From positions 21,709 through 85,708 of the IMG/VR virus record IMGVR_UViG_3300036832_001295: a stretch of 64,000 nucleotides of DNA; one strand, written 5' to 3'. A program made the translations under genes and the position numbers. The notes under the pieces were generated by a model that ran no database searches, had not been told where the DNA came from, and worked only from the letters and a program-made list of their open reading frames with translations. The stretch comes from a virus. Positions 1 to 64,000 of the stretch are shown one piece after another; the stretch's first letter is position 1, and each line of letters opens with the position of its first letter.

Positions 1-156
1 CTTCTGCCACACGGTGACCACCTCGGCGTAGTCCTCGCCCAACCGGGGGGTGCCTGCCTGGGTGGGCACCTCCGCGTAGTCCTCCACCAGCCGGGGCGTG
101 CTGGCCTGGGTGACGACGACCTCGGCGTAGTCCTCAACAACCCGGCGGTCGGTCAC
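1..156 (-). CDS. Tail-associated protein with DYAEV repeats (3' part outside window)
   Basis: Only the first 52 residues lie in the window; the gene continues past the left edge. It starts with GTG, which overlaps the stop of the upstream gene (GTGA). The visible part is a 16-residue tandem repeat built on EDYAEV...TQA.TPR, present two and a half times. Related short repeats of the form EYVEVL...TP are familiar from tail proteins of actinobacteriophages. Its position, last in the tail-fibre operon, suggests a tail-tip or linker protein. Function is inferred from context only. Confidence 0.6.
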   Translation of the reverse strand, partial: MTDRRVVEDYAEVVVTQASTPRLVEDYAEVPTQAGTPRLGEDYAEVVTVWQK

Positions 157-1202
157 GACACCTCAGCCCCCACCTGAAGCGCGTTCACACCCGCCACCGT
201 CCAGGCTGCGCTGGTGGCCGGGTCGGTCTCCCGCACCGCCTGGGAATACACCTTGCTGGTCGCGCCGACGGTCACGGTGGGGTCGTAGTAGATGGTGCCG
301 CCGGAGCGCACCACCGGTTTGAAACCACCTGCCCCGGCGTCGCTGTTCTGTCCAGTGACAACGTTGCGGACGGCGAGCACGGCGCTGGTGCCGACTGCCA
401 GGTCGGGCAGGTTGTAGCTGTCCCGGGTGCCGACCACTGCGGAGTAGTTGTAAGACGAGGCGTTCTGGTCGGACACGTTCTGGTAGTTGGAACCCGCCGT
501 TGGGGTCAACCCGGTGTCGGAGCCTGCCGCGTTCGGGGACAGCGTCTGGATGCGGATCGGACCGAGGAAGGAGTTGTTGCGGGAGCCGCTGGTGTCGGCG
601 ACGTAGAAGTCGTCAATCAGCATGGTGCCGGGCGTGCCTGACCCAGTAGAGGTGGTCCAGCCGATTTGCACCGTGTCGAAGCTGGTGTTGGTGCCCGCGT
701 TCTTGGTGTCGATGTTGGTCAGGCTGCCATCGACGTTGCCGTCCACCCGCCAGGTGATCTCACCGATGGTGTCGCTGATCGTGATGCGAGCCTCGACGTA
801 GTACCACTGGTTGTTCGCCATCGGCGTGGTGAACGAGCCAAGTGGTGTGGCGTTGCCGCCACGCCGCCACTGGAATGGACCGGATATCGGTATCCAGAGT
901 TCGACGTGGCTGGTTGTTCCACCGTCACCGAGCAGATGCAGGACCGCCTGGTCCCCGTTGCTCCCGGAGGGACGCACCATGACGTTTATCGCGAACCCGA
1001 TGTAGACGGTTACGACAGCGGGAATCGTCTGCGAGAGCCGTGACCACTGCCCGTTAGCGGTGCCCGCGAAGTTGAGCGATTTGCCTGCGCTGAACGGGCT
1101 GCTGGTTGACGGCGTGGTGGTCGGTGTGCCGCTGACGGTGTAGGAACTCCACTTGCTCAGGTAGTCCCCGGTGTCGAACCCGTCGCAGAACAGCAGGCTC
1201 AT
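153..1202 (-). CDS. Minor tail protein with jelly-roll (lectin-like) N-terminus
   Basis: A 349-aa protein. The first 200 residues begin FCDGFDTGDY..KW and continue with alternating beta-strand patterns (WYYVEARI, MLIDDFYVAD) as in concanavalin A/LamG-like carbohydrate-binding jelly rolls. The last 130 residues are Ser/Thr/Asn-rich beta structure. It follows the collagen/head fibre gene with a 1-nt gap (TGAG-ATG) and overlaps the next gene by 4 nt, so all are one operon. Likely role: receptor or glycan binding at the tail tip. Fold assignment is by pattern only. Confidence 0.6.
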   Translation of the reverse strand: MSLLFCDGFDTGDYLSKWSSYTVSGTPTTTPSTSSPFSAGKSLNFAGTANGQWSRLSQTIPAVVTVYIGFAINVMVRPSGSNGDQAVLHLLGDGGTTSHVELWIPISGPFQWRRGGNATPLGSFTTPMANNQWYYVEARITISDTIGEITWRVDGNVDGSLTNIDTKNAGTNTSFDTVQIGWTTSTGSGTPGTMLIDDFYVADTSGSRNNSFLGPIRIQTLSPNAAGSDTGLTPTAGSNYQNVSDQNASSYNYSAVVGTRDSYNLPDLAVGTSAVLAVRNVVTGQNSDAGAGGFKPVVRSGGTIYYDPTVTVGATSKVYSQAVRETDPATSAAWTVAGVNALQVGAEVS

Positions 1203-1203
1203 C

Positions 1204-3345
1204 TCAGGCCAGTCCGATCTGCACGGTCAGCCCCGACCCGGCGAACGTGGAACCGACCTGGTCGATGTCCACCGTCAGGTAGTCCCCGGCCGCCAGCGCG
1301 GTGACATCCGGGGTGGAGGACAGGTCCGCGTTCGTCCCGGCCGCAATGGTGGGCCGGTTGGCCTGGGTGGTGAAGATGGTGGTGCCGTTGCGGTTCACGT
1401 CCACGATCGCTGCCGCGCCGGTCGGTGCGGTGCCCAGGCTGGCGATCACGTAGGAGATGGTGCGGGCCACCGGCAGGTAGATCCGCGGCTCGCCGACCTT
1501 GACGCTCACCGCCCCCGAGGCGGAGAAGGTGATCGGCGCGACCCCGGCGGCAGCACCGCCGGACAGCTGCACCGTGGCCCCGTTGACCCGGGCGAACACC
1601 CCGGCCGCGGTGACCCAGATGTCGCCGTTGACCAGCACCGTGGGAGCACTCGTCTCCGGGGTCAGGTTGAGCAGCCCAGGTACCTGCACGTGATGCAACG
1701 CGGTGCCCAGCACGAAATCGTTGAGGTTGGCCGCCTGCGCCCCGTTACCCGCATTGTCGGTGCCGATGGCGACCGCACCTGCCTGGTCGGACCAGGTGTT
1801 CGCACCCAGCGCGAGCGAGTTCGCACCGTTCGCGCCCGCGCCTGCCCCAGCCGCGGTCGAACTGTCCCCGTAGGCGGTGGCGGAGATGGCGACCGAGTTG
1901 TCGGCCTGCGCCCAGGCGTTGGGGCCGAGCGCCAACGCCTGGTAGCCGCCCGAACCGGATATCCCGCACCAGGCCCGCCAGCCCAGCGCGGTCGCACCCA
2001 CGTCCGGGGCAGCCGCCTCCCTGCCGATCGCGATGGCCTGACTGCCCGCTGCACTGGCCCGGTAGCCGATGCCGATCGAGTCGGCCCCGGAGGCGACCAT
2101 GTTGTTCAGCGCGTCCCCGGAGCCGATGGCGACCGCGTTGTCACCGGAGGCGAGCACCCGGAAGCCCATCCCGATGCTGTACGCACCGGGGACCCAGGCC
2201 AGCACCATCTCGCCGATGGCAATCGCGCCCTGCTTGGTGGCCTGCGCGCCGTTGCCGATCGCGATGCTGCTGTCCGTGTTGGTGGTGGACTCACCCGCCC
2301 GCGCGCCGCTACCGATCGCGATGTGCGCGTTGGTGGTGCCGGAAGACAGCAGCGTGGCCGCGCCCAGCCCGATCGCCATGTCGGCTTGGTTGGTGGCATC
2401 ACAGGCCCGTCCGAGCGCCAGCCCGGCGTAGTTGCGGGCTTCGCTGCGGTAGCCGATGGCGACGCCGTACTCGGCGGGGGCATCGACCGTCGCCCCGTCA
2501 CCGATCGCGATGCCGTGGTCGACTCCGACGTCGGAGGTACCGCTGCCCGCGAGGGTGCTGGTGATCGAGACGGCGCTGGCATCGACCTGGGTGCCGGTGA
2601 TGACATTGGTAGCCCCGGTAGCACCCGGCGGGCCAGCGGGACCGCTCGCCCCGGCAGGACCCGCGGGTCCGGTTACTCCGGCGGGACCGGCGGGTCCGGT
2701 TGACCCGGTCGCCCCGGTAGGCCCGGTGCTGCCTTGCGGACCGGCGGGTCCGACCACTCCCTGCGGACCGGCCGGACCGGTGGATCCGGCAACCCCCGGC
2801 GGACCTTGCAACGGCTGGAACTGGAAGGCGACCATCACCTGCGCGCCGTCGGCCGGTTCGGTGCCCTGCGGCGACCCGGCGTCGGTGGTCACCCCGACCC
2901 GGTACTGCTGGGCGGCGACCTGGGTGGGTGCGACGGTGATCGTGTACCGGTGCCAGGAGGCGGCGTTGTTGGCCTGTTGCAGGTAGATGTGATCGCCGAT
3001 CGCCAGCGGGGTGAGCACCTCGGCGAAGTCGACGTTGTTGATGTCCAGGGTGTTCAGCCACAGCGTGCTGGCCTGCGCGGGTAGGTCGGTGTTCACCCCG
3101 ATGTGCTGGGCGGCGGGGGCTGCGGAGATGGGTGCGGCGGTCCAGTACCAGACCGACTGCTGGGTACCGCCCCCGGCCCCGCCCGGATTGCCTTGCGGAC
3201 CGACCGCGCCCTGTGTCCCCGCGGGCCCGGCACTGCCTTGCGGTCCTGCCGGGCCCTGCGTCCCGGCAGGACCGGTCGGACCCTGTGCCCCGTAGGCGAT
3301 GTAGAGCCAGGAGCCGTCTTGGGCCTTGACCTTCGTCGCGGTCAT
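1204..3345 (-). CDS. Tail fibre: collagen-like segments plus YadA-head-type repeats
   Basis: A 713-aa modular fibre. Residues about 20-60 are Gly-X-Y collagen repeats (GPTGPAG, GPQGSAG). A globular beta domain follows to about 180, then a second collagen stretch to about 250. Residues about 275-560 hold roughly 14-residue repeats ending in AIG.GA.A, the pattern of the trimeric YadA/Hep_Hag head. A beta-rich C-terminal domain has an [15 protein letters not shown] segment. Such modules trimerise. Role: host-surface adhesion fibre. The ATG start sits 7 nt downstream of the preceding stop. Confidence 0.8.
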
Positions 3346-3352
3346 CGGGTCA

Positions 3353-3535
3353 CTACCTGGCGGCCCGGGTTTCGGCGCTGGGTTGTGCCGCCCCGTTGTC
3401 AGAAACCTTGAACTCGTTCAAAGTTGCCTCCAACGCTGCGATCCGCGCGTTGGCCTGGGCGAGCGCCAGCCCGACCTGGTTGAGCAGGTAGATCAGACCC
3501 TCGATGTTCGGGACGTTGTTCACAGGCTGGGACAT
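3353..3535 (-). CDS. Small coiled-coil protein of the fibre operon
   Basis: A 60-aa protein whose middle (about residues 10-42) is a continuous heptad-like helix ([24 protein letters not shown]). It lies between two fibre genes in the same operon. It may trimerise or act as a chaperone or linker for a fibre. No family recognised. Confidence 0.6.
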
Positions 3536-3574
3536 GGGATGTTCCGTTCTGAGCCTTCCGGCCCGGGAAAACTG

Positions 3575-3844
3575 CTACGGCGTGTTGACCGCCTGCACGG
3601 CAGCGAGGATGTTGCCGTCGGTGATCACGTCGTCGCGCATCCCCAGGTCCGGGTTCTGGTTGACGGTCATCGAATCCACCGCAGAGGTCCACTGGTCCGT
3701 CCAACCGGGTGAGGCAAGCAGCTTCCACCAGTTGGTGGCCACCCAGCCTTCCGGGCTGTCGATGCCCTCCCCGGCTGCGGCGGCGGTGCACCGGTTGCGC
3801 AACGACGTGCTGCCCGACATCGACACGCTCGCGTTGTAGGTCAT
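3575..3844 (-). CDS. Unknown small protein of the fibre operon
   Basis: An 89-aa protein, MTYNASVSMS..., with a Trp-rich centre (WVATNWWKLL, WTDQW) and no transmembrane or signal segment. It starts 10 nt after the stop of the giant fibre gene and has a GAGGAGACC ribosome-binding site. Its position suggests a virion or fibre-assembly protein. No family recognised. Confidence 0.6.
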   Translation of the reverse strand: MTYNASVSMSGSTSLRNRCTAAAAGEGIDSPEGWVATNWWKLLASPGWTDQWTSAVDSMTVNQNPDLGMRDDVITDGNILAAVQAVNTP

Positions 3845-3854
3845 ACGGGTCTCC

Positions 3855-6800
3855 TCACTTCCAGGCCGGGACGTAGACGGTGGTGCCGTCGCTAGAGGTC
3901 ATCCTGAACCACGTGTAGGGGGCGGCGGCCACAGTGGCCGGGCTGTTCGCGCCGAGCGCGGCGCTGGCTGCGCCGGTCGCGTTGTTGCTGATCTTCACTT
4001 GATGGTTGGCGGTGCCCAGCGCGATCTGGTTGGCCACCGCGGTACTGGCCCCGGCCGCGCCGCTGTCCGTGCCGATGGCCACCGAACCGTTGCCGCTGGC
4101 CACCGTGGCATAGCCGAGCGCGGTGGTATAGGCCAACGACGCGCCGCTGAAGTTGGCCTGGTAGCCCAGCGCGGTGTTGCCCGAGCCGTCGACCAGCGAG
4201 AACAGCGGCCGGTAGCCGACCCCGGTGTTGCTGGCCCCGGTGGTGGCGCTGCGTACCGCGTTGTCGCCGACCCCGGTGTTGTTGATGCCGGTGGTCACCG
4301 AGAGCAGCGCCGCGTAGCCCAGCGCGGTGCAGGCCACTGCGCCAGCGGCGTTGTTCAGCGCCTGGTAGCCGACCGCCACCATGCTGCCGACGGTGGTGTT
4401 CTTCATCATCGCCTGCCAGCCGATGGCGACGTTCTGCGCCCCGGTGGTGTTGCCGAGCAACGCGCTGCTGCCGATCGCGATGTTGAATGCAGCGTCGGTA
4501 AGGCTCTTCAGTGCGTTGAATCCGACGGCGACGTTCTCTGTGGCGTTGACGGTTGGCGCGCCAGCGCTCATCGCCTGGGCACCTACCGCGATGTTGTAGT
4601 TGGCGATCAGGGTGTTGCCCGCGTAGTAGCCGAGCGCGACGTTCTGCTGGCCGGTCGTCGTGTTCTGCAGCGCGCTCATCCCGACTGCGGTGTTGTACGC
4701 CCCGGAAGCCTTGTAGAGCGCGTTCTGGCCGATCGCGACACTGCCCGACCCGGCGGTGGCGATCTGCATCGCGTTCATCCCGATGGCGACTTGCCCGTCG
4801 CTGGCGGTGGCGGTGCTCAGCGCGTTCGCCCCGATGGCGACGCTGTTGTTGCTGCCAGCGACTATCGCCGACAGCGCGCCGTTGCCGAGCGCGGTGTTGC
4901 CGGAGCCGGTGGTGTTGTTCTGCATCGCGTTATAGCCGACCGCGGTGTTGCTGTTGCCGATCGTGTTCTGTAACGCCTGCGATCCGACGCCGACATTGAA
5001 ACTGCAAGCGTCGGACAGGTTCATCGCGTTGTAGCCGAGCGCGACATTGTTGTTGCCGGTCAGCATCGCCGCGAGGGTGCTGGTGCCGACCGCCACGATG
5101 GAGCCAGCGGTGGTGGCGGCGGTCATCGCGTTGTAGCCGACAGCGGTGTTGTTGACTCCGGTGGTGCTGGCTTTGAGGGCGTTGTTGCCGACTGCGACGC
5201 TGATGCAGCTAGCAGAAGTGTTGGCGGCGAGCGTCGAGTAGCCGACTGCGACCGACCCGCCGATGCCATTGGCGTTCTGCATCGCGAGGGAGCCGACGGC
5301 GGTGTTGGTGCCACCGGAGACGTTCGCTGACAAGGCGAGAATGCCGACCGCGGTGTTGTTGCTGCCGGTCTGGTTCAGGGACAGCGCGGCGTGCCCGAGC
5401 CCAGTGTTGCTGGCCCCGGTGGTATTCACCTGCAACGTGGTGTAGCCCATCGCGATGTTGCCGGTGCCGCTGGTGTTGGCTTTCAGCGCGTTCAGCCCGA
5501 CCGCGACCAGCCCGGTGGCGGTGTTGCTTTGCAACGCGCTGACGCCGATCGCGGTGCAGGAACTGGCCGTCGTGGTCCCGGACATAGCGTTATAGCCGAG
5601 CGCAGTATTGGAAGCGCTGGTGGTGACCGCTGCCAGCGCGCCGAGGCCGACGGCGGTACTGCTGCTGCCGTCTACGTTCGCGGCCAGCGCGCTGCTGCCG
5701 ACCGCGGTGTTGCTGCCTCCGGTGGTGTCCGCAGCGAGCGCGACGTATCCGAGGGCGGTGTTGCCCGTCCCGCTGGTGTTGGCCTTCAGCGCGTTCAGCC
5801 CGACCGCGGTCTGGTTGCTGACGGTGGTGTTCTGCAGCGCGGCGTAGCCGACCGCGACATTCTGCGACCCGCTGGACAACTGCATGCAGGTGCTGCCGAC
5901 CGCGGTGTTGTAGCCGGTGGTGTTGGTGTTGCCGGACAGGGCGTTGACTCCCACCGCGACGTTATTAGCGCCGGTCACGGTGGTAGACAGTGCGGCGTAG
6001 CCGAGCGCGGTGTTGTTGATGCCGGAGGTGTTGGCGTTCAGCGCCTGGTAGCCAAGCCCAACATTGGCGGTGCCGGTGGTGTTCTGCTGCATCGCGGCGT
6101 AACCGACCGCGGTCTGGTTGCCCGAGGTCGTGTTCTGCAGGGCGAGGTAGCCCACTGCGACATTCGCGCCCCCGGACGTGGACAGCTGCATCGCGGCGTA
6201 GCCGAGTGCGGTGTTGGTGCCACTGCTGGTCGCTCCGGCCAGCGCCGACCAGCCGAACGCGGTGTTGCCAGTGGCCGTGGCGTTCTGCAACGCGGATGTG
6301 CCAACTGCGGTGTTGTTCGCGCCGCTGACGTTGGCGAGTAGCGCGTTGTAGCCGAGCGCGACGTTGCTGCCGCCGGTCGTGTTGTTGGATAGGGCGGCAT
6401 TGCCGACCGCAGTGTTCGCAGCGCCGGTCGTGTTCAGGCAGAGCGCCTGGATGCCGAACGCGGTGCCCGCGACGGTGCTGTTCTGCAGCGCCCGGTAGCC
6501 CATCGCGGTGCCGCTCGGGCCGGTGCAGAGTTGCATCGCCAGTTCACCGACGGCGGTGTTGAAGTTGCCGGTGGCGTTGGTGGCCAGCGCGAGGTAGCCG
6601 ACGGCGGTGTTGTTGACGGCGGTGGTGAGCGCGGCGAGGGCGCTGTTGCCGACGGCGGTGTTGTTGCCGGAGCCGGTGGTCTGGGCAGCCATTGCGCCCA
6701 GCCCGAAGCCTTCGTTGTGGTTGGCGGGTTCACCGAAGACTTGGGACAGCACTGAGCCGTGCGCGTCGATCCCGACCACGTTGGCCCAACCGATGGCGTA

Positions 6801-8411
6801 GTCGGTGCCGCTGGTCTTGGTCAGCGCCTGCCCGGTGGTGCCACCGGCAGGCACACCTATCACGGTCTGATCTGCGGTCACCTGGACCCGGAAGTAGGCG
6901 ATGTCGGTCGCACTGGCGGTCATCGAGACCTGGAACTGGTTATTCGACTGCGCGGACACCCGAGCCTGCAACGCCAGCGTCTGCCCATGGGTGATCGGAT
7001 TGGCGTTCACCACGGCCAGCGCAGCGGTCTGCGTCGTGTTGGCGGCGACGTTGACGAAGGCGTTGCGGGTCAGCGGTGCCGCCCCGTTGACCGAGACGCC
7101 GAACTCCACCGTCCCGGTCCGGGTGGTGGTGTTCGTCAGGGTCATCTGGGCGGAGATCGTCGCGTCCCCGACCGGGATGTCGCGTCCGACCACCAACGAC
7201 AGGCCGAGATCCACCCACGGAGAAGGTGCGGCGACACCCGCAGCCTTGATCGTCACGCCGGTCTGGGTCGACGCGCTGATCTGGTAGCCGAGGGCCGGTG
7301 GCGCACCCCAGCCGAGGATCGCGTTGTTCGAGTTGTCGAAGCCCGCGATCACCAGCGGCGAGTCCTGCTGGCCGCCGAGCATGGTGGACATGGGCATCTG
7401 CGAGTCCAGCAGCAGACGCGGTGCACTGACGATGATGCCGTCCGGGGACGAGACGCCCAGCGCGTCGGCGTTCGGGTTCTCTACGTCGGGGACGATGCCG
7501 ATGGTGCCGGACGAGGCGTCGTAGGCGATCCCCAACGCGCCGGTCATCGTGTCCCCGGTGGTGTTCACGTACAACCCGTCCGCGATGGCCTGGTCAAGAC
7601 CGGGCACCCCGACCTCCTGCCAGGGCGACCAGGCCTGCGTGGTGCTCCCGGTGGTGTAGGTGCGGAAGAAGCGTCGCCCGGAGGTCAACCCGGTCCAGGT
7701 CTGGGTCTGGGCCTGCGGCGTGTCGGTGGCGGTGCCGTCCACCCAGTCGTAGTCGGCCAGGTCGACGGTCAGGATCGCCTGCTCACCGGTCAGCGGGCCG
7801 CTGGCGGCGCGGTAGCTTCCGTTCATGAACACGTGATCCGGGTCGGCGCTGACATTGCCGGTGAACGACAACGGGGTCCACACCGACCAGAGGTTCTGCT
7901 GGCTGTGCCGCACCCACACGTCGTTGTTCAGGTCGGTGGTGTGTGGGCCGTCCGCGATCCACGTCTGGCTGATGTGCCGCAGTGACGGGTCGGCCCCCTG
8001 GCCGGTGCCGAAGACCTGCAAGACGCCGGTCGGGTCCTGCCCCTCGATGTCGACGCTGGCGACGTCCATCGCGATCGGCAACTGGGTGCGGTGGATCAGG
8101 TAGAAGCCCGGTTCGGTCAGGTCGTCGGCGGTGCCGACCCCGGTCATGTCCTGCAGCTGCCCCAGGCCGCCGTCGACCCCGGTCATGTCATCGGTGTCCA
8201 CCCAGAAATCGCCGGTCTGTGCCGTGCCCGGCTCGTCCGGCTGGATGAAGACGTCCGGACCGTCCTCGCCGTCCGTACCCGGTGGACCTGCCGGGCCCGG
8301 TGGACCAGGCGGGCCGGGCGAGGTGGGCCAGACGTCGACATTCCCAGCGCCGCCGGTCCCGCCCAGGTCGAAGTCGATCGGGGTAGAGGCAGTTACCCGG
8401 TAGTTGGTCAT
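3855..8411 (-). CDS. Giant tail fibre with knob domains and about 880 aa of NNTAVGY repeats
   Basis: A 1518-aa protein. The frame is open further upstream, but ATG 8411 overlaps the previous stop (ATGA) and the upstream part is a shadow of that gene. Modules: short collagen stretch (about 35-55); two pyocin-knob-like segments (about 85-260; PGFYLIHRTQLP...WSVWTPL and NGSYRAA...WSPWQEV); a beta region; then about residues 570-1450 of 20-24 residue repeats of the form N-NTAVGY-AL-(T)TG. The tail returns to AIGT..GA motifs. The repeats resemble trimeric-autotransporter head repeats and should form a long beta-helical shaft. Likely the main host-adhesion fibre. Confidence 0.85.
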   Translation of the reverse strand: MTNYRVTASTPIDFDLGGTGGAGNVDVWPTSPGPPGPPGPAGPPGTDGEDGPDVFIQPDEPGTAQTGDFWVDTDDMTGVDGGLGQLQDMTGVGTADDLTEPGFYLIHRTQLPIAMDVASVDIEGQDPTGVLQVFGTGQGADPSLRHISQTWIADGPHTTDLNNDVWVRHSQQNLWSVWTPLSFTGNVSADPDHVFMNGSYRAASGPLTGEQAILTVDLADYDWVDGTATDTPQAQTQTWTGLTSGRRFFRTYTTGSTTQAWSPWQEVGVPGLDQAIADGLYVNTTGDTMTGALGIAYDASSGTIGIVPDVENPNADALGVSSPDGIIVSAPRLLLDSQMPMSTMLGGQQDSPLVIAGFDNSNNAILGWGAPPALGYQISASTQTGVTIKAAGVAAPSPWVDLGLSLVVGRDIPVGDATISAQMTLTNTTTRTGTVEFGVSVNGAAPLTRNAFVNVAANTTQTAALAVVNANPITHGQTLALQARVSAQSNNQFQVSMTASATDIAYFRVQVTADQTVIGVPAGGTTGQALTKTSGTDYAIGWANVVGIDAHGSVLSQVFGEPANHNEGFGLGAMAAQTTGSGNNTAVGNSALAALTTAVNNTAVGYLALATNATGNFNTAVGELAMQLCTGPSGTAMGYRALQNSTVAGTAFGIQALCLNTTGAANTAVGNAALSNNTTGGSNVALGYNALLANVSGANNTAVGTSALQNATATGNTAFGWSALAGATSSGTNTALGYAAMQLSTSGGANVAVGYLALQNTTSGNQTAVGYAAMQQNTTGTANVGLGYQALNANTSGINNTALGYAALSTTVTGANNVAVGVNALSGNTNTTGYNTAVGSTCMQLSSGSQNVAVGYAALQNTTVSNQTAVGLNALKANTSGTGNTALGYVALAADTTGGSNTAVGSSALAANVDGSSSTAVGLGALAAVTTSASNTALGYNAMSGTTTASSCTAIGVSALQSNTATGLVAVGLNALKANTSGTGNIAMGYTTLQVNTTGASNTGLGHAALSLNQTGSNNTAVGILALSANVSGGTNTAVGSLAMQNANGIGGSVAVGYSTLAANTSASCISVAVGNNALKASTTGVNNTAVGYNAMTAATTAGSIVAVGTSTLAAMLTGNNNVALGYNAMNLSDACSFNVGVGSQALQNTIGNSNTAVGYNAMQNNTTGSGNTALGNGALSAIVAGSNNSVAIGANALSTATASDGQVAIGMNAMQIATAGSGSVAIGQNALYKASGAYNTAVGMSALQNTTTGQQNVALGYYAGNTLIANYNIAVGAQAMSAGAPTVNATENVAVGFNALKSLTDAAFNIAIGSSALLGNTTGAQNVAIGWQAMMKNTTVGSMVAVGYQALNNAAGAVACTALGYAALLSVTTGINNTGVGDNAVRSATTGASNTGVGYRPLFSLVDGSGNTALGYQANFSGASLAYTTALGYATVASGNGSVAIGTDSGAAGASTAVANQIALGTANHQVKISNNATGAASAALGANSPATVAAAPYTWFRMTSSDGTTVYVPAWK

Positions 8412-9163
8412 GAAGTCACCGTCACATCCCCGACCGCGATCGTGACGATCCCCTCCGGCAGGCTCAGGCGGCACTCCCACCGACAGACCGGCGGCAAAGT
8501 CACGGTGATGGTGTGGTCCAACATCAGGTGGATCACGTTGACGTTGACGGACAGCACGGTGAACACACCCAGCTGTTGACCGCCGTGGAAGACGTCGGCG
8601 GCGACCATGTCGCCGCTCAGGTCGGCGGGGGCCCCGGTGTCCTGGTCGGTGAGAGTGAGGTCGAGGAAGTAGTCGTCGCCGCCCCGGAAACGGATGTTGA
8701 CGATGGCCGGTTCGGCTTCCACGGTCTGCGGCGGTTCGGTCGGTTCCGGCGGGCCCGGCGGTATCTCCCCGGCAGGCAACGGCGGCCAGGCGGTGACCCG
8801 CGGGGTGACGGTGAGCACCCCGGAGGCGATCTTGGCGGTGTCCCCGTCGACCAGCCCGAAGCAGTCCCAGAAGCCGCGCCCGGAGGGCATCAGGGCGGTC
8901 ACCGAGGCAGCCAGGTGCAGCAGCCATTGACCGACCGCGATGATCTGGATCAGGCCGTCGGCGGTGCCGGTGACATCCAGCCGGGCCAGCAGTTGGGAGT
9001 CGGGGTTGGTGTCCCGGCGCATCTCGATGACCGGCTCATCGACCGGCAGCGGGGTGACCGCGTCGGAGCGGTAGACCCAGAACGGTTCGGTGAACGCCGC
9101 CCCGCAGGCGATGCTCATCGCCAGCTGGGTGTTGCCGGGCAGCGTGTAGCTGGGCGCGCTCAC
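8408..9163 (-). CDS. Tail/baseplate protein with duplicated beta domain
   Basis: A 251-aa protein. Two halves of about 110 residues, joined by a Pro/Glu linker (about 130-150; PPGPPEPTEPPQ), follow a similar course: a strand giving W/FR, a D..TG.P.DL-type turn, then a closing V.V.P or V.VTS strand. Such duplicated beta-sandwich proteins occur next to fibres in Gram-positive phages (BppU-like). It overlaps the fibre gene by 4 nt, suggesting translational coupling. Likely connects the fibre to the tail tip; function inferred. Confidence 0.55.
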   Translation of the reverse strand: MSAPSYTLPGNTQLAMSIACGAAFTEPFWVYRSDAVTPLPVDEPVIEMRRDTNPDSQLLARLDVTGTADGLIQIIAVGQWLLHLAASVTALMPSGRGFWDCFGLVDGDTAKIASGVLTVTPRVTAWPPLPAGEIPPGPPEPTEPPQTVEAEPAIVNIRFRGGDDYFLDLTLTDQDTGAPADLSGDMVAADVFHGGQQLGVFTVLSVNVNVIHLMLDHTITVTLPPVCRWECRLSLPEGIVTIAVGDVTVTS

Positions 9164-9188
9164 GTTACTTTGGCGCTCAGCGGGGCGG

Positions 9189-9854
9189 TTAGCCCATCAC
9201 GCAGACGTGCAGCATGTAGGTCTGGCTCTTCTCCTTGATCTGGATCGTCTGTGGGTGGAACGCCTCCGGGCAGAACGGACCGGCGGGCCCCTGCGGTCCT
9301 TGGACACCTTGCTTGCCCCGCGGGCCCGGTGCGCCACGTGGTCCGGCGGGACCCGCGGCCCCTTGTTTGCCGGTGGCCCCACGCTGGCCCTGTGCGCCCT
9401 GCTGTCCGGTCGCGCCGCGTGCCCCCTGCTGCCCGGTCGCGCCCTGCTGTCCTTGTGCGCCACGCGCTCCCGCGGCACCCTGGGCACCGGACGCGCCGGG
9501 TGCGCCTTCGGGGCCTACCCTCCCAGGTTGGCCGGAGGTCCCCGGCGCTCCGTTGCGTCCCGCCGAGCCGGTTGCCCCGCTGGCCCCGGGACTGCCTGCC
9601 GTCCCGGCTGGCCCGCTCGGCCCGGCACTGCCGGGGGTGCCGTTGGGTCCCATCAGCCCGGCACTGCCCGCCGGTCCCGGTGACCCGGCCGGACCGGCAG
9701 GACCGCGGGGGCCGGGAATCCCGGCGTTGGCCTGCGCCTGCTTCTGGCCCAGCACCAGCGCCGCGACCGAGACGCTCAGCAGCAGCCCGGCGATGATGAA
9801 CGCCGCGCTAGCTTTGCCGAAGATCCGGTCCGCCCAACTCGTCACCTGGTTCAT
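9189..9854 (-). CDS. Membrane-anchored collagen-like protein
   Basis: A 221-aa protein. Residues about 15-38 form one hydrophobic helix (AFIIAGLLLSVSVAALVLG). They are followed by about 50 Gly-X-Y triplets (GIPGPRGPAGPAG...) and a short C-terminal segment with two Cys (FCPEAF, MLHVCVMG). ATG 9854 is preferred because it overlaps the end of the holin-like gene by 47 nt and precedes the membrane helix. It lies between lysis and fibre genes. It may be an envelope or virion collagen-like stalk; no precise role known. Confidence 0.7.
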   Translation of the reverse strand: MNQVTSWADRIFGKASAAFIIAGLLLSVSVAALVLGQKQAQANAGIPGPRGPAGPAGSPGPAGSAGLMGPNGTPGSAGPSGPAGTAGSPGASGATGSAGRNGAPGTSGQPGRVGPEGAPGASGAQGAAGARGAQGQQGATGQQGARGATGQQGAQGQRGATGKQGAAGPAGPRGAPGPRGKQGVQGPQGPAGPFCPEAFHPQTIQIKEKSQTYMLHVCVMG

Positions 9855-10116
9855 CGTCGTCCTCCTTCTCCGGTTCGGGTTCGGGCACCGCGATGCCATG
9901 TTCGGCCAGCAGCATCATCAGTCGATAGTTGGCCAGTTCGGCCTGCACCCGACCGTGCCGCTCCTCGGCAAGCATCCCCTCGACCTCGCCTAGCTCGCCC
10001 TTGGCCGCCCGGCGTTCCTTGCTGCGCGCCGCCCGGATGGCCAGCAGCACTCCGGCGACGGCGGTGATGATCGCAGCCAGCCCGGTGACGATGGCGACGA
10101 TGTTGAAGGTGTCCAT
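9808..10116 (-). CDS. Holin-like small membrane protein
   Basis: A 102-aa protein with one N-terminal membrane helix (about residues 5-27; IVAIVTGLAAIITAVAGVLL), a basic stretch (RAARSKERRAAKG), a predicted amphipathic coiled coil (40-70) and an acidic C-terminus. It lies directly after the endolysin gene. Size, topology and position fit a one-helix holin or a lysis accessory protein. The ATG start agrees with a GGGAGGGCG ribosome-binding site. Confidence 0.55.
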   Translation of the reverse strand: MDTFNIVAIVTGLAAIITAVAGVLLAIRAARSKERRAAKGELGEVEGMLAEERHGRVQAELANYRLMMLLAEHGIAVPEPEPEKEDDDEPGDELGGPDLRQS

Positions 10117-10133
10117 CGCCCTCCCGCCACGGT

Positions 10134-11102
10134 TCACCAGTACAAGATCCGCCACCAGGCTCGGGTGACGGTGGCCGCCTTGCTGGCCGAGACGAGCAGT
10201 CGCAGGTTGGTCTTGTCCCCGACCGTGCCGACCTGGCTGTAGACGAACTCGCTGCTGGCGGTGGGGGCGGCCAGCAGCTGCCCGCGCGGGAAGATGGACT
10301 TCTGGTTGTTGCCGCGGTCCAGGTTCTGCACCTGCACGTAGAGAACGCCGTCCGGGCCGAGCCCGGCGACGTAGAGCCAGGCGGTGAGGCTGATGAACCG
10401 GGCGGTGTTGGGCAGGATCGCCGATGCCCCGCCGGAGGCGGTTGTCGGGTTCCAGCCGTCCCACTGCAGGTAGGTGTTGGTAGGCGCGGCGGGCACCTTG
10501 GTGGGTTTCTTCGCGGAGGCGGTCAGGTACAGCTGGGCGGGCATGTCGACCTCCGGCGGGGGAGTGGGGACGGGGCTGGTGGGCAGAATCGCGGTGCCCA
10601 GCGACAGGCAGTGCTTGTAGCGGGTGGTGCGGTCGGCCAGCCCGTTCAACCCGCCGTTGATGGCCCGGGTGGCCCCGACGATGTCGCCCTGGTCGGAGAG
10701 GGTGTTCAGCTGCGGGCGGGACACCGTCCAGTACCAGACCGGGCCGAGCCAGGCCCATTGGTCGGCAGCCAGGGTGGGCGGGTGGTTGAGGAACAGATTC
10801 GGGTCGTTGAGCAGGTTCTTGCGGGCGCACCACTGCCCGAAGGCGGCGTAGTTGTAGTCCCAGGTGATCTGGATGAAGGTGCGCCCGATGTAGGGCGGGT
10901 AGGTTGCCCCGGGCGGTGGCTGGATTTCCTGCTTGTAGCGCAGCGAGCCGGATTCATGCCCGATCTGGGCCAGGAACATGGCGGCCCGGCGCACGTTGGT
11001 GATCTCGCCGATGACCATCGCGGCGTTGGCCCCGTTGACCAGCTGGCTGGCGCGGGGCAAGTCCAGCCCGGGCATCGCCTTGACGAGGGTGGCGGCGTCC
11101 AC
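10134..11102 (-). CDS. Endolysin, GH19 chitinase/muramidase-type
   Basis: A 322-aa protein. Residues about 1-165 match the glycoside hydrolase 19 lysin fold: AQIGHESGSLRY carries the likely catalytic Glu, followed by YIGRTFIQITW..NYAAFG and the AINGG motif near 140. Such domains cut the glycan backbone of peptidoglycan. Residues about 185-322 form a separate beta-rich domain, probably for cell-wall binding. The start is GTG with AAGGA very close, so a downstream start cannot be excluded. It is followed by the holin-like gene. Confidence 0.8.
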   Translation of the reverse strand: MDAATLVKAMPGLDLPRASQLVNGANAAMVIGEITNVRRAAMFLAQIGHESGSLRYKQEIQPPPGATYPPYIGRTFIQITWDYNYAAFGQWCARKNLLNDPNLFLNHPPTLAADQWAWLGPVWYWTVSRPQLNTLSDQGDIVGATRAINGGLNGLADRTTRYKHCLSLGTAILPTSPVPTPPPEVDMPAQLYLTASAKKPTKVPAAPTNTYLQWDGWNPTTASGGASAILPNTARFISLTAWLYVAGLGPDGVLYVQVQNLDRGNNQKSIFPRGQLLAAPTASSEFVYSQVGTVGDKTNLRLLVSASKAATVTRAWWRILYW

Positions 11103-11187
11103 ATTCCTTCGTATGGTGCGGTGCGGGTCGGACAGGGGGGCCTTGAACCGGGACGTTTGAAACCGTCAAGAAATAGAGGCGATGGTC

Positions 11188-11218
11188 TTGCACACCTGGC
11201 GCTGGGATGTGCTACAGT
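11188..11218 (+). promoter_or_regulatory. Promoter for the 11.3-12.8 kb operon
   Basis: TTGCAC at 11188-11193 and TACAGT at 11213-11218, spacer 19. The boxes resemble those of the minus-strand early cassettes (TTGCRC...TANNRT), but the spacer is long and there is no CRP-like palindrome. It lies between the divergent endolysin gene and the plus-strand operon. Confidence 0.5.
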
Positions 11219-11294
11219 TCCTGTGTCATCGCTTCCGCGGTGCAAACCACACAGGGTTCATAACCCACTACTCAAAGCCTATAGGAGGCTTACT

Positions 11295-11942
11295 ATGACC
11301 GCAGCACCTACTGCTGCTCTGCACATCCCACGCATCAACGTGGAGACCCTGCTGGTGCCGATCCTCGGGACCAGCCCGCTGCTCGTGCACCAGTGGTCCC
11401 AGAAGGCCAAGCTGCAGATGCTCAACGCGCAGCAGGGCATCAAGACCATCAAGGAACCCCGCGACCCGCAGTCGGAGTACGAGGCCAGCCTGTACCGGGC
11501 CGGGGACGACGGCTACGGCATCCCGTCGGTCGCCTTCAAGGCGGCCACCGTGTCCGCGGCCCGCGTCTACGGCAAGGCGGTCCGGATGACCGAACTGCGC
11601 CAGTTCCTGTTCTTCCGCGGCAAGATGTACAAGGGCAACAACGGCAAGTTCAGCTGCAACCAACAGCTGTTCCTGCTCGACGGCACCCCGCAGATGCGCG
11701 AAGACATGGTCACCGTCGGCATCTCCGGCACCGACCTGCGCTACCGGGGCGAGTTCACCGAGTGGTCGACCACGCTGACCGTCGAGTACATCAAGTCCTC
11801 GATCACCAAGGAGTCGGTGCTCGGCATCATCGAGGCGGCCGGAACCACCGTCGGGGTCGGCGAGTGGCGGCCGGAGAAGGACGGCGAGTTCGGCACCTTC
11901 AAGCTCGACCCGTCCCGTGAGGTGCAGGTCATCTCGGCATGA
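11295..11942 (+). CDS. Conserved phage-type protein of unknown function
   Basis: A 215-aa soluble protein, first of a three-gene plus-strand operon, with the ribosome-binding site AGGAGG 8 nt before ATG. The N-terminus has the pattern ETLLVPILGTSPLLVHQWS.KAK, which I have seen in uncharacterised phage and prophage proteins. The centre reads GYGIPSVAFKAATVSAAR and the C-terminus GVGEWRPEKDGEFGTFKL. No catalytic motif is evident. It overlaps the next gene by 4 nt (ATGA). Confidence 0.7.
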   Translation: MTAAPTAALHIPRINVETLLVPILGTSPLLVHQWSQKAKLQMLNAQQGIKTIKEPRDPQSEYEASLYRAGDDGYGIPSVAFKAATVSAARVYGKAVRMTELRQFLFFRGKMYKGNNGKFSCNQQLFLLDGTPQMREDMVTVGISGTDLRYRGEFTEWSTTLTVEYIKSSITKESVLGIIEAAGTTVGVGEWRPEKDGEFGTFKLDPSREVQVISA

Positions 11943-12307
11943 GCGGCGACCCGCAGCAGTGGTTGCGGACGGAGTTGAAGGGGGTGCGCGTCCGGCAGGG
12001 CGCGCTCACCCCGGCCACGTTGCTGGCTGACGTGACCCAGACCGGCCCGACGCATCCGCTCTATGACCGGTTCCTGTGGTCGGTGGACACGCCGCAGGAC
12101 AAGGCCCAACTGGCCCGCATGCTGATCCACGAGGCCCATCCGGAGCAGGCCTGCCGCCAGGCCACCCTGGACGAGGTACAGGCCGGGTTCGCCCGGCTGG
12201 GGTTTTCCACCGGCAGCTTGCAGACCAACTACCACCGTGAGGACCACATTCTGTTCACGGTGGACGACGCACAGCGGCTGCTGGCCGCATTAGGGGGACA
12301 GTCATGA
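11939..12307 (+). CDS. Unknown protein, paralogue of its neighbour
   Basis: A 122-aa protein. Residues about 20-62 (GALTPATLLADV...HPLYDRFLW, then a Q..LARMLI stretch) parallel residues about 24-68 of the next gene (GELTPQAVLAEV...HPLYDRFEW). This is a small domain seen in uncharacterised phage proteins. Start and stop overlap both neighbours by 4 nt. Function unknown. Confidence 0.7.
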   Translation: MSGDPQQWLRTELKGVRVRQGALTPATLLADVTQTGPTHPLYDRFLWSVDTPQDKAQLARMLIHEAHPEQACRQATLDEVQAGFARLGFSTGSLQTNYHREDHILFTVDDAQRLLAALGGQS

Positions 12308-12759
12308 GCTTCTCCGCCTACGAGGCGCAGCGGGAACTGATCACGCAGCTGGAAGAGGTTCGCGAACACCGCGGCGAACTGACCCCGCAGGCGGTGTTGG
12401 CCGAGGTCGAGGAGACCGGCAAGCGGCACCCGCTCTACGACCGGTTCGAGTGGAACAACCGGGTCGCCGGGCACGGCTACCGCCTCGACCAGGCGCACCG
12501 GCTGATCATGTCCGTGAAGGTGATCTTCCGGGGACCGACCGACGAGGAACGCAAGATCCGCAAGTACGTCGCGGTGCCGCAGCCGATGGCCCACCAACCC
12601 AACTACGAGCCGATCGAGGACGTCGCGATGGACGACCTGAAACGCAAGCTGGTGCTGCAGGACGCGGAACGGCGCTGGAAGGCGTTGCGGACCCAGTTCG
12701 GCCACCTGCAGGAGTTCATCGACCTGGTGCTGGGCGACCTGAACGGCAAGGCCAGCTGA
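12304..12759 (+). CDS. Unknown protein with HPLYDRFEW domain
   Basis: A 151-aa protein. The N-terminal LTP..VL.E......HPLYDRFEW...A..YRL.QA.RLI pattern is shared with the preceding gene. The C-terminal 50 residues are a charged helix (DDLKRKLVLQDAERRWKAL). It is the last gene of the operon and is followed by two hairpins. Function unknown; both proteins may act together. Confidence 0.7.
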   Translation: MSFSAYEAQRELITQLEEVREHRGELTPQAVLAEVEETGKRHPLYDRFEWNNRVAGHGYRLDQAHRLIMSVKVIFRGPTDEERKIRKYVAVPQPMAHQPNYEPIEDVAMDDLKRKLVLQDAERRWKALRTQFGHLQEFIDLVLGDLNGKAS

Positions 12760-12762
12760 GCT

Positions 12763-12793
12763 AAACACGCTCGGCCAGGTGCCGATCGTGTTT
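12763..12793 (+). terminator. Intrinsic terminator
   Basis: AAACACG-C-TCGGC, loop CAGGT, GCCGA-T-CGTGTTT: a 12-pair stem with one mismatch, ending in TTT, directly after the operon stop codon. Confidence 0.7.
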
Positions 12794-12797
12794 GTCG

Positions 12798-12841
12798 AGA
12801 TCCGGGATGCCCAACCGCGGGGGAGGGAGCATCCCGGATCT
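12798..12841. terminator. Second hairpin (13-bp perfect stem)
   Basis: AGATCCGGGATGC pairs exactly with GCATCCCGGATCT across an 18-nt G-rich loop. It lies just 4 nt after the first terminator and 10 nt before the pentamer repeat. It could back up termination or mark the border of the repeat island. Confidence 0.55.
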
Positions 12842-12851
12842 TCGGCGTCTG

Positions 12852-13253
12852 CGGGCAGGGCTTGGTTCGGCACGGTTCGGCACGGCAGGGCTGGGCAGGC
12901 ACGGCAAGGCTGGGCCCGTCGAGGTTCGGCGTGGCAAGGCCCGGCAGGCCAGGCAGGGTGTGGCACGGCACGTCGTGGCGGGGTTCGGCAGGGCTGGGCA
13001 GGCAAGGCGAGGCACGGCATGGCACGGCCTGGCGCGGCCGGGCAGGCAAGGCGTGGATGGCCCGGCGGGACGTGGCAAGGCGGGGCAGGCACGGCTTGGT
13101 TGGGCACGGCAGGGCTAGGTTCGGCATGGCGGGGCAGGCAGGGCTTGGTGCGGCCAGGCGCGGTTGGGGTTGGCGCGGTGCGGCGGGGCAGGCGTGGCAC
13201 GGCTTGTCATGGCTGGGCAGGGCTGGTCTTGGCGCGGCGTGGCAGGCTGTGCC
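12852..13253. repeat. Degenerate pentanucleotide repeat block A (GG-Y-N-N)
   Basis: About 400 bp in which GG recurs nearly every 5 bp on the plus strand, usually followed by C. The two remaining positions vary freely (CACGG, TTCGG, CAAGG, CGTGG, CATGG). The phase is shifted at intervals by a 4-nt CAGG unit (CAGGCANGG). Stop codons are rare in all six frames, so long false ORFs appear. Nothing supports coding. Confidence 0.85.
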
Positions 13254-13291
13254 GAACAGGTCAAACGGTGATCTGGTTAGGGGGAATCGGG

Positions 13292-13738
13292 ATGAAGATT
13301 CATACGCTGTTGGCGTTGGCCGCGGCCGGGGTGTGCACCGCCGGAATGGTGGTCTTCGCGGCACCGGCCTCGGCGGCGCAGTCGGAGTTGACCCTCAACT
13401 GCACCGGCCTCGGCATGGTGACGGTGGCGACCAACAACAACAACTCATCCGAGCACGGTGGTTGGGGCGCGGCGCAGACCGTGAACATTCCCGGGCACGG
13501 TATCGCGACCTCGTTCTCCGGCACGATTACCGACCTGGTGACCGGCACCAGCGTGAGCTTCACCCAGGTCAAGGGCAACGGCAACGCCAACCAGAACACC
13601 ACCGGGCAACCCACCATGTGCTCACAGACGATCACCGGCACGGTGGTCGACTTCACCGGGGGGTTCATCCCGCCGGGCATGTCGGGCTCTGACCCGGCCA
13701 CCTTCATGCTCACGGTGGGCGTGATTTACAAGGCCTGA
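13292..13738 (+). CDS. Small secreted protein inside the repeat island
   Basis: A 148-aa protein with a clear Sec signal peptide (MKIHTLLALAAAGVCTAGMV..., probable cleavage after ASA near residue 28). The mature part has beta-type sequence, two Cys (CTGLGMV and MCSQTIT) and an Asn-rich stretch (ATNNNNSSEHGG). RBS: AGGGGG 8 nt before ATG. Composition is normal coding, unlike the repeats that begin within 50 nt on both sides. It looks like a cargo (moron) gene. No family recognised; could act on the host envelope or as a superinfection factor. Confidence 0.8.
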   Translation: MKIHTLLALAAAGVCTAGMVVFAAPASAAQSELTLNCTGLGMVTVATNNNNSSEHGGWGAAQTVNIPGHGIATSFSGTITDLVTGTSVSFTQVKGNGNANQNTTGQPTMCSQTITGTVVDFTGGFIPPGMSGSDPATFMLTVGVIYKA

Positions 13739-13739
13739 C

Positions 13740-16590
13740 TCGGCAGGCAGGGCTTGGCGGGGCATGGTTCGGCGCGGCATGGCACGGTGTGGCAGCCAGG
13801 GCACGGCGCGGCACGGCACGGCCTGGCTCGGCGCGGCAGGCGCGGCGCGGCGCGGCGGGGTCGGGCCCGGCCTGGTGCGGCGAGACATGGCGCGGCGAGG
13901 CAGGCATGGTGTGGCTCGGCCTGGCTCGGCAAGGCAGGGCAGGCACGGCATGGTTGGGCTCGGCGCGGTTGGGCGTCGCAGGGCTTGGCAGGCAGGGCGA
14001 GGTGTGGCGGGTCCAGGCATGGCGCGGCAGGCATGGCCCGGCGCGGCTCGGTACGGCAAGGTGGGGCGTGGCAGGCGGGGTTGGGTTCGGTTTGGCATGG
14101 CGCGGTTGGGCACGGCACGGCTCGGCAGGCGTGGCTTGGCGTGTCGAGGCGGGGCTGGGTTCGCTGGGCCAGGCGGGGCAGGGCAGGCGTGGCTGGGCGG
14201 GTTCCGGCAAGGCAAGGCATGGCCAGGCAGGCACGGCCCGGTTCGGTATGGCACGTCGTGGCCAGACTTGGCTTGGCAGGCGTGGCTTGGTGTGGCACGG
14301 CCGGGTCAGGCACGGTTGGGCGCGGCAGGCTCGGCGAGGCGTGTCATGGCAAGGCTCGGCTAGGTAGGGCACGGCAGCCGAGGCCTGGTGAGGCAGGGCA
14401 ACGCGAGGCATGGCTAGGCCCGGCAGTCGGGGCGTGGCATGACCCGGTGTGGCAGGTCACGGCAAGGCGTGGCGCGGCAGGCACGGCTAGGTCGGGCGCG
14501 GATCGGCGTGGCATGGCGTGGCAGCTAAGGCGCGGCGGGGCACGGCACGGCTGGCTAGGCAAGGCTCGGCCCGGTGCGGCATGGCAGGTCAGGGCAGGCG
14601 TGGCAGGGTGCGGCAGGGTCAGGCGCGGCAGGGCTAGGCGGGGCTTGGCAGGCAAACGTGGTTTAGCTGGGCCCGGCGTGCCGGGGCACGGTGGGGCGTG
14701 GCAGGCAGAGCAAGGCTCGGCTTGGTTCGGCGTGGCATGGCAGGCAGGGCTAGGCAAGGTATGACAAGGCTGGGTGCGGCATGGCGTGGCTGGCATTCGT
14801 GGTTTGGCTGGGCGGGCCGCGGCGGGGCAGGCAAGGCATGGCTTGGCATCGCATGGTGTGGCTCGGCTAGGCGCGGCAGGGCAGGCAGGCGAGGCCGGGC
14901 AGGCAGGGCTGGATTCGGCCGGGCATGGCTTGGCGCGGTTTGGCAGGCAAGGCAGGCATGGTGAGGCACGGCAGGGCACGGCGCGGCTAGGCGCGGCAGG
15001 CGAGGCAGGGCCCGGCTAGTCCAGGTGCGGCGGGTCGCGGCCGGGTTCGGCAGGGCAGGCTCGGTTGGGCTGGGCGGGGCGTGGTTTGGCAAGGCAGGGT
15101 TGGGCACGGCAGGCAGGCAGGGCGTGGTTGGGCTCGGGCGGCTGGGCACGGCAGGGCAGGCACGGCGGGTCCGGGCGAGGCTCGGCAAGGTCCGGCCTGG
15201 CGGGGTAGGGCCTGGCAGGCGAGGCGGGGTGTGGCGGGGCCTGGCGGGTCAAGGCACGTCATGGCGCGGCAGGCATGGCGAGGCAGGGCTTGGTCCGGCA
15301 GGGCACGTCCCGGCTTGGCTTGGCAGGCTCGGCCAGGCGCGGTTGGGCGAGGCATGGCAAGGCAGGGCTCGGCCAGGCAGGCATGGCCCGGCGAGACCCG
15401 GCTCGGCTCGGTGCGGCATGGCGCGGCATGGCAGGCAGGGCGCGGCGCGGCCAGGCGAGGCCGGGCTTGGCTCGGTCCGGCCTGGCGAGGCGAGGCAGGC
15501 ATGGCCCGGTATGGCACGGTGCGGCACGTCCCGGCGTGGTATGGCAGCCGAGGCCCGGCTTAGCGTGGCAGGTCTTGGCGAGGCCTGGTGTGGCACGGCA
15601 AGGCAGGGCGTGGCAGGCATCGCGTGGTGTGGCACGGCCCGGTGGGGCACGGCTTGGCAGGCATCGCACGGCGCGGCATGGCAGGTCGAGGCAAAGCCTG
15701 GCGGGCACGGCAGGCATGGCCCGGTCCGGTTCGGCACCGCACGGCGGGGCATGGCAGGCATGGTTCGGCTTGGCGTGGTGTGGTGGGGCACGGCAGGGCA
15801 CGGCAGGCAGGGCTCGGCGTGGTTCGGCACGGCACGGTGTGGCGTGGCTTGGCGGGCAGGGCTCGGCCGGGTTGGGTACGGCGTGGTCAGGCGAGGCGCG
15901 GCGCGGTGTGGCAGGCAGGGCTCGGTACGGCGGGGCATGGCAGGGTGTGGCTAGGCCCGGCGGGCATGGCATGGCGCGGCAAGTCCAGGCGAGGCGCGGC
16001 GAGGCGTGGCGAGGCGAGGCGAGGCAGGCAAGGCAAGGTCGGGCAGGGCACGGTATGGCCCGGTGTGGTTGGCATGGCGCGGCATGGCAGGCAGGGCGCG
16101 GCAGGCTGGGCTCGGCACGGCTAGGCGCGGCTCGGCAAGGCGTGGTGGGGCAGCCGGGGCTGGGCGAGTTGGGCATGGCCGGGCGCGGCGTGGCAGTCCA
16201 GGCAGGGCAGGACGAGGCAGGGCTAGGCGCGGCTTGGCAGGGCAGGCTTGGCCCGGCGGGGCATGGTTGGGCTAGTCAAGGTCGGGCATGGCAGGCAGGG
16301 CAGGGCTTGGCCCGGCAACGCAGGGCTTGGCCCGGCGCGGCAGGCACGGCAGGGTTAGGCGGGGCGGGGTCCGGCTAGGCCTGGCAGGCAAGGCGGGGCA
16401 GGTCCCGGCTTGGTTGGGCACGGCTCGGCGCGGCAGGCGTGGCAGAGTTCGGCGAGGCTAGGCGTGGCAAGGCCCGGCTAGGCAGCCACGGCGGGGCCTG
16501 GCCAGGCATGGCAAGGTGAGGTGCGGCGCGGCATGGCAGGCGTGGCTTGGCGTGGCACCGTGTGGCCACGCGTGGCACGGCACGGCAGGC
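13740..16590. repeat. Degenerate pentanucleotide repeat block B (GG-Y-N-N)
   Basis: About 2850 bp of the same repeat as block A and in the same orientation (G-rich plus strand). Units seen include CACGG, CATGG, CGCGG, CTTGG, CTCGG, CCCGG, TGTGG and CTAGG. A phase-shifting CAGG recurs about every 40-60 bp. It starts 2 nt after the secreted-protein stop codon and ends at a hairpin. Apparent ORFs here, such as Pro/Cys/Arg-rich minus frames, follow from the 15-bp (5 bp x 3) super-period and are not genes. Confidence 0.85.
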
Positions 16591-16609
16591 TCGGAAAACC
16601 GGGCCTGCC
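16584..16609 (-). terminator. Terminator of the portal/endolysin operon
   Basis: GGCAGGC-T-CGG, loop AAAA, CCG-G-GCCTGCC forms a strong hairpin immediately after the last minus-strand gene, at the junction with repeat block B. No long U tract. Confidence 0.55.
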
Positions 16610-16612
16610 CGC

Positions 16613-16786
16613 TCACCCCTCGCTGTCGCTGCACCCCACGTCGCGGTACTCCACCTCGGTCGTCTGGCTCGGCGGGTCCACCTGCGGGTAGTCGTAGTCC
16701 TCGACCAGGTCGAAGCGTTCCTCCTCGTAGGAGGTCTCCGGCGGCGGCGGCTCCTCGGTCGGCTCCGGGATCGGCACCTCGCTCAT
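16613..16786 (-). CDS. Short acidic Pro/Glu-rich protein
   Basis: A 57-aa protein, strongly acidic (PTEEPPPPETSYEEERFDL) and disordered by composition. Its VEDYDYPQV...TTEVEYRDV part resembles the DYAEV repeats at 1-156. ATG 16786 has a GGGAGAG ribosome-binding site and follows the endolysin stop by 10 nt. Role unknown, perhaps a virion linker. Confidence 0.55.
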   Translation of the reverse strand: MSEVPIPEPTEEPPPPETSYEEERFDLVEDYDYPQVDPPSQTTEVEYRDVGCSDSEG

Positions 16787-16796
16787 CGTCTCTCCC

Positions 16797-17591
16797 TCAG
16801 TAGGTGAACAGCCGGGTCCAGTCGCCCCGCCACACCTGGCCGACATGCTTGCTGCGCGGGGTGTGCTTCTTCTGCCACTTGGTCACCGCGGCGGTAGTAG
16901 TTGCTCCGTAGACGCCCGGGGTCCACTTGCCGCCGAAGCCGAGGGCCGCCAGCCGGTTCTGGATGGCCTGGATGTCCGGGCGTTCGGCGACGTAGTAGCC
17001 GCCGTGGCTGGTGTTCGGCCCGGCGATCGGCCCGAAGTAGTGGCCCTTCTTCATGTAGGAGGGCCAGCGGCGGCGCAACTTCTTCTCCTTGCCCGGTTTG
17101 GCCGGTGCCTTGGGGGCCGAACCCTGCCCGCAGAAGACCTGCGCGACCCGCTGCCAGGCGGGTCCGTCGTTGACGTAGGCGCGGTGCCCGGACAGATGCA
17201 CGTGCCAAAGATGTGATTTGTCCGAACTGACCCATTTCAGGGTCTGCACGTCCAGCCCGGTGACGTCCTTGCCGTTGACGGTGCCGAAGAACTCGCGCAG
17301 CGTCTGCATCCGCACGTCGTGCGCCTTGGCGGCGTTGATCAGCCGTTGGGTGACCTTGCGCATCTGCGCCGCGGGCAGCGTGACGTCCAGGGCGGACGCG
17401 GCCTGCCCGTCGCCCTTGCGGTCGATCGGTTGGGTCACCGAATAGTCGTCCTTGGGCAGCACGTCCCGGCAACGGTGGTAGCCGTAGGCGTGGCTGCGGT
17501 CCCCGACGATGCCGGACAGCTGCGCCTGCGGGATGAAATGGTGGATGGTGTTGTAGGCCGCCTGGATCGCCTGCGGGGCATATTCGCTCAT
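16797..17591 (-). CDS. Endolysin, M15-type peptidase with peptidoglycan-binding domain
   Basis: A 264-aa protein. The catalytic domain (about 20-155) shows the zinc-peptidase M15 pattern: SHAYGYHRCRD (His34 or His39), SALDV (Asp69) and HLWHVHLS (His130/His132). These enzymes cut D-Ala-containing peptide stems. A basic linker (160-180) leads to a peptidoglycan_binding_1-like domain (about 205-262; DIQAIQNRLAALGF...VYGATTTAAVTKWQ). It lies downstream of the portal gene, 6 kb from the GH19 lysin. It could be a virion-associated lysin or the second lysis enzyme. Confidence 0.8.
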   Translation of the reverse strand: MSEYAPQAIQAAYNTIHHFIPQAQLSGIVGDRSHAYGYHRCRDVLPKDDYSVTQPIDRKGDGQAASALDVTLPAAQMRKVTQRLINAAKAHDVRMQTLREFFGTVNGKDVTGLDVQTLKWVSSDKSHLWHVHLSGHRAYVNDGPAWQRVAQVFCGQGSAPKAPAKPGKEKKLRRRWPSYMKKGHYFGPIAGPNTSHGGYYVAERPDIQAIQNRLAALGFGGKWTPGVYGATTTAAVTKWQKKHTPRSKHVGQVWRGDWTRLFTY

Positions 17592-17606
17592 CGGTGTTCC
17601 TCCCGT

Positions 17607-17849
17607 TCAGCCCACACCGTCACCGGGCAGGGCAACCGTAACCCGGCCTCCCGTTATCCACTGCCCCCAGACCGACCTGATCCGGGGACCGGGCGGCGGC
17701 AGCACCGGCACCTCGACGTTGACCAGCGCCCGGCAGCACCGGCAGCGGTACTCCCGGTAGGCGGCACCATCCAGCGTGATGCAGGACCGCTCGTCACTGT
17801 CCAGGTCCTGCTGCCCGCAGTTCGGGCAGACCGCGCCGATCTCACACAT
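17607..17849 (-). CDS. Zinc-ribbon protein
   Basis: An 80-aa protein with paired cysteine knuckles CPNCGQQ (residues 8-11) and CRCC (36-39), probably one zinc ribbon. The C-terminal half is hydrophobic beta (SVWGQWITGGRVTVALPG). Its ATG overlaps the end of the portal gene by 8 nt. Role unknown. Confidence 0.65.
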   Translation of the reverse strand: MCEIGAVCPNCGQQDLDSDERSCITLDGAAYREYRCRCCRALVNVEVPVLPPPGPRIRSVWGQWITGGRVTVALPGDGVG

Positions 17850-20667
17850 CCTCTTCCTCTTCCTCCTCGTCGCCGTAATGGGTGTCCCCGGCCAGCTTCG
17901 GCACCGCGGAGGTGTCCAGATACTTGCGCATTCCGTACACCTTCGGGTCCCCGAAACGCCCGGTCGGCCGGTAATGGGTCGGGTCGTCTTCCTCGGAGTT
18001 GTCCGGGGCGATCCAGTGCCGTTTGGTGACCACGCTGATGCCGAAGCGCTGCCCCGGCTGGTACCCGGCCAGCTTGCTCAGCTTGGCCGCCTTCTTCCGG
18101 GGCCGTTTGCCGTCCTTGTTGTCCTTCGGCGCGTCCTCGCGCTCCTCGTCGGACTCCTCCGGGCCGGACTCCTGGCCGGGCATCGGGGCGGGCAACCCCA
18201 ACGCCGGGTTGCCGACCGGCGGGGCGTTGATGTCGCCTTGCTCGGCCATCATCGCCTGCTCCGGGTCCGGCGACATCACCGGGTTGTCGTCCACCCCCAT
18301 GCCCAGCGAAGGCACCGCCGCGTCGTTGGCGTTGTAGACCGGCGAGGGCTGGCTGCCCGCCTCGATCGCCTTCGGGGCGAAGTCGGCGGCCAGGTCCGCC
18401 GGGATCGGGTAGCCCTCCCGTTGCAGGGACTGGAAGATCTTGCGGCGGGTGTCCTGCTCGGCGACCGCCAGGGCCACCGCCTCCTCGCTACGCTGCTCGA
18501 TGGCCTCGTTGAACTCGATGCCGGTGGTGGACAGCCGCTGCTTGTACGGGATCGGCACCCCGGCCGCGGCGAGGGTCTCCACGAACTGCCGCTCGGTCTC
18601 CTCATCGGAGATGTTCAGCGTCTTGAAGGTCAGCCGCGGGATCAGCAGCTTGGGCTGTTCGATGATGCGTTCCTCGCCGGACTCCTCGTCTATCTCATAG
18701 ATCTCCTCGGTGATCAGGTACCGTTTCCCGCCGCGCACCTCGTAGTCGAAATGCTCCTGCGCCTCGGCGACGATCGCGGCCCGGTCGAAGACGAACTTGG
18801 CCAGCATCCGCTGGTAGTGGGTCAGCAGCTGGGTGACCACATCCCTGTTCAAGGCATCCGCGGCGTAGGTCTCCCCGGCCTGCGCGCCGGTCAGCATCGT
18901 CTGAGACAGCCCGAACACCATCAAGATCCGTTCGGTGATCCGGTCGAAGTCGTTGGACAGGTCCGGCACGTTCTCCCGGCCGAAGACCGGCTGCATGTCG
19001 ATCGCCCAGTGGTAGGTCAGCACCCGGAAATCGGCGGCCAGCGCCGCGTCCAGGGAGGCGTTGAACTCCTCCATGTCCTCCTGAGTGGGGATCCACGGGG
19101 TGCCGGTGCCCAGGTCCTGCGCGGTCGCGCCCAGCTTGGTCAGGATCAGCGGGGTGTAGAGCCGATCGGCGATGGAGTCCAGCGCGGAGTTCAGCATCTC
19201 CTCCTGGATGATCATCCGGAAGGCCCGCATCAGCAGCGGGATGCCACGGTTAGAAAACCGGTCGGCCTTGAACCGCAGCTGCTTCAGGATGATGTTGGAG
19301 ACGGGCATCAGCGCGTCTTCCTGGGCGTAGTTCAGCAGTTCCGGGAACTGCCGGACCAGCTGCGTGTACTGCCAGTGCGGGGTGCGGCTGGTGAGCACCT
19401 TGCGCAGCGACTCGGGCAGCCGCATCAGGTACCGCGGGTCGTTCAGGAACAGCGACTTCTCGATCTCCACGTCATCCGGGTTGATCAGTTCGTCGGCTTC
19501 CCAGACGCCCAGCGTGTCGTTCCAGCCGCCCAGCGCCCAGGACTCGCCGGACAACCAGTACTCGGTGCCCAGGTCGAGCAGGAAGTCCTCGAAGTTCAGC
19601 TGGTCGAAGAACAGGTCGGAGTAGAAGTCGATCAGCTGCTGGTCCTGGCATTCGAAGGCCATGCCCTGCATCGGCAGCTTGGAGTAGACGTCGATGCAGG
19701 CCGGGATCACCGGGTGGGTGACGTAAAGCAGGCGGCAGTTCTTGGACTGGTAGCCCCAGGCGACGTAGTTGCCGGTGCTGGTCTGCATGCTGATCACGGT
19801 GGCGGTGCCCGCGTCGGTAACCGAGAGCACCTTGTCCGGCCCGCCGTGCGGCAGGGTGTACCAGCGCCCGACCGCGTTCATCCCGGACTCCACCGAAGAC
19901 AGCCCGAACAGTTCGTCGCCTTCGTTGGCGACGAAGTACTCGGTAGTGATCTTGCCGGTGTCGATCGGGTGACCGCGCAGGTCGACCTGCTGACGGCCGA
20001 ACCACGGGTTGAACCAGCGGTGGTCGGGGGTGCAGGTGATGACCTGGCCGGAGGCCATGGTCAGCTTCACCACCGGCACGTCATCGCGGGACAGAGTGGC
20101 CAGCACGGTGGCCGGGAGGTAGTGCACGCCCAGCCCGCCGTTGCTGTGCAGCGTGTACTTCCAGCCCTGCACCGCATCGCCGGGGGTGATCTCACCCAGC
20201 GGTTTGGAGGTGCCGTCGGCCATCAGGATCGGCGCGTCCGGGGTATTGCAGAACTCCCGGATCCGTTCCAACTCGACCGGGTCGGTGAAGTTGAAGGGCA
20301 GGTTGTTCTGCCGCCAGTACCACATCGGGTCACGCGGGCGGGCGGTGGCGATCTGCATCGAGCCACCGGTCCCGTAGGCCGCGGTGCGGCGCATCGACGT
20401 GCCGACCGCCCGGGAGCCGCTCAGCCGGTTGTTGATGGTGCGCTCGGGCAGGTGCGGGGCCCCGAACGGCAACCCGGCAGGGGTGCGCTGGTCGGACTCG
20501 CGGACCCGCCGGGTCGCGACCCGGCGCGGCGACGCGATGTTGGCTCCGGTGCCGGGCAGGTCCGGCAGCGGCACCCGGCGGCCCCGCCGGTCGGTCACGG
20601 AAAAGTCGGCCACGTTACTTCGCGGCCCCAGCCGGGTGACGGGCAGCGGGTCGCCCGCTAGGTTCAC
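17842..20667 (-). CDS. Portal protein precursor with mini-intein
   Basis: A 941-aa precursor; 770 aa after intein removal. It starts with GTG, 11 nt after GGGAGGTGG. The extein reads as a phage portal: YVTHPVIPACIDVYSKLP, LLDLGTEYWLSGESW, the NRDVVTQLLTHYQRML helix, and a FGLSQTMLTGAQAGETYAA segment of DNA-translocating portal rings. The C-terminus (from about 830) is disordered, with an acidic end (GDEEEEEEDV). The intein sits at residues 140-310, early in the fold. The portal forms the dodecameric gate for DNA entry and exit. Confidence 0.85.
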   Translation of the reverse strand: MNLAGDPLPVTRLGPRSNVADFSVTDRRGRRVPLPDLPGTGANIASPRRVATRRVRESDQRTPAGLPFGAPHLPERTINNRLSGSRAVGTSMRRTAAYGTGGSMQIATARPRDPMWYWRQNNLPFNFTDPVELERIREFCNTPDAPILMADGTSKPLGEITPGDAVQGWKYTLHSNGGLGVHYLPATVLATLSRDDVPVVKLTMASGQVITCTPDHRWFNPWFGRQQVDLRGHPIDTGKITTEYFVANEGDELFGLSSVESGMNAVGRWYTLPHGGPDKVLSVTDAGTATVISMQTSTGNYVAWGYQSKNCRLLYVTHPVIPACIDVYSKLPMQGMAFECQDQQLIDFYSDLFFDQLNFEDFLLDLGTEYWLSGESWALGGWNDTLGVWEADELINPDDVEIEKSLFLNDPRYLMRLPESLRKVLTSRTPHWQYTQLVRQFPELLNYAQEDALMPVSNIILKQLRFKADRFSNRGIPLLMRAFRMIIQEEMLNSALDSIADRLYTPLILTKLGATAQDLGTGTPWIPTQEDMEEFNASLDAALAADFRVLTYHWAIDMQPVFGRENVPDLSNDFDRITERILMVFGLSQTMLTGAQAGETYAADALNRDVVTQLLTHYQRMLAKFVFDRAAIVAEAQEHFDYEVRGGKRYLITEEIYEIDEESGEERIIEQPKLLIPRLTFKTLNISDEETERQFVETLAAAGVPIPYKQRLSTTGIEFNEAIEQRSEEAVALAVAEQDTRRKIFQSLQREGYPIPADLAADFAPKAIEAGSQPSPVYNANDAAVPSLGMGVDDNPVMSPDPEQAMMAEQGDINAPPVGNPALGLPAPMPGQESGPEESDEEREDAPKDNKDGKRPRKKAAKLSKLAGYQPGQRFGISVVTKRHWIAPDNSEEDDPTHYRPTGRFGDPKVYGMRKYLDTSAVPKLAGDTHYGDEEEEEEDV
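19738..20250 (-). other. Mini-intein (171 aa) within the portal gene
   Basis: The insert begins with Cys140 (CNTPDAPILMADGT, intein block A). A block B-like stretch (VITCTPDHRW, with T213/H216) follows, and it ends with a block F/G stretch (TGNYVAWGYQSKN) before Cys311. Removal joins ELERIREF to CRLLYVTHP, restoring a smooth portal sequence. There is no room for a homing endonuclease domain. The penultimate residue is Lys instead of the usual His; Cys1, the terminal Asn and the +1 Cys are all present. Confidence 0.85.
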
Positions 20668-20706
20668 TTCAAACGGTCCACCTCCCGAGAACAGGAGCTA
20701 CTACTG

Positions 20707-20961
20707 ATGACCGATGTGGCCGACCGGCCGTTTACCGGCCAGATGCATGACCTGAACGAGAAGGGCGACACCAAGATCGTCTGGAGCGCCGACAACCCGG
20801 ACGAGGTGGCGATTGCCAAGACCGCCTTCGACGCGGCCCGCAAGAAGGGCATGCTGGCCTACAAGGCCGAGGGCCGCAAGGGCGAACGCGGCAGCCAGAT
20901 CCGCGAGTTCGACCCGGACGCGGAACGGATCATCCTTGTGAAACCCCTCCAAGGCGGCTGA
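20707..20961 (+). CDS. Conserved small phage protein
   Basis: An 84-aa protein that opens a plus-strand group divergent from the portal gene, 39 nt away. RBS AGGAG, 7 nt before ATG. The sequence pattern (GDTKIVWSADNPDEV..A...FD..RKKGMLAYKAEG, then FDPDAERIILVKPLQGG) is a conserved uncharacterised family in actinobacteriophages, by memory. Function unknown. Confidence 0.7.
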   Translation: MTDVADRPFTGQMHDLNEKGDTKIVWSADNPDEVAIAKTAFDAARKKGMLAYKAEGRKGERGSQIREFDPDAERIILVKPLQGG

Positions 20962-20962
20962 C

Positions 20963-21631
20963 TTGGCCACCTACTGGCCCACCGACAGCACCTGGTATTG
21001 GTCCACGACTACCTCTGCGACCACTACGATCACGTGGCCGCATGACCTCGCCTGGCAGACCTGGGGCACGCAGACCAACACGATCCAGTTGAACTCCACC
21101 TGGGAGACGTGGAACTGGACCGACCCGGTCTACCCCGTCCGACCCATCTCCGTACCGCCGACCCCCGAACAACTGATCGAGGCGGAGGCCCACAGAGCCG
21201 CCCAGGAGCGGCTGTGGGCCGACCAGCAGCAGGAACGTGAACTGGCCAACGCCACCGCCCGCGTGTTGCTGGAAGCGGTGCTGTCCGAAACACAGCTGCG
21301 CGACCACCAGCAACACGGCTTCTTCGAGGTGTTGAGTGCGGCCGGACGGCGCTACCGGATCCACACCGGCAACGGCTCCAACGCGGGCAACATCAAGTTG
21401 ATGGTCGGCGAGAGCGGCGAACAGGTGGCCGCCTCGCTGTGCGCGCATCTGTACGGCCGAGAGCCGGTCGCCGACTCGTGGATCGCGCAGAAGCTGGCCT
21501 TGGAGGACGACGAGGAAGGTTTCTGGGCGGTGGCCAACCCGTCCTGGCACCGGCCACGCGAGATCGAGGTGCCGACTCCGCAGTTCCGGACTCGTGGGTT
21601 GCGGGAACGGCCGGTGCAGCTGGCAGCATGA
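20963..21631 (+). CDS. Structural or assembly protein of unknown function
   Basis: A 222-aa protein starting with TTG, one base after the previous stop. The N-terminus is Trp/Thr-rich (TYWPTDSTWYWSTTTS), a coiled-coil stretch follows (about 68-105; EQLIEAEAHRAAQERL), and the C-terminal half (AAGRRYRIHTGNGSNAGNI..., DSWIAQKLALEDDEEGFWAVAN) resembles an uncharacterised actinophage domain. It overlaps the next gene by 4 nt. Confidence 0.65.
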   Translation: MATYWPTDSTWYWSTTTSATTTITWPHDLAWQTWGTQTNTIQLNSTWETWNWTDPVYPVRPISVPPTPEQLIEAEAHRAAQERLWADQQQERELANATARVLLEAVLSETQLRDHQQHGFFEVLSAAGRRYRIHTGNGSNAGNIKLMVGESGEQVAASLCAHLYGREPVADSWIAQKLALEDDEEGFWAVANPSWHRPREIEVPTPQFRTRGLRERPVQLAA

Positions 21632-21792
21632 ACACACCGGGGCACAGCGTCGGGGACCTCTGGTGCTACGGCGGCGTGGGCTCGTGCGAGGCCGCGCCGG
21701 ACAGCCGCCACAAGTGGATCAAGATAGGGGACGGCGGGGACAGCAACGAACTGTTCGAGTGTGAGTACTGCCACCAACGGATCTGGGACTGA
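21628..21792 (+). CDS. Small zinc-knuckle protein
   Basis: A 54-aa protein with Cys13, Cys20 and a CEYCHQRIW knuckle near the C-terminus, probably binding one zinc. ATG overlaps the preceding stop (ATGA). Function unknown. Confidence 0.6.
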   Translation: MNTPGHSVGDLWCYGGVGSCEAAPDSRHKWIKIGDGGDSNELFECEYCHQRIWD

Positions 21793-21793
21793 G

Positions 21794-21949
21794 ATGCGAC
21801 GCCGGTTCGCGCTCTGGCGGTGCCGGGTGCTGGGCTGGCATCCGCAGCGTTACCGCGAGGCGTTCGGCTTCGACGGTTGCTCGGTGCATGCTCGGTGCAG
21901 ACGGTGCGGCTTCGAGGGGATGGAGGACAGCCAGGGCGGGTTGTTCTAA
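21794..21949 (+). CDS. Small Arg/Trp-rich cysteine protein
   Basis: A 51-aa basic protein (MRRRFALWRCRVLGWHPQR...) with a CRRCGF knuckle. The start ATG follows the previous stop by one base (TGAGATG), so it is probably translationally coupled. It is the last plus-strand gene before a convergent minus-strand gene. Function unknown. Confidence 0.55.
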   Translation: MRRRFALWRCRVLGWHPQRYREAFGFDGCSVHARCRRCGFEGMEDSQGGLF

Positions 21950-22067
21950 CCGACGTGCGAGTACCCACGACGATGAGTCGAGAACCAGCGCGGTGAGGAT
22001 TGCCGGGTGACACTCCGCCACTCGCACGCGGACGGCTAACCCCAGCGGATCTGCTGGTCGAGGTGGC

Positions 22068-22301
22068 CTAACCGGGCGGTGCGGCCAACAACCCGACGTG
22101 CGTGTGCGAACAGCGCTCGGCGTCCAGGTCGTGACTCTCGATCAGGCAACTCTCAAAGCCGCGCACCCGCATCGGCTCGCCGTCGATGCGCACCGTGGTG
22201 CCGACCAACTCGCGCAGGTTGCCGAGTCCGAACCGCTTGACCAGATACACCGTGCCGTGCCCGGTGACGGTGAAGGTGTCCTCGGCGTGCAACTCGATCA
22301 C
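22068..22301 (-). CDS. Unknown small protein
   Basis: A 77-aa protein with GTG start. The first half is beta (DTFTVTGHGTVYLVKRF), followed by VGTTVRIDGEPMRVRGFESCLI, like a small barrel with two Cys. It is the last gene of the 31.2-22.1 kb minus-strand operon. A 7-bp hairpin (CCGCCGC...GCGGCGG, 22302-22321) separates it from the gene upstream. Confidence 0.5.
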   Translation of the reverse strand: MIELHAEDTFTVTGHGTVYLVKRFGLGNLRELVGTTVRIDGEPMRVRGFESCLIESHDLDAERCSHTHVGLLAAPPG

Positions 22302-22324
22302 CGCCGCAGCCTAGCGGCGGCGGC

Positions 22325-22657
22325 CTAATGCCTGCGCCGGGCGTCGTCGGCCAGTATCCGTTGCCCGTAGGCGCGGATCTGGTTGCCGAACTCGCGCAGC
22401 ATCTCCCACGGCAGCCCGTCCGGGTTGGCGTGGGACAGGTGCAGGAAGCATTCCAGGTTGGCGGTGCAGGTCGGGCACAACCACGCCACCGTCCGGCCGT
22501 GGTGGGTGTAGGCGCGGGTGGTCAACGGGGTGGGGGAATGGAACTTCACCCCTTCGCAGGGGTGTTCGGCGGCTCGTGAACCCAGCTGCGGCGGCACTCC
22601 GTTGATCGCCAGGGCTGCGCCGATGGTGAAGGAACGAGTGGGCTGCGTCATGGTCAT
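22325..22657 (-). CDS. Unknown protein with cysteine knuckle
   Basis: A 110-aa protein. A HPCEGVKFHSPTPLTTRAYTHHGRTVAWLCPTCTANLECFLHL segment holds several Cys/His residues that could bind zinc, and a helical C-terminus follows. It overlaps the upstream gene by 4 nt. Function unknown. Confidence 0.6.
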   Translation of the reverse strand: MTMTQPTRSFTIGAALAINGVPPQLGSRAAEHPCEGVKFHSPTPLTTRAYTHHGRTVAWLCPTCTANLECFLHLSHANPDGLPWEMLREFGNQIRAYGQRILADDARRRH

Positions 22658-23115
22658 CGGCGACTTGCCTTGATCTTCGCGGCGGTGCGGGCCGGGTCGG
22701 TGCTGGACATGATCGCCAAGTGCCGCAGGAAGTCCGCCTCGCCCAGTTCGTCCCCGGCGACAGTACGGTACGACTTCTTCTTGGTGAACGGCGGCGGACC
22801 TTTGCTGCCGCCCACCTCGGCTTCCTCCTCGTCCTCGTCTTCCTCGGGCTCGCCCTCCTCGTCTTCTTCACCCTCCTCGCCTTGTTCGGCGAACGGGTTC
22901 TCGCCGTTCTCGTCCGCGAACGGCTCCTCGCCGGGGTTGGCCATCCCGCCGTCGCCGCCGGGCATCGGCATCCCGCCCGAGTCGGGACGTCCCGGCCACG
23001 GGTACGGCTCGCCGCCCACCGACATCGGGAAGGCCGGGAACTGCGGCTGCACCTGCACGGTGAAGGCGGCGGTGCAGAAGGAGCATTCGATGGAGCCGTC
23101 GGAGCGGGCCGTCAC
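22654..23115 (-). CDS. Acidic structural-operon protein with CxxC
   Basis: A 153-aa protein with GTG start overlapping the previous stop (GTGA). The N-terminus carries IECSFC. The middle is Gly/Pro-rich and then extremely acidic (EEGEEDEEGEPEEDEDEEE). The C-terminus is helical (GELGEADFLRHLAIM-type stretch with a basic end, KIKASRR). Acidic spacer proteins near head genes can be scaffold-like; here this is only a suggestion. Confidence 0.6.
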   Translation of the reverse strand: MTARSDGSIECSFCTAAFTVQVQPQFPAFPMSVGGEPYPWPGRPDSGGMPMPGGDGGMANPGEEPFADENGENPFAEQGEEGEEDEEGEPEEDEDEEEAEVGGSKGPPPFTKKKSYRTVAGDELGEADFLRHLAIMSSTDPARTAAKIKASRR

Positions 23116-23240
23116 CGACCCGCTGCCACAAAAGGGCAGTGCAGCACGTCCACCGCGTTGCCGGAGACGTGCCCGATCTTGACGAAGACCGGCATCCCTT
23201 CCGGGCCGGTGTCCAACACCGCGATCCGGTCCTGGCTCAT
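23112..23240 (-). CDS. 42-aa protein linked by start/stop overlaps
   Basis: MSQDRIAVLDTGPEGMPVFV..., 42 aa, beta-like, one Cys near the C-terminus (VDVLHCPFV). ATG overlaps the upstream stop and its stop overlaps the downstream GTG start. This continuous coupling chain and G/C-ending codons support a real gene. The HCPF end might continue a zinc site with the next protein's CSFC. Function unknown. Confidence 0.6.
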   Translation of the reverse strand: MSQDRIAVLDTGPEGMPVFVKIGHVSGNAVDVLHCPFVAAGR

Positions 23241-23710
23241 GTCGGCTCCTCCCCGAACGCGTCGCGCAGCAGCCGACGGGCCCCGACCGAGACCACCCGG
23301 TCCATCTGCTCGGAGGACAGCTGCTCGTAAGCCAGATCCAGTGAGGTGTCCACCTTCAGCCGGGCCTCCACGTAATTCAGCACGTCCCGGGCGATCCGTT
23401 CCCAGTTGGCCAGCCGGTTGGCCCGGGCCAGCAGGTTGATGACGCCTTGTTCGCCTTCGGAGCCCATCACCATCCGCACCGACATGGTGGTCAACGTCGG
23501 GGCGTGCAGCGCCGCCTGGGACGGCTCCGGCACCAGGTCGTAGATGGACACCATGTCGATCTCGCCCTGCCGCGGGCCGGTGGACCATTTCACGTTCGCG
23601 GCAGTGTCGGAGGCGAAGTACACCAGCGTCCCGGAGGCGGGTTGCAGCCCGTCCCGGCCGTCCCCGAGGTAGGCGACCGAGTCCCCTTCGTAGAGGCTGA
23701 TGTAGCTCAC
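23237..23710 (-). CDS. Unknown protein of the head operon
   Basis: A 157-aa protein with GTG start, 4 nt after the preceding stop. The N-terminal half is beta (SYISLYEGDSVAYLGD, GTLVYFASD). The C-terminal half is helical (VINLLARANRLANWERIARDVLNYVEARL). Mixed composition without signal or membrane segment; position suggests a head or connector role. No family recognised. Confidence 0.55.
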   Translation of the reverse strand: MSYISLYEGDSVAYLGDGRDGLQPASGTLVYFASDTAANVKWSTGPRQGEIDMVSIYDLVPEPSQAALHAPTLTTMSVRMVMGSEGEQGVINLLARANRLANWERIARDVLNYVEARLKVDTSLDLAYEQLSSEQMDRVVSVGARRLLRDAFGEEPT

Positions 23711-23714
23711 TTAC

Positions 23715-24545
23715 CTACCCTCCGTGTGCGACCAGCGTGGCGCGGGCCAAGGTGAGCGCCTCCTGGGCGGAAACCTGGTTGGCGGCGTGCACCCGGGTCA
23801 GGATCGCCAGCAGCCGCCCGTCCCGGCGTGGTTTGCGGGCCAGCTTCGCGGTCCGGGTCTTCATCGACCGGTCCGGTCTGAAGTTCTCACCGGGCCGGTA
23901 CGGATCCAGGTCCGGGTGCCGGTCCAGGTCGGCCAGGCTGCCGCACTTGCACACCCACCAGGCGTGATGGGCCCGGTCCGGGGCCAACGCGGTGCCGTGG
24001 TTGGCGCAGCTGGGGCAGTTGGCCTGGGCGAGCAGGTAGCGGCGTTCGTCCGGGGCGGGCAGCGTCACCTGCCGGGCCGGACGTTCGGTCTTGGCGGCCC
24101 GGCCCTGCCAGCGGGCCCCGCCGGAGGGCGGGCCGCTCGGCTCGGTGGCGTCCATCGTCTCCGGGTGCAGGTAGTCATTGCCAGGCGGTCCGGTGGCGAT
24201 GCCGGTGACCGTCCCGGCCCCCATGCAGCGGCGGCAGACGGTTTCCGGGTAGGCCGGATCCAGTCCGGTGCCGTGACATTGCGGGCAGACGTGGGTATCC
24301 ATGTCACGCGGCGCGCGGGGTGGGGTGCCGGGTAACGGACCTGCATAGTCGGACCAACCGCGGGTCGGGGAGGGCATCGGCTTGCCCCACCCGGTGCCGC
24401 CCGCGCCTTGCGCCATCATCGACGGTTTCGGGTCGACGCCTTCCAGGCCGAGGTTGGACGACCCGCACCGGCACATCAGGTCGGTGGACAGTTTTGCGAT
24501 CACACCGCGGGCCCCGCAGTCGGCGCAGAACACTGGGATCGGCAT
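23715..24545 (-). CDS. Protein with DnaJ-like and other zinc ribbons
   Basis: A 276-aa protein. ATG 24545 follows the stop of the giant gene by one base. Three zinc modules: CADCGARG..CRCGS (about 7-30), CPQCHGTG...CRRCMGAG (about 88-115, the CxxCxGxG pair typical of DnaJ zinc fingers) and CPSCANHG...CKCGS (about 190-222). The C-terminus is basic (KTRTAKLARKPRRDGR). Possibly an assembly chaperone or nucleic-acid binding virion protein. Confidence 0.65.
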   Translation of the reverse strand: MPIPVFCADCGARGVIAKLSTDLMCRCGSSNLGLEGVDPKPSMMAQGAGGTGWGKPMPSPTRGWSDYAGPLPGTPPRAPRDMDTHVCPQCHGTGLDPAYPETVCRRCMGAGTVTGIATGPPGNDYLHPETMDATEPSGPPSGGARWQGRAAKTERPARQVTLPAPDERRYLLAQANCPSCANHGTALAPDRAHHAWWVCKCGSLADLDRHPDLDPYRPGENFRPDRSMKTRTAKLARKPRRDGRLLAILTRVHAANQVSAQEALTLARATLVAHGG

Positions 24546-24546
24546 C

Positions 24547-27500
24547 TCAACCCTCGTCCTCTTCGGTGTCGTCCTCGTCCATGTCGGTCTCGCCCCGGGA
24601 GCCCTGATCCCCCAACCCGGGGGTGGGGGTGTTGATCTGCCGGGTTTGCAGCCGTTCACCGGGTTGGGTGGGGGTGTTGATGCCGCGCTGCTCGGCGGGC
24701 TGCATCGGGCGTTGCTTGACCAAGCCCTCCCAGGTGTTGGCGCGGTACTCGTCCTCGGACAGCCCGGACGGGTTCTCCGGGGTGGGTTGGCTCAACGTGC
24801 GGCCCCCGACCCGTTGCGGGGCCATGTTCGGCGGGGCGGCGTTCGGAGCCGCCGGGGCGGGGGCTGCGCTCGGCCCGCCGGTCCCGGGTGCGGCGTCCCC
24901 GCCGGGGGTCGCGCCGGGTGGTGCGCCCGCGCCCGTGTCGTTGGCGGGCGGCACCGCCGGAGGCAGCGAGGCAAGCAACGACCGGGAGAAGAACTGCGGG
25001 GCTTGCTTACCTTCGTACAACCACGGGAACTCCCGTTCGTGGCTGCCCTGCCCGTAGAGGTCGTCGTGGGCATGGATCCAATGCTGGTCCTGATGGTCGC
25101 TGGCCATCGCCCGCGCGATGCCTTCGGCCGGGTGGCTGACCACCGGCCCGCACGCCTCGCAGGTGACCCGGTAGTTCTCGCCGGGGTGTTCCGGGTGCCA
25201 GATGGTGGTTTTCGGGTGTGGCACCGCGGCCAGCTTGGAGACCTTCGCCGACCACGCCCCGTCGCCGCACTTGTGGCTGCCGTTGTGCAGGTGTTCCAGG
25301 TGCTCTTCCTCCTCGCCGCCCGCCGCGGTGTGCCACCGCACCGGCATCCGGCAGTGGTCGCAGTGCCCGACGATCAACCCGTCGGTGGCGGCCCGCTTGG
25401 AGTACCGGGACGGGCCGGTCGGGTTGGACCGCAGGAATTGCATCTGCTCCGGGCTGGACTGTTCCCGGATGGACTGGAACAGCGGCCCGATCACCTGCCG
25501 GTTGTGGTTGTTCTCATTCGCCATGTGCTCGTGCGCCAACCGGTAACCGCGCTGGTAACCCTCCGATTCGTCCTTGAAGTCCTGCTGCCCGCGCCAGTCG
25601 AAGTTGCGGGTGGCGTGGTGCATCGCGTCGGAGTAGCCGTCCCGCTCGTCCTCCTCGTGCACGGTGTCCGGCGGGCCGGTGGTGTACCGGTTCATGTACG
25701 GGTACAGGCCTTTGCCCATCACGTCGGCGGTGGCCGGGTGCTGACCCCATTCGTAGGCGGCCTGGCGGCTCAGCCGGGTGACGCCTTCCCGGGCGAAGTG
25801 GCCGTGCTCGCGGCAGGCCGGGTTGACATGGCAGGTGCCTTCGCTGTCGTAACGGCAGGTGCAGTCGTCCTCCTCATTGGCAGGCGGCTGCCGTTCCTCG
25901 TTGCGGTACCCGGCACCGGGTGGGACCGGTGGCCCGCTAAGCGGGTACCCGGCGCGGCGGGCGAAAGGGCGCGGCCCCAGGGCGGCTTCCTTCTCCTCGC
26001 CGACCTTCGGTTCGCCGTACTGCTCGGCCCAGTGATTGATGTGTTTGACCACGGTGGCCCGGTCGTGTTTGGTGCGGCCGATGTCGTGCTTGGCGTTGCG
26101 GACATCCTCCGCGGAGTTGATCGGGAAACTGCCGTCACTAAGCGCGTGGCCGGACTCGGCGGCCTTGTCCCGCTGCTCCTGGGTGAACTCCTTGGCCCAG
26201 TACACCAACCCGTCACGGCGGGCGGCGGTGAACGGGTAGTCCTCCCGGCCGAAGTGGGTGTCGGTCGCGTCGGCGTGCCCGTGGATGGTCCGTATCGCCG
26301 CCCGGTAGGCCGACTGTTGACCACCCCGGCCGTACTCGTGGTGGCCGATCTTGTCCCCGGCGTAGGTGTGCGGGATGTACACCCCGTGCCCGCCCTCCTC
26401 ATCATGAAAATGTTCGAGGCGGTACCGGTTGTCCGCGTCGTAGCCGGTCCCGGCGTGGATGATCTCGGAGTCGAAGGCGGCCTGCCGCCGCAATGCGGCC
26501 CGGTGCCAGGCGGACTCCTTCTCCGCCGACTCGGAGGCCCCGGGCACGTTGACGTACAACGCCTTCTGGTGGCGGCGGGCCTGCTCGCGGGTGGCGTACC
26601 CCTTCTCTTCCTTCTTCTCGCCCTTGTCGTTGACGACGAAGAACCGCCCGCCCTCCTCCTTGATCCGGTACGGGGCGTGTTCACCGCCGCCGGGCGCGGT
26701 GTGCCGCATCCCGGTGGCACCGCGCGAGTAACCCTGCCCGTCGACCTGGCCCATCGCGCTGCCGGAGGACTGTTCGGGTGGGACGTCGCCGTAGAAGTCG
26801 TCGGTCCGGTTGTCGGTCTTCGGTTCGATGCCTTCGGCCGGGTCGACCGGGAAACCGGAGGTGGCGGACTGGTCGCCCATCGCGAAATAGCTCGGGTTCG
26901 GCCCCGGGGTGGGTGCGGCCCCTTCGACCCCCGTGTGCCGGGAGGCGTGCTTGACGGCGCGTTCCACGGACTGGTCCAGGCCCGCCTTGGCGTAGTCGTA
27001 CTCGGACTTCAACGCCCCGATCGGGTGCCCCGCCGCCTGCGGGTGGGTGTCGTGGTGGAAGGCGTTGATGCCGCAGGTGGCGCAGTAGCGCGGCGTGCGG
27101 TCGGCCTTCTCCATGATCGACTTGGCGGTGGCCAGTTCACGCAGCGCGTTGTTGCGTTGCGCGTGCGGGTTGGGGCCCTGGTAGTTCGGGTTGGTCGGCG
27201 GATCGCCGGAGTTGTGCGTCATCTCGTGCCAGACGTCGCCGCCATGCCAGTGCTGATCCATGTACGCCTTGGCCTCGCCGGGGGTGTGCACGATGTCCCA
27301 GGTGGATTCGTTGGAGACCGCCGGGCTACCTTTTGGGATCTGCCCGCCGCAGTGGTCACACCAGGTGTCGGCCCCGGCCGGGTGCGAATGCCAGTGGTTG
27401 GAGGGCAGGTCGCCGGGGGTGGCGTTGCCGTAGTCGTCGCCTTCCAGGTAGCCGCCTGCCGCGCTGCGCCGGGACCCGGTGGCGGCGTTGCCCCCGGGCG

Positions 27501-28374
27501 GGGGTGCGCCTTGCGGCAGCCCGGTGGCGGCGTTGGGCGGTTGCGGCCATTCGGTGCCCGGCGTGACGGCCCACACGCCGGGGGTGAGTTGGCGTTGGTA
27601 ACCGACCTGGGAGCGTTGTTCACCTTCGGCCAGGTCGACCGGGAAACCGTCCGGGCCGAGGTTGGTGCCGGGTTGGGTGACCCCGCCGCCGGTCGAGGGG
27701 GCCGGTTGTGGATCCGGGTAGTGCGAGTAGCGGGCCGCGTCGGAGGGGTCGGGGGTGAACAACCCGACCCGGATCCAGCGCTTGGATTCGGCGTCGTAGA
27801 ACTCCTGCCCGGCCTGCACGGGCGGGAACAGGGCACCTTCGACGTGGTGGCCGTCCAGGTAGATCGGTAACCCGGCCGGGAGGCCGAACTGGCGGGCGTA
27901 GTCCATCGCCTCGTCCTTGGCCGAGGCGCGGGTCAGCGTCTTGACCCAGCTTGGGGAGGCGACGTGGTCGACCTGGAAGTACTCGTCCTCGCCGCCGCCG
28001 TGCGCATGTACGTGCACGTAGGAGCGCGGCAGTTCCTCGTGCCCGGCGGGGGACCGGGCCGCGGTGACGCGCAACGCTGCGGTACGGCCCACCGCGGCCT
28101 GTGCGGCACGTTCGGCCGACAAGGTGCGGTAGTCCTCCCGCAATCGGGCCAACACATCGTCCAAGGCGTCCGGGGCGACCTTGGCGACCACATCCGGCAG
28201 GACGAGGTCCAACCGGTGCCCGAACTCCTCCTCGCTGCCCGCGGCGGCCAGGAACGGCCAACACCCGGAAAGCGCCACCCGGGCCGCGATGACCGCTTCG
28301 TGGTGTTGGCGGGCGACGACGTCGGTGTTCGCCTCAGACCACATCGCGGTGAAGGCGAGTTCATTCACAGGCAT
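24547..28374 (-). CDS. Giant multi-module, zinc-rich structural/polyvalent protein
   Basis: A 1275-aa protein. Modules read in order: helical N-terminus (1-100); Pro/Gly linkers with GFPVD.AEG repeats; zinc-type knuckles WCDHCGGQ (about 340) and YCATCG...HHDTH (about 431); a YRIKEEGGRFFVVN...AR.HQKALYVNV module (about 570-612); a GHALSDGSFPINSAEDVRNAKHDIG-like stretch (about 742-780); a CTCRYD..CHVNPACREHGH cluster (about 835); then CDHC (about 1005) and CEACG (about 1072). The KALYVNV and DGSFPI modules recur in prohead proteases and polyvalent phage proteins, by memory. The C-terminus is disordered and acidic. Probably injected or internal virion protein. Confidence 0.6.
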   Translation of the reverse strand: MPVNELAFTAMWSEANTDVVARQHHEAVIAARVALSGCWPFLAAAGSEEEFGHRLDLVLPDVVAKVAPDALDDVLARLREDYRTLSAERAAQAAVGRTAALRVTAARSPAGHEELPRSYVHVHAHGGGEDEYFQVDHVASPSWVKTLTRASAKDEAMDYARQFGLPAGLPIYLDGHHVEGALFPPVQAGQEFYDAESKRWIRVGLFTPDPSDAARYSHYPDPQPAPSTGGGVTQPGTNLGPDGFPVDLAEGEQRSQVGYQRQLTPGVWAVTPGTEWPQPPNAATGLPQGAPPPGGNAATGSRRSAAGGYLEGDDYGNATPGDLPSNHWHSHPAGADTWCDHCGGQIPKGSPAVSNESTWDIVHTPGEAKAYMDQHWHGGDVWHEMTHNSGDPPTNPNYQGPNPHAQRNNALRELATAKSIMEKADRTPRYCATCGINAFHHDTHPQAAGHPIGALKSEYDYAKAGLDQSVERAVKHASRHTGVEGAAPTPGPNPSYFAMGDQSATSGFPVDPAEGIEPKTDNRTDDFYGDVPPEQSSGSAMGQVDGQGYSRGATGMRHTAPGGGEHAPYRIKEEGGRFFVVNDKGEKKEEKGYATREQARRHQKALYVNVPGASESAEKESAWHRAALRRQAAFDSEIIHAGTGYDADNRYRLEHFHDEEGGHGVYIPHTYAGDKIGHHEYGRGGQQSAYRAAIRTIHGHADATDTHFGREDYPFTAARRDGLVYWAKEFTQEQRDKAAESGHALSDGSFPINSAEDVRNAKHDIGRTKHDRATVVKHINHWAEQYGEPKVGEEKEAALGPRPFARRAGYPLSGPPVPPGAGYRNEERQPPANEEDDCTCRYDSEGTCHVNPACREHGHFAREGVTRLSRQAAYEWGQHPATADVMGKGLYPYMNRYTTGPPDTVHEEDERDGYSDAMHHATRNFDWRGQQDFKDESEGYQRGYRLAHEHMANENNHNRQVIGPLFQSIREQSSPEQMQFLRSNPTGPSRYSKRAATDGLIVGHCDHCRMPVRWHTAAGGEEEEHLEHLHNGSHKCGDGAWSAKVSKLAAVPHPKTTIWHPEHPGENYRVTCEACGPVVSHPAEGIARAMASDHQDQHWIHAHDDLYGQGSHEREFPWLYEGKQAPQFFSRSLLASLPPAVPPANDTGAGAPPGATPGGDAAPGTGGPSAAPAPAAPNAAPPNMAPQRVGGRTLSQPTPENPSGLSEDEYRANTWEGLVKQRPMQPAEQRGINTPTQPGERLQTRQINTPTPGLGDQGSRGETDMDEDDTEEDEG

Positions 28375-28380
28375 CCGAGA

Positions 28381-28671
28381 TCACCTCAGTGTCGTCGTAT
28401 CCACGTCGGGGCCTTGCTGGTGCGGCACCGGCTGGCCGGGGTGGATGGGCCGGTCCAGCATCGGATCCTCGGTGACCGGGACGCCGTACGGGCCTTGTGC
28501 GGAGTTGTACGGGGCGGGCCCGCCGGGTGCGGCCGGGTCCAGGCCGTCGGTCTGGGGCGGTGGTTGACTGATGACCGGGCGGCGGGTCGGCCAGGGCACC
28601 TCGTGATGCACCTGGGCGTCCGGGTCCAGGTCCGCCATGGCTCGTAGTGCCGCCCGGTAGTCGATGCTCAT
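28381..28671 (-). CDS. Small proline-rich protein of the head operon
   Basis: A 96-aa protein. A short helix (SIDYRAALRAMADLD) is followed by a disordered Pro/Gly/Gln-rich region (PPPQTDGLDPAAPGGPAPYN). ATG overlaps the stop of the 858-aa gene (ATGA). Function unknown. Confidence 0.6.
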   Translation of the reverse strand: MSIDYRAALRAMADLDPDAQVHHEVPWPTRRPVISQPPPQTDGLDPAAPGGPAPYNSAQGPYGVPVTEDPMLDRPIHPGQPVPHQQGPDVDTTTLR

Positions 28672-31244
28672 TGCCGGGTAAGCATCCGGTTGCGGGTGGC
28701 GATCAACCGCTGCTGCCGGACGATCTCCTCCTGGGCGGCGGCGATGAACGGGTCACTCGACCCGGAGGTGGTCAACCGGGGGCCGGACTCGGACGCACCT
28801 TCGTCGTCCTGGGTGGGTTGGCCGGGTTGCCAGTTCTGGCCGGGGTTGTTGGTGTAGTCGAGCGCCTCCTGATGCCCGTAGGGCAGGTGCGGGGCGTTGG
28901 GTTCGTCGCCGCCGTAGTTGTAGACCGGGTTGGGTTGGCCCAGGTTGGTCGACCCGTCGTAGCCGCTCGGGGCGGACTCACCGGGGTAGTCGATGCCGCG
29001 CCCGCCCATGTCCCCGACCCAACCGGAGTTGTCCCGCCCGCCGGTCCGGGAGGCGGCCACACTGCCGCCTGCCCCGCCACCACCGCCGGGTGCGCCGGGA
29101 CGGCCCTGCGGGCGGGCCTGGATCTGCTGCTCGGCCTCGTTGACGGTGTTCTGGACCGCGTCCGGCCCCCAGCCGACGATCGGGAACGCGACGTCGGGCG
29201 GGTACGGGGCGGACTGGCCCGGCGCGGGGGTGACACCGGGGGAGTCGTCGGCGTTGACGATCTGGTCGATCTGCGGAAGCCCGCTGTAGGCCAAGGTGCG
29301 GACGGCAACCTTGCCGAGGCCGCCGCAGGTCGGGCACTGGGCGTGCTCGGTCATGGTGTGCTCCTTCGCGGTGTGGGTGATGCCGTCTGGTTCGTTGTCG
29401 TGGTAGGCCGCGCCGACCGGGAAGCCTGCCCTGCCCCCGGAGGCCGCATCGGAGACCGGCCGGTGACCTGCGCCGTTGTCCTCGGTGGTGGGGTCGGAGG
29501 CACCGAGGCCGGGGTCGTTCGGGTCGACCACGGACGCCCCGTCATAGCCGGTGAAGCCCTGCAACTCCTGCAGGGCGGGCGCGCGGTTGGAGTCGGTGGC
29601 CGGGTCAAGCACCGCGGTGGCCGGGTGCCGGGCCTGGGCGGCGTAGTCGCGGGCGTAGTCGTCGTACGGGTCGTCACCGAAGATGTTCTCGACCAGCGCC
29701 TCATCCCGGCCCGCGTCGGGCACTTGGGCCGCGGTGACGTCGAACCCGGCCAACAAGGCGGACAGGTCCGTGTTGGGCAGACCCGGGTCGGCGTTGTCCA
29801 GGTGCGGGTCGTGGCCAGGGCCCAGGTGGCCCAACACGGCAAGCCGGGTGCCGCCGCCGGACAGCTGGCGTTGCACGTGCGCCTGGGTCAAGCCTTCCAG
29901 CCCGGACGTGTCGGTGCCCGCCCACAACGGCCCCCACACGGTGTGCCCGGGCAGCTGCTCCTTGTAGAAGCGGTTGCGTTCGGCTTCCCGGGCGGCCTGG
30001 TTGCGTTCGATCTCCTCGTGTTCGGCCTGGGACATGCCGCCGTCCTGCCCGCCCTTGTCCTTGCCGCCCTGCCCGCCCTTGTCCTGTCCGCCCTTGCCGC
30101 CAGGTGGCTGCTTGCCGCCCGGTGGTGTGGTCGTGCCGCCTCCGCCGTCGCCTGGTGGGCTGGGTGGCGGGGTCAGGGTCGGCGGGTTGGTGGACAGATC
30201 CCAGCTGCCCTGCTGCCCGGACGGGATGATCGGGTTGGGGGCCAGGGTCGGGGTGTTCTGCGCCCGGGTCGGGACGTGCTGTTCAGACGGGGCCGGGGTG
30301 GGCGGTGGCAGGTGCGGGTTGATGGCGTGCTGCATCTGCTGCAAGGCCGGGTTGACCCGGTGCTGCACCTGGCTGCCGTGGGACGGCTCGGGCTCGGGCT
30401 CGCTGCGCAAGGCCCGCAGCCGCTCTTCCAGGTTCGCCCCGGTGGCGTGCAGGGCGGCCTGCCTGCGCCCGGTGACCGGGGCCATGTCGTCCAGGTCCTC
30501 GCCCTGCCCTGCCGTGCCCGGCTCGGGTTGGCCGCTCGCGTCGGTGCCCGCGGGCCTGGCGGCGGCCTGCCCGGACAGGGCCCGGTCCACCTGGGCCTTG
30601 CTGTCCTGGTCCAGGCTGCTGATCGGCCCCCCGGCAGGCAGGGTGGACTTGTGCCCTTCCCCGCCGCCGGGCATGCCAGGCAGCTTGGGCATGCCGCCCA
30701 ACCCGCCGCCTGCCTCTGCCCCGCCTGCCTCTGCCCCACCGGCAAGCTCGGGCAGTAGCTCCACCGCTGCCGCTGCCGCCGTTCGTGCCCACCTGGCCCG
30801 TAACCGGTCGGCCTCGGACAGGAACGCCGCCTGCGCGTGCTCGGCCCACTGGCCGTGGGTGGAGGCCTGGCGGCGGGCCAGCCCGTGCGCTTGGACGGCG
30901 TACTCGTCCGGGTCGGCCTTGACCACGTCCGGCACCCGGTCGAACCAGGCCACTGCGGTGGCGATCAGGGCGTGTTCGGCCTCGGCCTGGCTGCTGGTGT
31001 GCCAGCCCGCGTCGGCCACCTCGGTCAACCAGTCGGTGGCCGCGGTGTGGTGTTCGTGCACGTGCCCGGGGACGACGGCGGCGGGGATGTGGGTCAGGTC
31101 CAGGGCGCGGGCGGCGTCGTGGGCTGCCATCCGGGCGGTGCGGGCCGCCTCTGCCGCTGCGGTCCAGTGCGCCTGGGCGGGGTAGTCGTGGGCGGCGGCG
31201 GCCAGCGCCAGGCACTGCGCCTCACTCAGGTCGGTGTCGGTCAC
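28668..31244 (-). CDS. Large head-operon protein, helical N-terminus and disordered body
   Basis: An 858-aa protein. GTG 31244 is supported by GGGGAG 7 nt upstream. Residues 1-170 are Ala-rich helices (HDYPAQAHWTAAAEAAR...). Most of 175-560 is low complexity (GGAEAGGAEAGG, PPGGKGGQDKGGQGG). A CPTCGGLGKV half zinc ribbon lies near 640. The rest is Gly/Pro/Asn-rich to an amphipathic end (AAQEEIVRQQRLI). It is the first gene of the 31.2-22.1 kb operon. No enzymatic motif; structural or internal virion role is inferred. Confidence 0.55.
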   Translation of the reverse strand: MTDTDLSEAQCLALAAAAHDYPAQAHWTAAAEAARTARMAAHDAARALDLTHIPAAVVPGHVHEHHTAATDWLTEVADAGWHTSSQAEAEHALIATAVAWFDRVPDVVKADPDEYAVQAHGLARRQASTHGQWAEHAQAAFLSEADRLRARWARTAAAAAVELLPELAGGAEAGGAEAGGGLGGMPKLPGMPGGGEGHKSTLPAGGPISSLDQDSKAQVDRALSGQAAARPAGTDASGQPEPGTAGQGEDLDDMAPVTGRRQAALHATGANLEERLRALRSEPEPEPSHGSQVQHRVNPALQQMQHAINPHLPPPTPAPSEQHVPTRAQNTPTLAPNPIIPSGQQGSWDLSTNPPTLTPPPSPPGDGGGGTTTPPGGKQPPGGKGGQDKGGQGGKDKGGQDGGMSQAEHEEIERNQAAREAERNRFYKEQLPGHTVWGPLWAGTDTSGLEGLTQAHVQRQLSGGGTRLAVLGHLGPGHDPHLDNADPGLPNTDLSALLAGFDVTAAQVPDAGRDEALVENIFGDDPYDDYARDYAAQARHPATAVLDPATDSNRAPALQELQGFTGYDGASVVDPNDPGLGASDPTTEDNGAGHRPVSDAASGGRAGFPVGAAYHDNEPDGITHTAKEHTMTEHAQCPTCGGLGKVAVRTLAYSGLPQIDQIVNADDSPGVTPAPGQSAPYPPDVAFPIVGWGPDAVQNTVNEAEQQIQARPQGRPGAPGGGGGAGGSVAASRTGGRDNSGWVGDMGGRGIDYPGESAPSGYDGSTNLGQPNPVYNYGGDEPNAPHLPYGHQEALDYTNNPGQNWQPGQPTQDDEGASESGPRLTTSGSSDPFIAAAQEEIVRQQRLIATRNRMLTRQ

Positions 31245-32322
31245 GGCCCTGCTCCCCTGCTCGGTGGCGTTGCCCTCTACCCCTTCGCGGGCGGGCAGCC
31301 CCAGGCAGGCAGGGCGGCGGGGTGGGGGCGCTTGCGCCGGGGCGGGCCGTGCCGGGGCCAGGCTGGCCGTTGGCAGGCTGGGGCGGCGTGGTCGCGGCTC
31401 GGGTAGGCCGTGGCGGCTGCGGGCCGTTCAGGCTGTCGCTGGTCGGTCCGGCGCACCGTGCCTGGTCGGCCTGACCTGCCCTGATCAGGCCGTCTGCCAT
31501 GATCCACTGGCCGCTGACCCTGGACCACTGGTCGAGGCCGGTGTATGGGAGTGGGTTTGACGACGGATTTCGTTGTTCACAGGTGATATACAGCTACACC
31601 ATTATGGTTGAAGGCTTCAAAGCGTCTTCTCAGCTGGGCACAACTGATTCCGCAGCTTTAGCGGGTTTCGGACGTGTGATCAACAGTGCTAACCGGAGGT
31701 GGATCTTGATTCGCTGCCAGGTCGCCTGGGGGTTGGGGAGCGGCTGTCGGACGGCTCTGCCCCCGGTGATTGCTGGGGTGGACGGGTCGGGGCGCTAACC
31801 GGAGGGTCAAGATCCAACAGCGGGGGTTCTGGGGGGTGGTCGGCGGCTGCCTCGCGCGGGCGTGAAACAGGCCAAGTGGGGAGCGGAGTGCCTCTGGGTA
31901 GGGATGAGGGGGGTCGCTGGGGGGTCGGAGTGGGGCGGAATGGCCGGGTATAAAGGCATGTACCCCAGCAAACACGGGCGGTTGGTCGGTATCCATTGAT
32001 CACTTGGGGGGTTCCTAACAGCCCGGTGGTGGCCGGTGGTGGCTGCTGCTACCGTGCCGGGGTCCCCGCGGGGGCCGTTCCGTTTCGGGTCCCCTCGTTG
32101 CCGGTCCCTGCGGGGGCCGCCCGCCTGCGGGGCCTGTGGCCGGGGGGTGCTCCCGTCCTCGCCAGCTGCTCTCTTGCTGGGGCCCTGGTGAGGTGTGGGA
32201 CAACGAACTACCCGGGGTGGGGTCCCTGGACGCCGGATCCGGCAGGGACCCGTTCAGGGCCGCGCCGGGGGGTGTCTCTCGCTGTGCAATTGGCAAGGTT
32301 CAGGCGGGGGTGGTTACGGGGC
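31245..32322. other. Non-coding, repeat-rich region of about 1.1 kb
   Basis: No convincing gene. It separates the small-gene region from the head operon. It contains GCTAACCGGAGG at about 31689 and 31794, each next to GGATCTTGA or its reverse complement TCAAGATCC, so a 9-bp inverted repeat spans about 110 bp. From 32056 there are GGTCCCCGCGGGGGCC and GGTCCCTGCGGGGGCC, GC palindromes within 60 bp. It also holds a short AT-rich island (31560-31690). Could carry termination, regulatory or replication-origin functions. Confidence 0.5.
31585..31612 (-). promoter_or_regulatory. Possible promoter of the head operon
   Basis: Read on the minus strand: TTCAAC (31612-31607), 16-bp spacer, TATATC (31590-31585). 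It is the best AT-rich pair in the otherwise GC-rich region upstream of the 31244 gene, some 340 bp from its start codon. Low certainty. Confidence 0.3.
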
Positions 32323-32709
32323 CTACTGGGCCAGCAGCCAGGAGAAGTCCGGTACCTCACCGCGCAGCACCGCGACCACCAGCCGCAGATCCATCGTGGT
32401 GGCCCCGTCGGCGGTGCCCTCCGCGAGGACCCGGTTCAGAGTGTCCTCGACGCTCTGCCACAGATACTGCGGCAACGCGACCGGCGCGATCGGGGAGTCC
32501 TGCGGCTCCGGCAGGGGGCCGCAGCTGACCGCGAACGGGTCCACGGTGGTCCAGTGCTGGGACCCGTCGGCGGTGCGTACCACCCAGGTGCGGGCCTCAA
32601 CCAGCACCGTCGGGGCCAACTCGCCCAGCACATCCACCTGCACGCCGTTGAACATGCCGCGGGTTCCCTCGGCGTACCGGCTCGCCCGGTCGGTGTCGTT
32701 ATTGGTCAT
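32323..32709 (-). CDS. Unknown soluble protein
   Basis: A 128-aa protein with beta-type centre (TVLVEARTWVVRTADGSQHWTTVDPF) and helical C-terminus (LPQYLWQSVEDTLNRVL). RBS AGGAG 8 nt before ATG. Its leader ends like the early-gene leaders, but the promoter cassette is missing and a hairpin lies upstream. It is the last gene of the minus-strand small-gene region. Function unknown. Confidence 0.65.
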   Translation of the reverse strand: MTNNDTDRASRYAEGTRGMFNGVQVDVLGELAPTVLVEARTWVVRTADGSQHWTTVDPFAVSCGPLPEPQDSPIAPVALPQYLWQSVEDTLNRVLAEGTADGATTMDLRLVVAVLRGEVPDFSWLLAQ

Positions 32710-32755
32710 GATCAGTAACTCCTGTCAGTAGTTGATGTTGATGGTGGGTGGTGCC

Positions 32756-32780
32756 GCAAGGCCCCCGGAGGGGGCCCTGC
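32756..32780 (-). terminator. Hairpin between early genes
   Basis: GCAAGGCCCCC, loop GGA, GGGGGCCCTGC: an 11-bp stem with one mismatch, just after the stop of the 33785-32790 gene. Could terminate that unit or attenuate reading into the next gene. Confidence 0.55.
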
Positions 32781-32789
32781 GGGTGAGCC

Positions 32790-33785
32790 TCAGGCCGCTT
32801 CCGGGGTCCGCTCGGTGATCTCGAACTGGGTCGGGCGGGAGTAGAAGCCGAAGCTCGGGTCCTTATCGGAGACCTTCACCGCGGCGGCGAAACGAACCTT
32901 GTCGCCCTTGCTGGTCTCGAACGCTGAGGGCTCCGTGCCGTACACCCGGGTCCCGTCGGCAAGCTCGACAAGCATCTTCCAGGTGGTCCCGCCGTGGTAG
33001 CTGTACGGGTCCTCCACCTCTTTGCGGGAGATGATGGTGCCCTCGATGACCTGACGCTTGCCGGTGACCTGAAGCGTCGCCGCGGGAGCCTCGTCGGCCT
33101 TGACCGTCATCCGGTCCAGGTAGGAGTCCCACTTGGACTCCTGCTCGGCCACGATCCGCGCCACCAGCGCGATCTGCTTGTCCGAGGCCTCCCCGTACTT
33201 GCGGGACTTGGCGGCGATGTCGGCCATCGTGTGCAGGCCCCAGGTCAGCCCGGAGGCGAGCACGTAGTCGTCGGCCGCGAGCCGGGAGTCCCGCACCGGA
33301 CGCAGGGACCCGGCGCGAGCCAGGTCGTGGGACTCCTGCTCCATGCCGATCTCGATGTTGTGCGAGTAGGTGGCGTAGGCCATCGCGGGGTGCTCCTCGC
33401 AGAGGACCCGGAACGCGGACAGCTTGGCCTGGCGGGCCCGGTCCAACGCGGCCTGCTTGCGGAGCTTGTCGAACTCGGGCTTGCTCATCGCGAACCGGCC
33501 GTCCAGGCAGGTCTCGCCGATCCAGATCCACTGCTTGGCGTCCTCGCGGACCATCAGCGCCGCGTAGCGGATGTAGGCCCCGCAGTGCCCGCACTGGCCC
33601 ATCCCGTGGGCCCCGCAGCGGAAACCACGCGCGATCAGGTCGTTGATCAACTTGAGCCGGTAGGCGACCGAGGTCGGGTTCGGGTAGTCCGGGTTCAGGT
33701 CGAACACGCCCGCCAGGCTGTAGGCAGCCGGGTCGAATTCCGGGGCCGAAGGCCGGTGGATGTCGTTGCGCTCGATGGTGGTCAT
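32790..33785 (-). CDS. Early protein with zinc knuckle and beta-barrel-like C-terminus
   Basis: A 331-aa protein. ATG 33785 has GGGAG 8 nt upstream and follows the promoter cassette. Residues 55-75 hold FRCGAHGMGQCGHCGAYIRY, a likely zinc site. A charged helical middle follows (SKPEFDKLRKQAALDRARQAKL). The C-terminal 90 residues (GKRQVIEGTIISRKEVEDP...KVRFAAAVKVSDKDPSFGF) read like an OB-type barrel. This suggests single-stranded nucleic-acid binding, but it is unproven. Confidence 0.65.
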   Translation of the reverse strand: MTTIERNDIHRPSAPEFDPAAYSLAGVFDLNPDYPNPTSVAYRLKLINDLIARGFRCGAHGMGQCGHCGAYIRYAALMVREDAKQWIWIGETCLDGRFAMSKPEFDKLRKQAALDRARQAKLSAFRVLCEEHPAMAYATYSHNIEIGMEQESHDLARAGSLRPVRDSRLAADDYVLASGLTWGLHTMADIAAKSRKYGEASDKQIALVARIVAEQESKWDSYLDRMTVKADEAPAATLQVTGKRQVIEGTIISRKEVEDPYSYHGGTTWKMLVELADGTRVYGTEPSAFETSKGDKVRFAAAVKVSDKDPSFGFYSRPTQFEITERTPEAA

Positions 33786-33824
33786 GGTGGTGGCTCCCAG
33801 TAAGAGTGAGTAAGTGATGGTCCC

Positions 33825-33891
33825 ATTATAGGCACACCGTTTCCGGGGTGTCCACTTCCTGGGTCCCAAAGTTTGTTGTGACCTGGGTCAC
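33825..33891 (-). promoter_or_regulatory. Early promoter cassette 1 with CRP-like palindrome
   Basis: Operator GTGACCCAGGTCAC (33878-33891), -35 TGGACA (33849-33854), 18-bp spacer, -10 TATAAT (33825-33830). The -10 is the consensus sequence; it drives the 33785 gene. Confidence 0.75.
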
Positions 33892-33977
33892 CGCTCGGTG
33901 GGGGCCTCGACGCGGGGGTAGTGCCGCGACCTGACACCCAGCAGCGCGATGCTCCACAGCGCGAGTAGCTCCCTCAT
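33888..33977 (-). CDS. 29-aa hydrophobic-basic peptide
   Basis: MRELLALWSIALLGVRSR..., 29 aa, with a short hydrophobic helix and a basic tail. ATG overlaps the stop of the 79-aa gene (ATGA). The stop lies on the edge of the next unit's CRP-like operator. Real existence is plausible because of coupling, but unproven. Confidence 0.4.
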   Translation of the reverse strand: MRELLALWSIALLGVRSRHYPRVEAPTER

Positions 33978-34213
33978 GAGGGCACCTGCGCACGTAGCAC
34001 CGGCTCGTGCCGCTCATCGGCCCGGGGGCCCAGCAGCAGCGGTTCCTTGTCCGGGCAGTCCCGCGGGTCCCCCTCGGGCGAACCGTCCTCCCAGTACAGC
34101 CAGCCGTCATCGGCGGGAAACTGGAACAGCACCTGACCGCAGTACAGGCACACCACGTCAAGCTCCTCGGCCAGGTACCGACCGGTGCGGCGCGGGATGT
34201 GGGTGGTGCTCAT
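33974..34213 (-). CDS. Small CxxC protein
   Basis: A 79-aa protein with DVVCLYCGQVLFQFP and an acidic PEGDPRDCPDKEP stretch; three Cys in total may hold a zinc. ATG overlaps the preceding stop. Unknown early protein. Confidence 0.6.
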   Translation of the reverse strand: MSTTHIPRRTGRYLAEELDVVCLYCGQVLFQFPADDGWLYWEDGSPEGDPRDCPDKEPLLLGPRADERHEPVLRAQVPS

Positions 34214-34344
34214 CGAGACTCCTCACGCAGCACCCGGCCCGCGGAGGGCCGGTGGTAGCGCTTGCGGTTGCGGTGCGGGGTGGCCGCATTGCTGCGGCGC
34301 ACCTCCTGCACCTTGATGATCTTGGTCTGGGGCTGCTTGCTCAT
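34210..34344 (-). CDS. Small highly basic protein
   Basis: A 44-aa protein rich in Arg/Lys (RRSNAATPHRNRKRYHRP), likely binding nucleic acid or membrane. ATG 34344 lies 2 nt after the preceding stop, with GGAGGA upstream, and its stop overlaps the next gene. Function unknown. Confidence 0.6.
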   Translation of the reverse strand: MSKQPQTKIIKVQEVRRSNAATPHRNRKRYHRPSAGRVLREESR

Positions 34345-34346
34345 GA

Positions 34347-34685
34347 TCAGGAGTCCTCCCGGTAGAGGGCCAGTGCGTAGGAGGTGGTCGCCTCGGTGCG
34401 CACCCCCACCGGCAGCTGCGCGGGCTTGGTGTGCGCGATAGCACCCGGCTTGAACTCCTGCATCATGATGGTGAGTTCCTCGTCCACACCGCCACCGGGG
34501 AACCGGAAGGTCCACTCGTAGGGGCCCTCCTCCCACAGGATGGTGGGCCGGGGGCCCCAGCCCAGGTCGGCGTCCATGACCAGCGTGGGACCCGCCTCGG
34601 GCCGCTCCGGGTCGCAGTACCCGGCGAAGGTGCGACGCACCGCGGCCAGTACCTGCTCGGCCTGCCGCTTGGTGACCGCGCTCAT
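34347..34685 (-). CDS. Unknown soluble protein
   Basis: A 112-aa protein: N-terminal helix (KRQAEQVLAAVRRTFAGYCD), then beta-rich part (PTILWEEGPYEWTFRFPGGG) and a short C-terminal helix. It starts inside the end of the 83-aa gene (ATGA). Function unknown. Confidence 0.65.
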   Translation of the reverse strand: MSAVTKRQAEQVLAAVRRTFAGYCDPERPEAGPTLVMDADLGWGPRPTILWEEGPYEWTFRFPGGGVDEELTIMMQEFKPGAIAHTKPAQLPVGVRTEATTSYALALYREDS

Positions 34686-34933
34686 CGGGCGGTGCCCCAG
34701 CGGGAGCCCGCCAGACGCTCGGTCTCGGTGACCTCGGCGCGCACGTTGCGGAAGGTGTAGCTCTCGCCCACCGTGATGTTGTAGGCCAGCGTGCTGACCC
34801 CCAGCGCCGCCAGCGTGGCAGCGGGAGTGTTCAGCCAGGCGTCGCGCTCGGCCCCGGTGAGGTCCAGGTTCACCTGGGACTGGTCGCCGTCGGCGGTGAT
34901 GAAGGTGACCTTGACGTTGTGGGTGGTGGTCAT
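34682..34933 (-). CDS. Unknown small early protein
   Basis: An 83-aa protein, ubiquitin-like in its alternation of strands and a central helix (VKVTFITADGDQ...LTGAERDAWLN...TLAYNITVGESYTFRNV). First gene of a five-gene unit behind promoter cassette 2. Function unknown. Confidence 0.65.
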   Translation of the reverse strand: MTTTHNVKVTFITADGDQSQVNLDLTGAERDAWLNTPAATLAALGVSTLAYNITVGESYTFRNVRAEVTETERLAGSRWGTAR

Positions 34934-34972
34934 GATGGCTCCTCGTATCAGTGAGTAAATGTTGACGGTTTC

Positions 34973-35037
34973 ACCATAACGGTTGCGGCTGGATTACCGC
35001 AACCCTACGGCGTAAAGTTTGTTGTGGTCTGCGTCAC
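34973..35037 (-). promoter_or_regulatory. Early promoter cassette 2
   Basis: Operator GTGACGCAGACCAC (35024-35037), -35 TTGCGG (34997-35002), 18-bp spacer, -10 TATGGT (34973-34978). Drives the 34933-33888 unit. Confidence 0.75.
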
Positions 35038-35043
35038 ACAGGC

Positions 35044-35493
35044 TCAGGCGATGCCTGCGATCTGCGCCCAGGTCTCCCCGGCGTCCAGACGGGCGGCGGT
35101 CTGCGGGTCCCGGGCGGCAAAGTCCTCGACCATCGCTTCCAGGCGCTCCTGCGCCTGCTGGGCGGGCGAGCCGTAGGCCAGGTGCTCATGGCCTGCGCGG
35201 CAGGTCCAGCCCTCGTCCAGGGACCCGTTCAGGGCGTGCATGGGGGCCCCACAGTCGACGGTGGTGTACACGTCCGCAGGGCTGTCCGGGTACCACTCCT
35301 CCTCGGGCGAGTGCAGCGAGGCGGTGGGGATCTCGACCCACCACGAGCAGGTACCGATCGCCTTGCCGTGGGTGGCCTCGAAGCGGTACTTGCGCTCGAA
35401 GCAGTCACGCACCTCGGCGATCGTGTCGTGCTTGACCTGGCAGCCCAGCGCGCGGCCGAGGGAGGCGGTGCATTCTCCGCAGGTGATGCTCAT
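35044..35493 (-). CDS. Early zinc-binding protein of actinophage type
   Basis: A 149-aa protein; ATG 35493 chosen from cassette position. The N-terminus ITCGECTASLGRALGC...HDTIAEVRDC resembles the CG.C...H.TVAEVR.C motif common in actinophage early proteins. A second Cys pair (DCGAPMHALNG...WTCRAGHEH) suggests another zinc site. Helical C-terminus. Function unknown. Confidence 0.65.
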   Translation of the reverse strand: MSITCGECTASLGRALGCQVKHDTIAEVRDCFERKYRFEATHGKAIGTCSWWVEIPTASLHSPEEEWYPDSPADVYTTVDCGAPMHALNGSLDEGWTCRAGHEHLAYGSPAQQAQERLEAMVEDFAARDPQTAARLDAGETWAQIAGIA

Positions 35494-35534
35494 AACGTGG
35501 CTCCTAGTAGCTGGTGCAGTAGTTGACGGTGCCA

Positions 35535-35599
35535 ACGTTAGTCGTCGTAACCCGATGGTGCAACCCATGTGGGCATATCTCTGTTGTGGGCTGCGCCAC
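35535..35599 (-). promoter_or_regulatory. Early promoter cassette 3
   Basis: Operator GTGGCGCAGCCCAC (35586-35599), -35 TTGCAC (35558-35563), 17-bp spacer, -10 TAACGT (35535-35540). Drives the 35493 gene. Confidence 0.75.
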
Positions 35600-35662
35600 A
35601 GTGTCTGGATGGGGGCCCAGGTTTGGATGAGCACCCGGTATCCCGGGCCCCCACAACGGCCC

Positions 35663-36586
35663 TCAGGCCGCGTCTGCGCTCACCTCCTCCTCGGTGTAGG
35701 CGGCGATGCCCAGCACGTGCTCTGCGGCCTTCTGGGCCTGCGCCGCGGCCTGCACGATGAGCTTGTGGTCGGCCTTCAGGACCCGCAGCCAGCTGGCCAG
35801 GTAGGCCGCTGAGTTGTCCAGGGTGGTCTCGATGCCCGCCTGGGCGCACAGGAACGCGGCGGTCATCTCCGCGCAGAGTTCCTCCTTCGAGTACTTCTCG
35901 TCGCCGAAGTGACTAAAGCTGGTGATGTTGGGCCGGTCCAGCCGGGACGGGTGGCCGGTGGAGTGCCCCATCTCGTGGAACAACGTCGAGTAGAACTCCT
36001 CGGCGTGCGCGTACTGGCCGATCTCCGGGACGGTGATCTCATCGGTGGTAGGCACGTAGAAGGCCTGGTCGGAGGCGGTCCGGGTGATCCGCGGCGCGTC
36101 CGGATAGCCCGCCACGATCGCCTCCGCGGCCTCGATCGGGTCATGCTGGGTACGGCTGGTCGCCGGGTTCACCGGCTCCTTGCCCTCGGCCCAGTCGGCC
36201 TGCTCGGCGTTGAAGACGGAGTAGACCCGCAGCATGAAGATGATCTTGGGCTTCTTCTCGCCGGTCACCTCGTCCGTCTCGGTGATCTTGATCCGCTTCC
36301 AGAGCGTCACCATGGTCGACTTCTCGCCCTTGCGGACCTGACCGCCCATCTCGGAGATGCGCTTGTAGGTGCCCCACCACGGCGAGGTGTAGCCGCCCTC
36401 TAGCGCAGAGAGGCTCAGCAGCAGCGGGTTGATGCCGCGGTAGGCCTTCTTCGTGGACAGGCTCAGCGGCAGCGTGCCGGACGCGCCCCACGGCTTGCGC
36501 CAGGGCACGGTACCCGCTTCCAGGGCCTTGATGATGGTGGCGGTGACGGCCTCGTAGGCGTCGAACTTGGTCTTGGTGCTGGTCAT
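35663..36586 (-). CDS. ArdC-like anti-restriction protein / metallopeptidase
   Basis: A 307-aa protein. The N-terminal 100 residues match the ArdC single-strand-DNA-binding domain (VTATIIKALEAGTVPWRKPW, AYRGINPLLLSL, WGTYKRISEMGGQVRKGEKS). The C-terminal half is a zincin with HEMGH at 204-208, an additional SRLDRP segment and EELCAEMTAAFLC (third ligand candidate). ArdC proteins protect incoming DNA from host restriction. It is alone behind promoter cassette 4, consistent with early expression. Confidence 0.85.
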   Translation of the reverse strand: MTSTKTKFDAYEAVTATIIKALEAGTVPWRKPWGASGTLPLSLSTKKAYRGINPLLLSLSALEGGYTSPWWGTYKRISEMGGQVRKGEKSTMVTLWKRIKITETDEVTGEKKPKIIFMLRVYSVFNAEQADWAEGKEPVNPATSRTQHDPIEAAEAIVAGYPDAPRITRTASDQAFYVPTTDEITVPEIGQYAHAEEFYSTLFHEMGHSTGHPSRLDRPNITSFSHFGDEKYSKEELCAEMTAAFLCAQAGIETTLDNSAAYLASWLRVLKADHKLIVQAAAQAQKAAEHVLGIAAYTEEEVSADAA

Positions 36587-36631
36587 GGTGGTGGCTCCTC
36601 AGTAGCGAGTGAGTAGAAGTTGACGGTGCTA

Positions 36632-36696
36632 ACGCTAGTGGTCGAAAGCCGATGGCGCAAGCCCTACGGCGTAATCTCTGTTGTGGGCTGCGTCAC
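36632..36696 (-). promoter_or_regulatory. Early promoter cassette 4
   Basis: Operator GTGACGCAGCCCAC (36683-36696), -35 TTGCGC (36655-36660), 17-bp spacer, -10 TAGCGT (36632-36637). Drives the ArdC-like gene. Confidence 0.8.
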
Positions 36697-37073
36697 AGGT
36701 ACCGCTGCCGGTTGTCGGGCAGCACCTCGATGATCGCCATCCCAGGCTTGCGGGCCTTGCGCGCGGTCTCCAACGACGCGGTGCGCTTGATGACGTGGGC
36801 GTGCGTGGGGTTGTAGGCCACCACGAAGTACCGGTTCGAGCGCGCGGTGCGCACGGTGGCCCCGCTGGGCGCGACCAGGGTCACGGTGCGGCTGGGGGCC
36901 ACGGTGGGCGTGCTCGGGGTGGGCAACGGCTGCGCGTGCTCGGCGCACTCGGCGTAGACGGTGCCGCCCTCACGGGCAAAGGCCAACGTGGCGGGCTTGC
37001 CGCAGCGTTCGCCCTGGGCACCGACGATGACGGTGCAGGTCCGGCCCTCGGCGGGCACTCGACGGATGGCCAT
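36693..37073 (-). CDS. Unknown early protein
   Basis: A 126-aa protein. N-terminus with two Cys and a Cys/His pair (RTCTVIVGAQGERCGKPA, CAEHAQ) may bind zinc. Pro/Thr linker near 50-60, then a beta/helix domain (TVRTARSNRYFVVAYNPTHAHVIKRT). It starts 1 nt after the preceding stop. Function unknown. Confidence 0.65.
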   Translation of the reverse strand: MAIRRVPAEGRTCTVIVGAQGERCGKPATLAFAREGGTVYAECAEHAQPLPTPSTPTVAPSRTVTLVAPSGATVRTARSNRYFVVAYNPTHAHVIKRTASLETARKARKPGMAIIEVLPDNRQRYL

Positions 37074-37074
37074 C

Positions 37075-37338
37075 TCAGATCACCCGTCCACCGAACAGCG
37101 GCCGGTCGGCGTGCTTGACCAACTCGGTGATGGTGAAGTCGGCGACCTGGTTGGGCGCGCTCGGGATCGCGACCGCGACTGCGGTCACGCCGCGGCGGCG
37201 CAGGTTGCGTACCGCGTCCCAGGTCAGCGACTGGCGACGGTTGTGCTCCTGCCAGCCCTGGCGGGGGACGAAGGACTGCACTAGGACCGGTGCGGTGTCG
37301 GTGCCGAAGTGTTCGGCGATCAGAGCGGGTGTGCTCAT
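37075..37338 (-). CDS. Unknown small early protein
   Basis: An 87-aa alpha/beta protein (TWDAVRNLRRRGVTAVAVAIP). First gene of a two-gene unit behind cassette 5, with the leader AGGAGCCACCATC before ATG. Function unknown. Confidence 0.65.
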   Translation of the reverse strand: MSTPALIAEHFGTDTAPVLVQSFVPRQGWQEHNRRQSLTWDAVRNLRRRGVTAVAVAIPSAPNQVADFTITELVKHADRPLFGGRVI

Positions 37339-37382
37339 GATGGTGGCTCCTCAGTAGCAGTGAGTAGAAGTTGACGGAGCTA

Positions 37383-37447
37383 ACGCTACTGGTTCAAACC
37401 CAGTGGCGCAAGCCATGTGGTGATATCTTTGTTGTGACCTGGGTCAC
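37383..37447 (-). promoter_or_regulatory. Early promoter cassette 5
   Basis: Operator GTGACCCAGGTCAC (37434-37447, perfect GTGAC/GTCAC dyad), -35 TTGCGC (37406-37411), 17-bp spacer, -10 TAGCGT (37383-37388). Expected start near 37376, leaving a leader of about 38 nt. Confidence 0.8.
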
Positions 37448-37459
37448 CTGAAGTTTGGG

Positions 37460-37544
37460 GGCTGCCGCCCCGCCCGTACGGCCGAACGTGGCCTGCGCGC
37501 CATGTCAAGACGCAGGGTGCCCCACGCTCTACGGGGCGGCAGCC
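37460..37544 (-). repeat. 13-bp inverted repeat with long loop
   Basis: GGCTGCCGCCCCG (37460-37472) and its exact reverse complement (37532-37544), 59-nt loop, between the 136-aa gene and cassette 5. May act as a terminator/insulator or an operator. Confidence 0.5.
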
Positions 37545-37555
37545 GGTCTGTGGGG

Positions 37556-37966
37556 TCAGAAGCTGCGCACCGCGGACGGCGCGGCCAGCGGCTGGTGGAT
37601 CATCTGCCACCGCGCATCACGCCAGTCCAGGCCCTCGACAAGCTCGTTGAGCAGGTCGTAGGTCTGCACGATGCCCAGGCCGGTGGCGAGCGCCAGGGCG
37701 GCGACGAAGCCGTCCATCTGGCCACGCCCGTCGGCGGCGGCGATGTTGGCGTTGGACGGGCGGCGGGTCTCGGCCTTGTGGCGGCGGCTGACCTCGCCTT
37801 TGAGCAGCAGGAAGACGGACGGTGCGCCGATCCGTTGGAGTGCGGCCTTGGCCTGCTCGACGCGGGCCTGCTCCTGGTCGCGGCGGACCTGGTTCTCGGC
37901 CTCGACCGCTTCGCTGATGCGGCGTATCGCGCTGAAGTTGATCGACAGTTCCTGGTTGTCGTTCAT
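37556..37966 (-). CDS. Unknown early protein
   Basis: A 136-aa protein, mostly helical: charged coiled coil at 12-48 (ISEAVEAENQVRRDQEQARV), then a hydrophobic helix (MDGFVAALALATGLGIVQTYDLL). Sole gene behind cassette 6; ATG 37966 chosen by the leader. Function unknown. Confidence 0.65.
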   Translation of the reverse strand: MNDNQELSINFSAIRRISEAVEAENQVRRDQEQARVEQAKAALQRIGAPSVFLLLKGEVSRRHKAETRRPSNANIAAADGRGQMDGFVAALALATGLGIVQTYDLLNELVEGLDWRDARWQMIHQPLAAPSAVRSF

Positions 37967-38011
37967 GGTGGTAACTCCTGAAGTAGTGGTGGTGAGTAAC
38001 TGATGTGTTCC

Positions 38012-38076
38012 ACCGTAAGGGTTGCAACCCAAGGGCGCAACCCCTACGGCGCAAACTCTGTTGTGGCCTGCGTCAC
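38012..38076 (-). promoter_or_regulatory. Early promoter cassette 6
   Basis: Operator GTGACGCAGGCCAC (38063-38076), -35 TTGCGC (38035-38040), 17-bp spacer, -10 TACGGT (38012-38017). Confidence 0.8.
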
Positions 38077-38555
38077 TTGCTCTGGTGGTACAGCAGGAAG
38101 TCGGCCACCAGCCCCTCGTACTCGGCCCAGTGGTTGGCGATCAACGTCGCGGTGGCCTCCCGCTCGGCCCTGGCCTTCTGCTCCGCGGCCTGCCGCTCGG
38201 CGTCCTTCTGGGCCCAGCGGGCCGCGTTGGCGGCATCCTGCTCGGCCTTCATCTCGTCCCAGACTGCCTGCACCGTCGGGTCGGCGGTGTACCGGACATG
38301 GGTCCGGTGGCCGTCCAGCGAGACCTCCTCGCGGACCGCCAGGCCACGCTTGACCAGTGAGTCCAGCAGCCGCTCGGTGGTGCGCGGCCCGCTCCATGAC
38401 CAGCCGCCGCCGTTGGACCAGCCGTGGTGACTGGCCAGGGTACGCAGGATGCCCCACTGGTCACCACTCATCCGGGCGAACTTGTAGCCGCTGGCGGTGT
38501 GTGTCTCGGCCAGCGCCGCGACCCGGGTGCGGAAGGTGTCCGGCACGGCGCTCAT
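38073..38555 (-). CDS. Winged-helix-like early protein
   Basis: A 160-aa protein. Residues 28-95 read as a winged helix (DQWGILRTLASHHGW..., RTTERLLDSLVKRGLAVREE, then a beta hairpin TYVRYT-like). A long charged helix follows (AEQDAANAARWAQKDAERQAAEQK). Could bind DNA. Its start overlaps the preceding gene by 4 nt; its stop lies in the edge of the next operator. Confidence 0.6.
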   Translation of the reverse strand: MSAVPDTFRTRVAALAETHTASGYKFARMSGDQWGILRTLASHHGWSNGGGWSWSGPRTTERLLDSLVKRGLAVREEVSLDGHRTHVRYTADPTVQAVWDEMKAEQDAANAARWAQKDAERQAAEQKARAEREATATLIANHWAEYEGLVADFLLYHQSK

Positions 38556-38767
38556 GACGGCATCCAGGCATCGCTGGCGTTCGAGGCCTGGGCCGAGATG
38601 CCCAGCAACCGCAGCGCGGCCAGCACCTTGTCGATGGCCTCGGCCTGGTTCTGACCTTGCTCGATAGCCACGCTGATGGTGACCGGGCACAACCAGCCGC
38701 CGCGCTGGCGGTCGAAGCCGGTCAGTACCGCCAGTGCCTCAGCAGCAGCATCATTGGACGGGTTCAT
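38552..38767 (-). CDS. Unknown small protein
   Basis: A 71-aa helical protein (NDAAAEALAVLTGFDRQRGGW, EAIDKVLAALRLLGISA). It lies 10 nt after the preceding stop and overlaps the winged-helix gene. Function unknown. Confidence 0.6.
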   Translation of the reverse strand: MNPSNDAAAEALAVLTGFDRQRGGWLCPVTISVAIEQGQNQAEAIDKVLAALRLLGISAQASNASDAWMPS

Positions 38768-38777
38768 GGCTGCCCCC

Positions 38778-39206
38778 TCAGGCCGTCGCCGCGACGACCC
38801 AGCCGTTGATGAGCCGCAGGTCGTCCCCGATGGCGTCCATCAACTGCTTGATCTGAGCGAAGTCGTTGTCGTGGATGGCTTGGGCCAGCGGCGCAGCCAT
38901 AGTCACCAAGTCACGGGCGTAGCCCTCGACGCGGACCTGGCGGGCGAGCAGTTCACCTGCTCGGTAGCCGGTGACTTGGTTCTTGTCCAGCAGGGTGCGT
39001 AGCTCCTGCTCGGCCTTGTCCAGTGCGGCCTTGTCGGCGGCGTAGATGGCCTCGCCACCATTGCCGTAGTGGTCTTCATCGTTCTTGCTGCCGTAGTTGG
39101 CGATGTAACCGGGCAGGTGGCCGCCGTGGTCTTCGAGCCACTGGCGGTGCTCGTCGCGCCGCTGGATGGCTGAAGCAATCAGCCTGGTGAGGTTGCGGGT
39201 GGTCAT
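38778..39206 (-). CDS. Unknown early protein
   Basis: A 142-aa, mainly helical protein with a central charged coiled coil (ADKAALDKAEQELRTLLDKN) and an HLPGYIANYGSKNDEDHYGN loop. First of three genes behind cassette 7. Function unknown. Confidence 0.65.
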   Translation of the reverse strand: MTTRNLTRLIASAIQRRDEHRQWLEDHGGHLPGYIANYGSKNDEDHYGNGGEAIYAADKAALDKAEQELRTLLDKNQVTGYRAGELLARQVRVEGYARDLVTMAAPLAQAIHDNDFAQIKQLMDAIGDDLRLINGWVVAATA

Positions 39207-39245
39207 GGTGGTAGCTCCTTGGGTTGTCGTAACTGACTGGTGCTC

Positions 39246-39310
39246 ACGCTACCTGTCGTAACCCAGGGGCGCAAGCTATATGGCATTAGCTTTGTTGTGG
39301 TGTGGGACAC
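39246..39310 (-). promoter_or_regulatory. Early promoter cassette 7
   Basis: Operator GTGTCCCACACCAC (39297-39310, weaker dyad), -35 TTGCGC (39269-39274), 17-bp spacer, -10 TAGCGT (39246-39251). Confidence 0.7.
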
Positions 39311-39360
39311 AGGGGAAGCGGGCAGGGCTGCCCACCACAAACAGCCCCGCCCGCAAGCTC

Positions 39361-39684
39361 TCAGCCGCAGTCCATCTCCGGGTGGCCGCGGTACTTGACC
39401 AGCACGCAGCCCATCCCGCCTGCGCCGTAGTCGCCCAGCGGGGCGTAGCAGGCGTCCTCGGTCTGGCCCTCGTCGGTGATCATTCGGCCGGTGACGTAGC
39501 GGATGCCGTCATCGTCGTACATCGAGAAGCGGTAGATCACCGCATCCGCGGGCAACGGCTTGTTGCCGTTGAGCACCGCGCACAACTCGTCCGGGGCCTC
39601 TCTGGGGCCCATCACGCCCGCGGCGCTGTGGTCGTCCGGGCCCTCGGCCAGGTGATCCTTGTCGATGATCCATGCGTAGCTCAT
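39361..39684 (-). CDS. Unknown early protein
   Basis: A 107-aa acidic protein starting MSYAWIIDKDHL, of alternating short strands (YRFSMYDDDGIRYVTGRMI), with three Cys. ATG 39684 has AAGGAGCCAC upstream. Sole gene behind cassette 8. Function unknown. Confidence 0.65.
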   Translation of the reverse strand: MSYAWIIDKDHLAEGPDDHSAAGVMGPREAPDELCAVLNGNKPLPADAVIYRFSMYDDDGIRYVTGRMITDEGQTEDACYAPLGDYGAGGMGCVLVKYRGHPEMDCG

Positions 39685-39726
39685 TTGGTGGCTCCTTGTA
39701 ACAGTGGTTAGTAGCTGATGAGTACA

Positions 39727-39791
39727 ACCGTAATGGTTGCAACCCAGTGATGCAAGCCCTAGGGCGTTAGCTTTGTTGTGATGTGGGTCAC
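39727..39791 (-). promoter_or_regulatory. Early promoter cassette 8
   Basis: Operator GTGACCCACATCAC (39778-39791), -35 TTGCAT (39750-39755), 17-bp spacer, -10 TACGGT (39727-39732). Confidence 0.8.
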
Positions 39792-40375
39792 GAATCCAAC
39801 AGGATGGCCAACTCGTCCAGGGTGATCTCGACCCGGTCCTTGCGCAGGGCGGGGTCCAGCTTGCGTACCAGGCTGTCCAGACCGCGGGCCTGGGCCAATG
39901 GGATGAGCGCACGACGCTGCTCGGCAAGCTGCTGCCGGTACGCCTCCATCCGGGCCTCATGGACCGCAGAGGCATGCGCAACCTCTGCCTTGCGTACGGC
40001 GTGAGTGGTCCATAGCTCGGCCACCTCGGCACCGGTCCGAAATTCCAGACTCAGCTTGACAGTGCCGAACCCGGGCACATCGCGGGTGATGATGCGGGCC
40101 ACGATGTCCTCGTCGGTGATGCTGGCCAGGTCGACGGCGGCGAGCAGATCGGCAGCCTTGTCCTTCTCGGTCCAGCTGACATTCTGCGGGGAGAGGAACA
40201 CGTAGCCGTGCCGGTAGGCGCTGTAGGGCTTGCGGCCGGTGTAGCGGCGGGTGCCATGGCTGGTGGACGTCCAGGTGTCCAGGCTGACCAGCCTGGCCGG
40301 GTAGTGGTTCAAGGCGTACTTGTTTGCTCGGCCGACGGCGTAGACCTCGCCGACCTTCATCTCGCTCTTGTTCAT
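39788..40375 (-). CDS. Unknown early protein
   Basis: A 195-aa protein. N-terminal half beta (MKVGEVYAVGRANK..., YRHGYVFLSPQNVSW); C-terminal half helical (ARMEAYRQQLAEQRRALIPLA) ending in a VEITLDELAILL stretch. Its stop codon touches the operator of cassette 8. Function unknown. Confidence 0.65.
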   Translation of the reverse strand: MNKSEMKVGEVYAVGRANKYALNHYPARLVSLDTWTSTSHGTRRYTGRKPYSAYRHGYVFLSPQNVSWTEKDKAADLLAAVDLASITDEDIVARIITRDVPGFGTVKLSLEFRTGAEVAELWTTHAVRKAEVAHASAVHEARMEAYRQQLAEQRRALIPLAQARGLDSLVRKLDPALRKDRVEITLDELAILLDS

Positions 40376-40412
40376 GGTGGCTCCTTGTAGCAGTGAGTAG
40401 TTGATGGGTTCC

Positions 40413-40477
40413 ATCGTAATCGTTGCAACCCATTGGTGCAAGGCCTATGGCGTTAGCTTTGTTGTGATGTGGGTCAC
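40413..40477 (-). promoter_or_regulatory. Early promoter cassette 9
   Basis: Operator GTGACCCACATCAC (40464-40477), -35 TTGCAC (40436-40441), 17-bp spacer, -10 TACGAT (40413-40418). Confidence 0.8.
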
Positions 40478-40497
40478 CGCGTCCACTCGGTACTGGC

Positions 40498-41001
40498 TCA
40501 TGCCGTCGCCGCCGCCCGTGCGCCCGCGTCGTGGCAGAGCACCCGGAACAGGAACCCGGCGTCCGGCCCCATGAACTCGCCGATGATCTCCTCGAAGACG
40601 GCCACGAACCGCGGCCCGTGGCTTTCCTCGGTGCGGGTCAGGTGATGGGCCACCTCGTGCAGCACGACAAGCTCACGCATCGCCCAGGACCGGTCCCAGG
40701 ACTCGTGCGGCGGGATGGCGATGGTCTGGGTGTCAGGCTCGTAGTGCGCCTGGGCAAGGCCTTGACGGGCCCGTACGGCCACCTGCGGGCTCACCCCGTA
40801 CTTGCGGGCCCAGCGGGCCAGCACGACATCCACGTAGCGCTGCACGGCGTCCAGGTCCCCGAACTTGCGCTCGATGGGCACCGGGATGCTGGACCCGGCC
40901 ACGTGCAGAAGCGCGAGCCCGTGCTGGTTCGCGTTGTCCAGCAGCTGACGCAGCTGCTGCTCCGCGGCGTACAGCTTGCCGCGCTGCGCATCGCGGCTCA
41001 T
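40498..41001 (-). CDS. HExxH metallohydrolase (TIGR04338-like)
   Basis: A 167-aa protein with the zincin motif HEVAHH at 115-120 and a following HGPRFVAVFEEI (His128 as third ligand candidate). The pattern and length fit the TIGR04338 putative metallohydrolases of actinobacteria and their mobile elements. It overlaps the DUF2786-like gene by 4 nt; the two families are often neighbours. Substrate unknown. Confidence 0.75.
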   Translation of the reverse strand: MSRDAQRGKLYAAEQQLRQLLDNANQHGLALLHVAGSSIPVPIERKFGDLDAVQRYVDVVLARWARKYGVSPQVAVRARQGLAQAHYEPDTQTIAIPPHESWDRSWAMRELVVLHEVAHHLTRTEESHGPRFVAVFEEIIGEFMGPDAGFLFRVLCHDAGARAAATA

Positions 41002-41912
41002 GACGTGAGCCCGGGCCGAGACCCGCCGATGGCCCGCTCGCCGCCCAGTCGGGCACTCGCGCCCGCGGTGCGACCGGCGGCACTGGCGTGGTCGGAGCGA
41101 CCGGTGGAAGAGCGTCCGCCGCGGTAGCTGCCACGGGCCCGGGAGTGCTGCTTGTAGTAGTCGGCGACCTCGACCTCCTTGGCGCGCAGCACCAATTCGG
41201 TGCTGGTCGACTCGGGAGACAGGTCGGTCATCGCAGCCTCGGCGGTGAGCACGGCCTCGCTCAGGGCGTCCTGGCGGGCTTCCTCGGCGGCTTGGATGGC
41301 CTGGTTGCGGGCCAGCCGCAGCCGGGTGCCGACCTTGATCGCGAACGCCTCCTGGAAGGACTTGCGCGCGGTGATGCTGCTGACCGACACGTAGTCGCCG
41401 TCCACCCACTCTCGGTCGCGGACGTAGCGGCCCTCCCAAGAGGAGTAACGGCGCTCGCCGGTCGCCTTGTAGCGGCCGCTGCGCCAGACCTTCTCCTGCT
41501 TGTACTCACCGCTGCGCAGGTACTCATCGCACGCCCGCACCATCTGGATGACCAGGGAGGCGTAGAGGGCCTCGCACATGGCGATGTCGGAGTCGAAACC
41601 GAAGGCGTTGACGGAGGTGGAGTTGTGCGCGATGTTGATCTTGATGTCGTTCGCCTGGGCGATCTGGTGGAACAGTTCGACGTAGGTGAACAGCAGCTTC
41701 TTGCCGCGCTCACCGATCACGATCCGGCGGTGCGTGGGAACCTGCCGCTTGCTCTTGTCGGCCACGTGCTGACGGGCCCGTTCCAGGTCGATCGCGTTGG
41801 TGACGGCCAACGCCTGGGCCTTGGCCATGAAGGTGGCGGCCTCGTCCTCGGTGCCTGCTGCCTCGGCCTGCCGCAGCAGTTTCCCGATCAGCTCCAGGTA
41901 CTTCTCGCTCAT
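40998..41912 (-). CDS. DUF2786-like protein
   Basis: A 304-aa protein. The N-terminus (YLELIGKLLRQAEAAGTEDEAATFMAKAQALA, about 4-36) is the hallmark of DUF2786 proteins. The middle has NSTSVNAFGFDSDIAMCEALYASLV and an aromatic region; the C-terminus is Gly/Arg/Ser-rich and disordered. Frame upstream of ATG is open but lies over the leader. DUF2786 proteins occur in phages and plasmids with zincin partners; role unknown, possibly counter-defence. Confidence 0.75.
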   Translation of the reverse strand: MSEKYLELIGKLLRQAEAAGTEDEAATFMAKAQALAVTNAIDLERARQHVADKSKRQVPTHRRIVIGERGKKLLFTYVELFHQIAQANDIKINIAHNSTSVNAFGFDSDIAMCEALYASLVIQMVRACDEYLRSGEYKQEKVWRSGRYKATGERRYSSWEGRYVRDREWVDGDYVSVSSITARKSFQEAFAIKVGTRLRLARNQAIQAAEEARQDALSEAVLTAEAAMTDLSPESTSTELVLRAKEVEVADYYKQHSRARGSYRGGRSSTGRSDHASAAGRTAGASARLGGERAIGGSRPGLTS

Positions 41913-42012
41913 TGTGGTGGCTCGCTTTCTGACGAGTAGCAATGTGACTGTATGAATCAATCGTAGCAGACGTGTCAAGCGCTTCCTGCGTTGACCGGAT
42001 CTGATGCGTAGA

Positions 42013-42078
42013 ACACTAGCGACCTCAAAGTCAGCGGTGCAAGCCCTATGGCGTTAGCTTTGTTGTGGGCTGGGTCAT
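42013..42078 (-). promoter_or_regulatory. Early promoter cassette 10 with extended leader
   Basis: Operator ATGACCCAGCCCAC (42065-42078), -35 TTGCAC (42037-42042), 18-bp spacer, -10 TAGTGT (42013-42018). Unlike the others the start codon is about 95 nt away. The extra leader contains TTGACA (41978-41973), a possible second promoter. Confidence 0.7.
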
Positions 42079-42293
42079 AGGTGCATCTCGATCCGGAAGA
42101 AGTGCCCGCCACGGACCCGCTCATCCTGATCGAAGAGCGCATCCAACATGGCGTGCGCCTTGCTCCGGTAATCCGCCGGGTCACTGCGCGGCTCCATCCA
42201 GGTCGGCGCGGCGTGGACCATCTCGGTCGGCGGATCGACCTGCGTATCGGCAGTCGCCGGACACTTCAGCACCTCTGCCCGAATCCAACTCAT
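42075..42293 (-). CDS. Unknown small protein
   Basis: A 72-aa protein (MSWIRAEVLKCP..., HAMLDALFDQDERVRGGHFF) with no clear motif. It is the last gene of the 42771-42075 group and overlaps the preceding gene. Its stop touches the operator of cassette 10. Confidence 0.55.
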   Translation of the reverse strand: MSWIRAEVLKCPATADTQVDPPTEMVHAAPTWMEPRSDPADYRSKAHAMLDALFDQDERVRGGHFFRIEMHL

Positions 42294-42487
42294 GCTGTGG
42301 CCTCAGGCTCAGGCACCAGGTTGTCGCTGATGTGTACATGCAGCCATTGGCCGTCGGCGGTGGGCGAGCCGCTCGTGAAGCGTTGTCGGCATCGGCGGCA
42401 GACCGTCTGCACCAGGACGAGACGACCGTTGACGTCCACCGCCTGCCAGGTGTCAACGAGACGGTGCCCAAGCAGCCAGCACCTCAT
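42290..42487 (-). CDS. Small zinc-ribbon protein
   Basis: A 65-aa protein. MRCWLLGHRLVDTW...VQTVCRRCRQRFTSG has the C...GH...C..C layout of small phage zinc ribbons. ATG 42487 overlaps the preceding stop (ATGA); an in-frame upstream start would overlap that gene. Function unknown. Confidence 0.6.
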   Translation of the reverse strand: MRCWLLGHRLVDTWQAVDVNGRLVLVQTVCRRCRQRFTSGSPTADGQWLHVHISDNLVPEPEATA

Positions 42488-42771
42488 GATTGCTCCGGGT
42501 CGGGCACCAGGTTGTCGGCGCTGACTTCCCACTCGCCGTCATTGATGACCGCGGTGACGTAGCCCCCGCCGTCCTCGGTGTACTCGCTGAAGCGGACAAG
42601 CTCGCTGATCACCAACGGCGGATCCATCCCGCCGGTCCGGTAGCTGCCGTCCGGCTGTTGCCAGGCCGGGTTCTGGTAGCGGACGTGCATGCCGGGTCGC
42701 AGCCCGTTGTACTCGGCAAGCACCACTGGTGCCTCCGGGTCGGTCGGGTCGGTCGTCCAGAACTTGCTCAT
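42484..42771 (-). CDS. Unknown small protein
   Basis: A 95-aa beta-rich protein (LRPGMHVRYQNPAWQQPDGSY..., PPLVISELVRFSEY, YVTAVINDGEW) resembling a small barrel. RBS GAGGAG 8 nt before ATG. The 129 nt upstream hold no clear cassette, so it may be read through from 43806. Function unknown. Confidence 0.6.
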   Translation of the reverse strand: MSKFWTTDPTDPEAPVVLAEYNGLRPGMHVRYQNPAWQQPDGSYRTGGMDPPLVISELVRFSEYTEDGGGYVTAVINDGEWEVSADNLVPDPEQS

Positions 42772-42900
42772 GGGGTATCTCCTCGGTCAGTAGAGGTGGG
42801 GAGCGCGCCCAGCCGCGCATCCCTCAGGCCTGTCCACTAGCACTCGAAGCCGTTCGGGGCTCCCTGAGGCATCGTGGCCGTGCAGGGCGGCACTGTCGTG

Positions 42901-43083
42901 TTACGGGGCCTTGACTTCGGCTGCATTGGCAAGCTCGGCCTTGGCCTGGGCCAACTCGTCGGTGTACTTGTGTGGCTTCTCCACGGCGTAGGCCACGTCT
43001 TCGGCGTCGTAGCCGTTACGCGCCATCCAGGCCGTCAAGACCACCAAGTCCTCGTAGCTGGTGCCCTCATTCGCTTTGCTCAT
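42901..43083 (-). CDS. Small helical protein
   Basis: A 60-aa protein (YEDLVVLTAWMARNGYDAEDVAYAVEK..., AQAKAELANAAEV), two or three helices. ATG overlaps the preceding stop. Function unknown. Confidence 0.6.
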   Translation of the reverse strand: MSKANEGTSYEDLVVLTAWMARNGYDAEDVAYAVEKPHKYTDELAQAKAELANAAEVKAP

Positions 43084-43274
43084 GCGCTCCCTCCTCTCTG
43101 TGGTCTCCGGGTGGACTGCACGAACTCCTGCCAGATGCGCCGGTACAGGACCGGGTCGGCATACCGACCGCTGGGGTCCACGTAACGGCGACGACCGTCC
43201 TTCATGAAGTGCAGACGGCCAGGCTGGCTGGCGTGCGGCCACGGTGCTCCATCACATGGGCGTGGGTTGGTCAT
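43080..43274 (-). CDS. Small basic protein
   Basis: A 64-aa protein: GRLHFMKDGRRRYVDPSGRYADP then a helix (VLYRRIWQEFVQST). Coupled by overlaps to both neighbours. Function unknown. Confidence 0.6.
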   Translation of the reverse strand: MTNPRPCDGAPWPHASQPGRLHFMKDGRRRYVDPSGRYADPVLYRRIWQEFVQSTRRPQRGGSA

Positions 43275-43615
43275 GTGGTGCTTCCTCTCGATTTCCGGGC
43301 TGATCTCTGGGCCTTGATGTAGGCAGTGGCGAAGTCGAACAGCCAGTCGTAGCAGTCCTCGCAGACGTAGCTGCGCTGCGCGCTGATCCGGGTCTGCACC
43401 GTGTAGAACCCGACGTAGCCCACGTCGCCGTCCACCGGCAGTCCGCTCAACAGGCCGATGCCGTCGTTGTCCGGGGTGCAGCAGATGTGCATGTCGCAGT
43501 GCAGCTTGTCCACGCCGTGCGTGACCCGCTGGCCGACCTCGCTGAGCAGCCCCAGCACCTCTAGCTCGTCGCGGACGAAGTTGGAGTCGGTGTAGTCCTC
43601 GATGACCGCGCTCAT
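43271..43615 (-). CDS. Early protein with several cysteines
   Basis: A 114-aa protein. LHCDMHICCTPDNDG and YVCEDCYDWLFDFATAY hold six Cys and two His, likely one or two zinc sites. N-terminal helix. Coupled to the 64-aa genes on both sides. Function unknown. Confidence 0.65.
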   Translation of the reverse strand: MSAVIEDYTDSNFVRDELEVLGLLSEVGQRVTHGVDKLHCDMHICCTPDNDGIGLLSGLPVDGDVGYVGFYTVQTRISAQRSYVCEDCYDWLFDFATAYIKAQRSARKSRGSTT

Positions 43616-43806
43616 GACTCGTCCCGGTAGCGGATGACGTGCATGCGGATCTTCTCGACCCGCCGGATGGCGCAGCCCGCGGCAGCGGCCGGGTCACGGT
43701 GCGTGTAGTGGGTGTGCGACTTGGCGGCATGGTAGACCGGCTTGTCGCAGGCAAGACAGACCGGCTGCACCAACGCAGCGACACGGCCCATTCCCTGGTT
43801 GCTCAT
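43612..43806 (-). CDS. Small zinc-knuckle protein, first of its unit
   Basis: A 64-aa basic protein with PVCLACDKPVYHAAKSHTHYTH, a probable C2H2-type zinc site, and a further Cys. First gene behind cassette 11. Function unknown. Confidence 0.65.
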   Translation of the reverse strand: MSNQGMGRVAALVQPVCLACDKPVYHAAKSHTHYTHRDPAAAAGCAIRRVEKIRMHVIRYRDES

Positions 43807-43849
43807 GGGTGGCTCTCCTGAGTAGCGATGAAGTAAGTTGATGGGTTCC

Positions 43850-43915
43850 ACCATAATGGTCGCAACCCGATGGTGCAAGCCCTGTGGCGATAGCTTTGTT
43901 TATGACCTGGGTCAT
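43850..43915 (-). promoter_or_regulatory. Early promoter cassette 11
   Basis: Operator ATGACCCAGGTCAT (43902-43915, perfect dyad of the variant ATGAC), -35 TTGCAC (43873-43878), 17-bp spacer, -10 TATGGT (43850-43855). Confidence 0.75.
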
Positions 43916-43983
43916 CTTTGCCTCTTGTGGACTACTCGGGCGAGCGGGACACTGCCGGACACGCGGCGCAGCCGCGCTGCGTG

Positions 43984-44013
43984 AAGAAGGGTGAGCACAA
44001 GAAGGGTGAGCAC
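43984..44013 (+). repeat. 15-bp tandem duplication carrying the ribosome-binding site
   Basis: AAGAAGGGTGAGCAC occurs twice in direct succession just before ATG 44015. Each copy holds an AAGG ribosome-binding core and an in-frame GTG (43991, 44006), so three in-frame starts are available. Confidence 0.75.
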
Positions 44014-44014
44014 A

Positions 44015-44611
44015 ATGCATGCTGTTCTGCTGCGTCGACTACTACTGCTACTGATTCTGGGGGTGAGTGTGCTCGCCGCCCCTGCGCACGCCGATGCACT
44101 GCCCGCCGGGTGCCACAACAGCGATGTGTTCGGCCCGGACGTGGCCTCGATGAAGCACGTCTACTCCTGCCTGAACGGCGGGCGGGCGATCCAGGTGCTG
44201 CAGTACCACAACCCGGGCGGGGTACTCGCCACCCAGTTGCAGTCGGACCCGGATGCCGGTGGGCCAAGCTGCGACTGGGCCATCCACTACTTCGCCAAGT
44301 GGTGTTACAGCGCGGGGTTGCCGTACCTGATCTGCGACCAGTTCTTCTACAACACGAACCTGGACCTGCACGGGCACCACTGCGCGAACCCGTTCTACGA
44401 CGACGGTCAGTCCTTCAGCGATCTATGGGACCACGTGGTGAACCTGACCCAGAACCACGTGTTCCGCAAATGCACGGTCGGCGCGTTGATCGGCGGTACT
44501 GGCAAATGGGCCGGGGCGGTGGTGGTCGGTGACTCGGCGGGCCCGGTCGGGATCATGGTGCTGGCCGGGATCGGCTGCGTCGGCGGCGTCATCTCCTACT
44601 ACTGGAACTGA
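44015..44611 (+). CDS. Secreted cysteine-rich protein with glycine-rich C-terminal helix
   Basis: A 198-aa protein. Signal peptide MHAVLLRRLLLLLILGVSVL with probable cleavage at AHA (about residue 26). The mature part has 8 Cys (33, 52, 86, 97, 108, 123, 153, 188), consistent with disulfides outside the cell. The last 40 residues are Gly/Val/Ile-rich (VGALIGGTGKWAGAVVVG...GIMVLAGIGCVGGVI), like a membrane-active glycine zipper. Two nt later the two-helix gene begins. Possibly a superinfection-exclusion or envelope-acting protein; no family recognised. Confidence 0.75.
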   Translation: MHAVLLRRLLLLLILGVSVLAAPAHADALPAGCHNSDVFGPDVASMKHVYSCLNGGRAIQVLQYHNPGGVLATQLQSDPDAGGPSCDWAIHYFAKWCYSAGLPYLICDQFFYNTNLDLHGHHCANPFYDDGQSFSDLWDHVVNLTQNHVFRKCTVGALIGGTGKWAGAVVVGDSAGPVGIMVLAGIGCVGGVISYYWN

Positions 44612-44613
44612 TC

Positions 44614-44787
44614 ATGAACACGCGACTGACCATCGTGTTCGTGGTGCTCTGGCTGGGCAGTGCGTTGCCGATCATCCATTACGGCCTGGACGGCGGCACC
44701 GACCTGACCAGCACGCTGGTGTTCGTGGCCACCGCAGTCGGTGCGCTGGCCGTTGTCTGGTTACTCCACCGGATGACCGCTAAGTGA
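44614..44787 (+). CDS. Two-helix membrane protein
   Basis: A 57-aa protein with two hydrophobic helices (about 5-21, LTIVFVVLWLGSALPII; about 33-51, STLVFVATAVGALAVVWLL) and a short polar loop (HYGLDGGTD). It starts 2 nt after the preceding gene, so they are cotranscribed. It could anchor or protect against its secreted partner, or be a small holin-like protein. Unknown family. Confidence 0.7.
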   Translation: MNTRLTIVFVVLWLGSALPIIHYGLDGGTDLTSTLVFVATAVGALAVVWLLHRMTAK

Positions 44788-44810
44788 CGAGGAAATAGTT
44801 GCCAAGGAAG

Positions 44811-44843
44811 ACATCGCCCCCGCAGTGATTGCGGGGGCGGTGT
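44811..44843. terminator. Strong bidirectional terminator
   Basis: ACATCGCCCCCGC, loop AGTGATT, GCGGGGGCGGTGT: a 13-bp stem with one mismatch, between convergent genes 44787 and 44880; T-rich flank on the plus side. Confidence 0.8.
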
Positions 44844-44879
44844 TAGGTTCGGGCGGTCGCCCCGGCGGGTTCTTGGAGT

Positions 44880-45269
44880 TCACCCTTCTTGCCCGCCGGG
44901 ACGACCCGTCTTGGGGGTCCGGCTCACCGACTCCTCGCGCACCATGGCGACGATCTGGTCGTGTCCGGCCAATGCCTGGATCTCGCTGATGTAACGCTGG
45001 GACTGGGCACCGTGGCCCTCGGGGTCGAAGACCATCGTCTCCCAGAGCACTGGCGGCCCCTCGCCGCCGAAGTTGTGGTCGTTGACCAGGAACACGGTGC
45101 TCACCCAGTGGTCGCCGACCTGGGTGGCGGCGATGCGCCGGTCCTTGTCGTGCTCGGACCCGGCGCATTCCAGGCAGATCGGCTGCAACGCTCGGTTGTA
45201 GGCCATCGGGCCGGAATCCTGTCTGTCGCATCCGGCGCAGGTGAACGGGTCACCGAAGGACCACATCAT
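44880..45269 (-). CDS. Zinc-ribbon protein
   Basis: A 129-aa protein. FTCAGCDRQDSG...PICLECAGSEHD is a typical paired CxxC ribbon in the first 40 residues; a beta/helix domain follows (DHWVSTVFLVNDHNFGG). ATG 45269 shares one base with the preceding stop; TTG 45272 and ATG 45266 are alternatives. Function unknown. Confidence 0.65.
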   Translation of the reverse strand: MMWSFGDPFTCAGCDRQDSGPMAYNRALQPICLECAGSEHDKDRRIAATQVGDHWVSTVFLVNDHNFGGEGPPVLWETMVFDPEGHGAQSQRYISEIQALAGHDQIVAMVREESVSRTPKTGRPGGQEG

Positions 45270-45502
45270 CAATCAGGTAGCAGCTGGTCCAGGTGGGCCA
45301 GTGCCGCGGTCTTGGTGTTGAACACCTGTTGCACGTCCAACCCGGGCGGGCCGACCAGCATCCAGTCGAGCGTCGCGCCCTGCGCATGATAACCGCGGGT
45401 CAAGGTGAACGCGCCCTGCTCGGTGAGCACCTTGTACTGGCTCACGATGGGGAATCCCTCCGGGTCGGAGAAGATATGCCACACTTGGTACTTGCGGCCC
45501 AT
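45269..45502 (-). CDS. Unknown small protein
   Basis: A 77-aa alpha/beta protein (YQVWHIFSDPEGFPIVSQYKVL..., ATLDWMLVGPPG). Middle of a three-gene unit joined by TGATG overlaps. Function unknown. Confidence 0.6.
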   Translation of the reverse strand: MGRKYQVWHIFSDPEGFPIVSQYKVLTEQGAFTLTRGYHAQGATLDWMLVGPPGLDVQQVFNTKTAALAHLDQLLPD

Positions 45503-45720
45503 CAGACAACCCAGGTCTCAACCCGCCACCAGGACCGCCGCCGGTTCGCGATCTCGTCCAGCACCGGGTCCAGGCCCGCGGGGTCGATGTAGAGCGTGGT
45601 GGTGTCGTTGGTGCCGTGCGTGCGGTGCCACCACGGGTCGGCGGCATCACGCACCGCCTGGATGGCGTCCACGTCCTGCTGGGTCTCCCAGTCGCCGTGC
45701 TGGATCTGTACAGCGATCAT
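45502..45720 (-). CDS. Unknown small protein
   Basis: A 72-aa protein (MIAVQIQHGDWETQQDV..., TTTLYIDPAGLDPVLDEI, Trp-rich end RRRSWWRVETW). First gene behind promoter 45764-45792. Function unknown. Confidence 0.6.
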   Translation of the reverse strand: MIAVQIQHGDWETQQDVDAIQAVRDAADPWWHRTHGTNDTTTLYIDPAGLDPVLDEIANRRRSWWRVETWVV

Positions 45721-45763
45721 TACAGCGTAGCTCCTTAGTAACGATCAGTAGATGACTAGTCAC

Positions 45764-45792
45764 AACCTAGTGGTTGTAACCCGATGGCGCAA
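45764..45792 (-). promoter_or_regulatory. Early-type promoter lacking the CRP-like site
   Basis: -35 TTGCGC (45787-45792), 17-bp spacer, -10 TAGGTT (45764-45769). The usual operator and the AACAAAG box are missing; instead a perfect palindrome TGTCATGACA lies at 45802-45811. This copy may answer to a different regulator. Confidence 0.6.
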
Positions 45793-45803
45793 GCTCTGTT
45801 CTG

Positions 45804-45977
45804 TCATGACATCTGGATCGTGGTGGTTCGGGTCACGATCCGTCGGTCCAGGTCCAGCATCGCCAGCACCGCCAACGCCTCGACCCGCGGTACCCGCGTC
45901 ACCACCACATGCTGGACGTGGTGCAGAAGCTCGTCGCTGAACTCGTAGTCCTCTTCGCTCTGCCAGGCCCACTTCAT
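45804..45977 (-). CDS. Small unknown protein downstream of RHH gene
   Basis: A 57-aa protein (MKWAWQSEEDYEFSDELLHHV..., VTRVPRVEALAVLAMLDLDRRI). ATG 45977 overlaps the RHH gene's stop (ATGA). Its end covers the palindrome of the next promoter. With the RHH protein it forms a toxin/antitoxin-like arrangement, though no toxin family is recognised. Confidence 0.55.
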   Translation of the reverse strand: MKWAWQSEEDYEFSDELLHHVQHVVVTRVPRVEALAVLAMLDLDRRIVTRTTTIQMS

Positions 45978-46261
45978 TGCGGCCACGCCGCCAGCACACT
46001 GATCCGCCCGTCGGCGTCGAAGGCGTGCGAGATGATCCGGCCATCCCGCTCGGTGATCAGGTCCAACACCGCCTGAGCGGCCTGCGCCGACTCGGCGCTG
46101 ACCAACTCGAAGCTCTCCCGGTGCCCATCCCGCATGGTGTCGTTCAGGGCCGCAGACAGCAGGTCTCGGACGAACTCCTTGGGATCCAGACCCTTCTCCT
46201 TGGCCGCGTCGTCCAGCCGCTCGGCCAGGTCTTTGGGCAGCCACAGGTTCTGATTGGCCAT
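45974..46261 (-). CDS. Ribbon-helix-helix DNA-binding protein
   Basis: A 95-aa protein. The first 42 residues (NLWLPKDLAERLDDAAKEKG..., DPKEFVRDLLSAAL) give the strand-helix-helix signature of CopG/Arc-type repressors. The C-terminal half is a small alpha/beta domain ending in AWPQ. Could regulate this minus-strand group or nearby promoters. Confidence 0.65.
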   Translation of the reverse strand: MANQNLWLPKDLAERLDDAAKEKGLDPKEFVRDLLSAALNDTMRDGHRESFELVSAESAQAAQAVLDLITERDGRIISHAFDADGRISVLAAWPQ

Positions 46262-46263
46262 GC

Positions 46264-46644
46264 TCACATCCGTATCGGTTGATCGAACTCCATCTCGGCC
46301 AGGCACAGGGTGGTGACAGTGTCCAGCTTGGCCTGCGCCTTGGGGATGTTCTCCTCTTCCAGGGCCTGTGCCACGGCCCGGACCAAGGTCAATACCCGTT
46401 CCGGAAAGGCGGGCGGGAACGGGTCGGAGACCGGGTTGGCCTGTTCCCAGTCATGCATCAGATGCCTGCGTGCGGACGCCTCGAACACCTCGGCCCGATG
46501 TGTCTGGCACACCTCGGCGGGGATGCCGTCGGCCAGCACGAACCCGGACAGCATCCGCTGCGCGGTCTCCTCGTCCAGGTCCATCCCGGCTTTGCGCAGG
46601 GTGCGCCGTAGCTCGGCGCTCAGACCCCGGTGGTAGCGGATCAT
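46264..46644 (-). CDS. Unknown helical protein
   Basis: A 126-aa protein, largely helical (GLSAELRRTLRKAGMDLDEE..., VLTLVRAVAQALEEENI). First gene of a three-gene minus-strand group; a 122-nt region separates it from the divergent lipoprotein gene. Function unknown. Confidence 0.6.
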   Translation of the reverse strand: MIRYHRGLSAELRRTLRKAGMDLDEETAQRMLSGFVLADGIPAEVCQTHRAEVFEASARRHLMHDWEQANPVSDPFPPAFPERVLTLVRAVAQALEEENIPKAQAKLDTVTTLCLAEMEFDQPIRM

Positions 46645-46766
46645 GCCGGGAGCCTAGTGGGGATCTGAACGGGACGCGCACGCCAGGGCAGGTACGGCCG
46701 GTAACTGCTGTGCGAACCTGCCGGGCCGCAAAGTAGCGATGGCCGCCGTCCCCGAGGAGGGTCCCA

Positions 46767-47684
46767 ATGTCCCGTCCCGCACCGCACCGAGGCAAGCTGC
46801 TCGCACTGGCCGCATTGGCCGCCCTCGGGCTGGTAGCCAGTGGCTGCGCAGCCCTGAACACCTCGGCCGACGCCGCGCCGAACTGCCACGGCAAGCACCA
46901 CACCTGCCCGACCCCGACGCCTACCCCGACCCCACCGCCGACCTCGGGCGGAGGCGGCGGCACCTGGCTGTGCACCACCACCAGCTACACCGGCCGGTGC
47001 GGCATCGCCTGGTCGAGTGTCTCGTTCTGCGGCTACCCGCTGATCACCGGCATCGTGGGCGGCACCAACGGCGGTTGTGCCTACGTGGACCAGAACGTCT
47101 GGTCACCGATCAGCGGCGAGAAGCAGACGCTGAACGCGAACAGCCCCGGCGACTGGGAGGTCATCAGCAACACCCCGGTCAACCCGTCCGGCTCGGTGAC
47201 CACCTTCGCGAACGTGGGCGCGCCCTACAGCGAGGTGCCGCTGTCCGGCTTCGTCAGCGTGACGTCCAGCTTCAACGAGACGATGCCGCACAACTCGGCC
47301 ACCAGTGGCTGGGCGATGTATGACAACTGGTTCGACAACGGCAAGTACGAGGTGATGATCCAGCACGACTTCACCCGCAACGGGCCGTGCGACTACGCGG
47401 CGGTGGCCAGCTTCACCGGCAAGCTGTGGGGGCTGTGCACCTTCGGCACCACCTTCGCCTGGAAGCTGGCCGCGCCCGGTTCGGTGGTCGGCTCGAACGC
47501 CACCGCGAACGAGTCCAGTGGCAGCATCGACATCAAGGCGATGACGAACTGGCTGGTCGCGCACGGCTACATGAGCGCCAACCCGACCGTCACCAACCTG
47601 TCCTACGGCTGGGAGATTTGCTCCACTGGCGGGCTCGCCGAGACGTTCCAGGTCAACAGCTACTCATTGCTGGCCACCCCCTGA
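46767..47684 (+). CDS. Lipoprotein with GH12-like (glucanase-type) domain
   Basis: A 305-aa protein. Lipoprotein signal with lipobox VASGC (Cys27), a PTPTPTPTPPPTSGGGGG linker (about 48-65), then a domain whose landmarks fit glycoside hydrolase 12: FVSVTSSFNETMPHN, WAMYDNWFDN, YEVMIQHDF and the C-terminal YGWEICSTGGLAETF. GH12 enzymes cut beta-1,4/1,3-glucans; the Glu residues of EVMIQ and WEIC are catalytic candidates. Surface-anchored cargo, possibly modifying the host surface. RBS GAGGAGGG 7 nt before ATG. Family call is tentative. Confidence 0.65.
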   Translation: MSRPAPHRGKLLALAALAALGLVASGCAALNTSADAAPNCHGKHHTCPTPTPTPTPPPTSGGGGGTWLCTTTSYTGRCGIAWSSVSFCGYPLITGIVGGTNGGCAYVDQNVWSPISGEKQTLNANSPGDWEVISNTPVNPSGSVTTFANVGAPYSEVPLSGFVSVTSSFNETMPHNSATSGWAMYDNWFDNGKYEVMIQHDFTRNGPCDYAAVASFTGKLWGLCTFGTTFAWKLAAPGSVVGSNATANESSGSIDIKAMTNWLVAHGYMSANPTVTNLSYGWEICSTGGLAETFQVNSYSLLATP

Positions 47685-47691
47685 ACCTCAG

Positions 47692-47877
47692 CTAGGCGCA
47701 GGCGTGCGTGTCGCCGTGCGCGGGATGCGCCGCGGGTAGCGGGCACTCGGCGCAGCCGATACCCGACTCGGTCGGTGCCAGCGGATGCGCGAAGATACCT
47801 AGCCCGCTTTGCCGGGGATGGGGGTAGACGACCTTCCCACCACGCAGCCGGACCGGTCCGTCATGACGTGTGCTCAT
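47692..47877 (-). CDS. Small CxxC protein
   Basis: A 61-aa protein with IGCAECPLPAAHPAHGDTHACA at its end (Cys/His-rich, probable zinc site). ATG 47877 overlaps the preceding gene by 17 nt. Function unknown. Confidence 0.5.
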   Translation of the reverse strand: MSTRHDGPVRLRGGKVVYPHPRQSGLGIFAHPLAPTESGIGCAECPLPAAHPAHGDTHACA

Positions 47878-48127
47878 GAGATTTCACCTCCTTGATGATG
47901 GCCTCCGCGGCGGCGGTCAGTCCGGCCAGCAGTAGACCGATCTCCCGTTTGCCGCGCGCCTCGATGTCGTGCCAGGCCATCCGTCCGGCCAGCTTGACCC
48001 GCCAACATAGATCGTTGCCTCCTTCGACCAGGGCCCAGGACTTGACCAGGCCGTGTGCCTGGTGTTGGTCCAGGGCCAGGCCGATGGAGGCGATGTTCAT
48101 CCGCCGGGTGTCGATGTCGTCGCTCAT
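47861..48127 (-). CDS. Unknown small protein
   Basis: An 88-aa protein (MSDDIDTRRMNIASIGLALDQ..., LLLAGLTAAAEAIIKEV), helical end and one Cys. ATG 48127 lies 2 nt after the preceding stop. Function unknown. Confidence 0.6.
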   Translation of the reverse strand: MSDDIDTRRMNIASIGLALDQHQAHGLVKSWALVEGGNDLCWRVKLAGRMAWHDIEARGKREIGLLLAGLTAAAEAIIKEVKSHEHTS

Positions 48128-48129
48128 GA

Positions 48130-48390
48130 CTAGTTGTCCTTCCGGTTGTGGACTGTCTTGATCGCGTCCAGGTGGACACTGCGGGAGCGGCCCGTCATGG
48201 TCATCACGTCGACCCACTGCCGACCGCTGGGGCCGGTCATCAGGGCGATGAACGTACAACGGGTACCGGTGCTGCGGGGCGGCAGGATGACGGTGACCTC
48301 CTGGCCGCTGACCAGCCGCCGACCATGCCAGGTCATCTCGTGTGCCGCGGTCGTCGTAATGCAGCTGGTGCTGGGGATGGTGGCTTTCAC
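48130..48390 (-). CDS. Unknown small protein
   Basis: An 86-aa beta-rich protein (GRRLVSGQEVTVILPPRS..., TFIALMTGPSGRQWVDVMTMT). GTG 48390 is chosen because AAGGAG lies 8 nt upstream and because the longer in-frame ATG at 48471 lies upstream of the promoter. Function unknown. Confidence 0.6.
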   Translation of the reverse strand: MKATIPSTSCITTTAAHEMTWHGRRLVSGQEVTVILPPRSTGTRCTFIALMTGPSGRQWVDVMTMTGRSRSVHLDAIKTVHNRKDN

Positions 48391-48432
48391 CTTCGATGGC
48401 TCCTTAGAGTAATGGTTGGTGCGACGAGTACC

Positions 48433-48461
48433 ATCGTAAACGATGACTCCGGAAATGTCAA
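48433..48461 (-). promoter_or_regulatory. Near-consensus promoter, leftward
   Basis: -35 TTGACA (48456-48461), 17-bp spacer, -10 TACGAT (48433-48438). No CRP-like site. Back to back with the rightward promoter at 48483. Confidence 0.75.
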
Positions 48462-48482
48462 ATCGGGTCATACTCGCTGAGC

Positions 48483-48511
48483 TTGCGTCACTGCACTCTA
48501 TGCGCTAGTGT
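48483..48511 (+). promoter_or_regulatory. Promoter of the 48.5-49.9 kb operon
   Basis: -35 TTGCGT (48483-48488), 17-bp spacer, -10 TAGTGT (48506-48511). Only 21 bp separate its -35 from that of the leftward promoter. Confidence 0.75.
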
Positions 48512-48553
48512 CACCGCCGTCAACTTCAACGCACACAGGAAGCGAGCCACCTG

Positions 48554-48832
48554 ATGCTCACCGTTACTACCCCCACCGGCTGGACCTACGAGGGGCCGGA
48601 CTACAGCGTCGGTATCTTCGGCGGCGGCTGGATCCACGAGGACTGCCCGGTCGATACCGAGGACGAGGTCAACGTCACCGAGGAACCGATCAAGAGCGAG
48701 CACCACGGTGTCGGCGCGGCGCGCAGCATCCGCACCACCTACCAGCTGACCTGTTCGGCTTGCGGGCAGTCCACCGAGGTAGCCGACGAGGACTGGGACC
48801 CGGAGCCGGGTTCGATGGACGAAGACTGGTGA
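48554..48832 (+). CDS. Small protein with zinc knuckle
   Basis: A 92-aa acidic protein (MLTVTTPTGWTYEGPDYSV...). QLTCSACGQSTEVADEDWD near residue 70 plus Cys31 could hold a zinc. First gene of the operon; overlaps the next by 4 nt (GTGA). Function unknown. Confidence 0.65.
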   Translation: MLTVTTPTGWTYEGPDYSVGIFGGGWIHEDCPVDTEDEVNVTEEPIKSEHHGVGAARSIRTTYQLTCSACGQSTEVADEDWDPEPGSMDEDW

Positions 48833-49275
48833 AACGCCCGATCGGGCCCGGTACCCGGGTCGTCTACTACTTCTGGAACGAGGTCACCGCGACCAGGTTC
48901 GGCCGTGACCAGGACAATCCGTTCGTGCATACCGGCACCGTCACCTACGTGGCCCGCGGCAAGGCGCGGGTGCAGTGGGACGACCAGCCCGAACCGACCC
49001 TGGTGCCGGTCCGCGAGCTTCACCGGGCCAACCACCTGGGCGAAGGCATCACCTTCCGGGCCGAGGACAACCGCGACTACCGCGGCTACACCAACCAGGA
49101 CTGGCAGACCTACCACAACATGCCGACGATCCGACGCAAGCTGAGCTTCCGCCAGTATCTACGTCGACACCGGGAGCACCGGCTGCGCTACGACGAACCG
49201 ATGCACGCGCAGGCCCGGCTGCGGATCAGGGCCGAGCAGTACCGCCTCGACAAGCAACCGAGAGGAACCCGCTGA
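48829..49275 (+). CDS. Unknown protein with SH3-like start
   Basis: A 148-aa protein, GTG start coupled to the previous stop. Residues 5-70 look like a small barrel (GTRVVYYFWNEVTATRF..., TGTVTYVARGKARVQWDDQP, TLVPVRELHRANH). The C-terminus is basic and helical (RRKLSFRQYLRRHREHRLRY). Function unknown, perhaps nucleic-acid binding. Confidence 0.6.
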   Translation: MKRPIGPGTRVVYYFWNEVTATRFGRDQDNPFVHTGTVTYVARGKARVQWDDQPEPTLVPVRELHRANHLGEGITFRAEDNRDYRGYTNQDWQTYHNMPTIRRKLSFRQYLRRHREHRLRYDEPMHAQARLRIRAEQYRLDKQPRGTR

Positions 49276-49436
49276 TGGCCCTGCTGCTGATGTTCGTCGT
49301 GCTGGTGATCGTGACCGCCGCGGTTACGGTGATCGTGGCCCGGCATGCCCGGTGGGCCCGGGAGGCCCCGGCGGACGAGGAGTGGATCAACATCCTGAAG
49401 AGTTGGAACCAGAGGTTCAAGCAGGACGGCAGATGA
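49275..49436 (+). CDS. Small single-pass membrane protein
   Basis: A 53-aa protein with one N-terminal membrane helix (about 2-22; ALLLMFVVLVIVTAAVTVIV) and a charged tail (EEWINILKSWNQRFKQD). Start TGATG-coupled to the preceding gene. Function unknown. Confidence 0.65.
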   Translation: MALLLMFVVLVIVTAAVTVIVARHARWAREAPADEEWINILKSWNQRFKQDGR

Positions 49437-49930
49437 GTTCCCCGCTCGATAGGTTGGCTGAGTTCATCGCCCGGGCCACCGTGGACTACCGCAAGGGACC
49501 GGAGGTGGACTCCCGGCAGATCGGCAACATGCGGGCCGTCGAGATCTTCGACATGCCTGCGGCCGAGCAGGCACCTCCTTCGGCTGTCGATGTCGGCTTT
49601 GTACTGGTCGGCTTCACCGAGCACGCCGCCGATCAGGAGGGCTTCGGCAAGCTGCTCGCGGCAGCGGTTACCGGGCCCGGTGCCTATCACACGTTCGCGC
49701 CCGGGGAGTTCCTGGGCGGGCCGTCCTACATCACTGCCGGTGCCTGGATCGGCAGCCAGGATCTCGCGCTGCGGCTCTATGCACTGTTGGAGCACTACGA
49801 ATTGGCGCAGGTGGTTACGCCTGCCCGGCTCGTGGACGGGATCGAGGAGGAGAAGGCCCGGGAAATGATGGGTCGGGGTTTCGTGATGTTCGCGCCTACC
49901 CCCAAGTTGAAAGAGTTACTCACAACCTAG
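49433..49930 (+). CDS. Unknown soluble protein
   Basis: A 165-aa alpha/beta protein (FVLVGFTEHAADQEGFGKLLAAA..., GPSYITAGAWIGSQDLALRLYALLEHY). ATG 49433 overlaps the preceding stop. Last gene of its operon. Function unknown. Confidence 0.65.
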   Translation: MSSPLDRLAEFIARATVDYRKGPEVDSRQIGNMRAVEIFDMPAAEQAPPSAVDVGFVLVGFTEHAADQEGFGKLLAAAVTGPGAYHTFAPGEFLGGPSYITAGAWIGSQDLALRLYALLEHYELAQVVTPARLVDGIEEEKAREMMGRGFVMFAPTPKLKELLTT

Positions 49931-49938
49931 TGCAGCAC

Positions 49939-49967
49939 TTGCACGTTAGCATTTCCCAGTGTAGTGT
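49939..49967 (+). promoter_or_regulatory. Promoter of the 50.0-51.9 kb operon
   Basis: -35 TTGCAC (49939-49944), 17-bp spacer, -10 TAGTGT (49962-49967). The leader CTACTTACTGATACGGAGCCA matches the minus-strand early leaders. Confidence 0.75.
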
Positions 49968-50005
49968 TTACTGCACAAGCTACTTACTGATACGGAGCCA
50001 TCACA

Positions 50006-50698
50006 ATGAACACGACTGTCAAGCACCACTATCTCTCCGAGGGCCAGATCAAGCTGCTCACCGACATGGTGAACGAGCGCTTCGAAGCCGATGACGATGC
50101 GGGCCGCGCCCCGTTCCGCGCCGCCTGGTACGAGATCGACAACCGGGACGACTTCCAGCGGGTGCTGGACCGGCTGCACGCCATCCCGACGCTGGCCCGC
50201 CGCCAGGTCGAGGCCACCCGGCGCGACCGCCCGACCCCGGTCCGTGAACCCGGCTACTACCGCAACCCGGCCGACGGCACCCTGTACCGGATCGTGGAGC
50301 ACACCGACACCCCGAAATGGGGCAAGCCCAAGAAGGTGCTCAAAGTCGCGGTGTACTCCAAGACCGGCGGACCGCGCCGCCTGGACGTGAGCGGCAACCT
50401 GGTCAAGGGCCGCTGGCTGGACATGCGCAAGGCCGAGGGCATCCGGCTGCGCTGCGAGGTCATCCAGGCTGACTGGAAGATTGACGAGGCCGGGCTGTTG
50501 GAGTTCGCCTACGGCTTCTGCCCGCTGCACGGCGGCGGACTGACCGACGGCGTCTCGGTGGCCCTGGGCTACGGCCCGACCTGCGCGAAGAAGCATGGCC
50601 TGCCGTGGAACGAGGCCGCCGCCCGTGAGGTACTGATCGCCCAGGGCATCAATCCGGACGAGTTCCTGTCCCTGCTAGCCGGTCCGGCCGAGGGGTGA
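50006..50698 (+). CDS. DUF6011-like cysteine-signature protein
   Basis: A 230-aa protein. Helical N-terminus, basic middle (GKPKKVLKVAVYSKTGGPRR), and near residue 170-200 the signature FCPLHGGGLTDGVSVALGYGPTCAKKHG, similar to the C..C...L.D..S...GYGP.C motif of DUF6011-type actinophage proteins. Likely binds zinc; role unknown. Confidence 0.65.
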   Translation: MNTTVKHHYLSEGQIKLLTDMVNERFEADDDAGRAPFRAAWYEIDNRDDFQRVLDRLHAIPTLARRQVEATRRDRPTPVREPGYYRNPADGTLYRIVEHTDTPKWGKPKKVLKVAVYSKTGGPRRLDVSGNLVKGRWLDMRKAEGIRLRCEVIQADWKIDEAGLLEFAYGFCPLHGGGLTDGVSVALGYGPTCAKKHGLPWNEAAAREVLIAQGINPDEFLSLLAGPAEG

Positions 50699-50904
50699 GC
50701 GCGATGTCTGAGCCCACCCCCGGCGACTGCCGCAGCGAGACCGGGATCATCGTCGGGCTGGTCGACGGCATGATCGCCGCCTCCCGGGTGGTGGCCCGCT
50801 ATCTGCGCGAGAACGGTGCCCAGGCCGAGGAGATCCGTGAGGCGTTGGCCGACATCGCCGCCGACGAGGACATCGCCCTGGTGGTGGGCAGTGCCTGCCA
50901 CTGA
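50695..50904 (+). CDS. Small helical protein
   Basis: A 69-aa protein (GIIVGLVDGMIAASRVVARYL..., AEEIREALADIAADEDI). GTG 50695 overlaps the preceding stop (GTGA); ATG 50704 is an alternative with better GGGG spacing. Function unknown. Confidence 0.6.
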   Translation: MSAMSEPTPGDCRSETGIIVGLVDGMIAASRVVARYLRENGAQAEEIREALADIAADEDIALVVGSACH

Positions 50905-51895
50905 CGCCCTGGCGGTGCGCATGCAGGTCACCGAGCAGCTGGACAACACGTTGTTCCGCGGCCTGATCGACTACTACGCATCGGCCCAGCATGAGGACAA
51001 CCCAGGCAAGTGGCCGCGGGCTGCGCAGCAGTTCAACGCCGCCTCCTTCGACCGGGCGCTGCGCGGGGCTGAGACGTTCTATCTCGCCCCGGACATGCAA
51101 CTGCTGGCGATGCTGGCCGCCGAGGACTTCCCGCTCGATGAGGTGATCGTCAAGCAGGATCTGCCTGCCGAGGTGGGCTTCCTGTACCTGCCGTCGAGGT
51201 TCCGGCAGATCGAGCTACGCGGCCGGTTGATGATCATTCATGCGGTGCTGTGGGCCGGTAGCCAGTTCTGGTGCCTGACCGACCGCTACGACCCGGACGA
51301 TGAGATCTCGGCCTCGTTGCGGGAGACCGAGGGCAAGACCTCGATCCCGATCGCCCAGGTGGGCCGCTGGGATGTGAACCTGACCGGCGGCTTCCACTTC
51401 GGGGAGCCGATCCCGCAGACCATCCAGTTCCCGCAGGGGGTGCTGCCGCCGGATGCGACGGTGTCCTGGACGATGCAGGAGGGCCGTCAGACGCTGGTCA
51501 GCGACCATGCGATCGGGGTGGCCCCGACGATGGCCCCGATGCCGGTGATGCGGCTGCTGCTGGCGACCTGGCGGTTGATGCAGCAGACCTTGGCCGAGGT
51601 GAGCACCACCGAGGACCATCCGCGGGCATTTAGGCGGCGGGCGGTGCGGCACCAGGTGCCGTCCCGGGTGGTGGTGATCGCGTTGCGGCGGCGTAAGTCG
51701 CATGCCACCGGCACCGGTCCGGTGTTGACTTACCGGACGATGACCCGCGGGCATTGGAAGAACGTCTGGGTGGGACCGCTGGATGGCGGGCCGGACGTGC
51801 GGTACACGCGCCGGATCTACGTGCACGAGTACATCCGGGGTCCCGAAGGTGCCCCACTGATCATCCGCAACCGGGTCAATGCCCTCATCCGTTGA
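50891..51895 (+). CDS. Conserved actinophage protein of unknown function
   Basis: A 334-aa protein. GTG 50891 overlaps the previous gene by 14 nt; ATG 50921 is possible. The N-terminal two thirds are alpha/beta (LPAEVGFLYLPSRFRQIELRGRLM). The C-terminal 90 residues (RTMTRGHWKNVWVGP..., RRIYVHEYIRGPEGAPL..RVNAL) form a domain I recall from many uncharacterised actinobacterial phage and mobile-element proteins. Function unknown. Confidence 0.65.
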   Translation: MPATDALAVRMQVTEQLDNTLFRGLIDYYASAQHEDNPGKWPRAAQQFNAASFDRALRGAETFYLAPDMQLLAMLAAEDFPLDEVIVKQDLPAEVGFLYLPSRFRQIELRGRLMIIHAVLWAGSQFWCLTDRYDPDDEISASLRETEGKTSIPIAQVGRWDVNLTGGFHFGEPIPQTIQFPQGVLPPDATVSWTMQEGRQTLVSDHAIGVAPTMAPMPVMRLLLATWRLMQQTLAEVSTTEDHPRAFRRRAVRHQVPSRVVVIALRRRKSHATGTGPVLTYRTMTRGHWKNVWVGPLDGGPDVRYTRRIYVHEYIRGPEGAPLIIRNRVNALIR

Positions 51896-51905
51896 CCATC
51901 AGGAT

Positions 51906-51935
51906 TTGACAACCCAGGCTCAGACCATCATACTT
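51906..51935 (+). promoter_or_regulatory. Promoter of the 51975 gene
   Basis: -35 TTGACA (51906-51911), 18-bp spacer, -10 ATACTT (51930-51935); leader CTTACTGAAACGGAGCTACCC before ATG. Confidence 0.6.
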
Positions 51936-51974
51936 GAATAGTCAGATTACGACCTTACTGAAACGGAGCTACCC

Positions 51975-52943
51975 ATGGCAAACAAGCGCACCGACAACAC
52001 CAACCTCTACCAGCCCACCGGCATCTTCCTCGACCTGACCGAGACCTATCCCAGCGAGTCGGCCCACCAGGTCTACCTGGACTGCAAGACCACCTCGGTG
52101 AACGTGCTGACCATCGAGCCGCGACCGGGCACGCTGCTCAATGCCACCTCGATGGACAAGCTGCGTGAGGAGTACGCCGCCCAGCTGGGCGAGTACCAGG
52201 CCGAACGGGAGGCCCGCCGGGTCAAGAAGGAGCAGCAGCAGGCCAAGTCCAATCAGGTACCGGTCTCGCTGGTCACGCTGGATATCGACCTGGGCACCGC
52301 CGAAGACGACTACCTGATCATTGGCCAGCACGCGACCAGCAAGACACCGCTGCTGCGCACCTTGGAGGGCAAACCGGCCAGGCTCACCCCGGACCAGCTG
52401 CGACGCAGCTACGTGCTGGACCGCCTCGATGCCACCGCCTGGATCCAGTGGCGCAACCTCAAAGCCGCCCGACAGGCTGCCATCACCGAGTTCAAGGCAC
52501 TCAACGAACGACGCCCGGAGACGATGCGGGCCCGGTTGATCCCCGGCCAGCAGTTCCGGATCAGCCATGGCTACGGCAGCAGCAGACATGTCCAGTCCGA
52601 TGACGTGACGGTGGACTGGTCCTTCGACCCGACCACCGAGACCTTCAGCACGGACTACCACGAGCGGCAGCTGACCGCCGACAACCTAGACGACCTGGGC
52701 GAAGCCCTGCTCGCGGCCTGTCACCCGGACAACGGTCAACCCGCGCTGATCGTCACCACCTTGGCCGACGGGTCACTCAGCTTCGAGCGGGGCATCTTCC
52801 AGTACCAGGGCCGCTGGGCTGGGACACGCACCACGTTCTACCTGAACACCAGCCAGGCCGAGTACGAGACGCTGTCCGCCGCCCGGGAGCAGGCCGAGAC
52901 CGCAGTAGAGATGTTCCTCGCCGAGCACAAGCTGGCAGGTTGA
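51975..52943 (+). CDS. Unknown soluble protein
   Basis: A 322-aa protein. Beta-type N-terminus (GIFLDLTETYPSESAHQVYLD), a charged coiled coil (about 60-90; LREEYAAQLGEYQAEREARRV), a middle domain ending in basic helices (DATAWIQWRNLKAARQAAI), and a C-terminal beta part (LIVTTLADGSLSFERG). No catalytic motif. Function unknown. Confidence 0.65.
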   Translation: MANKRTDNTNLYQPTGIFLDLTETYPSESAHQVYLDCKTTSVNVLTIEPRPGTLLNATSMDKLREEYAAQLGEYQAEREARRVKKEQQQAKSNQVPVSLVTLDIDLGTAEDDYLIIGQHATSKTPLLRTLEGKPARLTPDQLRRSYVLDRLDATAWIQWRNLKAARQAAITEFKALNERRPETMRARLIPGQQFRISHGYGSSRHVQSDDVTVDWSFDPTTETFSTDYHERQLTADNLDDLGEALLAACHPDNGQPALIVTTLADGSLSFERGIFQYQGRWAGTRTTFYLNTSQAEYETLSAAREQAETAVEMFLAEHKLAG

Positions 52944-52944
52944 G

Positions 52945-53070
52945 ATGCGCACCTTGCCGCCGTCACCGTTGGCCTCCGGGCTGTCCCGGGGCAGGCCGAC
53001 CCCGCCGCCGCGGGTCTCCCAGCTGACCTTATGGTGGCAGCGGGTAAGACAGGCGTGGAAACCGCTTTAG
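52945..53070 (+). CDS. 41-aa basic peptide
   Basis: A 41-aa peptide with C-terminal LWWQRVRQAWKP, coupled to the preceding stop by TGAGATG. It resembles the other tiny Trp/Arg-rich products of this window. Codon use is acceptable but evidence is weak. Confidence 0.4.
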   Translation: MRTLPPSPLASGLSRGRPTPPPRVSQLTLWWQRVRQAWKPL

Positions 53071-53227
53071 ACAACCCAAGTGGAGACTCACTTGATAGGT
53101 AGACTCCGTTCCAGCACACTGGGGCGGTACTGAGGTGGCCTGACAACCCACCTCACCAAGGTAAGGATGTCGGGGCCGGTTCCACGGGCTGGGTGGCTCC
53201 CCCGTAAATCGGCACCGCATAGCGTTT

Positions 53228-53270
53228 GGCCCCGGCAGGGCTCTCGGGTGGCTCCGTCCCTGCCGGGGCC
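53228..53270. terminator. Strong hairpin, 13-bp perfect stem
   Basis: GGCCCCGGCAGGG and CCCTGCCGGGGCC with a 17-nt loop, between the convergent operons ending at 53070 and 53332. Confidence 0.75.
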
Positions 53271-53289
53271 GATGCGTGTCCGGACATGG

Positions 53290-53328
53290 CAAGACCCCGG
53301 CCCGCCTGCACCGGGAACCGGGGTCTTG
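53290..53328. terminator. Second hairpin, 11-bp perfect stem
   Basis: CAAGACCCCGG and CCGGGGTCTTG with a 17-nt loop, directly after the minus-strand stop at 53332, so it serves the leftward unit and backs up the rightward one. Confidence 0.75.
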
Positions 53329-53331
53329 TCC

Positions 53332-53535
53332 TTACGATCTACCCAGATATCTGCCGATTGGTACGTTGAGCAGCCCGCTCAGGTGGTCGACCAATTCCCG
53401 GCGTTCGCTTAGCCAGGCTTCGAAGCAGTCCATGCACACCCACCATGTCTTGGCGGATGAACCGGGCGGTGGGTTGATGCCGACCACGGCCAGCCCGTGT
53501 TCGGGGTTGTTGGCGCATGGATCGCGATAACCCAT
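53332..53535 (-). CDS. Small zinc-knuckle protein
   Basis: A 67-aa protein with DPCANNPEHG and TWWVCMDCFEAWL, i.e. C...H...C..C, then a helix (RRELVDHLSGLL). Last gene of the leftward group. Function unknown. Confidence 0.6.
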   Translation of the reverse strand: MGYRDPCANNPEHGLAVVGINPPPGSSAKTWWVCMDCFEAWLSERRELVDHLSGLLNVPIGRYLGRS

Positions 53536-53679
53536 TTGCCCTTCTTACACTGGGCTTGGCCGACCCGGCAGGGAGTCGGCCAGACCCCCTACCGGGCCTT
53601 GTGGCATCCGTTGCAGCATCACCGGGGTGCCACTACAGGCCCGCAGCGGGATGCTGCGCCGCAGGCCCACCCCGGCAGA

Positions 53680-53871
53680 TTAGTCCGGCTCGCCCCGGCA
53701 ACGACGGTGGTAACGAGCCAGCACCCGGGCGGCTTCCGGGGCGTCCAGCAGCCGCGCCTGGGTGTCTTCGGTGAGCAGCGCGCTGCCATCTGGGTAGAAC
53801 ACCAGCTGGATACGGACCGGCTCGTCAGGACCGGGTTCGGTCCAGTAGTAGGCCTCTATGCCTAATACCAA
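53680..53871 (-). CDS. Unknown small protein (start uncertain)
   Basis: About 63 aa; the frame is open to 54045 but its upstream part overlaps the DUF6131-like gene. TTG 53871 is the most likely start, reading into the end of that gene; AGGAG is close to it. Sequence: YYWTEPGPDEPVRIQLVFYP..., then a helix (APEAARVLARYHRR). Function unknown. Confidence 0.4.
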   Translation of the reverse strand: MVLGIEAYYWTEPGPDEPVRIQLVFYPDGSALLTEDTQARLLDAPEAARVLARYHRRCRGEPD

Positions 53872-54020
53872 TATCTCCTGCCGCCGACCGGTCGGTTGTA
53901 CATCCCACCGGAAACCAGCAGGACCGCACCGAGGATGGCAAGAATCAACCCGATGATCCATAGTATCTGGATACCGAAGAGCAACCCGATAAGCAGAAGC
54001 ACCACGCCTAGTATCAACAT
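53862..54020 (-). CDS. DUF6131-like small membrane protein
   Basis: A 52-aa protein: two hydrophobic segments (LILGVVLLLIGLLFGI; LWIIGLILAILGAVLLV) ending in PVGGRRYWY. Length, topology and the GGRR-aromatic C-terminus fit the DUF6131 family of actinobacteria and their phages. Function unknown. Confidence 0.75.
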   Translation of the reverse strand: MLILGVVLLLIGLLFGIQILWIIGLILAILGAVLLVSGGMYNRPVGGRRYWY

Positions 54021-54200
54021 GCGGGAATGTTTCCCTTGTCGTCATTGAGTCCTAACTCCACTTGAAACGGTGTCACATGAAACGTCTCTCGCCGGACGCG
54101 GCCTGCCACCGGGTGGTCATCACCCAGATACCGGGAATACCTACAGCGGCGTCCACTCCCGTGCGATGCTCTGCCCATCCTGACCAGTAACGGAGGAACC

Positions 54201-54569
54201 ATGACCGATCCTGCTGCCAACCAACCGATCATCAACCAGGACGCGTTGCAGGCCAAGCTGGACCAGTTGCAGCAGGCCGCCTCGGCAGCCATCGACCAGT
54301 TGCAGCAGGCCGCCGGACAGCTGCGTGAGCACCTGCAAGGCGACGCCGACGCGCTGCGCCAGGCCGCCGATCAGGTCGCCGCCAGCATCGAGGCCGCGGT
54401 GAACAACCTGATCGCGCAGGTGTCCGACCAGGGTGGTGCAGCGACACCGCAGGCTGCCGCGGCTCCGGCCGACCCGGCCACCGCTGCGGCACCGGCTGAC
54501 CCCGCCGCGGCCCCGGCACCGGCCACCCCTACCCCGAACGCGGACCCGGACGCGCCACCCGCAGGCTAA
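54201..54569 (+). CDS. Amphipathic coiled-coil protein with Ala/Pro tail
   Basis: A 122-aa protein. Residues 14-78 form a long Gln/Ala-rich amphipathic helix with repeats (LDQLQQAASAAIDQLQQAAGQL). The C-terminal 40 residues are Ala/Pro low complexity (APADPATAAAPADPAAAP). RBS GGAGG before ATG. Lone plus-strand gene within a minus-strand region; its stop overlaps the convergent gene by 4 nt. Could coat surfaces or multimerise. Confidence 0.65.
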   Translation: MTDPAANQPIINQDALQAKLDQLQQAASAAIDQLQQAAGQLREHLQGDADALRQAADQVAASIEAAVNNLIAQVSDQGGAATPQAAAAPADPATAAAPADPAAAPAPATPTPNADPDAPPAG

Positions 54570-54811
54570 GTCTGTTCGACCTGCTCAGGCTGCGGCTCAG
54601 CCTGCTGCGGTGGCTCAGCTGGCGGCTCAGCCTCGTCCTGGACCATCTCCCGCAGGTCGGCGTTGTAACGCCGTGCGGCCCGCGAGGCCGTCTCCTGGTT
54701 CGGGAACAGGATCGGTGATTCGGCGACCACCTTGTTCTGGGTGTCCCGCCGCTTCCAATGCCAGTCCTCGCCCTGCTGCACGATCTCGATGTGGTCGGTC
54801 TTGTCTCTCAT
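54566..54811 (-). CDS. DUF1508/YegP-like small protein
   Basis: An 81-aa protein. WHWKRRDTQNKVVAESPILFPNQETASRAARRYN matches the W.W.....G.V...SE.......A......R layout of the DUF1508/YegP domain. The C-terminus is Glu/Pro/Gln-rich. Function of the family is unknown. Confidence 0.6.
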   Translation of the reverse strand: MRDKTDHIEIVQQGEDWHWKRRDTQNKVVAESPILFPNQETASRAARRYNADLREMVQDEAEPPAEPPQQAEPQPEQVEQT

Positions 54812-54827
54812 GGCCGACCAGGATAGG

Positions 54828-55052
54828 TCAGTCCACCACGGGGATGTTCTCGGCGACCTTGCTGAGAGCTTGTTCGATCGCATACAAGCCCGGTGCCACG
54901 TCCCGGAACATCTCGGTGAGCCCCTGGATGGCATGGGCGATGGCGAACAAGCCGTCGACCATGTTGACGGCCTCCAAGTTGCCACCTTCGTTGTCGAAGC
55001 TGGTCAGGTTCCGGTTCAGTGCTTCGGCGATCTCGTCGTCATCATCGGTCAT
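54828..55052 (-). CDS. Small helical protein
   Basis: A 74-aa acidic protein with two helices (LEAVNMVDGLFAIAHAIQGLTEMF; LYAIEQALSKVAENI). Overlaps the preceding gene by 11 nt. Function unknown. Confidence 0.6.
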   Translation of the reverse strand: MTDDDDEIAEALNRNLTSFDNEGGNLEAVNMVDGLFAIAHAIQGLTEMFRDVAPGLYAIEQALSKVAENIPVVD

Positions 55053-55245
55053 CGGTCCACCTCTCCGGGCGGCGGTACATGGACTGGCCCACCTCGGTGA
55101 GCCGGTGTTCGGCCAGCAGCTTGTCCAATGCGGGTCGGGCCCGGTCCGGGTCCCAACCCAGTGACGCGGCCACCCGCAGCACCGAGGTGGTCTGCCCGGG
55201 GGCCAACCAGTTCCACAGCGCCGCGGCGTCCTCGGTGACGCTCAT
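55042..55245 (-). CDS. Small winged-helix-like protein
   Basis: A 67-aa protein (TTSVLRVAASLGWDPDRARPALDKLLAEHRL, then VGQSMYRRP), reading as helix-turn-helix plus wing. Could bind DNA. Overlaps both neighbours. Confidence 0.55.
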   Translation of the reverse strand: MSVTEDAAALWNWLAPGQTTSVLRVAASLGWDPDRARPALDKLLAEHRLTEVGQSMYRRPERWTDDR

Positions 55246-56015
55246 GCCGGGGTCTTCTTGGCGGTCTTCTTGGGCAGCGGACTCACGTCGAAACCCGCCT
55301 CGACCAGGAAGTGGTCGGTGTGCAACTTGAACTGGCTGTCGTTCTTGGCGTGGATGTAGTTGGCCTTGACCCGACCGTCCTTGTTGTAGGAGGCGATCAC
55401 GTCGATCGTCTCCCGGCCAGGGTGAGTCGGCTCGTAGTGCTTCAACTCATCCCAGGCGCTGGTGAGCGGGTGGCCGTAGAAGGTATCCGTGTTCTCGTCC
55501 TTCAGGTTCTGGTCGCCGCCGTAGAAGACCAGCCCGGTGCCCTTGCCGTACTGTTCGGCGGCGTTGGAGAGCGCGGCGGCCAGCTTCGGATTCTGCTTCG
55601 CACCGGGCGCGTTCGGGTGTCTCGGCCCCGACAAGTTGTAGTGGCAGGCCAGCACGGTGACCCGGCCCAGGTCGGTGTCGAAGGAGACCCGCAGCACCCC
55701 GCGGGTCGGGTAGGAGCCTGCCTTGCCCTTGATGACCTCGGTGAAGTCGGAGTCGAACTTGGTGGCCCGCGCCGGGTCGACCGCGATCCACACGTCACCG
55801 CCGCGGTGGAAGTAGCGGTAGCCGTGCGCCTCCGCCTCCTGCTTGAAGTTGCGGGAGTCCTCCGGCTGGTTGGCTTCGGTGCCGGTCACCCACCACACCT
55901 GGCGGATCCGGGCCCGCTCGAACAGCTTGCGAGAATCGGCCAGCTGCTGCGCCGTGGTGTCGGAGTACTGCATGGACTGGTGCATCACGTCGACCCGTAC
56001 CGCCTTCGTCGCCAT
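55242..56015 (-). CDS. Endonuclease/exonuclease/phosphatase (DNase I-fold) protein
   Basis: A 257-aa protein with the landmarks of the EEP superfamily: VTGTEAN (about 45), LACHYNL (H near 125), FYGGDQN (about 168-174, the GD-N motif) and HTDHFLVEAG (about 235, the DH motif). Such proteins hydrolyse phosphodiesters or phosphomonoesters with a divalent metal. The C-terminus is Lys-rich (PKKTAKKTPA). RBS AAGGAGGAACG before ATG. Similar proteins occur in actinophages; substrate unknown. Confidence 0.7.
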   Translation of the reverse strand: MATKAVRVDVMHQSMQYSDTTAQQLADSRKLFERARIRQVWWVTGTEANQPEDSRNFKQEAEAHGYRYFHRGGDVWIAVDPARATKFDSDFTEVIKGKAGSYPTRGVLRVSFDTDLGRVTVLACHYNLSGPRHPNAPGAKQNPKLAAALSNAAEQYGKGTGLVFYGGDQNLKDENTDTFYGHPLTSAWDELKHYEPTHPGRETIDVIASYNKDGRVKANYIHAKNDSQFKLHTDHFLVEAGFDVSPLPKKTAKKTPA

Positions 56016-56039
56016 CTCGTTCCTCCTTAGTTGGTGGGT

Positions 56040-56261
56040 TCAGACATGACCGGCCACCCGGCGGCGGACCGCCTGCAACAGCACCGGGTCGAGGCCGAGC
56101 GACTCGGCCCAGATCGTCTGCCCGGCCGGGTCGTTCACGTACTCGGAATCGGGGAAGGCACCGAGCCGCCGGTCACAGTCGGCACAGCGGGCCTGCATCT
56201 CATAGCGGGACGGGTCGTAGACCAACGCGAGGGTGCGGTGCGCACAGGACGGCTCATTCAT
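56040..56261 (-). CDS. Small zinc-knuckle protein
   Basis: A 73-aa protein: SCAHRTLALVYDPSRYEMQARCADCDRRLGAF has a C.H...C..C zinc layout. ATG 56261 overlaps the preceding gene by 8 nt. Function unknown. Confidence 0.6.
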   Translation of the reverse strand: MNEPSCAHRTLALVYDPSRYEMQARCADCDRRLGAFPDSEYVNDPAGQTIWAESLGLDPVLLQAVRRRVAGHV

Positions 56262-56529
56262 CGCGGACCTGCGCCCAGATCTGGTCGGCCAACCCCTCGC
56301 CGATGACCTCGGCCAGGAAGCACTTGGCGTGGTAGTAGACGAACCAGGGCGCACCCAACGCGGTCAGCCGGACCCCCTGGTCGTCCCCGTGCAGCAGTCG
56401 GCCGCAGTGCGTGCAGAAGCTCTCCCGCGGGTTCTCGATGCGCAGCCGGGGGTCCGCACAGACCGGCGCGGGGGTCTTGGCGGAGGGCCAGGGCGCACCG
56501 AACCAGTACACGGTGCCGTCCCCGGTCAT
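56254..56529 (-). CDS. Zinc-binding protein
   Basis: A 91-aa protein with ESFCTHCGRLLHGDDQG and VYYHAKCFLAEVIG, a C..C...H..C zinc finger of LIM/treble-clef-like spacing. TGATG-coupled to the preceding gene. Function unknown. Confidence 0.65.
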   Translation of the reverse strand: MTGDGTVYWFGAPWPSAKTPAPVCADPRLRIENPRESFCTHCGRLLHGDDQGVRLTALGAPWFVYYHAKCFLAEVIGEGLADQIWAQVRDE

Positions 56530-56705
56530 CAGTAGCGCGCCCCCTGCCGCTTCTCCCAGCCCGCACAGTCGCGGCAGACGTCCCAGACGGTGCCCGGTGC
56601 GTCGCTGACCGGCTCCATCTCGGTCTTGGGCTTGTCCGCCCAGCAGATCTGACAGATGACCCGGCCGGTCATCCGGGTGTGCTCGATGGAGATGCGCGGG
56701 TCCAT
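56529..56705 (-). CDS. Small zinc ribbon
   Basis: A 58-aa protein with VICQICWADKP and WDVCRDCAGW, a paired CxxC ribbon. ATG 56705 lies 2 nt after the preceding stop; its own stop shares a base with the next ATG. Function unknown. Confidence 0.65.
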   Translation of the reverse strand: MDPRISIEHTRMTGRVICQICWADKPKTEMEPVSDAPGTVWDVCRDCAGWEKRQGARY

Positions 56706-56707
56706 GG

Positions 56708-56971
56708 TCAGTCGTCCACCGAACCGACCTTCAGCCCCAGCATGATCATGGCGTGCTGGCCCCGCTCTACCTTCATCGGCTGGTCCAGGTGGCCGCCCTG
56801 CGCGATCCCCCGACCGTCCTCGCCGAAGATCGTCATCGGGCCGGACAGGGTGCGGCGATCGGCCATCGGGCCCTCGGCCTTGATCATGACCTGGCTGTTC
56901 CGCAGGCAGATCTCGGTGATGGTGAGCGTGACACCGTCGCAGACCACCGTGCCTTTGAAGTGCGAGGCCAT
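56708..56971 (-). CDS. Unknown small protein
   Basis: An 87-aa beta-rich protein (FKGTVVCDGVTLTITEICLRN...). One nt after the preceding stop. Function unknown. Confidence 0.6.
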   Translation of the reverse strand: MASHFKGTVVCDGVTLTITEICLRNSQVMIKAEGPMADRRTLSGPMTIFGEDGRGIAQGGHLDQPMKVERGQHAMIMLGLKVGSVDD

Positions 56972-56972
56972 C

Positions 56973-57275
56973 TCAGCCCCCGCCTAAATCGGGCCGCCAC
57001 CAGTCGGGCAGTTCGCCGACCAGTGCCTTCTCCACGATCCGGTAGCGGGCCCGCATCTCCGGCTCGGCCATCTCGTCCACCTCGATCCGGCCGTCGCGGC
57101 GGTCGTAGCAGCGAAAGCGCAGCAACGGGGTGTCGCACACGTCGTAGCCGATGCAGGCCACGTCGTGGCGGCTGACGCCGTGCCGCTCGCACAGTGCGGC
57201 CAACTCGTTCATTGCTCGCTCGCTCAGGGTGATGATCGCCCAGGACGCGCTGATCCGGTCGGCGGTGACGATCAT
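56973..57275 (-). CDS. Unknown protein
   Basis: A 100-aa alpha/beta protein (LSERAMNELAALCERHGVSRH..., TPLLRFRCYDRRDGRIEVDEM). Coupled by a 4-nt overlap to the upstream gene. Function unknown. Confidence 0.6.
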   Translation of the reverse strand: MIVTADRISASWAIITLSERAMNELAALCERHGVSRHDVACIGYDVCDTPLLRFRCYDRRDGRIEVDEMAEPEMRARYRIVEKALVGELPDWWRPDLGGG

Positions 57276-57514
57276 GGCAACTCGTAGGTGGGCCAGTGCG
57301 GTTGGACCGTGTCGCCTAACGCGCCACCCCAGCTTAGGCCTGGGTCACGCCACACCCGGCTCACCTTCTGCCGGTAGCGGCCCAGCAGGTAACGCTGCAC
57401 GATGGCGTTCATCCGGGTCTCGGCGCTCTGCCAGACGGCATTCTCCTCGTCCAGGGCGCGGCGCACCCGCTCGTCGGCAATGGACTCGGCCATGGCCCGC
57501 TCCCGGTTGCTCAT
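57272..57514 (-). CDS. Unknown helical protein
   Basis: An 80-aa protein, mainly one charged helix (AMAESIADERVRRALDEENAV..., RMNAIVQRYLLGRYRQK). Overlaps both neighbours. Function unknown. Confidence 0.6.
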   Translation of the reverse strand: MSNRERAMAESIADERVRRALDEENAVWQSAETRMNAIVQRYLLGRYRQKVSRVWRDPGLSWGGALGDTVQPHWPTYELP

Positions 57515-57627
57515 GACTTGACCCGCAACGCATGACGCTGAGCCAGACGCCGGGACGGGATGGTGCGCAGACGCCAGAACCAGGCTCGCCAGCGCGGTCG
57601 CATGTGCAACACGATTCGCTTGCTCAT
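57511..57627 (-). CDS. 38-aa Trp/Arg-rich peptide
   Basis: Highly cationic peptide with RPRWRAWFWRLRTIPSRR. Start overlaps the preceding stop and its stop overlaps the next start (both ATGA), which supports translation. Composition is that of membrane-active cationic peptides or RNA-binding arms. Function unknown. Confidence 0.55.
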   Translation of the reverse strand: MSKRIVLHMRPRWRAWFWRLRTIPSRRLAQRHALRVKS

Positions 57628-57878
57628 GTCTCGTGCCCGCCCCGGTGCCCGGCGGGCAGTACGCAGCCGACGTCCGGGCACTCTATCCACTCACCACGGA
57701 AGCTGCGTCGGTCGTGCTCCTGCCAGGTCATCGTGGTGGCCGAACCAGGGAAGGCATAGTCGCGCAGCACTGCGTGGTGCGGATCGCCGAAGAGCGCCCA
57801 GTGTCGGTCGCCGTTTCCCTCGCAGTGCAGTTCGGTGTCGTTCGGGAAGGGCCGGATCTTGGCCTCGCAGCAGCTCAC
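57624..57878 (-). CDS. Unknown Cys/His-containing protein
   Basis: An 84-aa protein with MSCCEAKIRPFPND..LHCEG, a central HWALFGDPHHAVLRDYAF and a C-terminal ECPDVGCVLPAGHRGGH; the Cys/His residues suggest a metal site. Coupled to both flanking tiny peptides. Function unknown. Confidence 0.6.
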   Translation of the reverse strand: MSCCEAKIRPFPNDTELHCEGNGDRHWALFGDPHHAVLRDYAFPGSATTMTWQEHDRRSFRGEWIECPDVGCVLPAGHRGGHET

Positions 57879-57949
57879 GGGAGCCGCACCCGACCGAGGA
57901 CCCAGCGCAGTCGCCGATGGGTCAGCCTGCGGTACACGTGCCAGGTCAT
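57875..57949 (-). CDS. 24-aa Trp/Arg-rich peptide
   Basis: A very short cationic peptide (TWHVYRRLTHRRLRWVLGRV core). ATG 57949 overlaps the stop of the preceding gene in its frame-corrected reading, and its stop overlaps the next ATG. Existence is inferred from this overlap chain. Confidence 0.45.
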   Translation of the reverse strand: MTWHVYRRLTHRRLRWVLGRVRLP

Positions 57950-58225
57950 GACTCGTCCTCGATGAAGTCGATGAAGACCTTGAATGTCGCCGGGCTCGGT
58001 GTCCGCCCAGCCGTCCAGGCGGTGCGCGTCGTGGCCGGTCAGCAGGTGGGCGCGGGCTAGCGCTTGCAGCACCTGGGTGCGGGACATCCCCGGCGTGGTG
58101 GCCAGTTCCTTGCTCTGCTCCGGGGACAGCCCGACGTAACGGTCGATGGCCGCGTTGCCCGCCGGGTTGGCGATGATCCGTACGCCGACCTCCAAGCTGA
58201 GGGTCTCGTCGCTGAGTTCGGTCAC
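57946..58225 (-). CDS. Unknown protein with apparent 1-nt frameshift near 57985
   Basis: GTG 58225 overlaps the upstream stop (GTGA). The frame has G/C-ending codons to EPGD, then switches abruptly to CAA GGT CTT CAT CGA-type codons. Skipping one base at 57985 restores a G/C-ending frame, FKVFIDFIEDES, whose TGA overlaps ATG 57949. Corrected product about 92 aa: N-terminal strand, GLSPEQSKELATTPGMSRTQ helices (HTH-like spacing). Either a mutation, a sequence error, or programmed frameshifting. Confidence 0.6.
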
Positions 58226-58497
58226 GACGTCTGCCCCCACCACGGGAGCAGGTAGCCCGCTTCGTTGACGGTCACCGGCACCGGCACGTCCCCCATCCAG
58301 CGGTCCAGATCAATGCCCTGATCCATAGCCAGCGAGTAGGCACACTCGCGCAGGTCGATACCCGAGTCCTTGCACTGCTGCGAGTGCAGGATGTAGACCG
58401 TCGCCTCGGCGCTGACCGCACGGGCGTAGTGCACGCTCGGATGTCGCGCCACGCCGACGATGGCTTCAATCCGGCCGGGGTCCACGAGCTTGCTCAT
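58222..58497 (-). CDS. Unknown small protein
   Basis: A 91-aa alpha/beta protein (GRIEAIVGVARHPSVHYARAV..., CAYSLAMDQGIDLDRW) with two Cys. ATG overlaps the preceding stop. Function unknown. Confidence 0.6.
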   Translation of the reverse strand: MSKLVDPGRIEAIVGVARHPSVHYARAVSAEATVYILHSQQCKDSGIDLRECAYSLAMDQGIDLDRWMGDVPVPVTVNEAGYLLPWWGQTS

Positions 58498-58805
58498 GGC
58501 GGGTCCAGCACCTCGCGCAGCGCCTCGATGGGCACCGAGACGCACTCGATGCCGTCCTCCCAGCGGGTCCGGCAGGCCGTGTCCGGGCCGCCCGCGAACA
58601 GCGCCTCGATGGCGGCTAGCCTGAGGGCGAGCCTGTCTCGCTGGGCCGAAACAGTCTTGCGGACCTCGGTCGCAGCGATCTCGCGGATGTTGGCCAGTTT
58701 CCACTCCGGCCCCCATTGCTCGATGCCGAGCAACTCGCGCAGCTTGGCGTTCTCCGCCTCGGCCATCGCGAGCCGTTCCTCGGTGCTGATGGATCCAGAA
58801 GTCAT
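58494..58805 (-). CDS. Coiled-coil protein
   Basis: A 103-aa protein. Long coiled coil at 8-70 (TEERLAMAEAENAKLRELL..., RKTVSAQRDRLALRLAAIEALF), then a short domain with Cys pair. ATG overlaps the preceding stop. Function unknown. Confidence 0.6.
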   Translation of the reverse strand: MTSGSISTEERLAMAEAENAKLRELLGIEQWGPEWKLANIREIAATEVRKTVSAQRDRLALRLAAIEALFAGGPDTACRTRWEDGIECVSVPIEALREVLDPP

Positions 58806-59155
58806 GAGGCACCGTAGCGCTCGGACAGGTAGGGGTCCGGGCCGTGGTAGACGGGCCTGCGGTCCACCCAGGCGACTTCGCCCTGGATGGATAGCCGGGC
58901 CAGTTCCGGGTCGTCCGGGCACTCCTCGAAGCGCCGGGCGTGGATCTTGCAGCAGACCAGCAGGTGATGGTCTTCCCAGGCCTTGTCCAGATGCTTGCCG
59001 CCGCGTTCGGGTGGCAGCAGGTAGACGATCAGGTCACCCCAGCCGGGGCAACGCCGCCACCGCTCACTGACCTGGACGAAGACCTCGCACTGCCCGTCGG
59101 CGCGGTCCTTGGCCTGCTTGCGGGAACCGCGCAACACGCCTGATGCGGCGCTCAT
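58802..59155 (-). CDS. Unknown Cys/His protein
   Basis: A 117-aa basic protein with CEVFVQVSERWRRCPGWG, HHLLVCCKIHARRFEEC: repeated Cys/His spacing that could bind zinc. ATG 59155 preferred over an upstream in-frame ATG at 59164. Function unknown. Confidence 0.6.
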   Translation of the reverse strand: MSAASGVLRGSRKQAKDRADGQCEVFVQVSERWRRCPGWGDLIVYLLPPERGGKHLDKAWEDHHLLVCCKIHARRFEECPDDPELARLSIQGEVAWVDRRPVYHGPDPYLSERYGAS

Positions 59156-59191
59156 CGTGACCACCTCCCGTTACTTCGGTGGCGCAGCTGC

Positions 59192-59716
59192 TCACTTCCG
59201 ATTGCGGGCGACCCCGGCCACCAACTCCGGATGGCTGCGGGAGACGTGCTGGCGGTAACCCATCTCGGAGACGGAGGCTTTGCCGCAGGTGCCGCAGACC
59301 GGTTTGCCGTCCTCGTCATGGGTGGCGGGCTGCGGCCAACTCGACGGGCGTTGCCCGGCAGGCTCGGGCTCGGGCTCGGGCGGCGGGGTGACTCCGTTCT
59401 TCTTGCTGTTCTTCCTGCCGTTCTCATGCATCATCGACTGGTGGGCCCGCCTGCCCTGGTAGGAGGCGAACGTCTTACCGCAGTCCGGGCAGATCTCGGA
59501 GCGTGCCGGACTGGTATTGGCCTTGACCACCACGCCGTACTCACGCAGGAACTCATCCAGCTGCGAGAGTGACACCTGGTCATGGTCGTTGCAGACGTCG
59601 ATCTCGAACGGCTTGCTGCCATCCACCGTGATGGTCAGGCTGGTGTCCGCCTCGGTGTGCGTGTCGTTGGCCCAGCAGATGCTGCAATAGGCGACGATGA
59701 TGACCTGGCGGACCAT
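59192..59716 (-). CDS. Double C2H2 zinc-finger protein with Lsr2-like N-terminus
   Basis: A 174-aa protein. N-terminal YCSICW knuckle and SLTITVDGSKPFEIDVCNDH, which recalls the Lsr2 dimerisation fold. Two classical C2H2 fingers follow: CPDCGKTF...H....H (about 76-97) and CGTCGKAS...H....H (about 141-162), each C-x2-C-x12-H-x4-H. A Lys/Asn stretch and a Pro/Glu linker join them. Most likely a DNA-binding regulator or DNA-bridging protein. Confidence 0.7.
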   Translation of the reverse strand: MVRQVIIVAYCSICWANDTHTEADTSLTITVDGSKPFEIDVCNDHDQVSLSQLDEFLREYGVVVKANTSPARSEICPDCGKTFASYQGRRAHQSMMHENGRKNSKKNGVTPPPEPEPEPAGQRPSSWPQPATHDEDGKPVCGTCGKASVSEMGYRQHVSRSHPELVAGVARNRK

Positions 59717-60189
59717 CAGTCGTCCTCGGTGATGCCGTGCGTGGTCCGCGGCGGCGGGGCCGCAGCCGACTTGCGCGGCTTAGTGAGCCGGGTGACGGCT
59801 TCCAGGCGCACCGTGTTGGTGTCCAGCTTGCCCTTCTCGGACAGGTACTGCTCGGCCTCGGTGTAGTTCAACGAGGACCATTCCATGAACCCGGGCCGGG
59901 GTCGGGTGTTGTCCGACAGGCGCATGAACTTACGCACCCCGCAGCCGCCCTGGCAACCAAGCTCGACCCAGATGAAGCGGGCCTTCGTGTAGTGCCTGGA
60001 CACCAGCGGCTCGGTGAAGCGGTGCTTGGCGAACCGGCAGGTGATCTGGTCGTCGGACATGTGCCGTAGCTCGTCCAGCGTCTCCTCGCGGGAGGCCTGC
60101 CGGACCTTGCCGCGGTGCTCGCCGACCAGCCGGGCGACCTCTTCCGCGCCGCGGGCGATGGTCTCTTCGTACTTGCTGTTGCGTGCCAT
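59716..60189 (-). CDS. Unknown basic protein
   Basis: A 157-aa protein: helical start (YEETIARGAEEVARLVGEHRGK), a QITCRFAKHRF...HYTKARFIWVELGCQGGCGVRKFMRL stretch with three Cys, and a Pro/Lys C-terminus. TGATG-coupled to the zinc-finger gene. Possibly nucleic-acid binding. Confidence 0.6.
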   Translation of the reverse strand: MARNSKYEETIARGAEEVARLVGEHRGKVRQASREETLDELRHMSDDQITCRFAKHRFTEPLVSRHYTKARFIWVELGCQGGCGVRKFMRLSDNTRPRPGFMEWSSLNYTEAEQYLSEKGKLDTNTVRLEAVTRLTKPRKSAAAPPPRTTHGITEDD

Positions 60190-60230
60190 GTGACGGCGGT
60201 CCTTCCAGTAACAGGGAACGTAAGGTGACA

Positions 60231-60271
60231 GGCCGGGTCACTTCCTCATCGAGGCTTCCCCGGACCCGGCC
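60231..60271 (-). repeat. Intercistronic 9-bp hairpin
   Basis: GGCCGGGTC and GACCCGGCC, 23-nt loop, between the genes ending at 60291 and starting at 60189. Could attenuate transcription or stabilise mRNA. Confidence 0.45.
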
Positions 60272-60290
60272 CATCGGTCCGGTAGCCGCC

Positions 60291-60671
60291 TCAGGCCCCC
60301 TTGCGGACCTTGGTCTTGACCGGCTCAGGTTCCCTGTGCAGGTAGCGGCACCACACGTCATAGAGCGTGATCGGTTTGCCGTTCTTGCCCAGCGGGGCGT
60401 TCTCCTGGTCCTCGCTCTTGCGGGCGTGGGCGGTGAACTCGCCGTCGTCGTCGGGCTTGAAGTCCGCGGTCTTGCCGTTCTTGATGGCCCAGGCGACCTG
60501 CTGGGCTTTGGAGGCCGAGACCCGGGTAGCGATCATCGACCATTGGTCCGGGTGCCGAGAGGCAGTCTTGCGGACCAGTTCGGCTTCCTCCTCGTGGCCG
60601 CGCCAGACACCTGGCTTGCGGCCGGTGCCCCGCACGGTCCGAGGTAGCTCGCCTACTTTGTAGACAGGCAT
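60291..60671 (-). CDS. Unknown basic protein, first gene of the 60.7-54.6 kb cluster
   Basis: A 126-aa protein (YKVGELPRTVRGTGRKPGVW..., EEEAELVRKTASRHPDQWSMIATRVSAS, YDVWCRYLHRE). The mid part could be a small DNA-binding or nucleosome-like helix pair. Directly follows a good promoter. Function unknown. Confidence 0.65.
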   Translation of the reverse strand: MPVYKVGELPRTVRGTGRKPGVWRGHEEEAELVRKTASRHPDQWSMIATRVSASKAQQVAWAIKNGKTADFKPDDDGEFTAHARKSEDQENAPLGKNGKPITLYDVWCRYLHREPEPVKTKVRKGA

Positions 60672-60718
60672 GTTGTAGCTTCCTCTTTCCGTTGATTGCG
60701 TGCGTAACTGATCAGGTC

Positions 60719-60748
60719 ATCTTACACACATATCACCGTCAGGTGCAA
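60719..60748 (-). promoter_or_regulatory. Promoter of the 60.7 kb cluster
   Basis: -35 TTGCAC (60743-60748), 18-bp spacer ending in TGTG, -10 TAAGAT (60719-60724). No CRP-like palindrome. The leader contains GAAAGAGGAAGC as ribosome-binding site. Confidence 0.7.
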
Positions 60749-60794
60749 CACCACCGGTTAGTGACAACCCACCCTCTGTCGAGGTGGTTCACAA

Positions 60795-60816
60795 GGAGTA
60801 GATGACAGGCTACTCC
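60795..60816 (-). terminator. Short hairpin at the end of the 61154 gene
   Basis: GGAGTAG, loop ATGACAGG or its complement, CTACTCC: a perfect 7-bp stem overlapping the stop codon, upstream of the next promoter. Confidence 0.45.
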
Positions 60817-61154
60817 GAATCATCTGTGTTGACAGACACGACATGGCGCTGCGCAGTCGAAAGATGAAGCAGGTACTCCGGCTCGGAATCCTTGATCGCC
60901 GGGGCCGTCGTCACCGACAACGTTGCCACTTGGACATACTCACGAATCCCGTCATGCCAACGGTAGATGCCCACCTGCACGGTGCCATCGCCGGGACGCA
61001 GGAAAGACCCCCACGGCTCTTCCCGGAACGGTACCGCGGGTTCGTTGTTGACCATGCGATGCAACAGGAAATACTGCGTTGTCAACGCCCCGGCCACCAT
61101 CGAGAGGATCATCAACGCCACGATCGCGGCGGGCAGCAGCCATCCCCCGAACAC
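60810..61154 (-). CDS. Membrane-anchored small protein
   Basis: A 114-aa protein with GTG start and one N-terminal membrane helix (about 5-31; WLLPAAIVALMILSMVAGALTT). The external or internal domain is beta-rich (GTVQVGIYRWHDGIREYVQVATL). Function unknown. Confidence 0.6.
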   Translation of the reverse strand: MFGGWLLPAAIVALMILSMVAGALTTQYFLLHRMVNNEPAVPFREEPWGSFLRPGDGTVQVGIYRWHDGIREYVQVATLSVTTAPAIKDSEPEYLLHLSTAQRHVVSVNTDDSE

Positions 61155-61186
61155 GATGAGTCATTATCGCGGGCCGGTGCTGTGGC

Positions 61187-61363
61187 TCAGGCTGGCGGGA
61201 CGCGACGCCCACGCCGCGGGTAATAGGGCGAAAGCCACGGATCAATGAAAAAGTGCAGAGCCCAGGCAGCCAACCCCAAATACACCCAGAACAGGGCAGA
61301 ATCGCTATGCCCTTGCTTGATCGCTGCGACCAGCAACAACACCGCGGCAACAAGTGCGAACAT
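61187..61363 (-). CDS. Two-helix membrane protein
   Basis: A 58-aa protein: helix 1 FALVAAVLLLVAAI, helix 2 ALFWVYLGLAAWALHFFI, then a basic tail (YYPRRGRRV). RBS GAGGAGGGG right before ATG 61363. Lies between the giant protein and another membrane protein; may be a holin-like or envelope protein. Function unknown. Confidence 0.65.
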   Translation of the reverse strand: MFALVAAVLLLVAAIKQGHSDSALFWVYLGLAAWALHFFIDPWLSPYYPRRGRRVPPA

Positions 61364-61393
61364 GACCCCTCCTCGGACGGGCTCCTACTTCTT

Positions 61394-64000
61394 CTACCCG
61401 CCCACCCCGCTGAAGGCAGTGCCCAGTCCCAGACCGCGTCCCGGCGGGTAGCCGGTGGCCGCGAAGAACAGCCGGTCGCGGATCTCTTCCGGGCTCATCC
61501 CCAGCCACTGCATCACGTTGCGGGCCCCATCCCAGTCACCGGAGGGCAACACCGCGGTCTGGCCGCGCTGGATGGCCTGCATCGCGAATGTCGGAGTGGG
61601 GGTGCGGACCGCTTGGGGATTGCCGACCGGCATGGTGCCAAGCATCAGCATCGGGGCCAACCAGATGGTGCTCGCGGCCTGCTTGCGGACCGGCGAGCGA
61701 CGCATGTAGGGCTTTCCGGCCACCCCCCGTTCCTCCGGGTCCACCTGGAAACCATGCCGCTCGTACCAAGGCCGCAGTTCATCATTGCCGGGCACGGTAG
61801 CCAAATGTAGGTCCTGCCGGTCGGCAGCGTCGGTCAGCCGTCGCAGCATCGCCGACCCATGGCCTTGCCCGCGCCGGTCCCAGGCTGTGATCAGGTTGGA
61901 CAGGAACACTTCGTCCGGACCGACCCGGTGTAACCGCACGCTGCCGTGCTCGTCGTGCAGCATGTCGGTGCTGCGCAGATCCGTCTCGTCGGGCTGCTCG
62001 GCAGCTGCTGCCTCTTTCAAGAAATGATGCGGATGAAGATCACTGGGCACATAGTCGGGGTCGTCCTCGTTGCCGAAGCTGGTCTGTAGGTGCATCGGCG
62101 CACCGATGCCCTTCTCCTTGCGCTTGGCCGGTCCGTAGTAGGAACGCACTACCCGCACCGGCACCGTGTGCAGGCCCTCCTCCTCGGCGGCGCGCAGCCG
62201 GTGGTTGCCTTCGCCTAGGTAGCCCCAATGCTCATCATGGTTGTACTCGATCATCAACGGGGTCTTGATACCGATGCCGTCCCGGATGTCTGCCCGGATC
62301 CGGCCGACCACCTCGTCGGAGCCCCGGTTCCAGTCCCCGGCGTGCTCGCGGTACTTCGCGACCTCTTTAGTCGGCATGAAGCCGACCACCGACCGGTCCT
62401 CATCGCCTTTTAGGTGACCCATCCCGCCGGAGCGGTACTGCTCCACGTTCGGGTGCTCATGACGGCCGATCTCCTCCAACGCCCCCTTGGGCGTCTGGTT
62501 CTCCGGGGGTTTGCCCTCCGGCCATTTGGCGGCGTGCACGGTGATCGGGGTCTCGAAGCTGTGGTGGTGGGTCAGCTGGTGGCTGCCGTGCTCACCCCAG
62601 GAGACAGAGTGGATCGGGACCGGCGCGTTGTGCTGCAAGGGCACCTCCCGGTCATCATGCAGGTCGTAGCCAAGCACCTTGGCCTCGTCCAGAGTGTGCG
62701 GGTCCTCCTCCACCCAGTCCCGGTGCGGCTTGCCCCCGGAGATCCGCACCGGGGTGCCCTGCTCACCGTGGAAGCCGGTCACGTAATGCTCGGCCTGGTC
62801 CCGGTCGGCGGTCCAGTGGATGCCGTGGTGGCCGGTCTGGAAGTGGGCGAGCAGCACGTGCGCCCGTTCGGCCTCCGACCGGCTCGGGTCGTGCACCACC
62901 TCATGCACCTTGGGCGGCAGGTGCGCGTTGATGCCGCGGTGCAGGTCACTGACGTGCGGCCAGACGTCGTCCCAGTCGGTGACGTGGCTGCCTTCGGTGT
63001 CGTGGTTCTCGGTGGCGTGCCAGCCGCCGCAGATCTCGCACTCCTGCTCCTCGTAGGAGGAAGCGGCGGTCTTCTGGCCCCGCATGTAGGGTTCATGGAT
63101 CTCATTCGAGTCGAACATGTGGTTCGGCAAACCCTCGTCCAAGTGCGTCCAGTCGTGTTCGGCCCCGCAGGTGCTGTGCCCATTACGGGCGATCCGGCAG
63201 TCCGCGCCGTTGCCCTCGTGCCAGCCCTTGTCCCCGGTGCCGGTGCCCTGGTCGTACTCATCGCCGGTCGGCTTGTGCCAGTGCCGGTCCACGTCCGGGG
63301 GCGGGGTCTGTTCCAACCGGTGCAGGAAATGCGGGATCTCGTACTCGGTGCGGTCCTTGCGGGTGTCCGGTACGGCCAGGTGCTCACCGTCGAAGCCGTA
63401 ACCGACCCGGGTGCCACGGAAGGCGATGATCCGGGCATGTTCCATGTCCGGCTGGTCGTACGCGTTCAGCCAGGTATGGCCGCGCAGGTAGCGGTGCAGG
63501 TCGTGCGGGTTATCGAAGGCGGAGTAGCCACGGGCGCGGAGGATCTCGCTGCGACCTAGTGGCACCGAGGACGCGTCGCTCGGGGAGAAACGGCGTTCAT
63601 TGCCGTGCAACCGGTAGAAGAGCCGGTCCGGTTGCACCGGCAACGGGCCTTCCGGGTCCGGTTCCTGACGCGCGGTCGCCCAGAGGGGTTGATTGGACCA
63701 GTCGGCCGGGCTCATCGCCTCCCCGGCCACGTCACGGTGCTTGGCGTCGACCAGCTGTCCCCAGATGCCCTGCTGGTCGAGCCACTTCTCCCGCAGATTG
63801 GCGAAATCCCACCAACCCTCACCGTGCGGGCTGAATGCCCTGGACCGGTCGGCATGCCAGCTGTCGAACAACGCCGCGGCCTGCTGGGTGCGTTGCGGCT
63901 CAGGCAAATCGAGCACGTCGCGGGCATAGGACTCGGCGGCCTGCAATGCCTTGACCACCGGCTTTGGGAAGCTGGCCAGCGACCAGTCCGGCAGGTGTGG
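61394..64000 (-). CDS. Giant multi-domain protein with ParB-like and GNAT-like segments (5' end outside window)
   Basis: At least 868 aa; the frame is open to the right edge with good codon use, so the start is probably beyond it (GTG 63958 is internal or alternative). Counted from 63958: RIIAFRGTRVGYGFDG (about 170), a CEICGGWH..H zinc-type motif (about 308), an ADP-ribosyltransferase-like GIHWTADRDQAEHYV (about 380), a ParB-like GYLGEGNHRLRAAEEEGLHTVPVRVV (about 580), and a GNAT core RRGQGHGSAMLRRL...WYERHGF (about 695-730). Typical of polyvalent phage proteins delivered with the genome. Confidence 0.6.
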   Translation of the reverse strand, partial: PHLPDWSLASFPKPVVKALQAAESYARDVLDLPEPQRTQQAAALFDSWHADRSRAFSPHGEGWWDFANLREKWLDQQGIWGQLVDAKHRDVAGEAMSPADWSNQPLWATARQEPDPEGPLPVQPDRLFYRLHGNERRFSPSDASSVPLGRSEILRARGYSAFDNPHDLHRYLRGHTWLNAYDQPDMEHARIIAFRGTRVGYGFDGEHLAVPDTRKDRTEYEIPHFLHRLEQTPPPDVDRHWHKPTGDEYDQGTGTGDKGWHEGNGADCRIARNGHSTCGAEHDWTHLDEGLPNHMFDSNEIHEPYMRGQKTAASSYEEQECEICGGWHATENHDTEGSHVTDWDDVWPHVSDLHRGINAHLPPKVHEVVHDPSRSEAERAHVLLAHFQTGHHGIHWTADRDQAEHYVTGFHGEQGTPVRISGGKPHRDWVEEDPHTLDEAKVLGYDLHDDREVPLQHNAPVPIHSVSWGEHGSHQLTHHHSFETPITVHAAKWPEGKPPENQTPKGALEEIGRHEHPNVEQYRSGGMGHLKGDEDRSVVGFMPTKEVAKYREHAGDWNRGSDEVVGRIRADIRDGIGIKTPLMIEYNHDEHWGYLGEGNHRLRAAEEEGLHTVPVRVVRSYYGPAKRKEKGIGAPMHLQTSFGNEDDPDYVPSDLHPHHFLKEAAAAEQPDETDLRSTDMLHDEHGSVRLHRVGPDEVFLSNLITAWDRRGQGHGSAMLRRLTDAADRQDLHLATVPGNDELRPWYERHGFQVDPEERGVAGKPYMRRSPVRKQAASTIWLAPMLMLGTMPVGNPQAVRTPTPTFAMQAIQRGQTAVLPSGDWDGARNVMQWLGMSPEEIRDRLFFAATGYPPGRGLGLGTAFSGVGG

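What the first reader, a model, noticed from the sequence alone, without database searches (positions are those of the whole stretch)
12852..16590. Two blocks of a degenerate 5-bp repeat (GG-Y-N-N), about 3.25 kb, around one secreted-protein gene
GG recurs every 5 bp on the plus strand over 0.4 kb and 2.85 kb while two of five positions are essentially free. A 4-nt CAGG unit resets the phase about every 40-60 bp. This is neither a normal microsatellite (units are not identical) nor coding. The (GG-N3)n order could give two-layer G-quadruplexes, R-loops, a protein-array platform with contacts at half-helix-turn spacing, or a recombination substrate. Both blocks share orientation. I know of no described phage element like this.
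Basis: partly seen in the sequence, partly recalled or inferred. Interest (0 to 1): 0.9.

Follow-up and report, generated by a model that had tools for sequence, protein, structure and literature searches.

The report
Giant VIPR guide-RNA array in phage
The strange 5-base repeat is a very long set of RNA guides that this phage, together with a small CRISPR-like protein encoded next door, probably uses to find and switch off DNA of rival phages; such systems (called VIPR) were first described in 2026, and this is the longest guide set among the 334 array-bearing strands compared here.

Summary
In detail: two same-strand blocks (12854-13249, 13732-16592) of GGY-NN units, with a 4-nt GGCA unit about every 9 units. 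It is neither a microsatellite nor coding. It is the guide array of a VIPR system (Viral Interference Programmable Repeat; preprint PMC13142463, April 2026). Upstream on the same strand lies a RAMP/Cas7-like gene (11295-11942): its family profile hits PDB 36pp "SUSP1 Vipr" at E=7e-38 and its model matches Csm3-type RAMPs. A vap-like gene (12304-12759) follows. Array and vipr travel together: 67/80 viral loci found by the protein carry a sense-strand array (0 antisense), and 79/98 found by the DNA pattern encode vipr. Four arrays were recovered at the published SUSP1 locus as a positive control. Decoding related arrays, row by row between GGCA units, with the published 1-nt skip gave 4 rows with perfect targets (shuffles 0.15; other skips 0); matches end at row boundaries, and six of seven inspected targets have the skipped base at the codon wobble position. 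What is unusual here is size: 3.26 kb, about 60-70 guide rows, twice the next longest. No target was found for this array's own guides; expression and function are untested.

The parts
11295..11942 (+). vipr gene, RAMP/Cas7-like protein, 215 aa (phrog_4652)
   Evidence: Family profile hits PDB 36pp SUSP1 Vipr E 7.3e-38, single protein E 7e-7; AF2 model pLDDT 94.4 matches Csm3/type VII RAMPs, E 1e-5; 58% identical to UmaThurman gp39
11939..12307 (+). partial paralogue of the vap-like gene, 122 aa
   Evidence: Weak phrog_15946 match E 0.013; recovered by the family B profile
12304..12759 (+). vap-like accessory gene, 151 aa (phrog_15946)
   Evidence: phrog_15946 E 2.9e-22; present at 76 of 80 Vipr loci; no fold match and no relative in SUSP1
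12794..12846 (+). strong RNA hairpin between vap and array
   Evidence: Fold of 12760-12855: -55 kcal/mol, z -5.2
12854..13249 (+). guide array block 1, rows of GGY-NN units separated by GGCA
13292..13738 (+). small secreted-protein gene between the blocks, probably cargo
   Evidence: ORF with a signal-peptide-like start; no Pfam, PHROG or phage tblastn match; its stop codon lies in the first array unit of block 2
13732..16592 (+). guide array block 2, 2.86 kb
16585..16608 (+). hairpin closing the array
   Evidence: GCAGGCTCGG-AAAA-CCGGGCCTGC, fold -20.9 kcal/mol, z -2.3

Best explanation
The two blocks are the guide-RNA array of a VIPR system. The array is transcribed on the + strand, the sense strand of the upstream vipr and vap genes (inferred). 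Each row of about 8-12 GGY-NN units between 4-nt GGCA units is one guide (supported here with relatives). Vipr subunits are expected to assemble along the RNA, holding the constant GGY triplets and presenting the NN pairs to DNA (mechanism from the preprint for SUSP1, inferred here). The concatenated NN pairs recognise double-stranded DNA of the form NNxNNxNN, one base skipped per pair, usually the codon wobble base (supported here for related arrays). Binding would repress genes of competing phages or prophages (shown for SUSP1 and in lambda assays in the preprint, inferred here). The small secreted-protein gene between the blocks looks like unrelated cargo.
For: Vipr homology and RAMP fold. 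Two-way, strand-specific association of array and vipr: 67/80 sense, 0/80 antisense; 79/98 in the other direction; all 31 annotated phage records with an array are among the 34 with Vipr, and the other three also have arrays. Positive control: four arrays at the SUSP1 locus, one upstream and three downstream of vipr, as published. Target test with 662 rows of relatives: skip 1 gives 4 rows with a perfect target and 11 with at most 1 mismatch; 40 shuffles mean 0.15 (max 2) and 3.15 (max 8); skips 0, 2, 3 give no perfect target and no excess. Neighbouring rows match at chance, so the 4-nt unit is the guide boundary. Six of seven inspected targets are in frame with the skip at the wobble base. 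In 12 Cheoctovirus arrays all substitutions between homologous rows are in NN, none in GGY, and whole rows come and go.
Against: No target found for the window's own guides in 3.56 Mb of held DNA or in three exact scans of IMG/VR. No 3' tail as in SUSP1 vrRNAs. No transcription data. The target test is of relatives against mostly related loci, on small counts, and shuffles can reach 2 perfect rows.
Confidence: 0.93

Rival explanations
1. A DNA- or RNA-structure element: two-layer G-quadruplexes or an R-loop-prone G-rich strand that regulates replication or transcription.
For: GG every 5 bases on one strand, strong GC skew over the blocks.
Against: Does not predict the constant Y at position 3, the GGCA boundaries, the tie to a RAMP gene or the target matches of relatives.
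Confidence: 0.03
2. A non-guide RNA or DNA platform: Vipr coats the repeat for another purpose, for example as a sponge or decoy, and NN is merely unconstrained.
For: No target known for the window's own guides; the array is far longer than its relatives'.
Against: Unconstrained NN would give no excess of skip-1 matches, no agreement with codon phase and no boundary at GGCA. It could still hold for this one array.
Confidence: 0.04
3. A translated repeat protein or a run of small proteins, as annotated in several phage records.
For: Long chance open frames, since only NN=TA can make a stop; Donkeykong gp48, UmaThurman gp40 and others are annotated there.
Against: TA is not avoided; relatives differ by 5-nt units, which shifts the frame (rows P, Q, S, V).
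Confidence: 0.01

Closest known systems
VIPR system of Escherichia phage SUSP1 (type II; PMC13142463, PDB 36pp)
   Same: Vipr RAMP protein beside long intergenic regions with GGY/NN arrays on the sense strand; homology E 7e-38; same 1-nt-skip decoding supported in relatives of the window array.
   Different: SUSP1 has four short arrays, mostly GGT, each followed by a tail-like stretch; here one 3.26-kb GGC-rich array of about 60-70 rows separated only by GGCA, and an accessory gene not related to anything in SUSP1.
VIPR loci of Gordonia phages UmaThurman, Pipp, Ecliptus, ODay and Mycobacterium Cheoctovirus phages (Donkeykong, Brocalys, Saal and others)
   Same: Same vipr and vap-like families and the same GGCA-separated rows; closest Vipr relatives among named phages, 55-58% identity.
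   Different: Their arrays are 0.16-0.35 kb with about 3-8 rows, in the early or regulatory region of temperate phages or between tail genes; the window array is about ten times longer and sits among lysis and head genes.
Class 1 CRISPR-Cas effectors (Csm3/Cas7 RAMP backbones)
   Same: RAMP fold and, by the preprint's account, a protein backbone along a guide RNA.
   Different: No CRISPR repeats or cas genes here; guide bases are interrupted by GGY.
TIGR-Tas (PMC12045711, abstract only)
   Same: Phage-encoded tandem guide array with an RNA-guided DNA-targeting protein.
   Different: Found from a Cas9 guide-interaction domain, not a RAMP; no GGY/NN code is mentioned in the abstract.

Membership tests
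VIPR | Vipr protein: RAMP with RRM core, G-loop and thumb | tested here: met
   PDB 36pp Vipr E 7.3e-38; RAMP fold by Foldseek; glycine-rich GVGEWRP..GEFGTF segment conserved. Thumb not examined on its own.
VIPR | Alternating GGY/NN repeats in the intergenic region next to vipr, on the sense strand | tested here: met
VIPR | vap accessory gene | tested here: inconclusive
VIPR | vrRNA of 9-16 repeats with a 3' tail (as described for SUSP1 and P. fulva) | tested here: inconclusive
   Rows mostly of 8-12 units end in GGCA without a tail; the preprint states that array architectures vary and include staggered arrays
VIPR | NN pairs read DNA with a 1-nt skip | tested here: inconclusive
   Met for related arrays as a set; no target found for the window's own rows
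VIPR | vrRNA is expressed and co-purifies with Vipr; binding represses the target | not testable with these tools
   Needs RNA sequencing, pull-down and reporter assays
Class 1 CRISPR-Cas | CRISPR repeat-spacer array with several cas genes | tested here: not met
   No CRISPR-like tandem repeat near the module in the repeat list; proteins examined around it match no Cas family
Microsatellite / simple tandem repeat | Units nearly identical, variation spread over all positions | tested here: not met
   Variation confined to positions 4 and 5; all substitutions between relatives in NN

The most novel reading that the evidence does not exclude
A large phage carries an arsenal of some 60-70 VIPR guides in one tail-less array in which a 4-nt GGCA unit alone marks guide boundaries, implying a processing or loading mode different from tailed vrRNAs; and VIPR carriers may protect their own vap gene by switching six-fold codons (one example: L319 encodes the same GLIRSVVAIY as its targets, but with TTA/AGG/AGC).
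Probability: 0.4. Interest if true: 0.72.

Novelty: new member of a known kind. Interest (0 to 1): 0.52.

Why it matters
VIPR is a newly described, possibly pre-CRISPR form of RNA-guided DNA recognition. This array is the longest of the 334 array-bearing strands measured here (3257 nt; next 1576; median 180), so one phage offers many guides and a naturally multiplexed, tail-less architecture. The comparison gives support for the 1-nt-skip code from phages outside the two clades analysed in the preprint, shows what delimits guides in this architecture, and points to Mycobacterium (Cheoctovirus) and Gordonia phages as convenient laboratory models. It also tells annotators that several small 'hypothetical proteins' in phage records are guide arrays.

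Tried and rejected
Microsatellite decay: rejected, because degeneracy is confined to two of five positions. Coding: rejected. TRAP-like RNA ring, single-strand-annealing loader and switch-region-like R-loop: considered before the Vipr homology was found, then dropped. Rfam: one sub-threshold match, mir-8521 on the - strand over the hairpin at 12792-12849, taken as chance. Pfam: nothing for either gene. IMG/VR scans with three window rows: 0 hits each. One Cheoctovirus row: 26 core hits whose extension is at chance level, so taken as chance (the two longest-contig hits are Pseudomonas-type phages). Unfiltered decoding was swamped by identical-unit microsatellites from genome contigs, so later tests used only rows with varied NN from Vipr loci. 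The first extension test past the row end was out of register because of the 4-nt unit; redone. A search for further guides against vipr or vap genes gave 6 rows against 0-3 in shuffles, of which only L319 is clear. Host of the phage not determined (one search failed).

Full report
What is there. The window is bases 21709-85708 of an 85,708-base IMG/VR virus record. Two blocks on the + strand, 12854-13249 and 13732-16592, consist of units GG-Y-N-N. In block 2 the pentamers have G 97%, G 93%, C 84% or T 16%, and two free positions that show no dependence on each other or, beyond noise, on neighbouring units; 58 of 67 four-base units are exactly GGCA and they come about every nine units (row print). 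The 5-base periodicity far exceeds resampled sequence and is absent from the gene between the blocks.

It does not read as a protein. The only unit that creates a stop codon, GGCTA, is about as frequent as base composition predicts, and homologous arrays in Mycobacterium phages differ by whole 5-base units, which shifts any frame. Several phage records nevertheless annotate small 'hypothetical proteins' there.

It is widespread and tied to one protein. In annotated phages, arrays occur in Mycobacterium, Gordonia and one cyanophage genome, beside two conserved genes of unknown function: family A (phrog_4652) and family B (phrog_15946). The window has both just upstream of the array on the same strand: A at 11295-11942 and B at 12304-12759, with a partial B paralogue between them. 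The link holds from both directions: 67 of 80 viral loci fetched by protein A carry a sense-strand array and none an antisense one, and 79 of 98 loci fetched by DNA pattern encode A. In 50,697 phage records, the 31 with an array are all among the 34 with protein A; the remaining three (Ecliptus, ODay, LESphi2) also have arrays on inspection.

What protein A is. A profile from 72 relatives hits the solved SUSP1 Vipr protein (PDB 36pp) at E 7.3e-38, and weakly Csm5; the window protein alone hits it at E 7e-7 in the C-terminal part. The AlphaFold2 model (pLDDT 94.4) matches Csm3 and type VII RAMPs (E 1e-5, probability 1.0). The literature search then found PMC13142463 (bioRxiv 2026.04.26.720920), which describes VIPR: a phage-encoded RAMP, Vipr, and vrRNAs of alternating GGY/NN whose NN pairs read double-stranded DNA with one skipped base. 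As a positive control, the array finder used here, run on the SUSP1 locus, finds four arrays, one upstream and three downstream of vipr and its neighbour gene, as the preprint reports (the two weakest have low scores).

How it most likely works, and what could be tested. Each run of NN between 4-base units was treated as one guide and searched in 3.56 Mb of held DNA, arrays masked. With one skipped base, 4 of 662 rows have a perfect full-row target (40 shuffles: mean 0.15, maximum 2) and 11 have at most one mismatch (mean 3.15, maximum 8); skips 0, 2 and 3 give no perfect target and no excess. The held DNA is mostly flanks of the same kind of loci, so this is a test of relatives against relatives, on small counts. 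The NN rows before and after a matching row match at chance level, so the 4-base unit marks the guide boundary. Seven targets were inspected; in six the longest local frame is on the same strand with the skipped base at the third codon position; the seventh (L261) is ambiguous. The apparent products, judged by eye and not by a family search, include structural phage proteins and a methylase. This agrees with the published code in arrays outside the two clades analysed there.

One case deserves follow-up. A guide in locus L319 matches, in frame and with one mismatch, the vap-like genes of five other VIPR loci, where they encode GLIRSVVAIY (eleven such genes at two mismatches or fewer). L319's own gene encodes the same peptide with TTA, AGG and AGC for Leu, Arg and Ser, giving five mismatches. 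Because the wobble base is skipped, such six-fold codons are the main synonymous way to escape. It is a single case.

Evolution. In 12 Cheoctovirus arrays all substitutions between homologous rows fall in NN and none in GGY (nine pairwise differences, fewer independent events), and whole rows are gained or lost. Both fit guides held in a fixed scaffold.

What differs here. The window array totals 3257 bases with 76 four-base units, the largest of 334 array-bearing strands in the loci held; the next has 1576 bases and the median is 180. Loci are limited by flank length, so longer arrays elsewhere cannot be excluded, and the set includes some ordinary microsatellites. Rows have no 3' tail, unlike SUSP1. 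Strong hairpins precede block 1 and close block 2. The module is a + strand island among - strand late genes (endolysins 10134-11102 and 16797-17591, portal 17842-20667), and the portal is about 38% identical to that of 155-kb Mycobacterium phages. The secreted-protein gene between the blocks has no detected relatives and is probably cargo.

What is not shown. No target was found for the window's own guides. Transcription, processing, Vipr binding and repression are inferred. The accessory gene could not be matched to a published vap, and the VIPR type is unassigned because the preprint's supplement was not available. The preprint mentions staggered arrays with overlapping vrRNAs; this may be the same architecture, so a new variant is not claimed.

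Noticed in passing
L319:7154 (guide row) and L319 vap-like gene from 6627, offset 240: The guide matches vap-like genes of five other VIPR loci with one mismatch in frame (GLIRSVVAIY); L319's own gene encodes the same peptide with TTA/AGG/AGC, giving five mismatches: possible self-protection by six-fold codon switching.
   Followed up: partly
L253, L254, L384, L387, L388, L389 (Donkeykong gp48, UmaThurman gp40, DRBy19 gp51, BobaPhett gp51, Gorge gp53, Florinda_59): Small annotated 'hypothetical proteins' overlap the GGY-NN arrays and are probably spurious gene calls.
   Followed up: partly
L379 (Pseudomonas phage vB_Pae_LESphi2, 4618-4912) and hits H102-H140: Vipr relatives also occur in LESphi2 (three short arrays upstream of the gene) and in many Felixounavirus-type Escherichia and Salmonella phages, annotated as hypothetical proteins.
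   Followed up: no
window 11939-12307: A partial paralogue of the vap-like gene overlaps vipr and the full-length copy by 4 bases at each end.
   Followed up: no
window 13725-13760 and L260-L262 array starts: The stop codon of the gene before the array lies inside the first array units with a shared GGCCTGAnnCGGCAGG sequence, after the secreted gene in the window and after vap in L260-L262, hinting at a common array leader.
   Followed up: no
window 9189-9899 -, and 3855-8927 -: Collagen-like tail-protein gene on the - strand (PHROG tail families) near a long repetitive - strand frame of 1690 aa.
   Followed up: no
L139, L187, L213, L216 (genome-contig loci): Vipr relatives also lie in assemblies labelled as cellular, for example a Fibrobacteres MAG (L139) and an alphaproteobacterial MAG (L187); whether these are prophages was not checked.
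   Followed up: no
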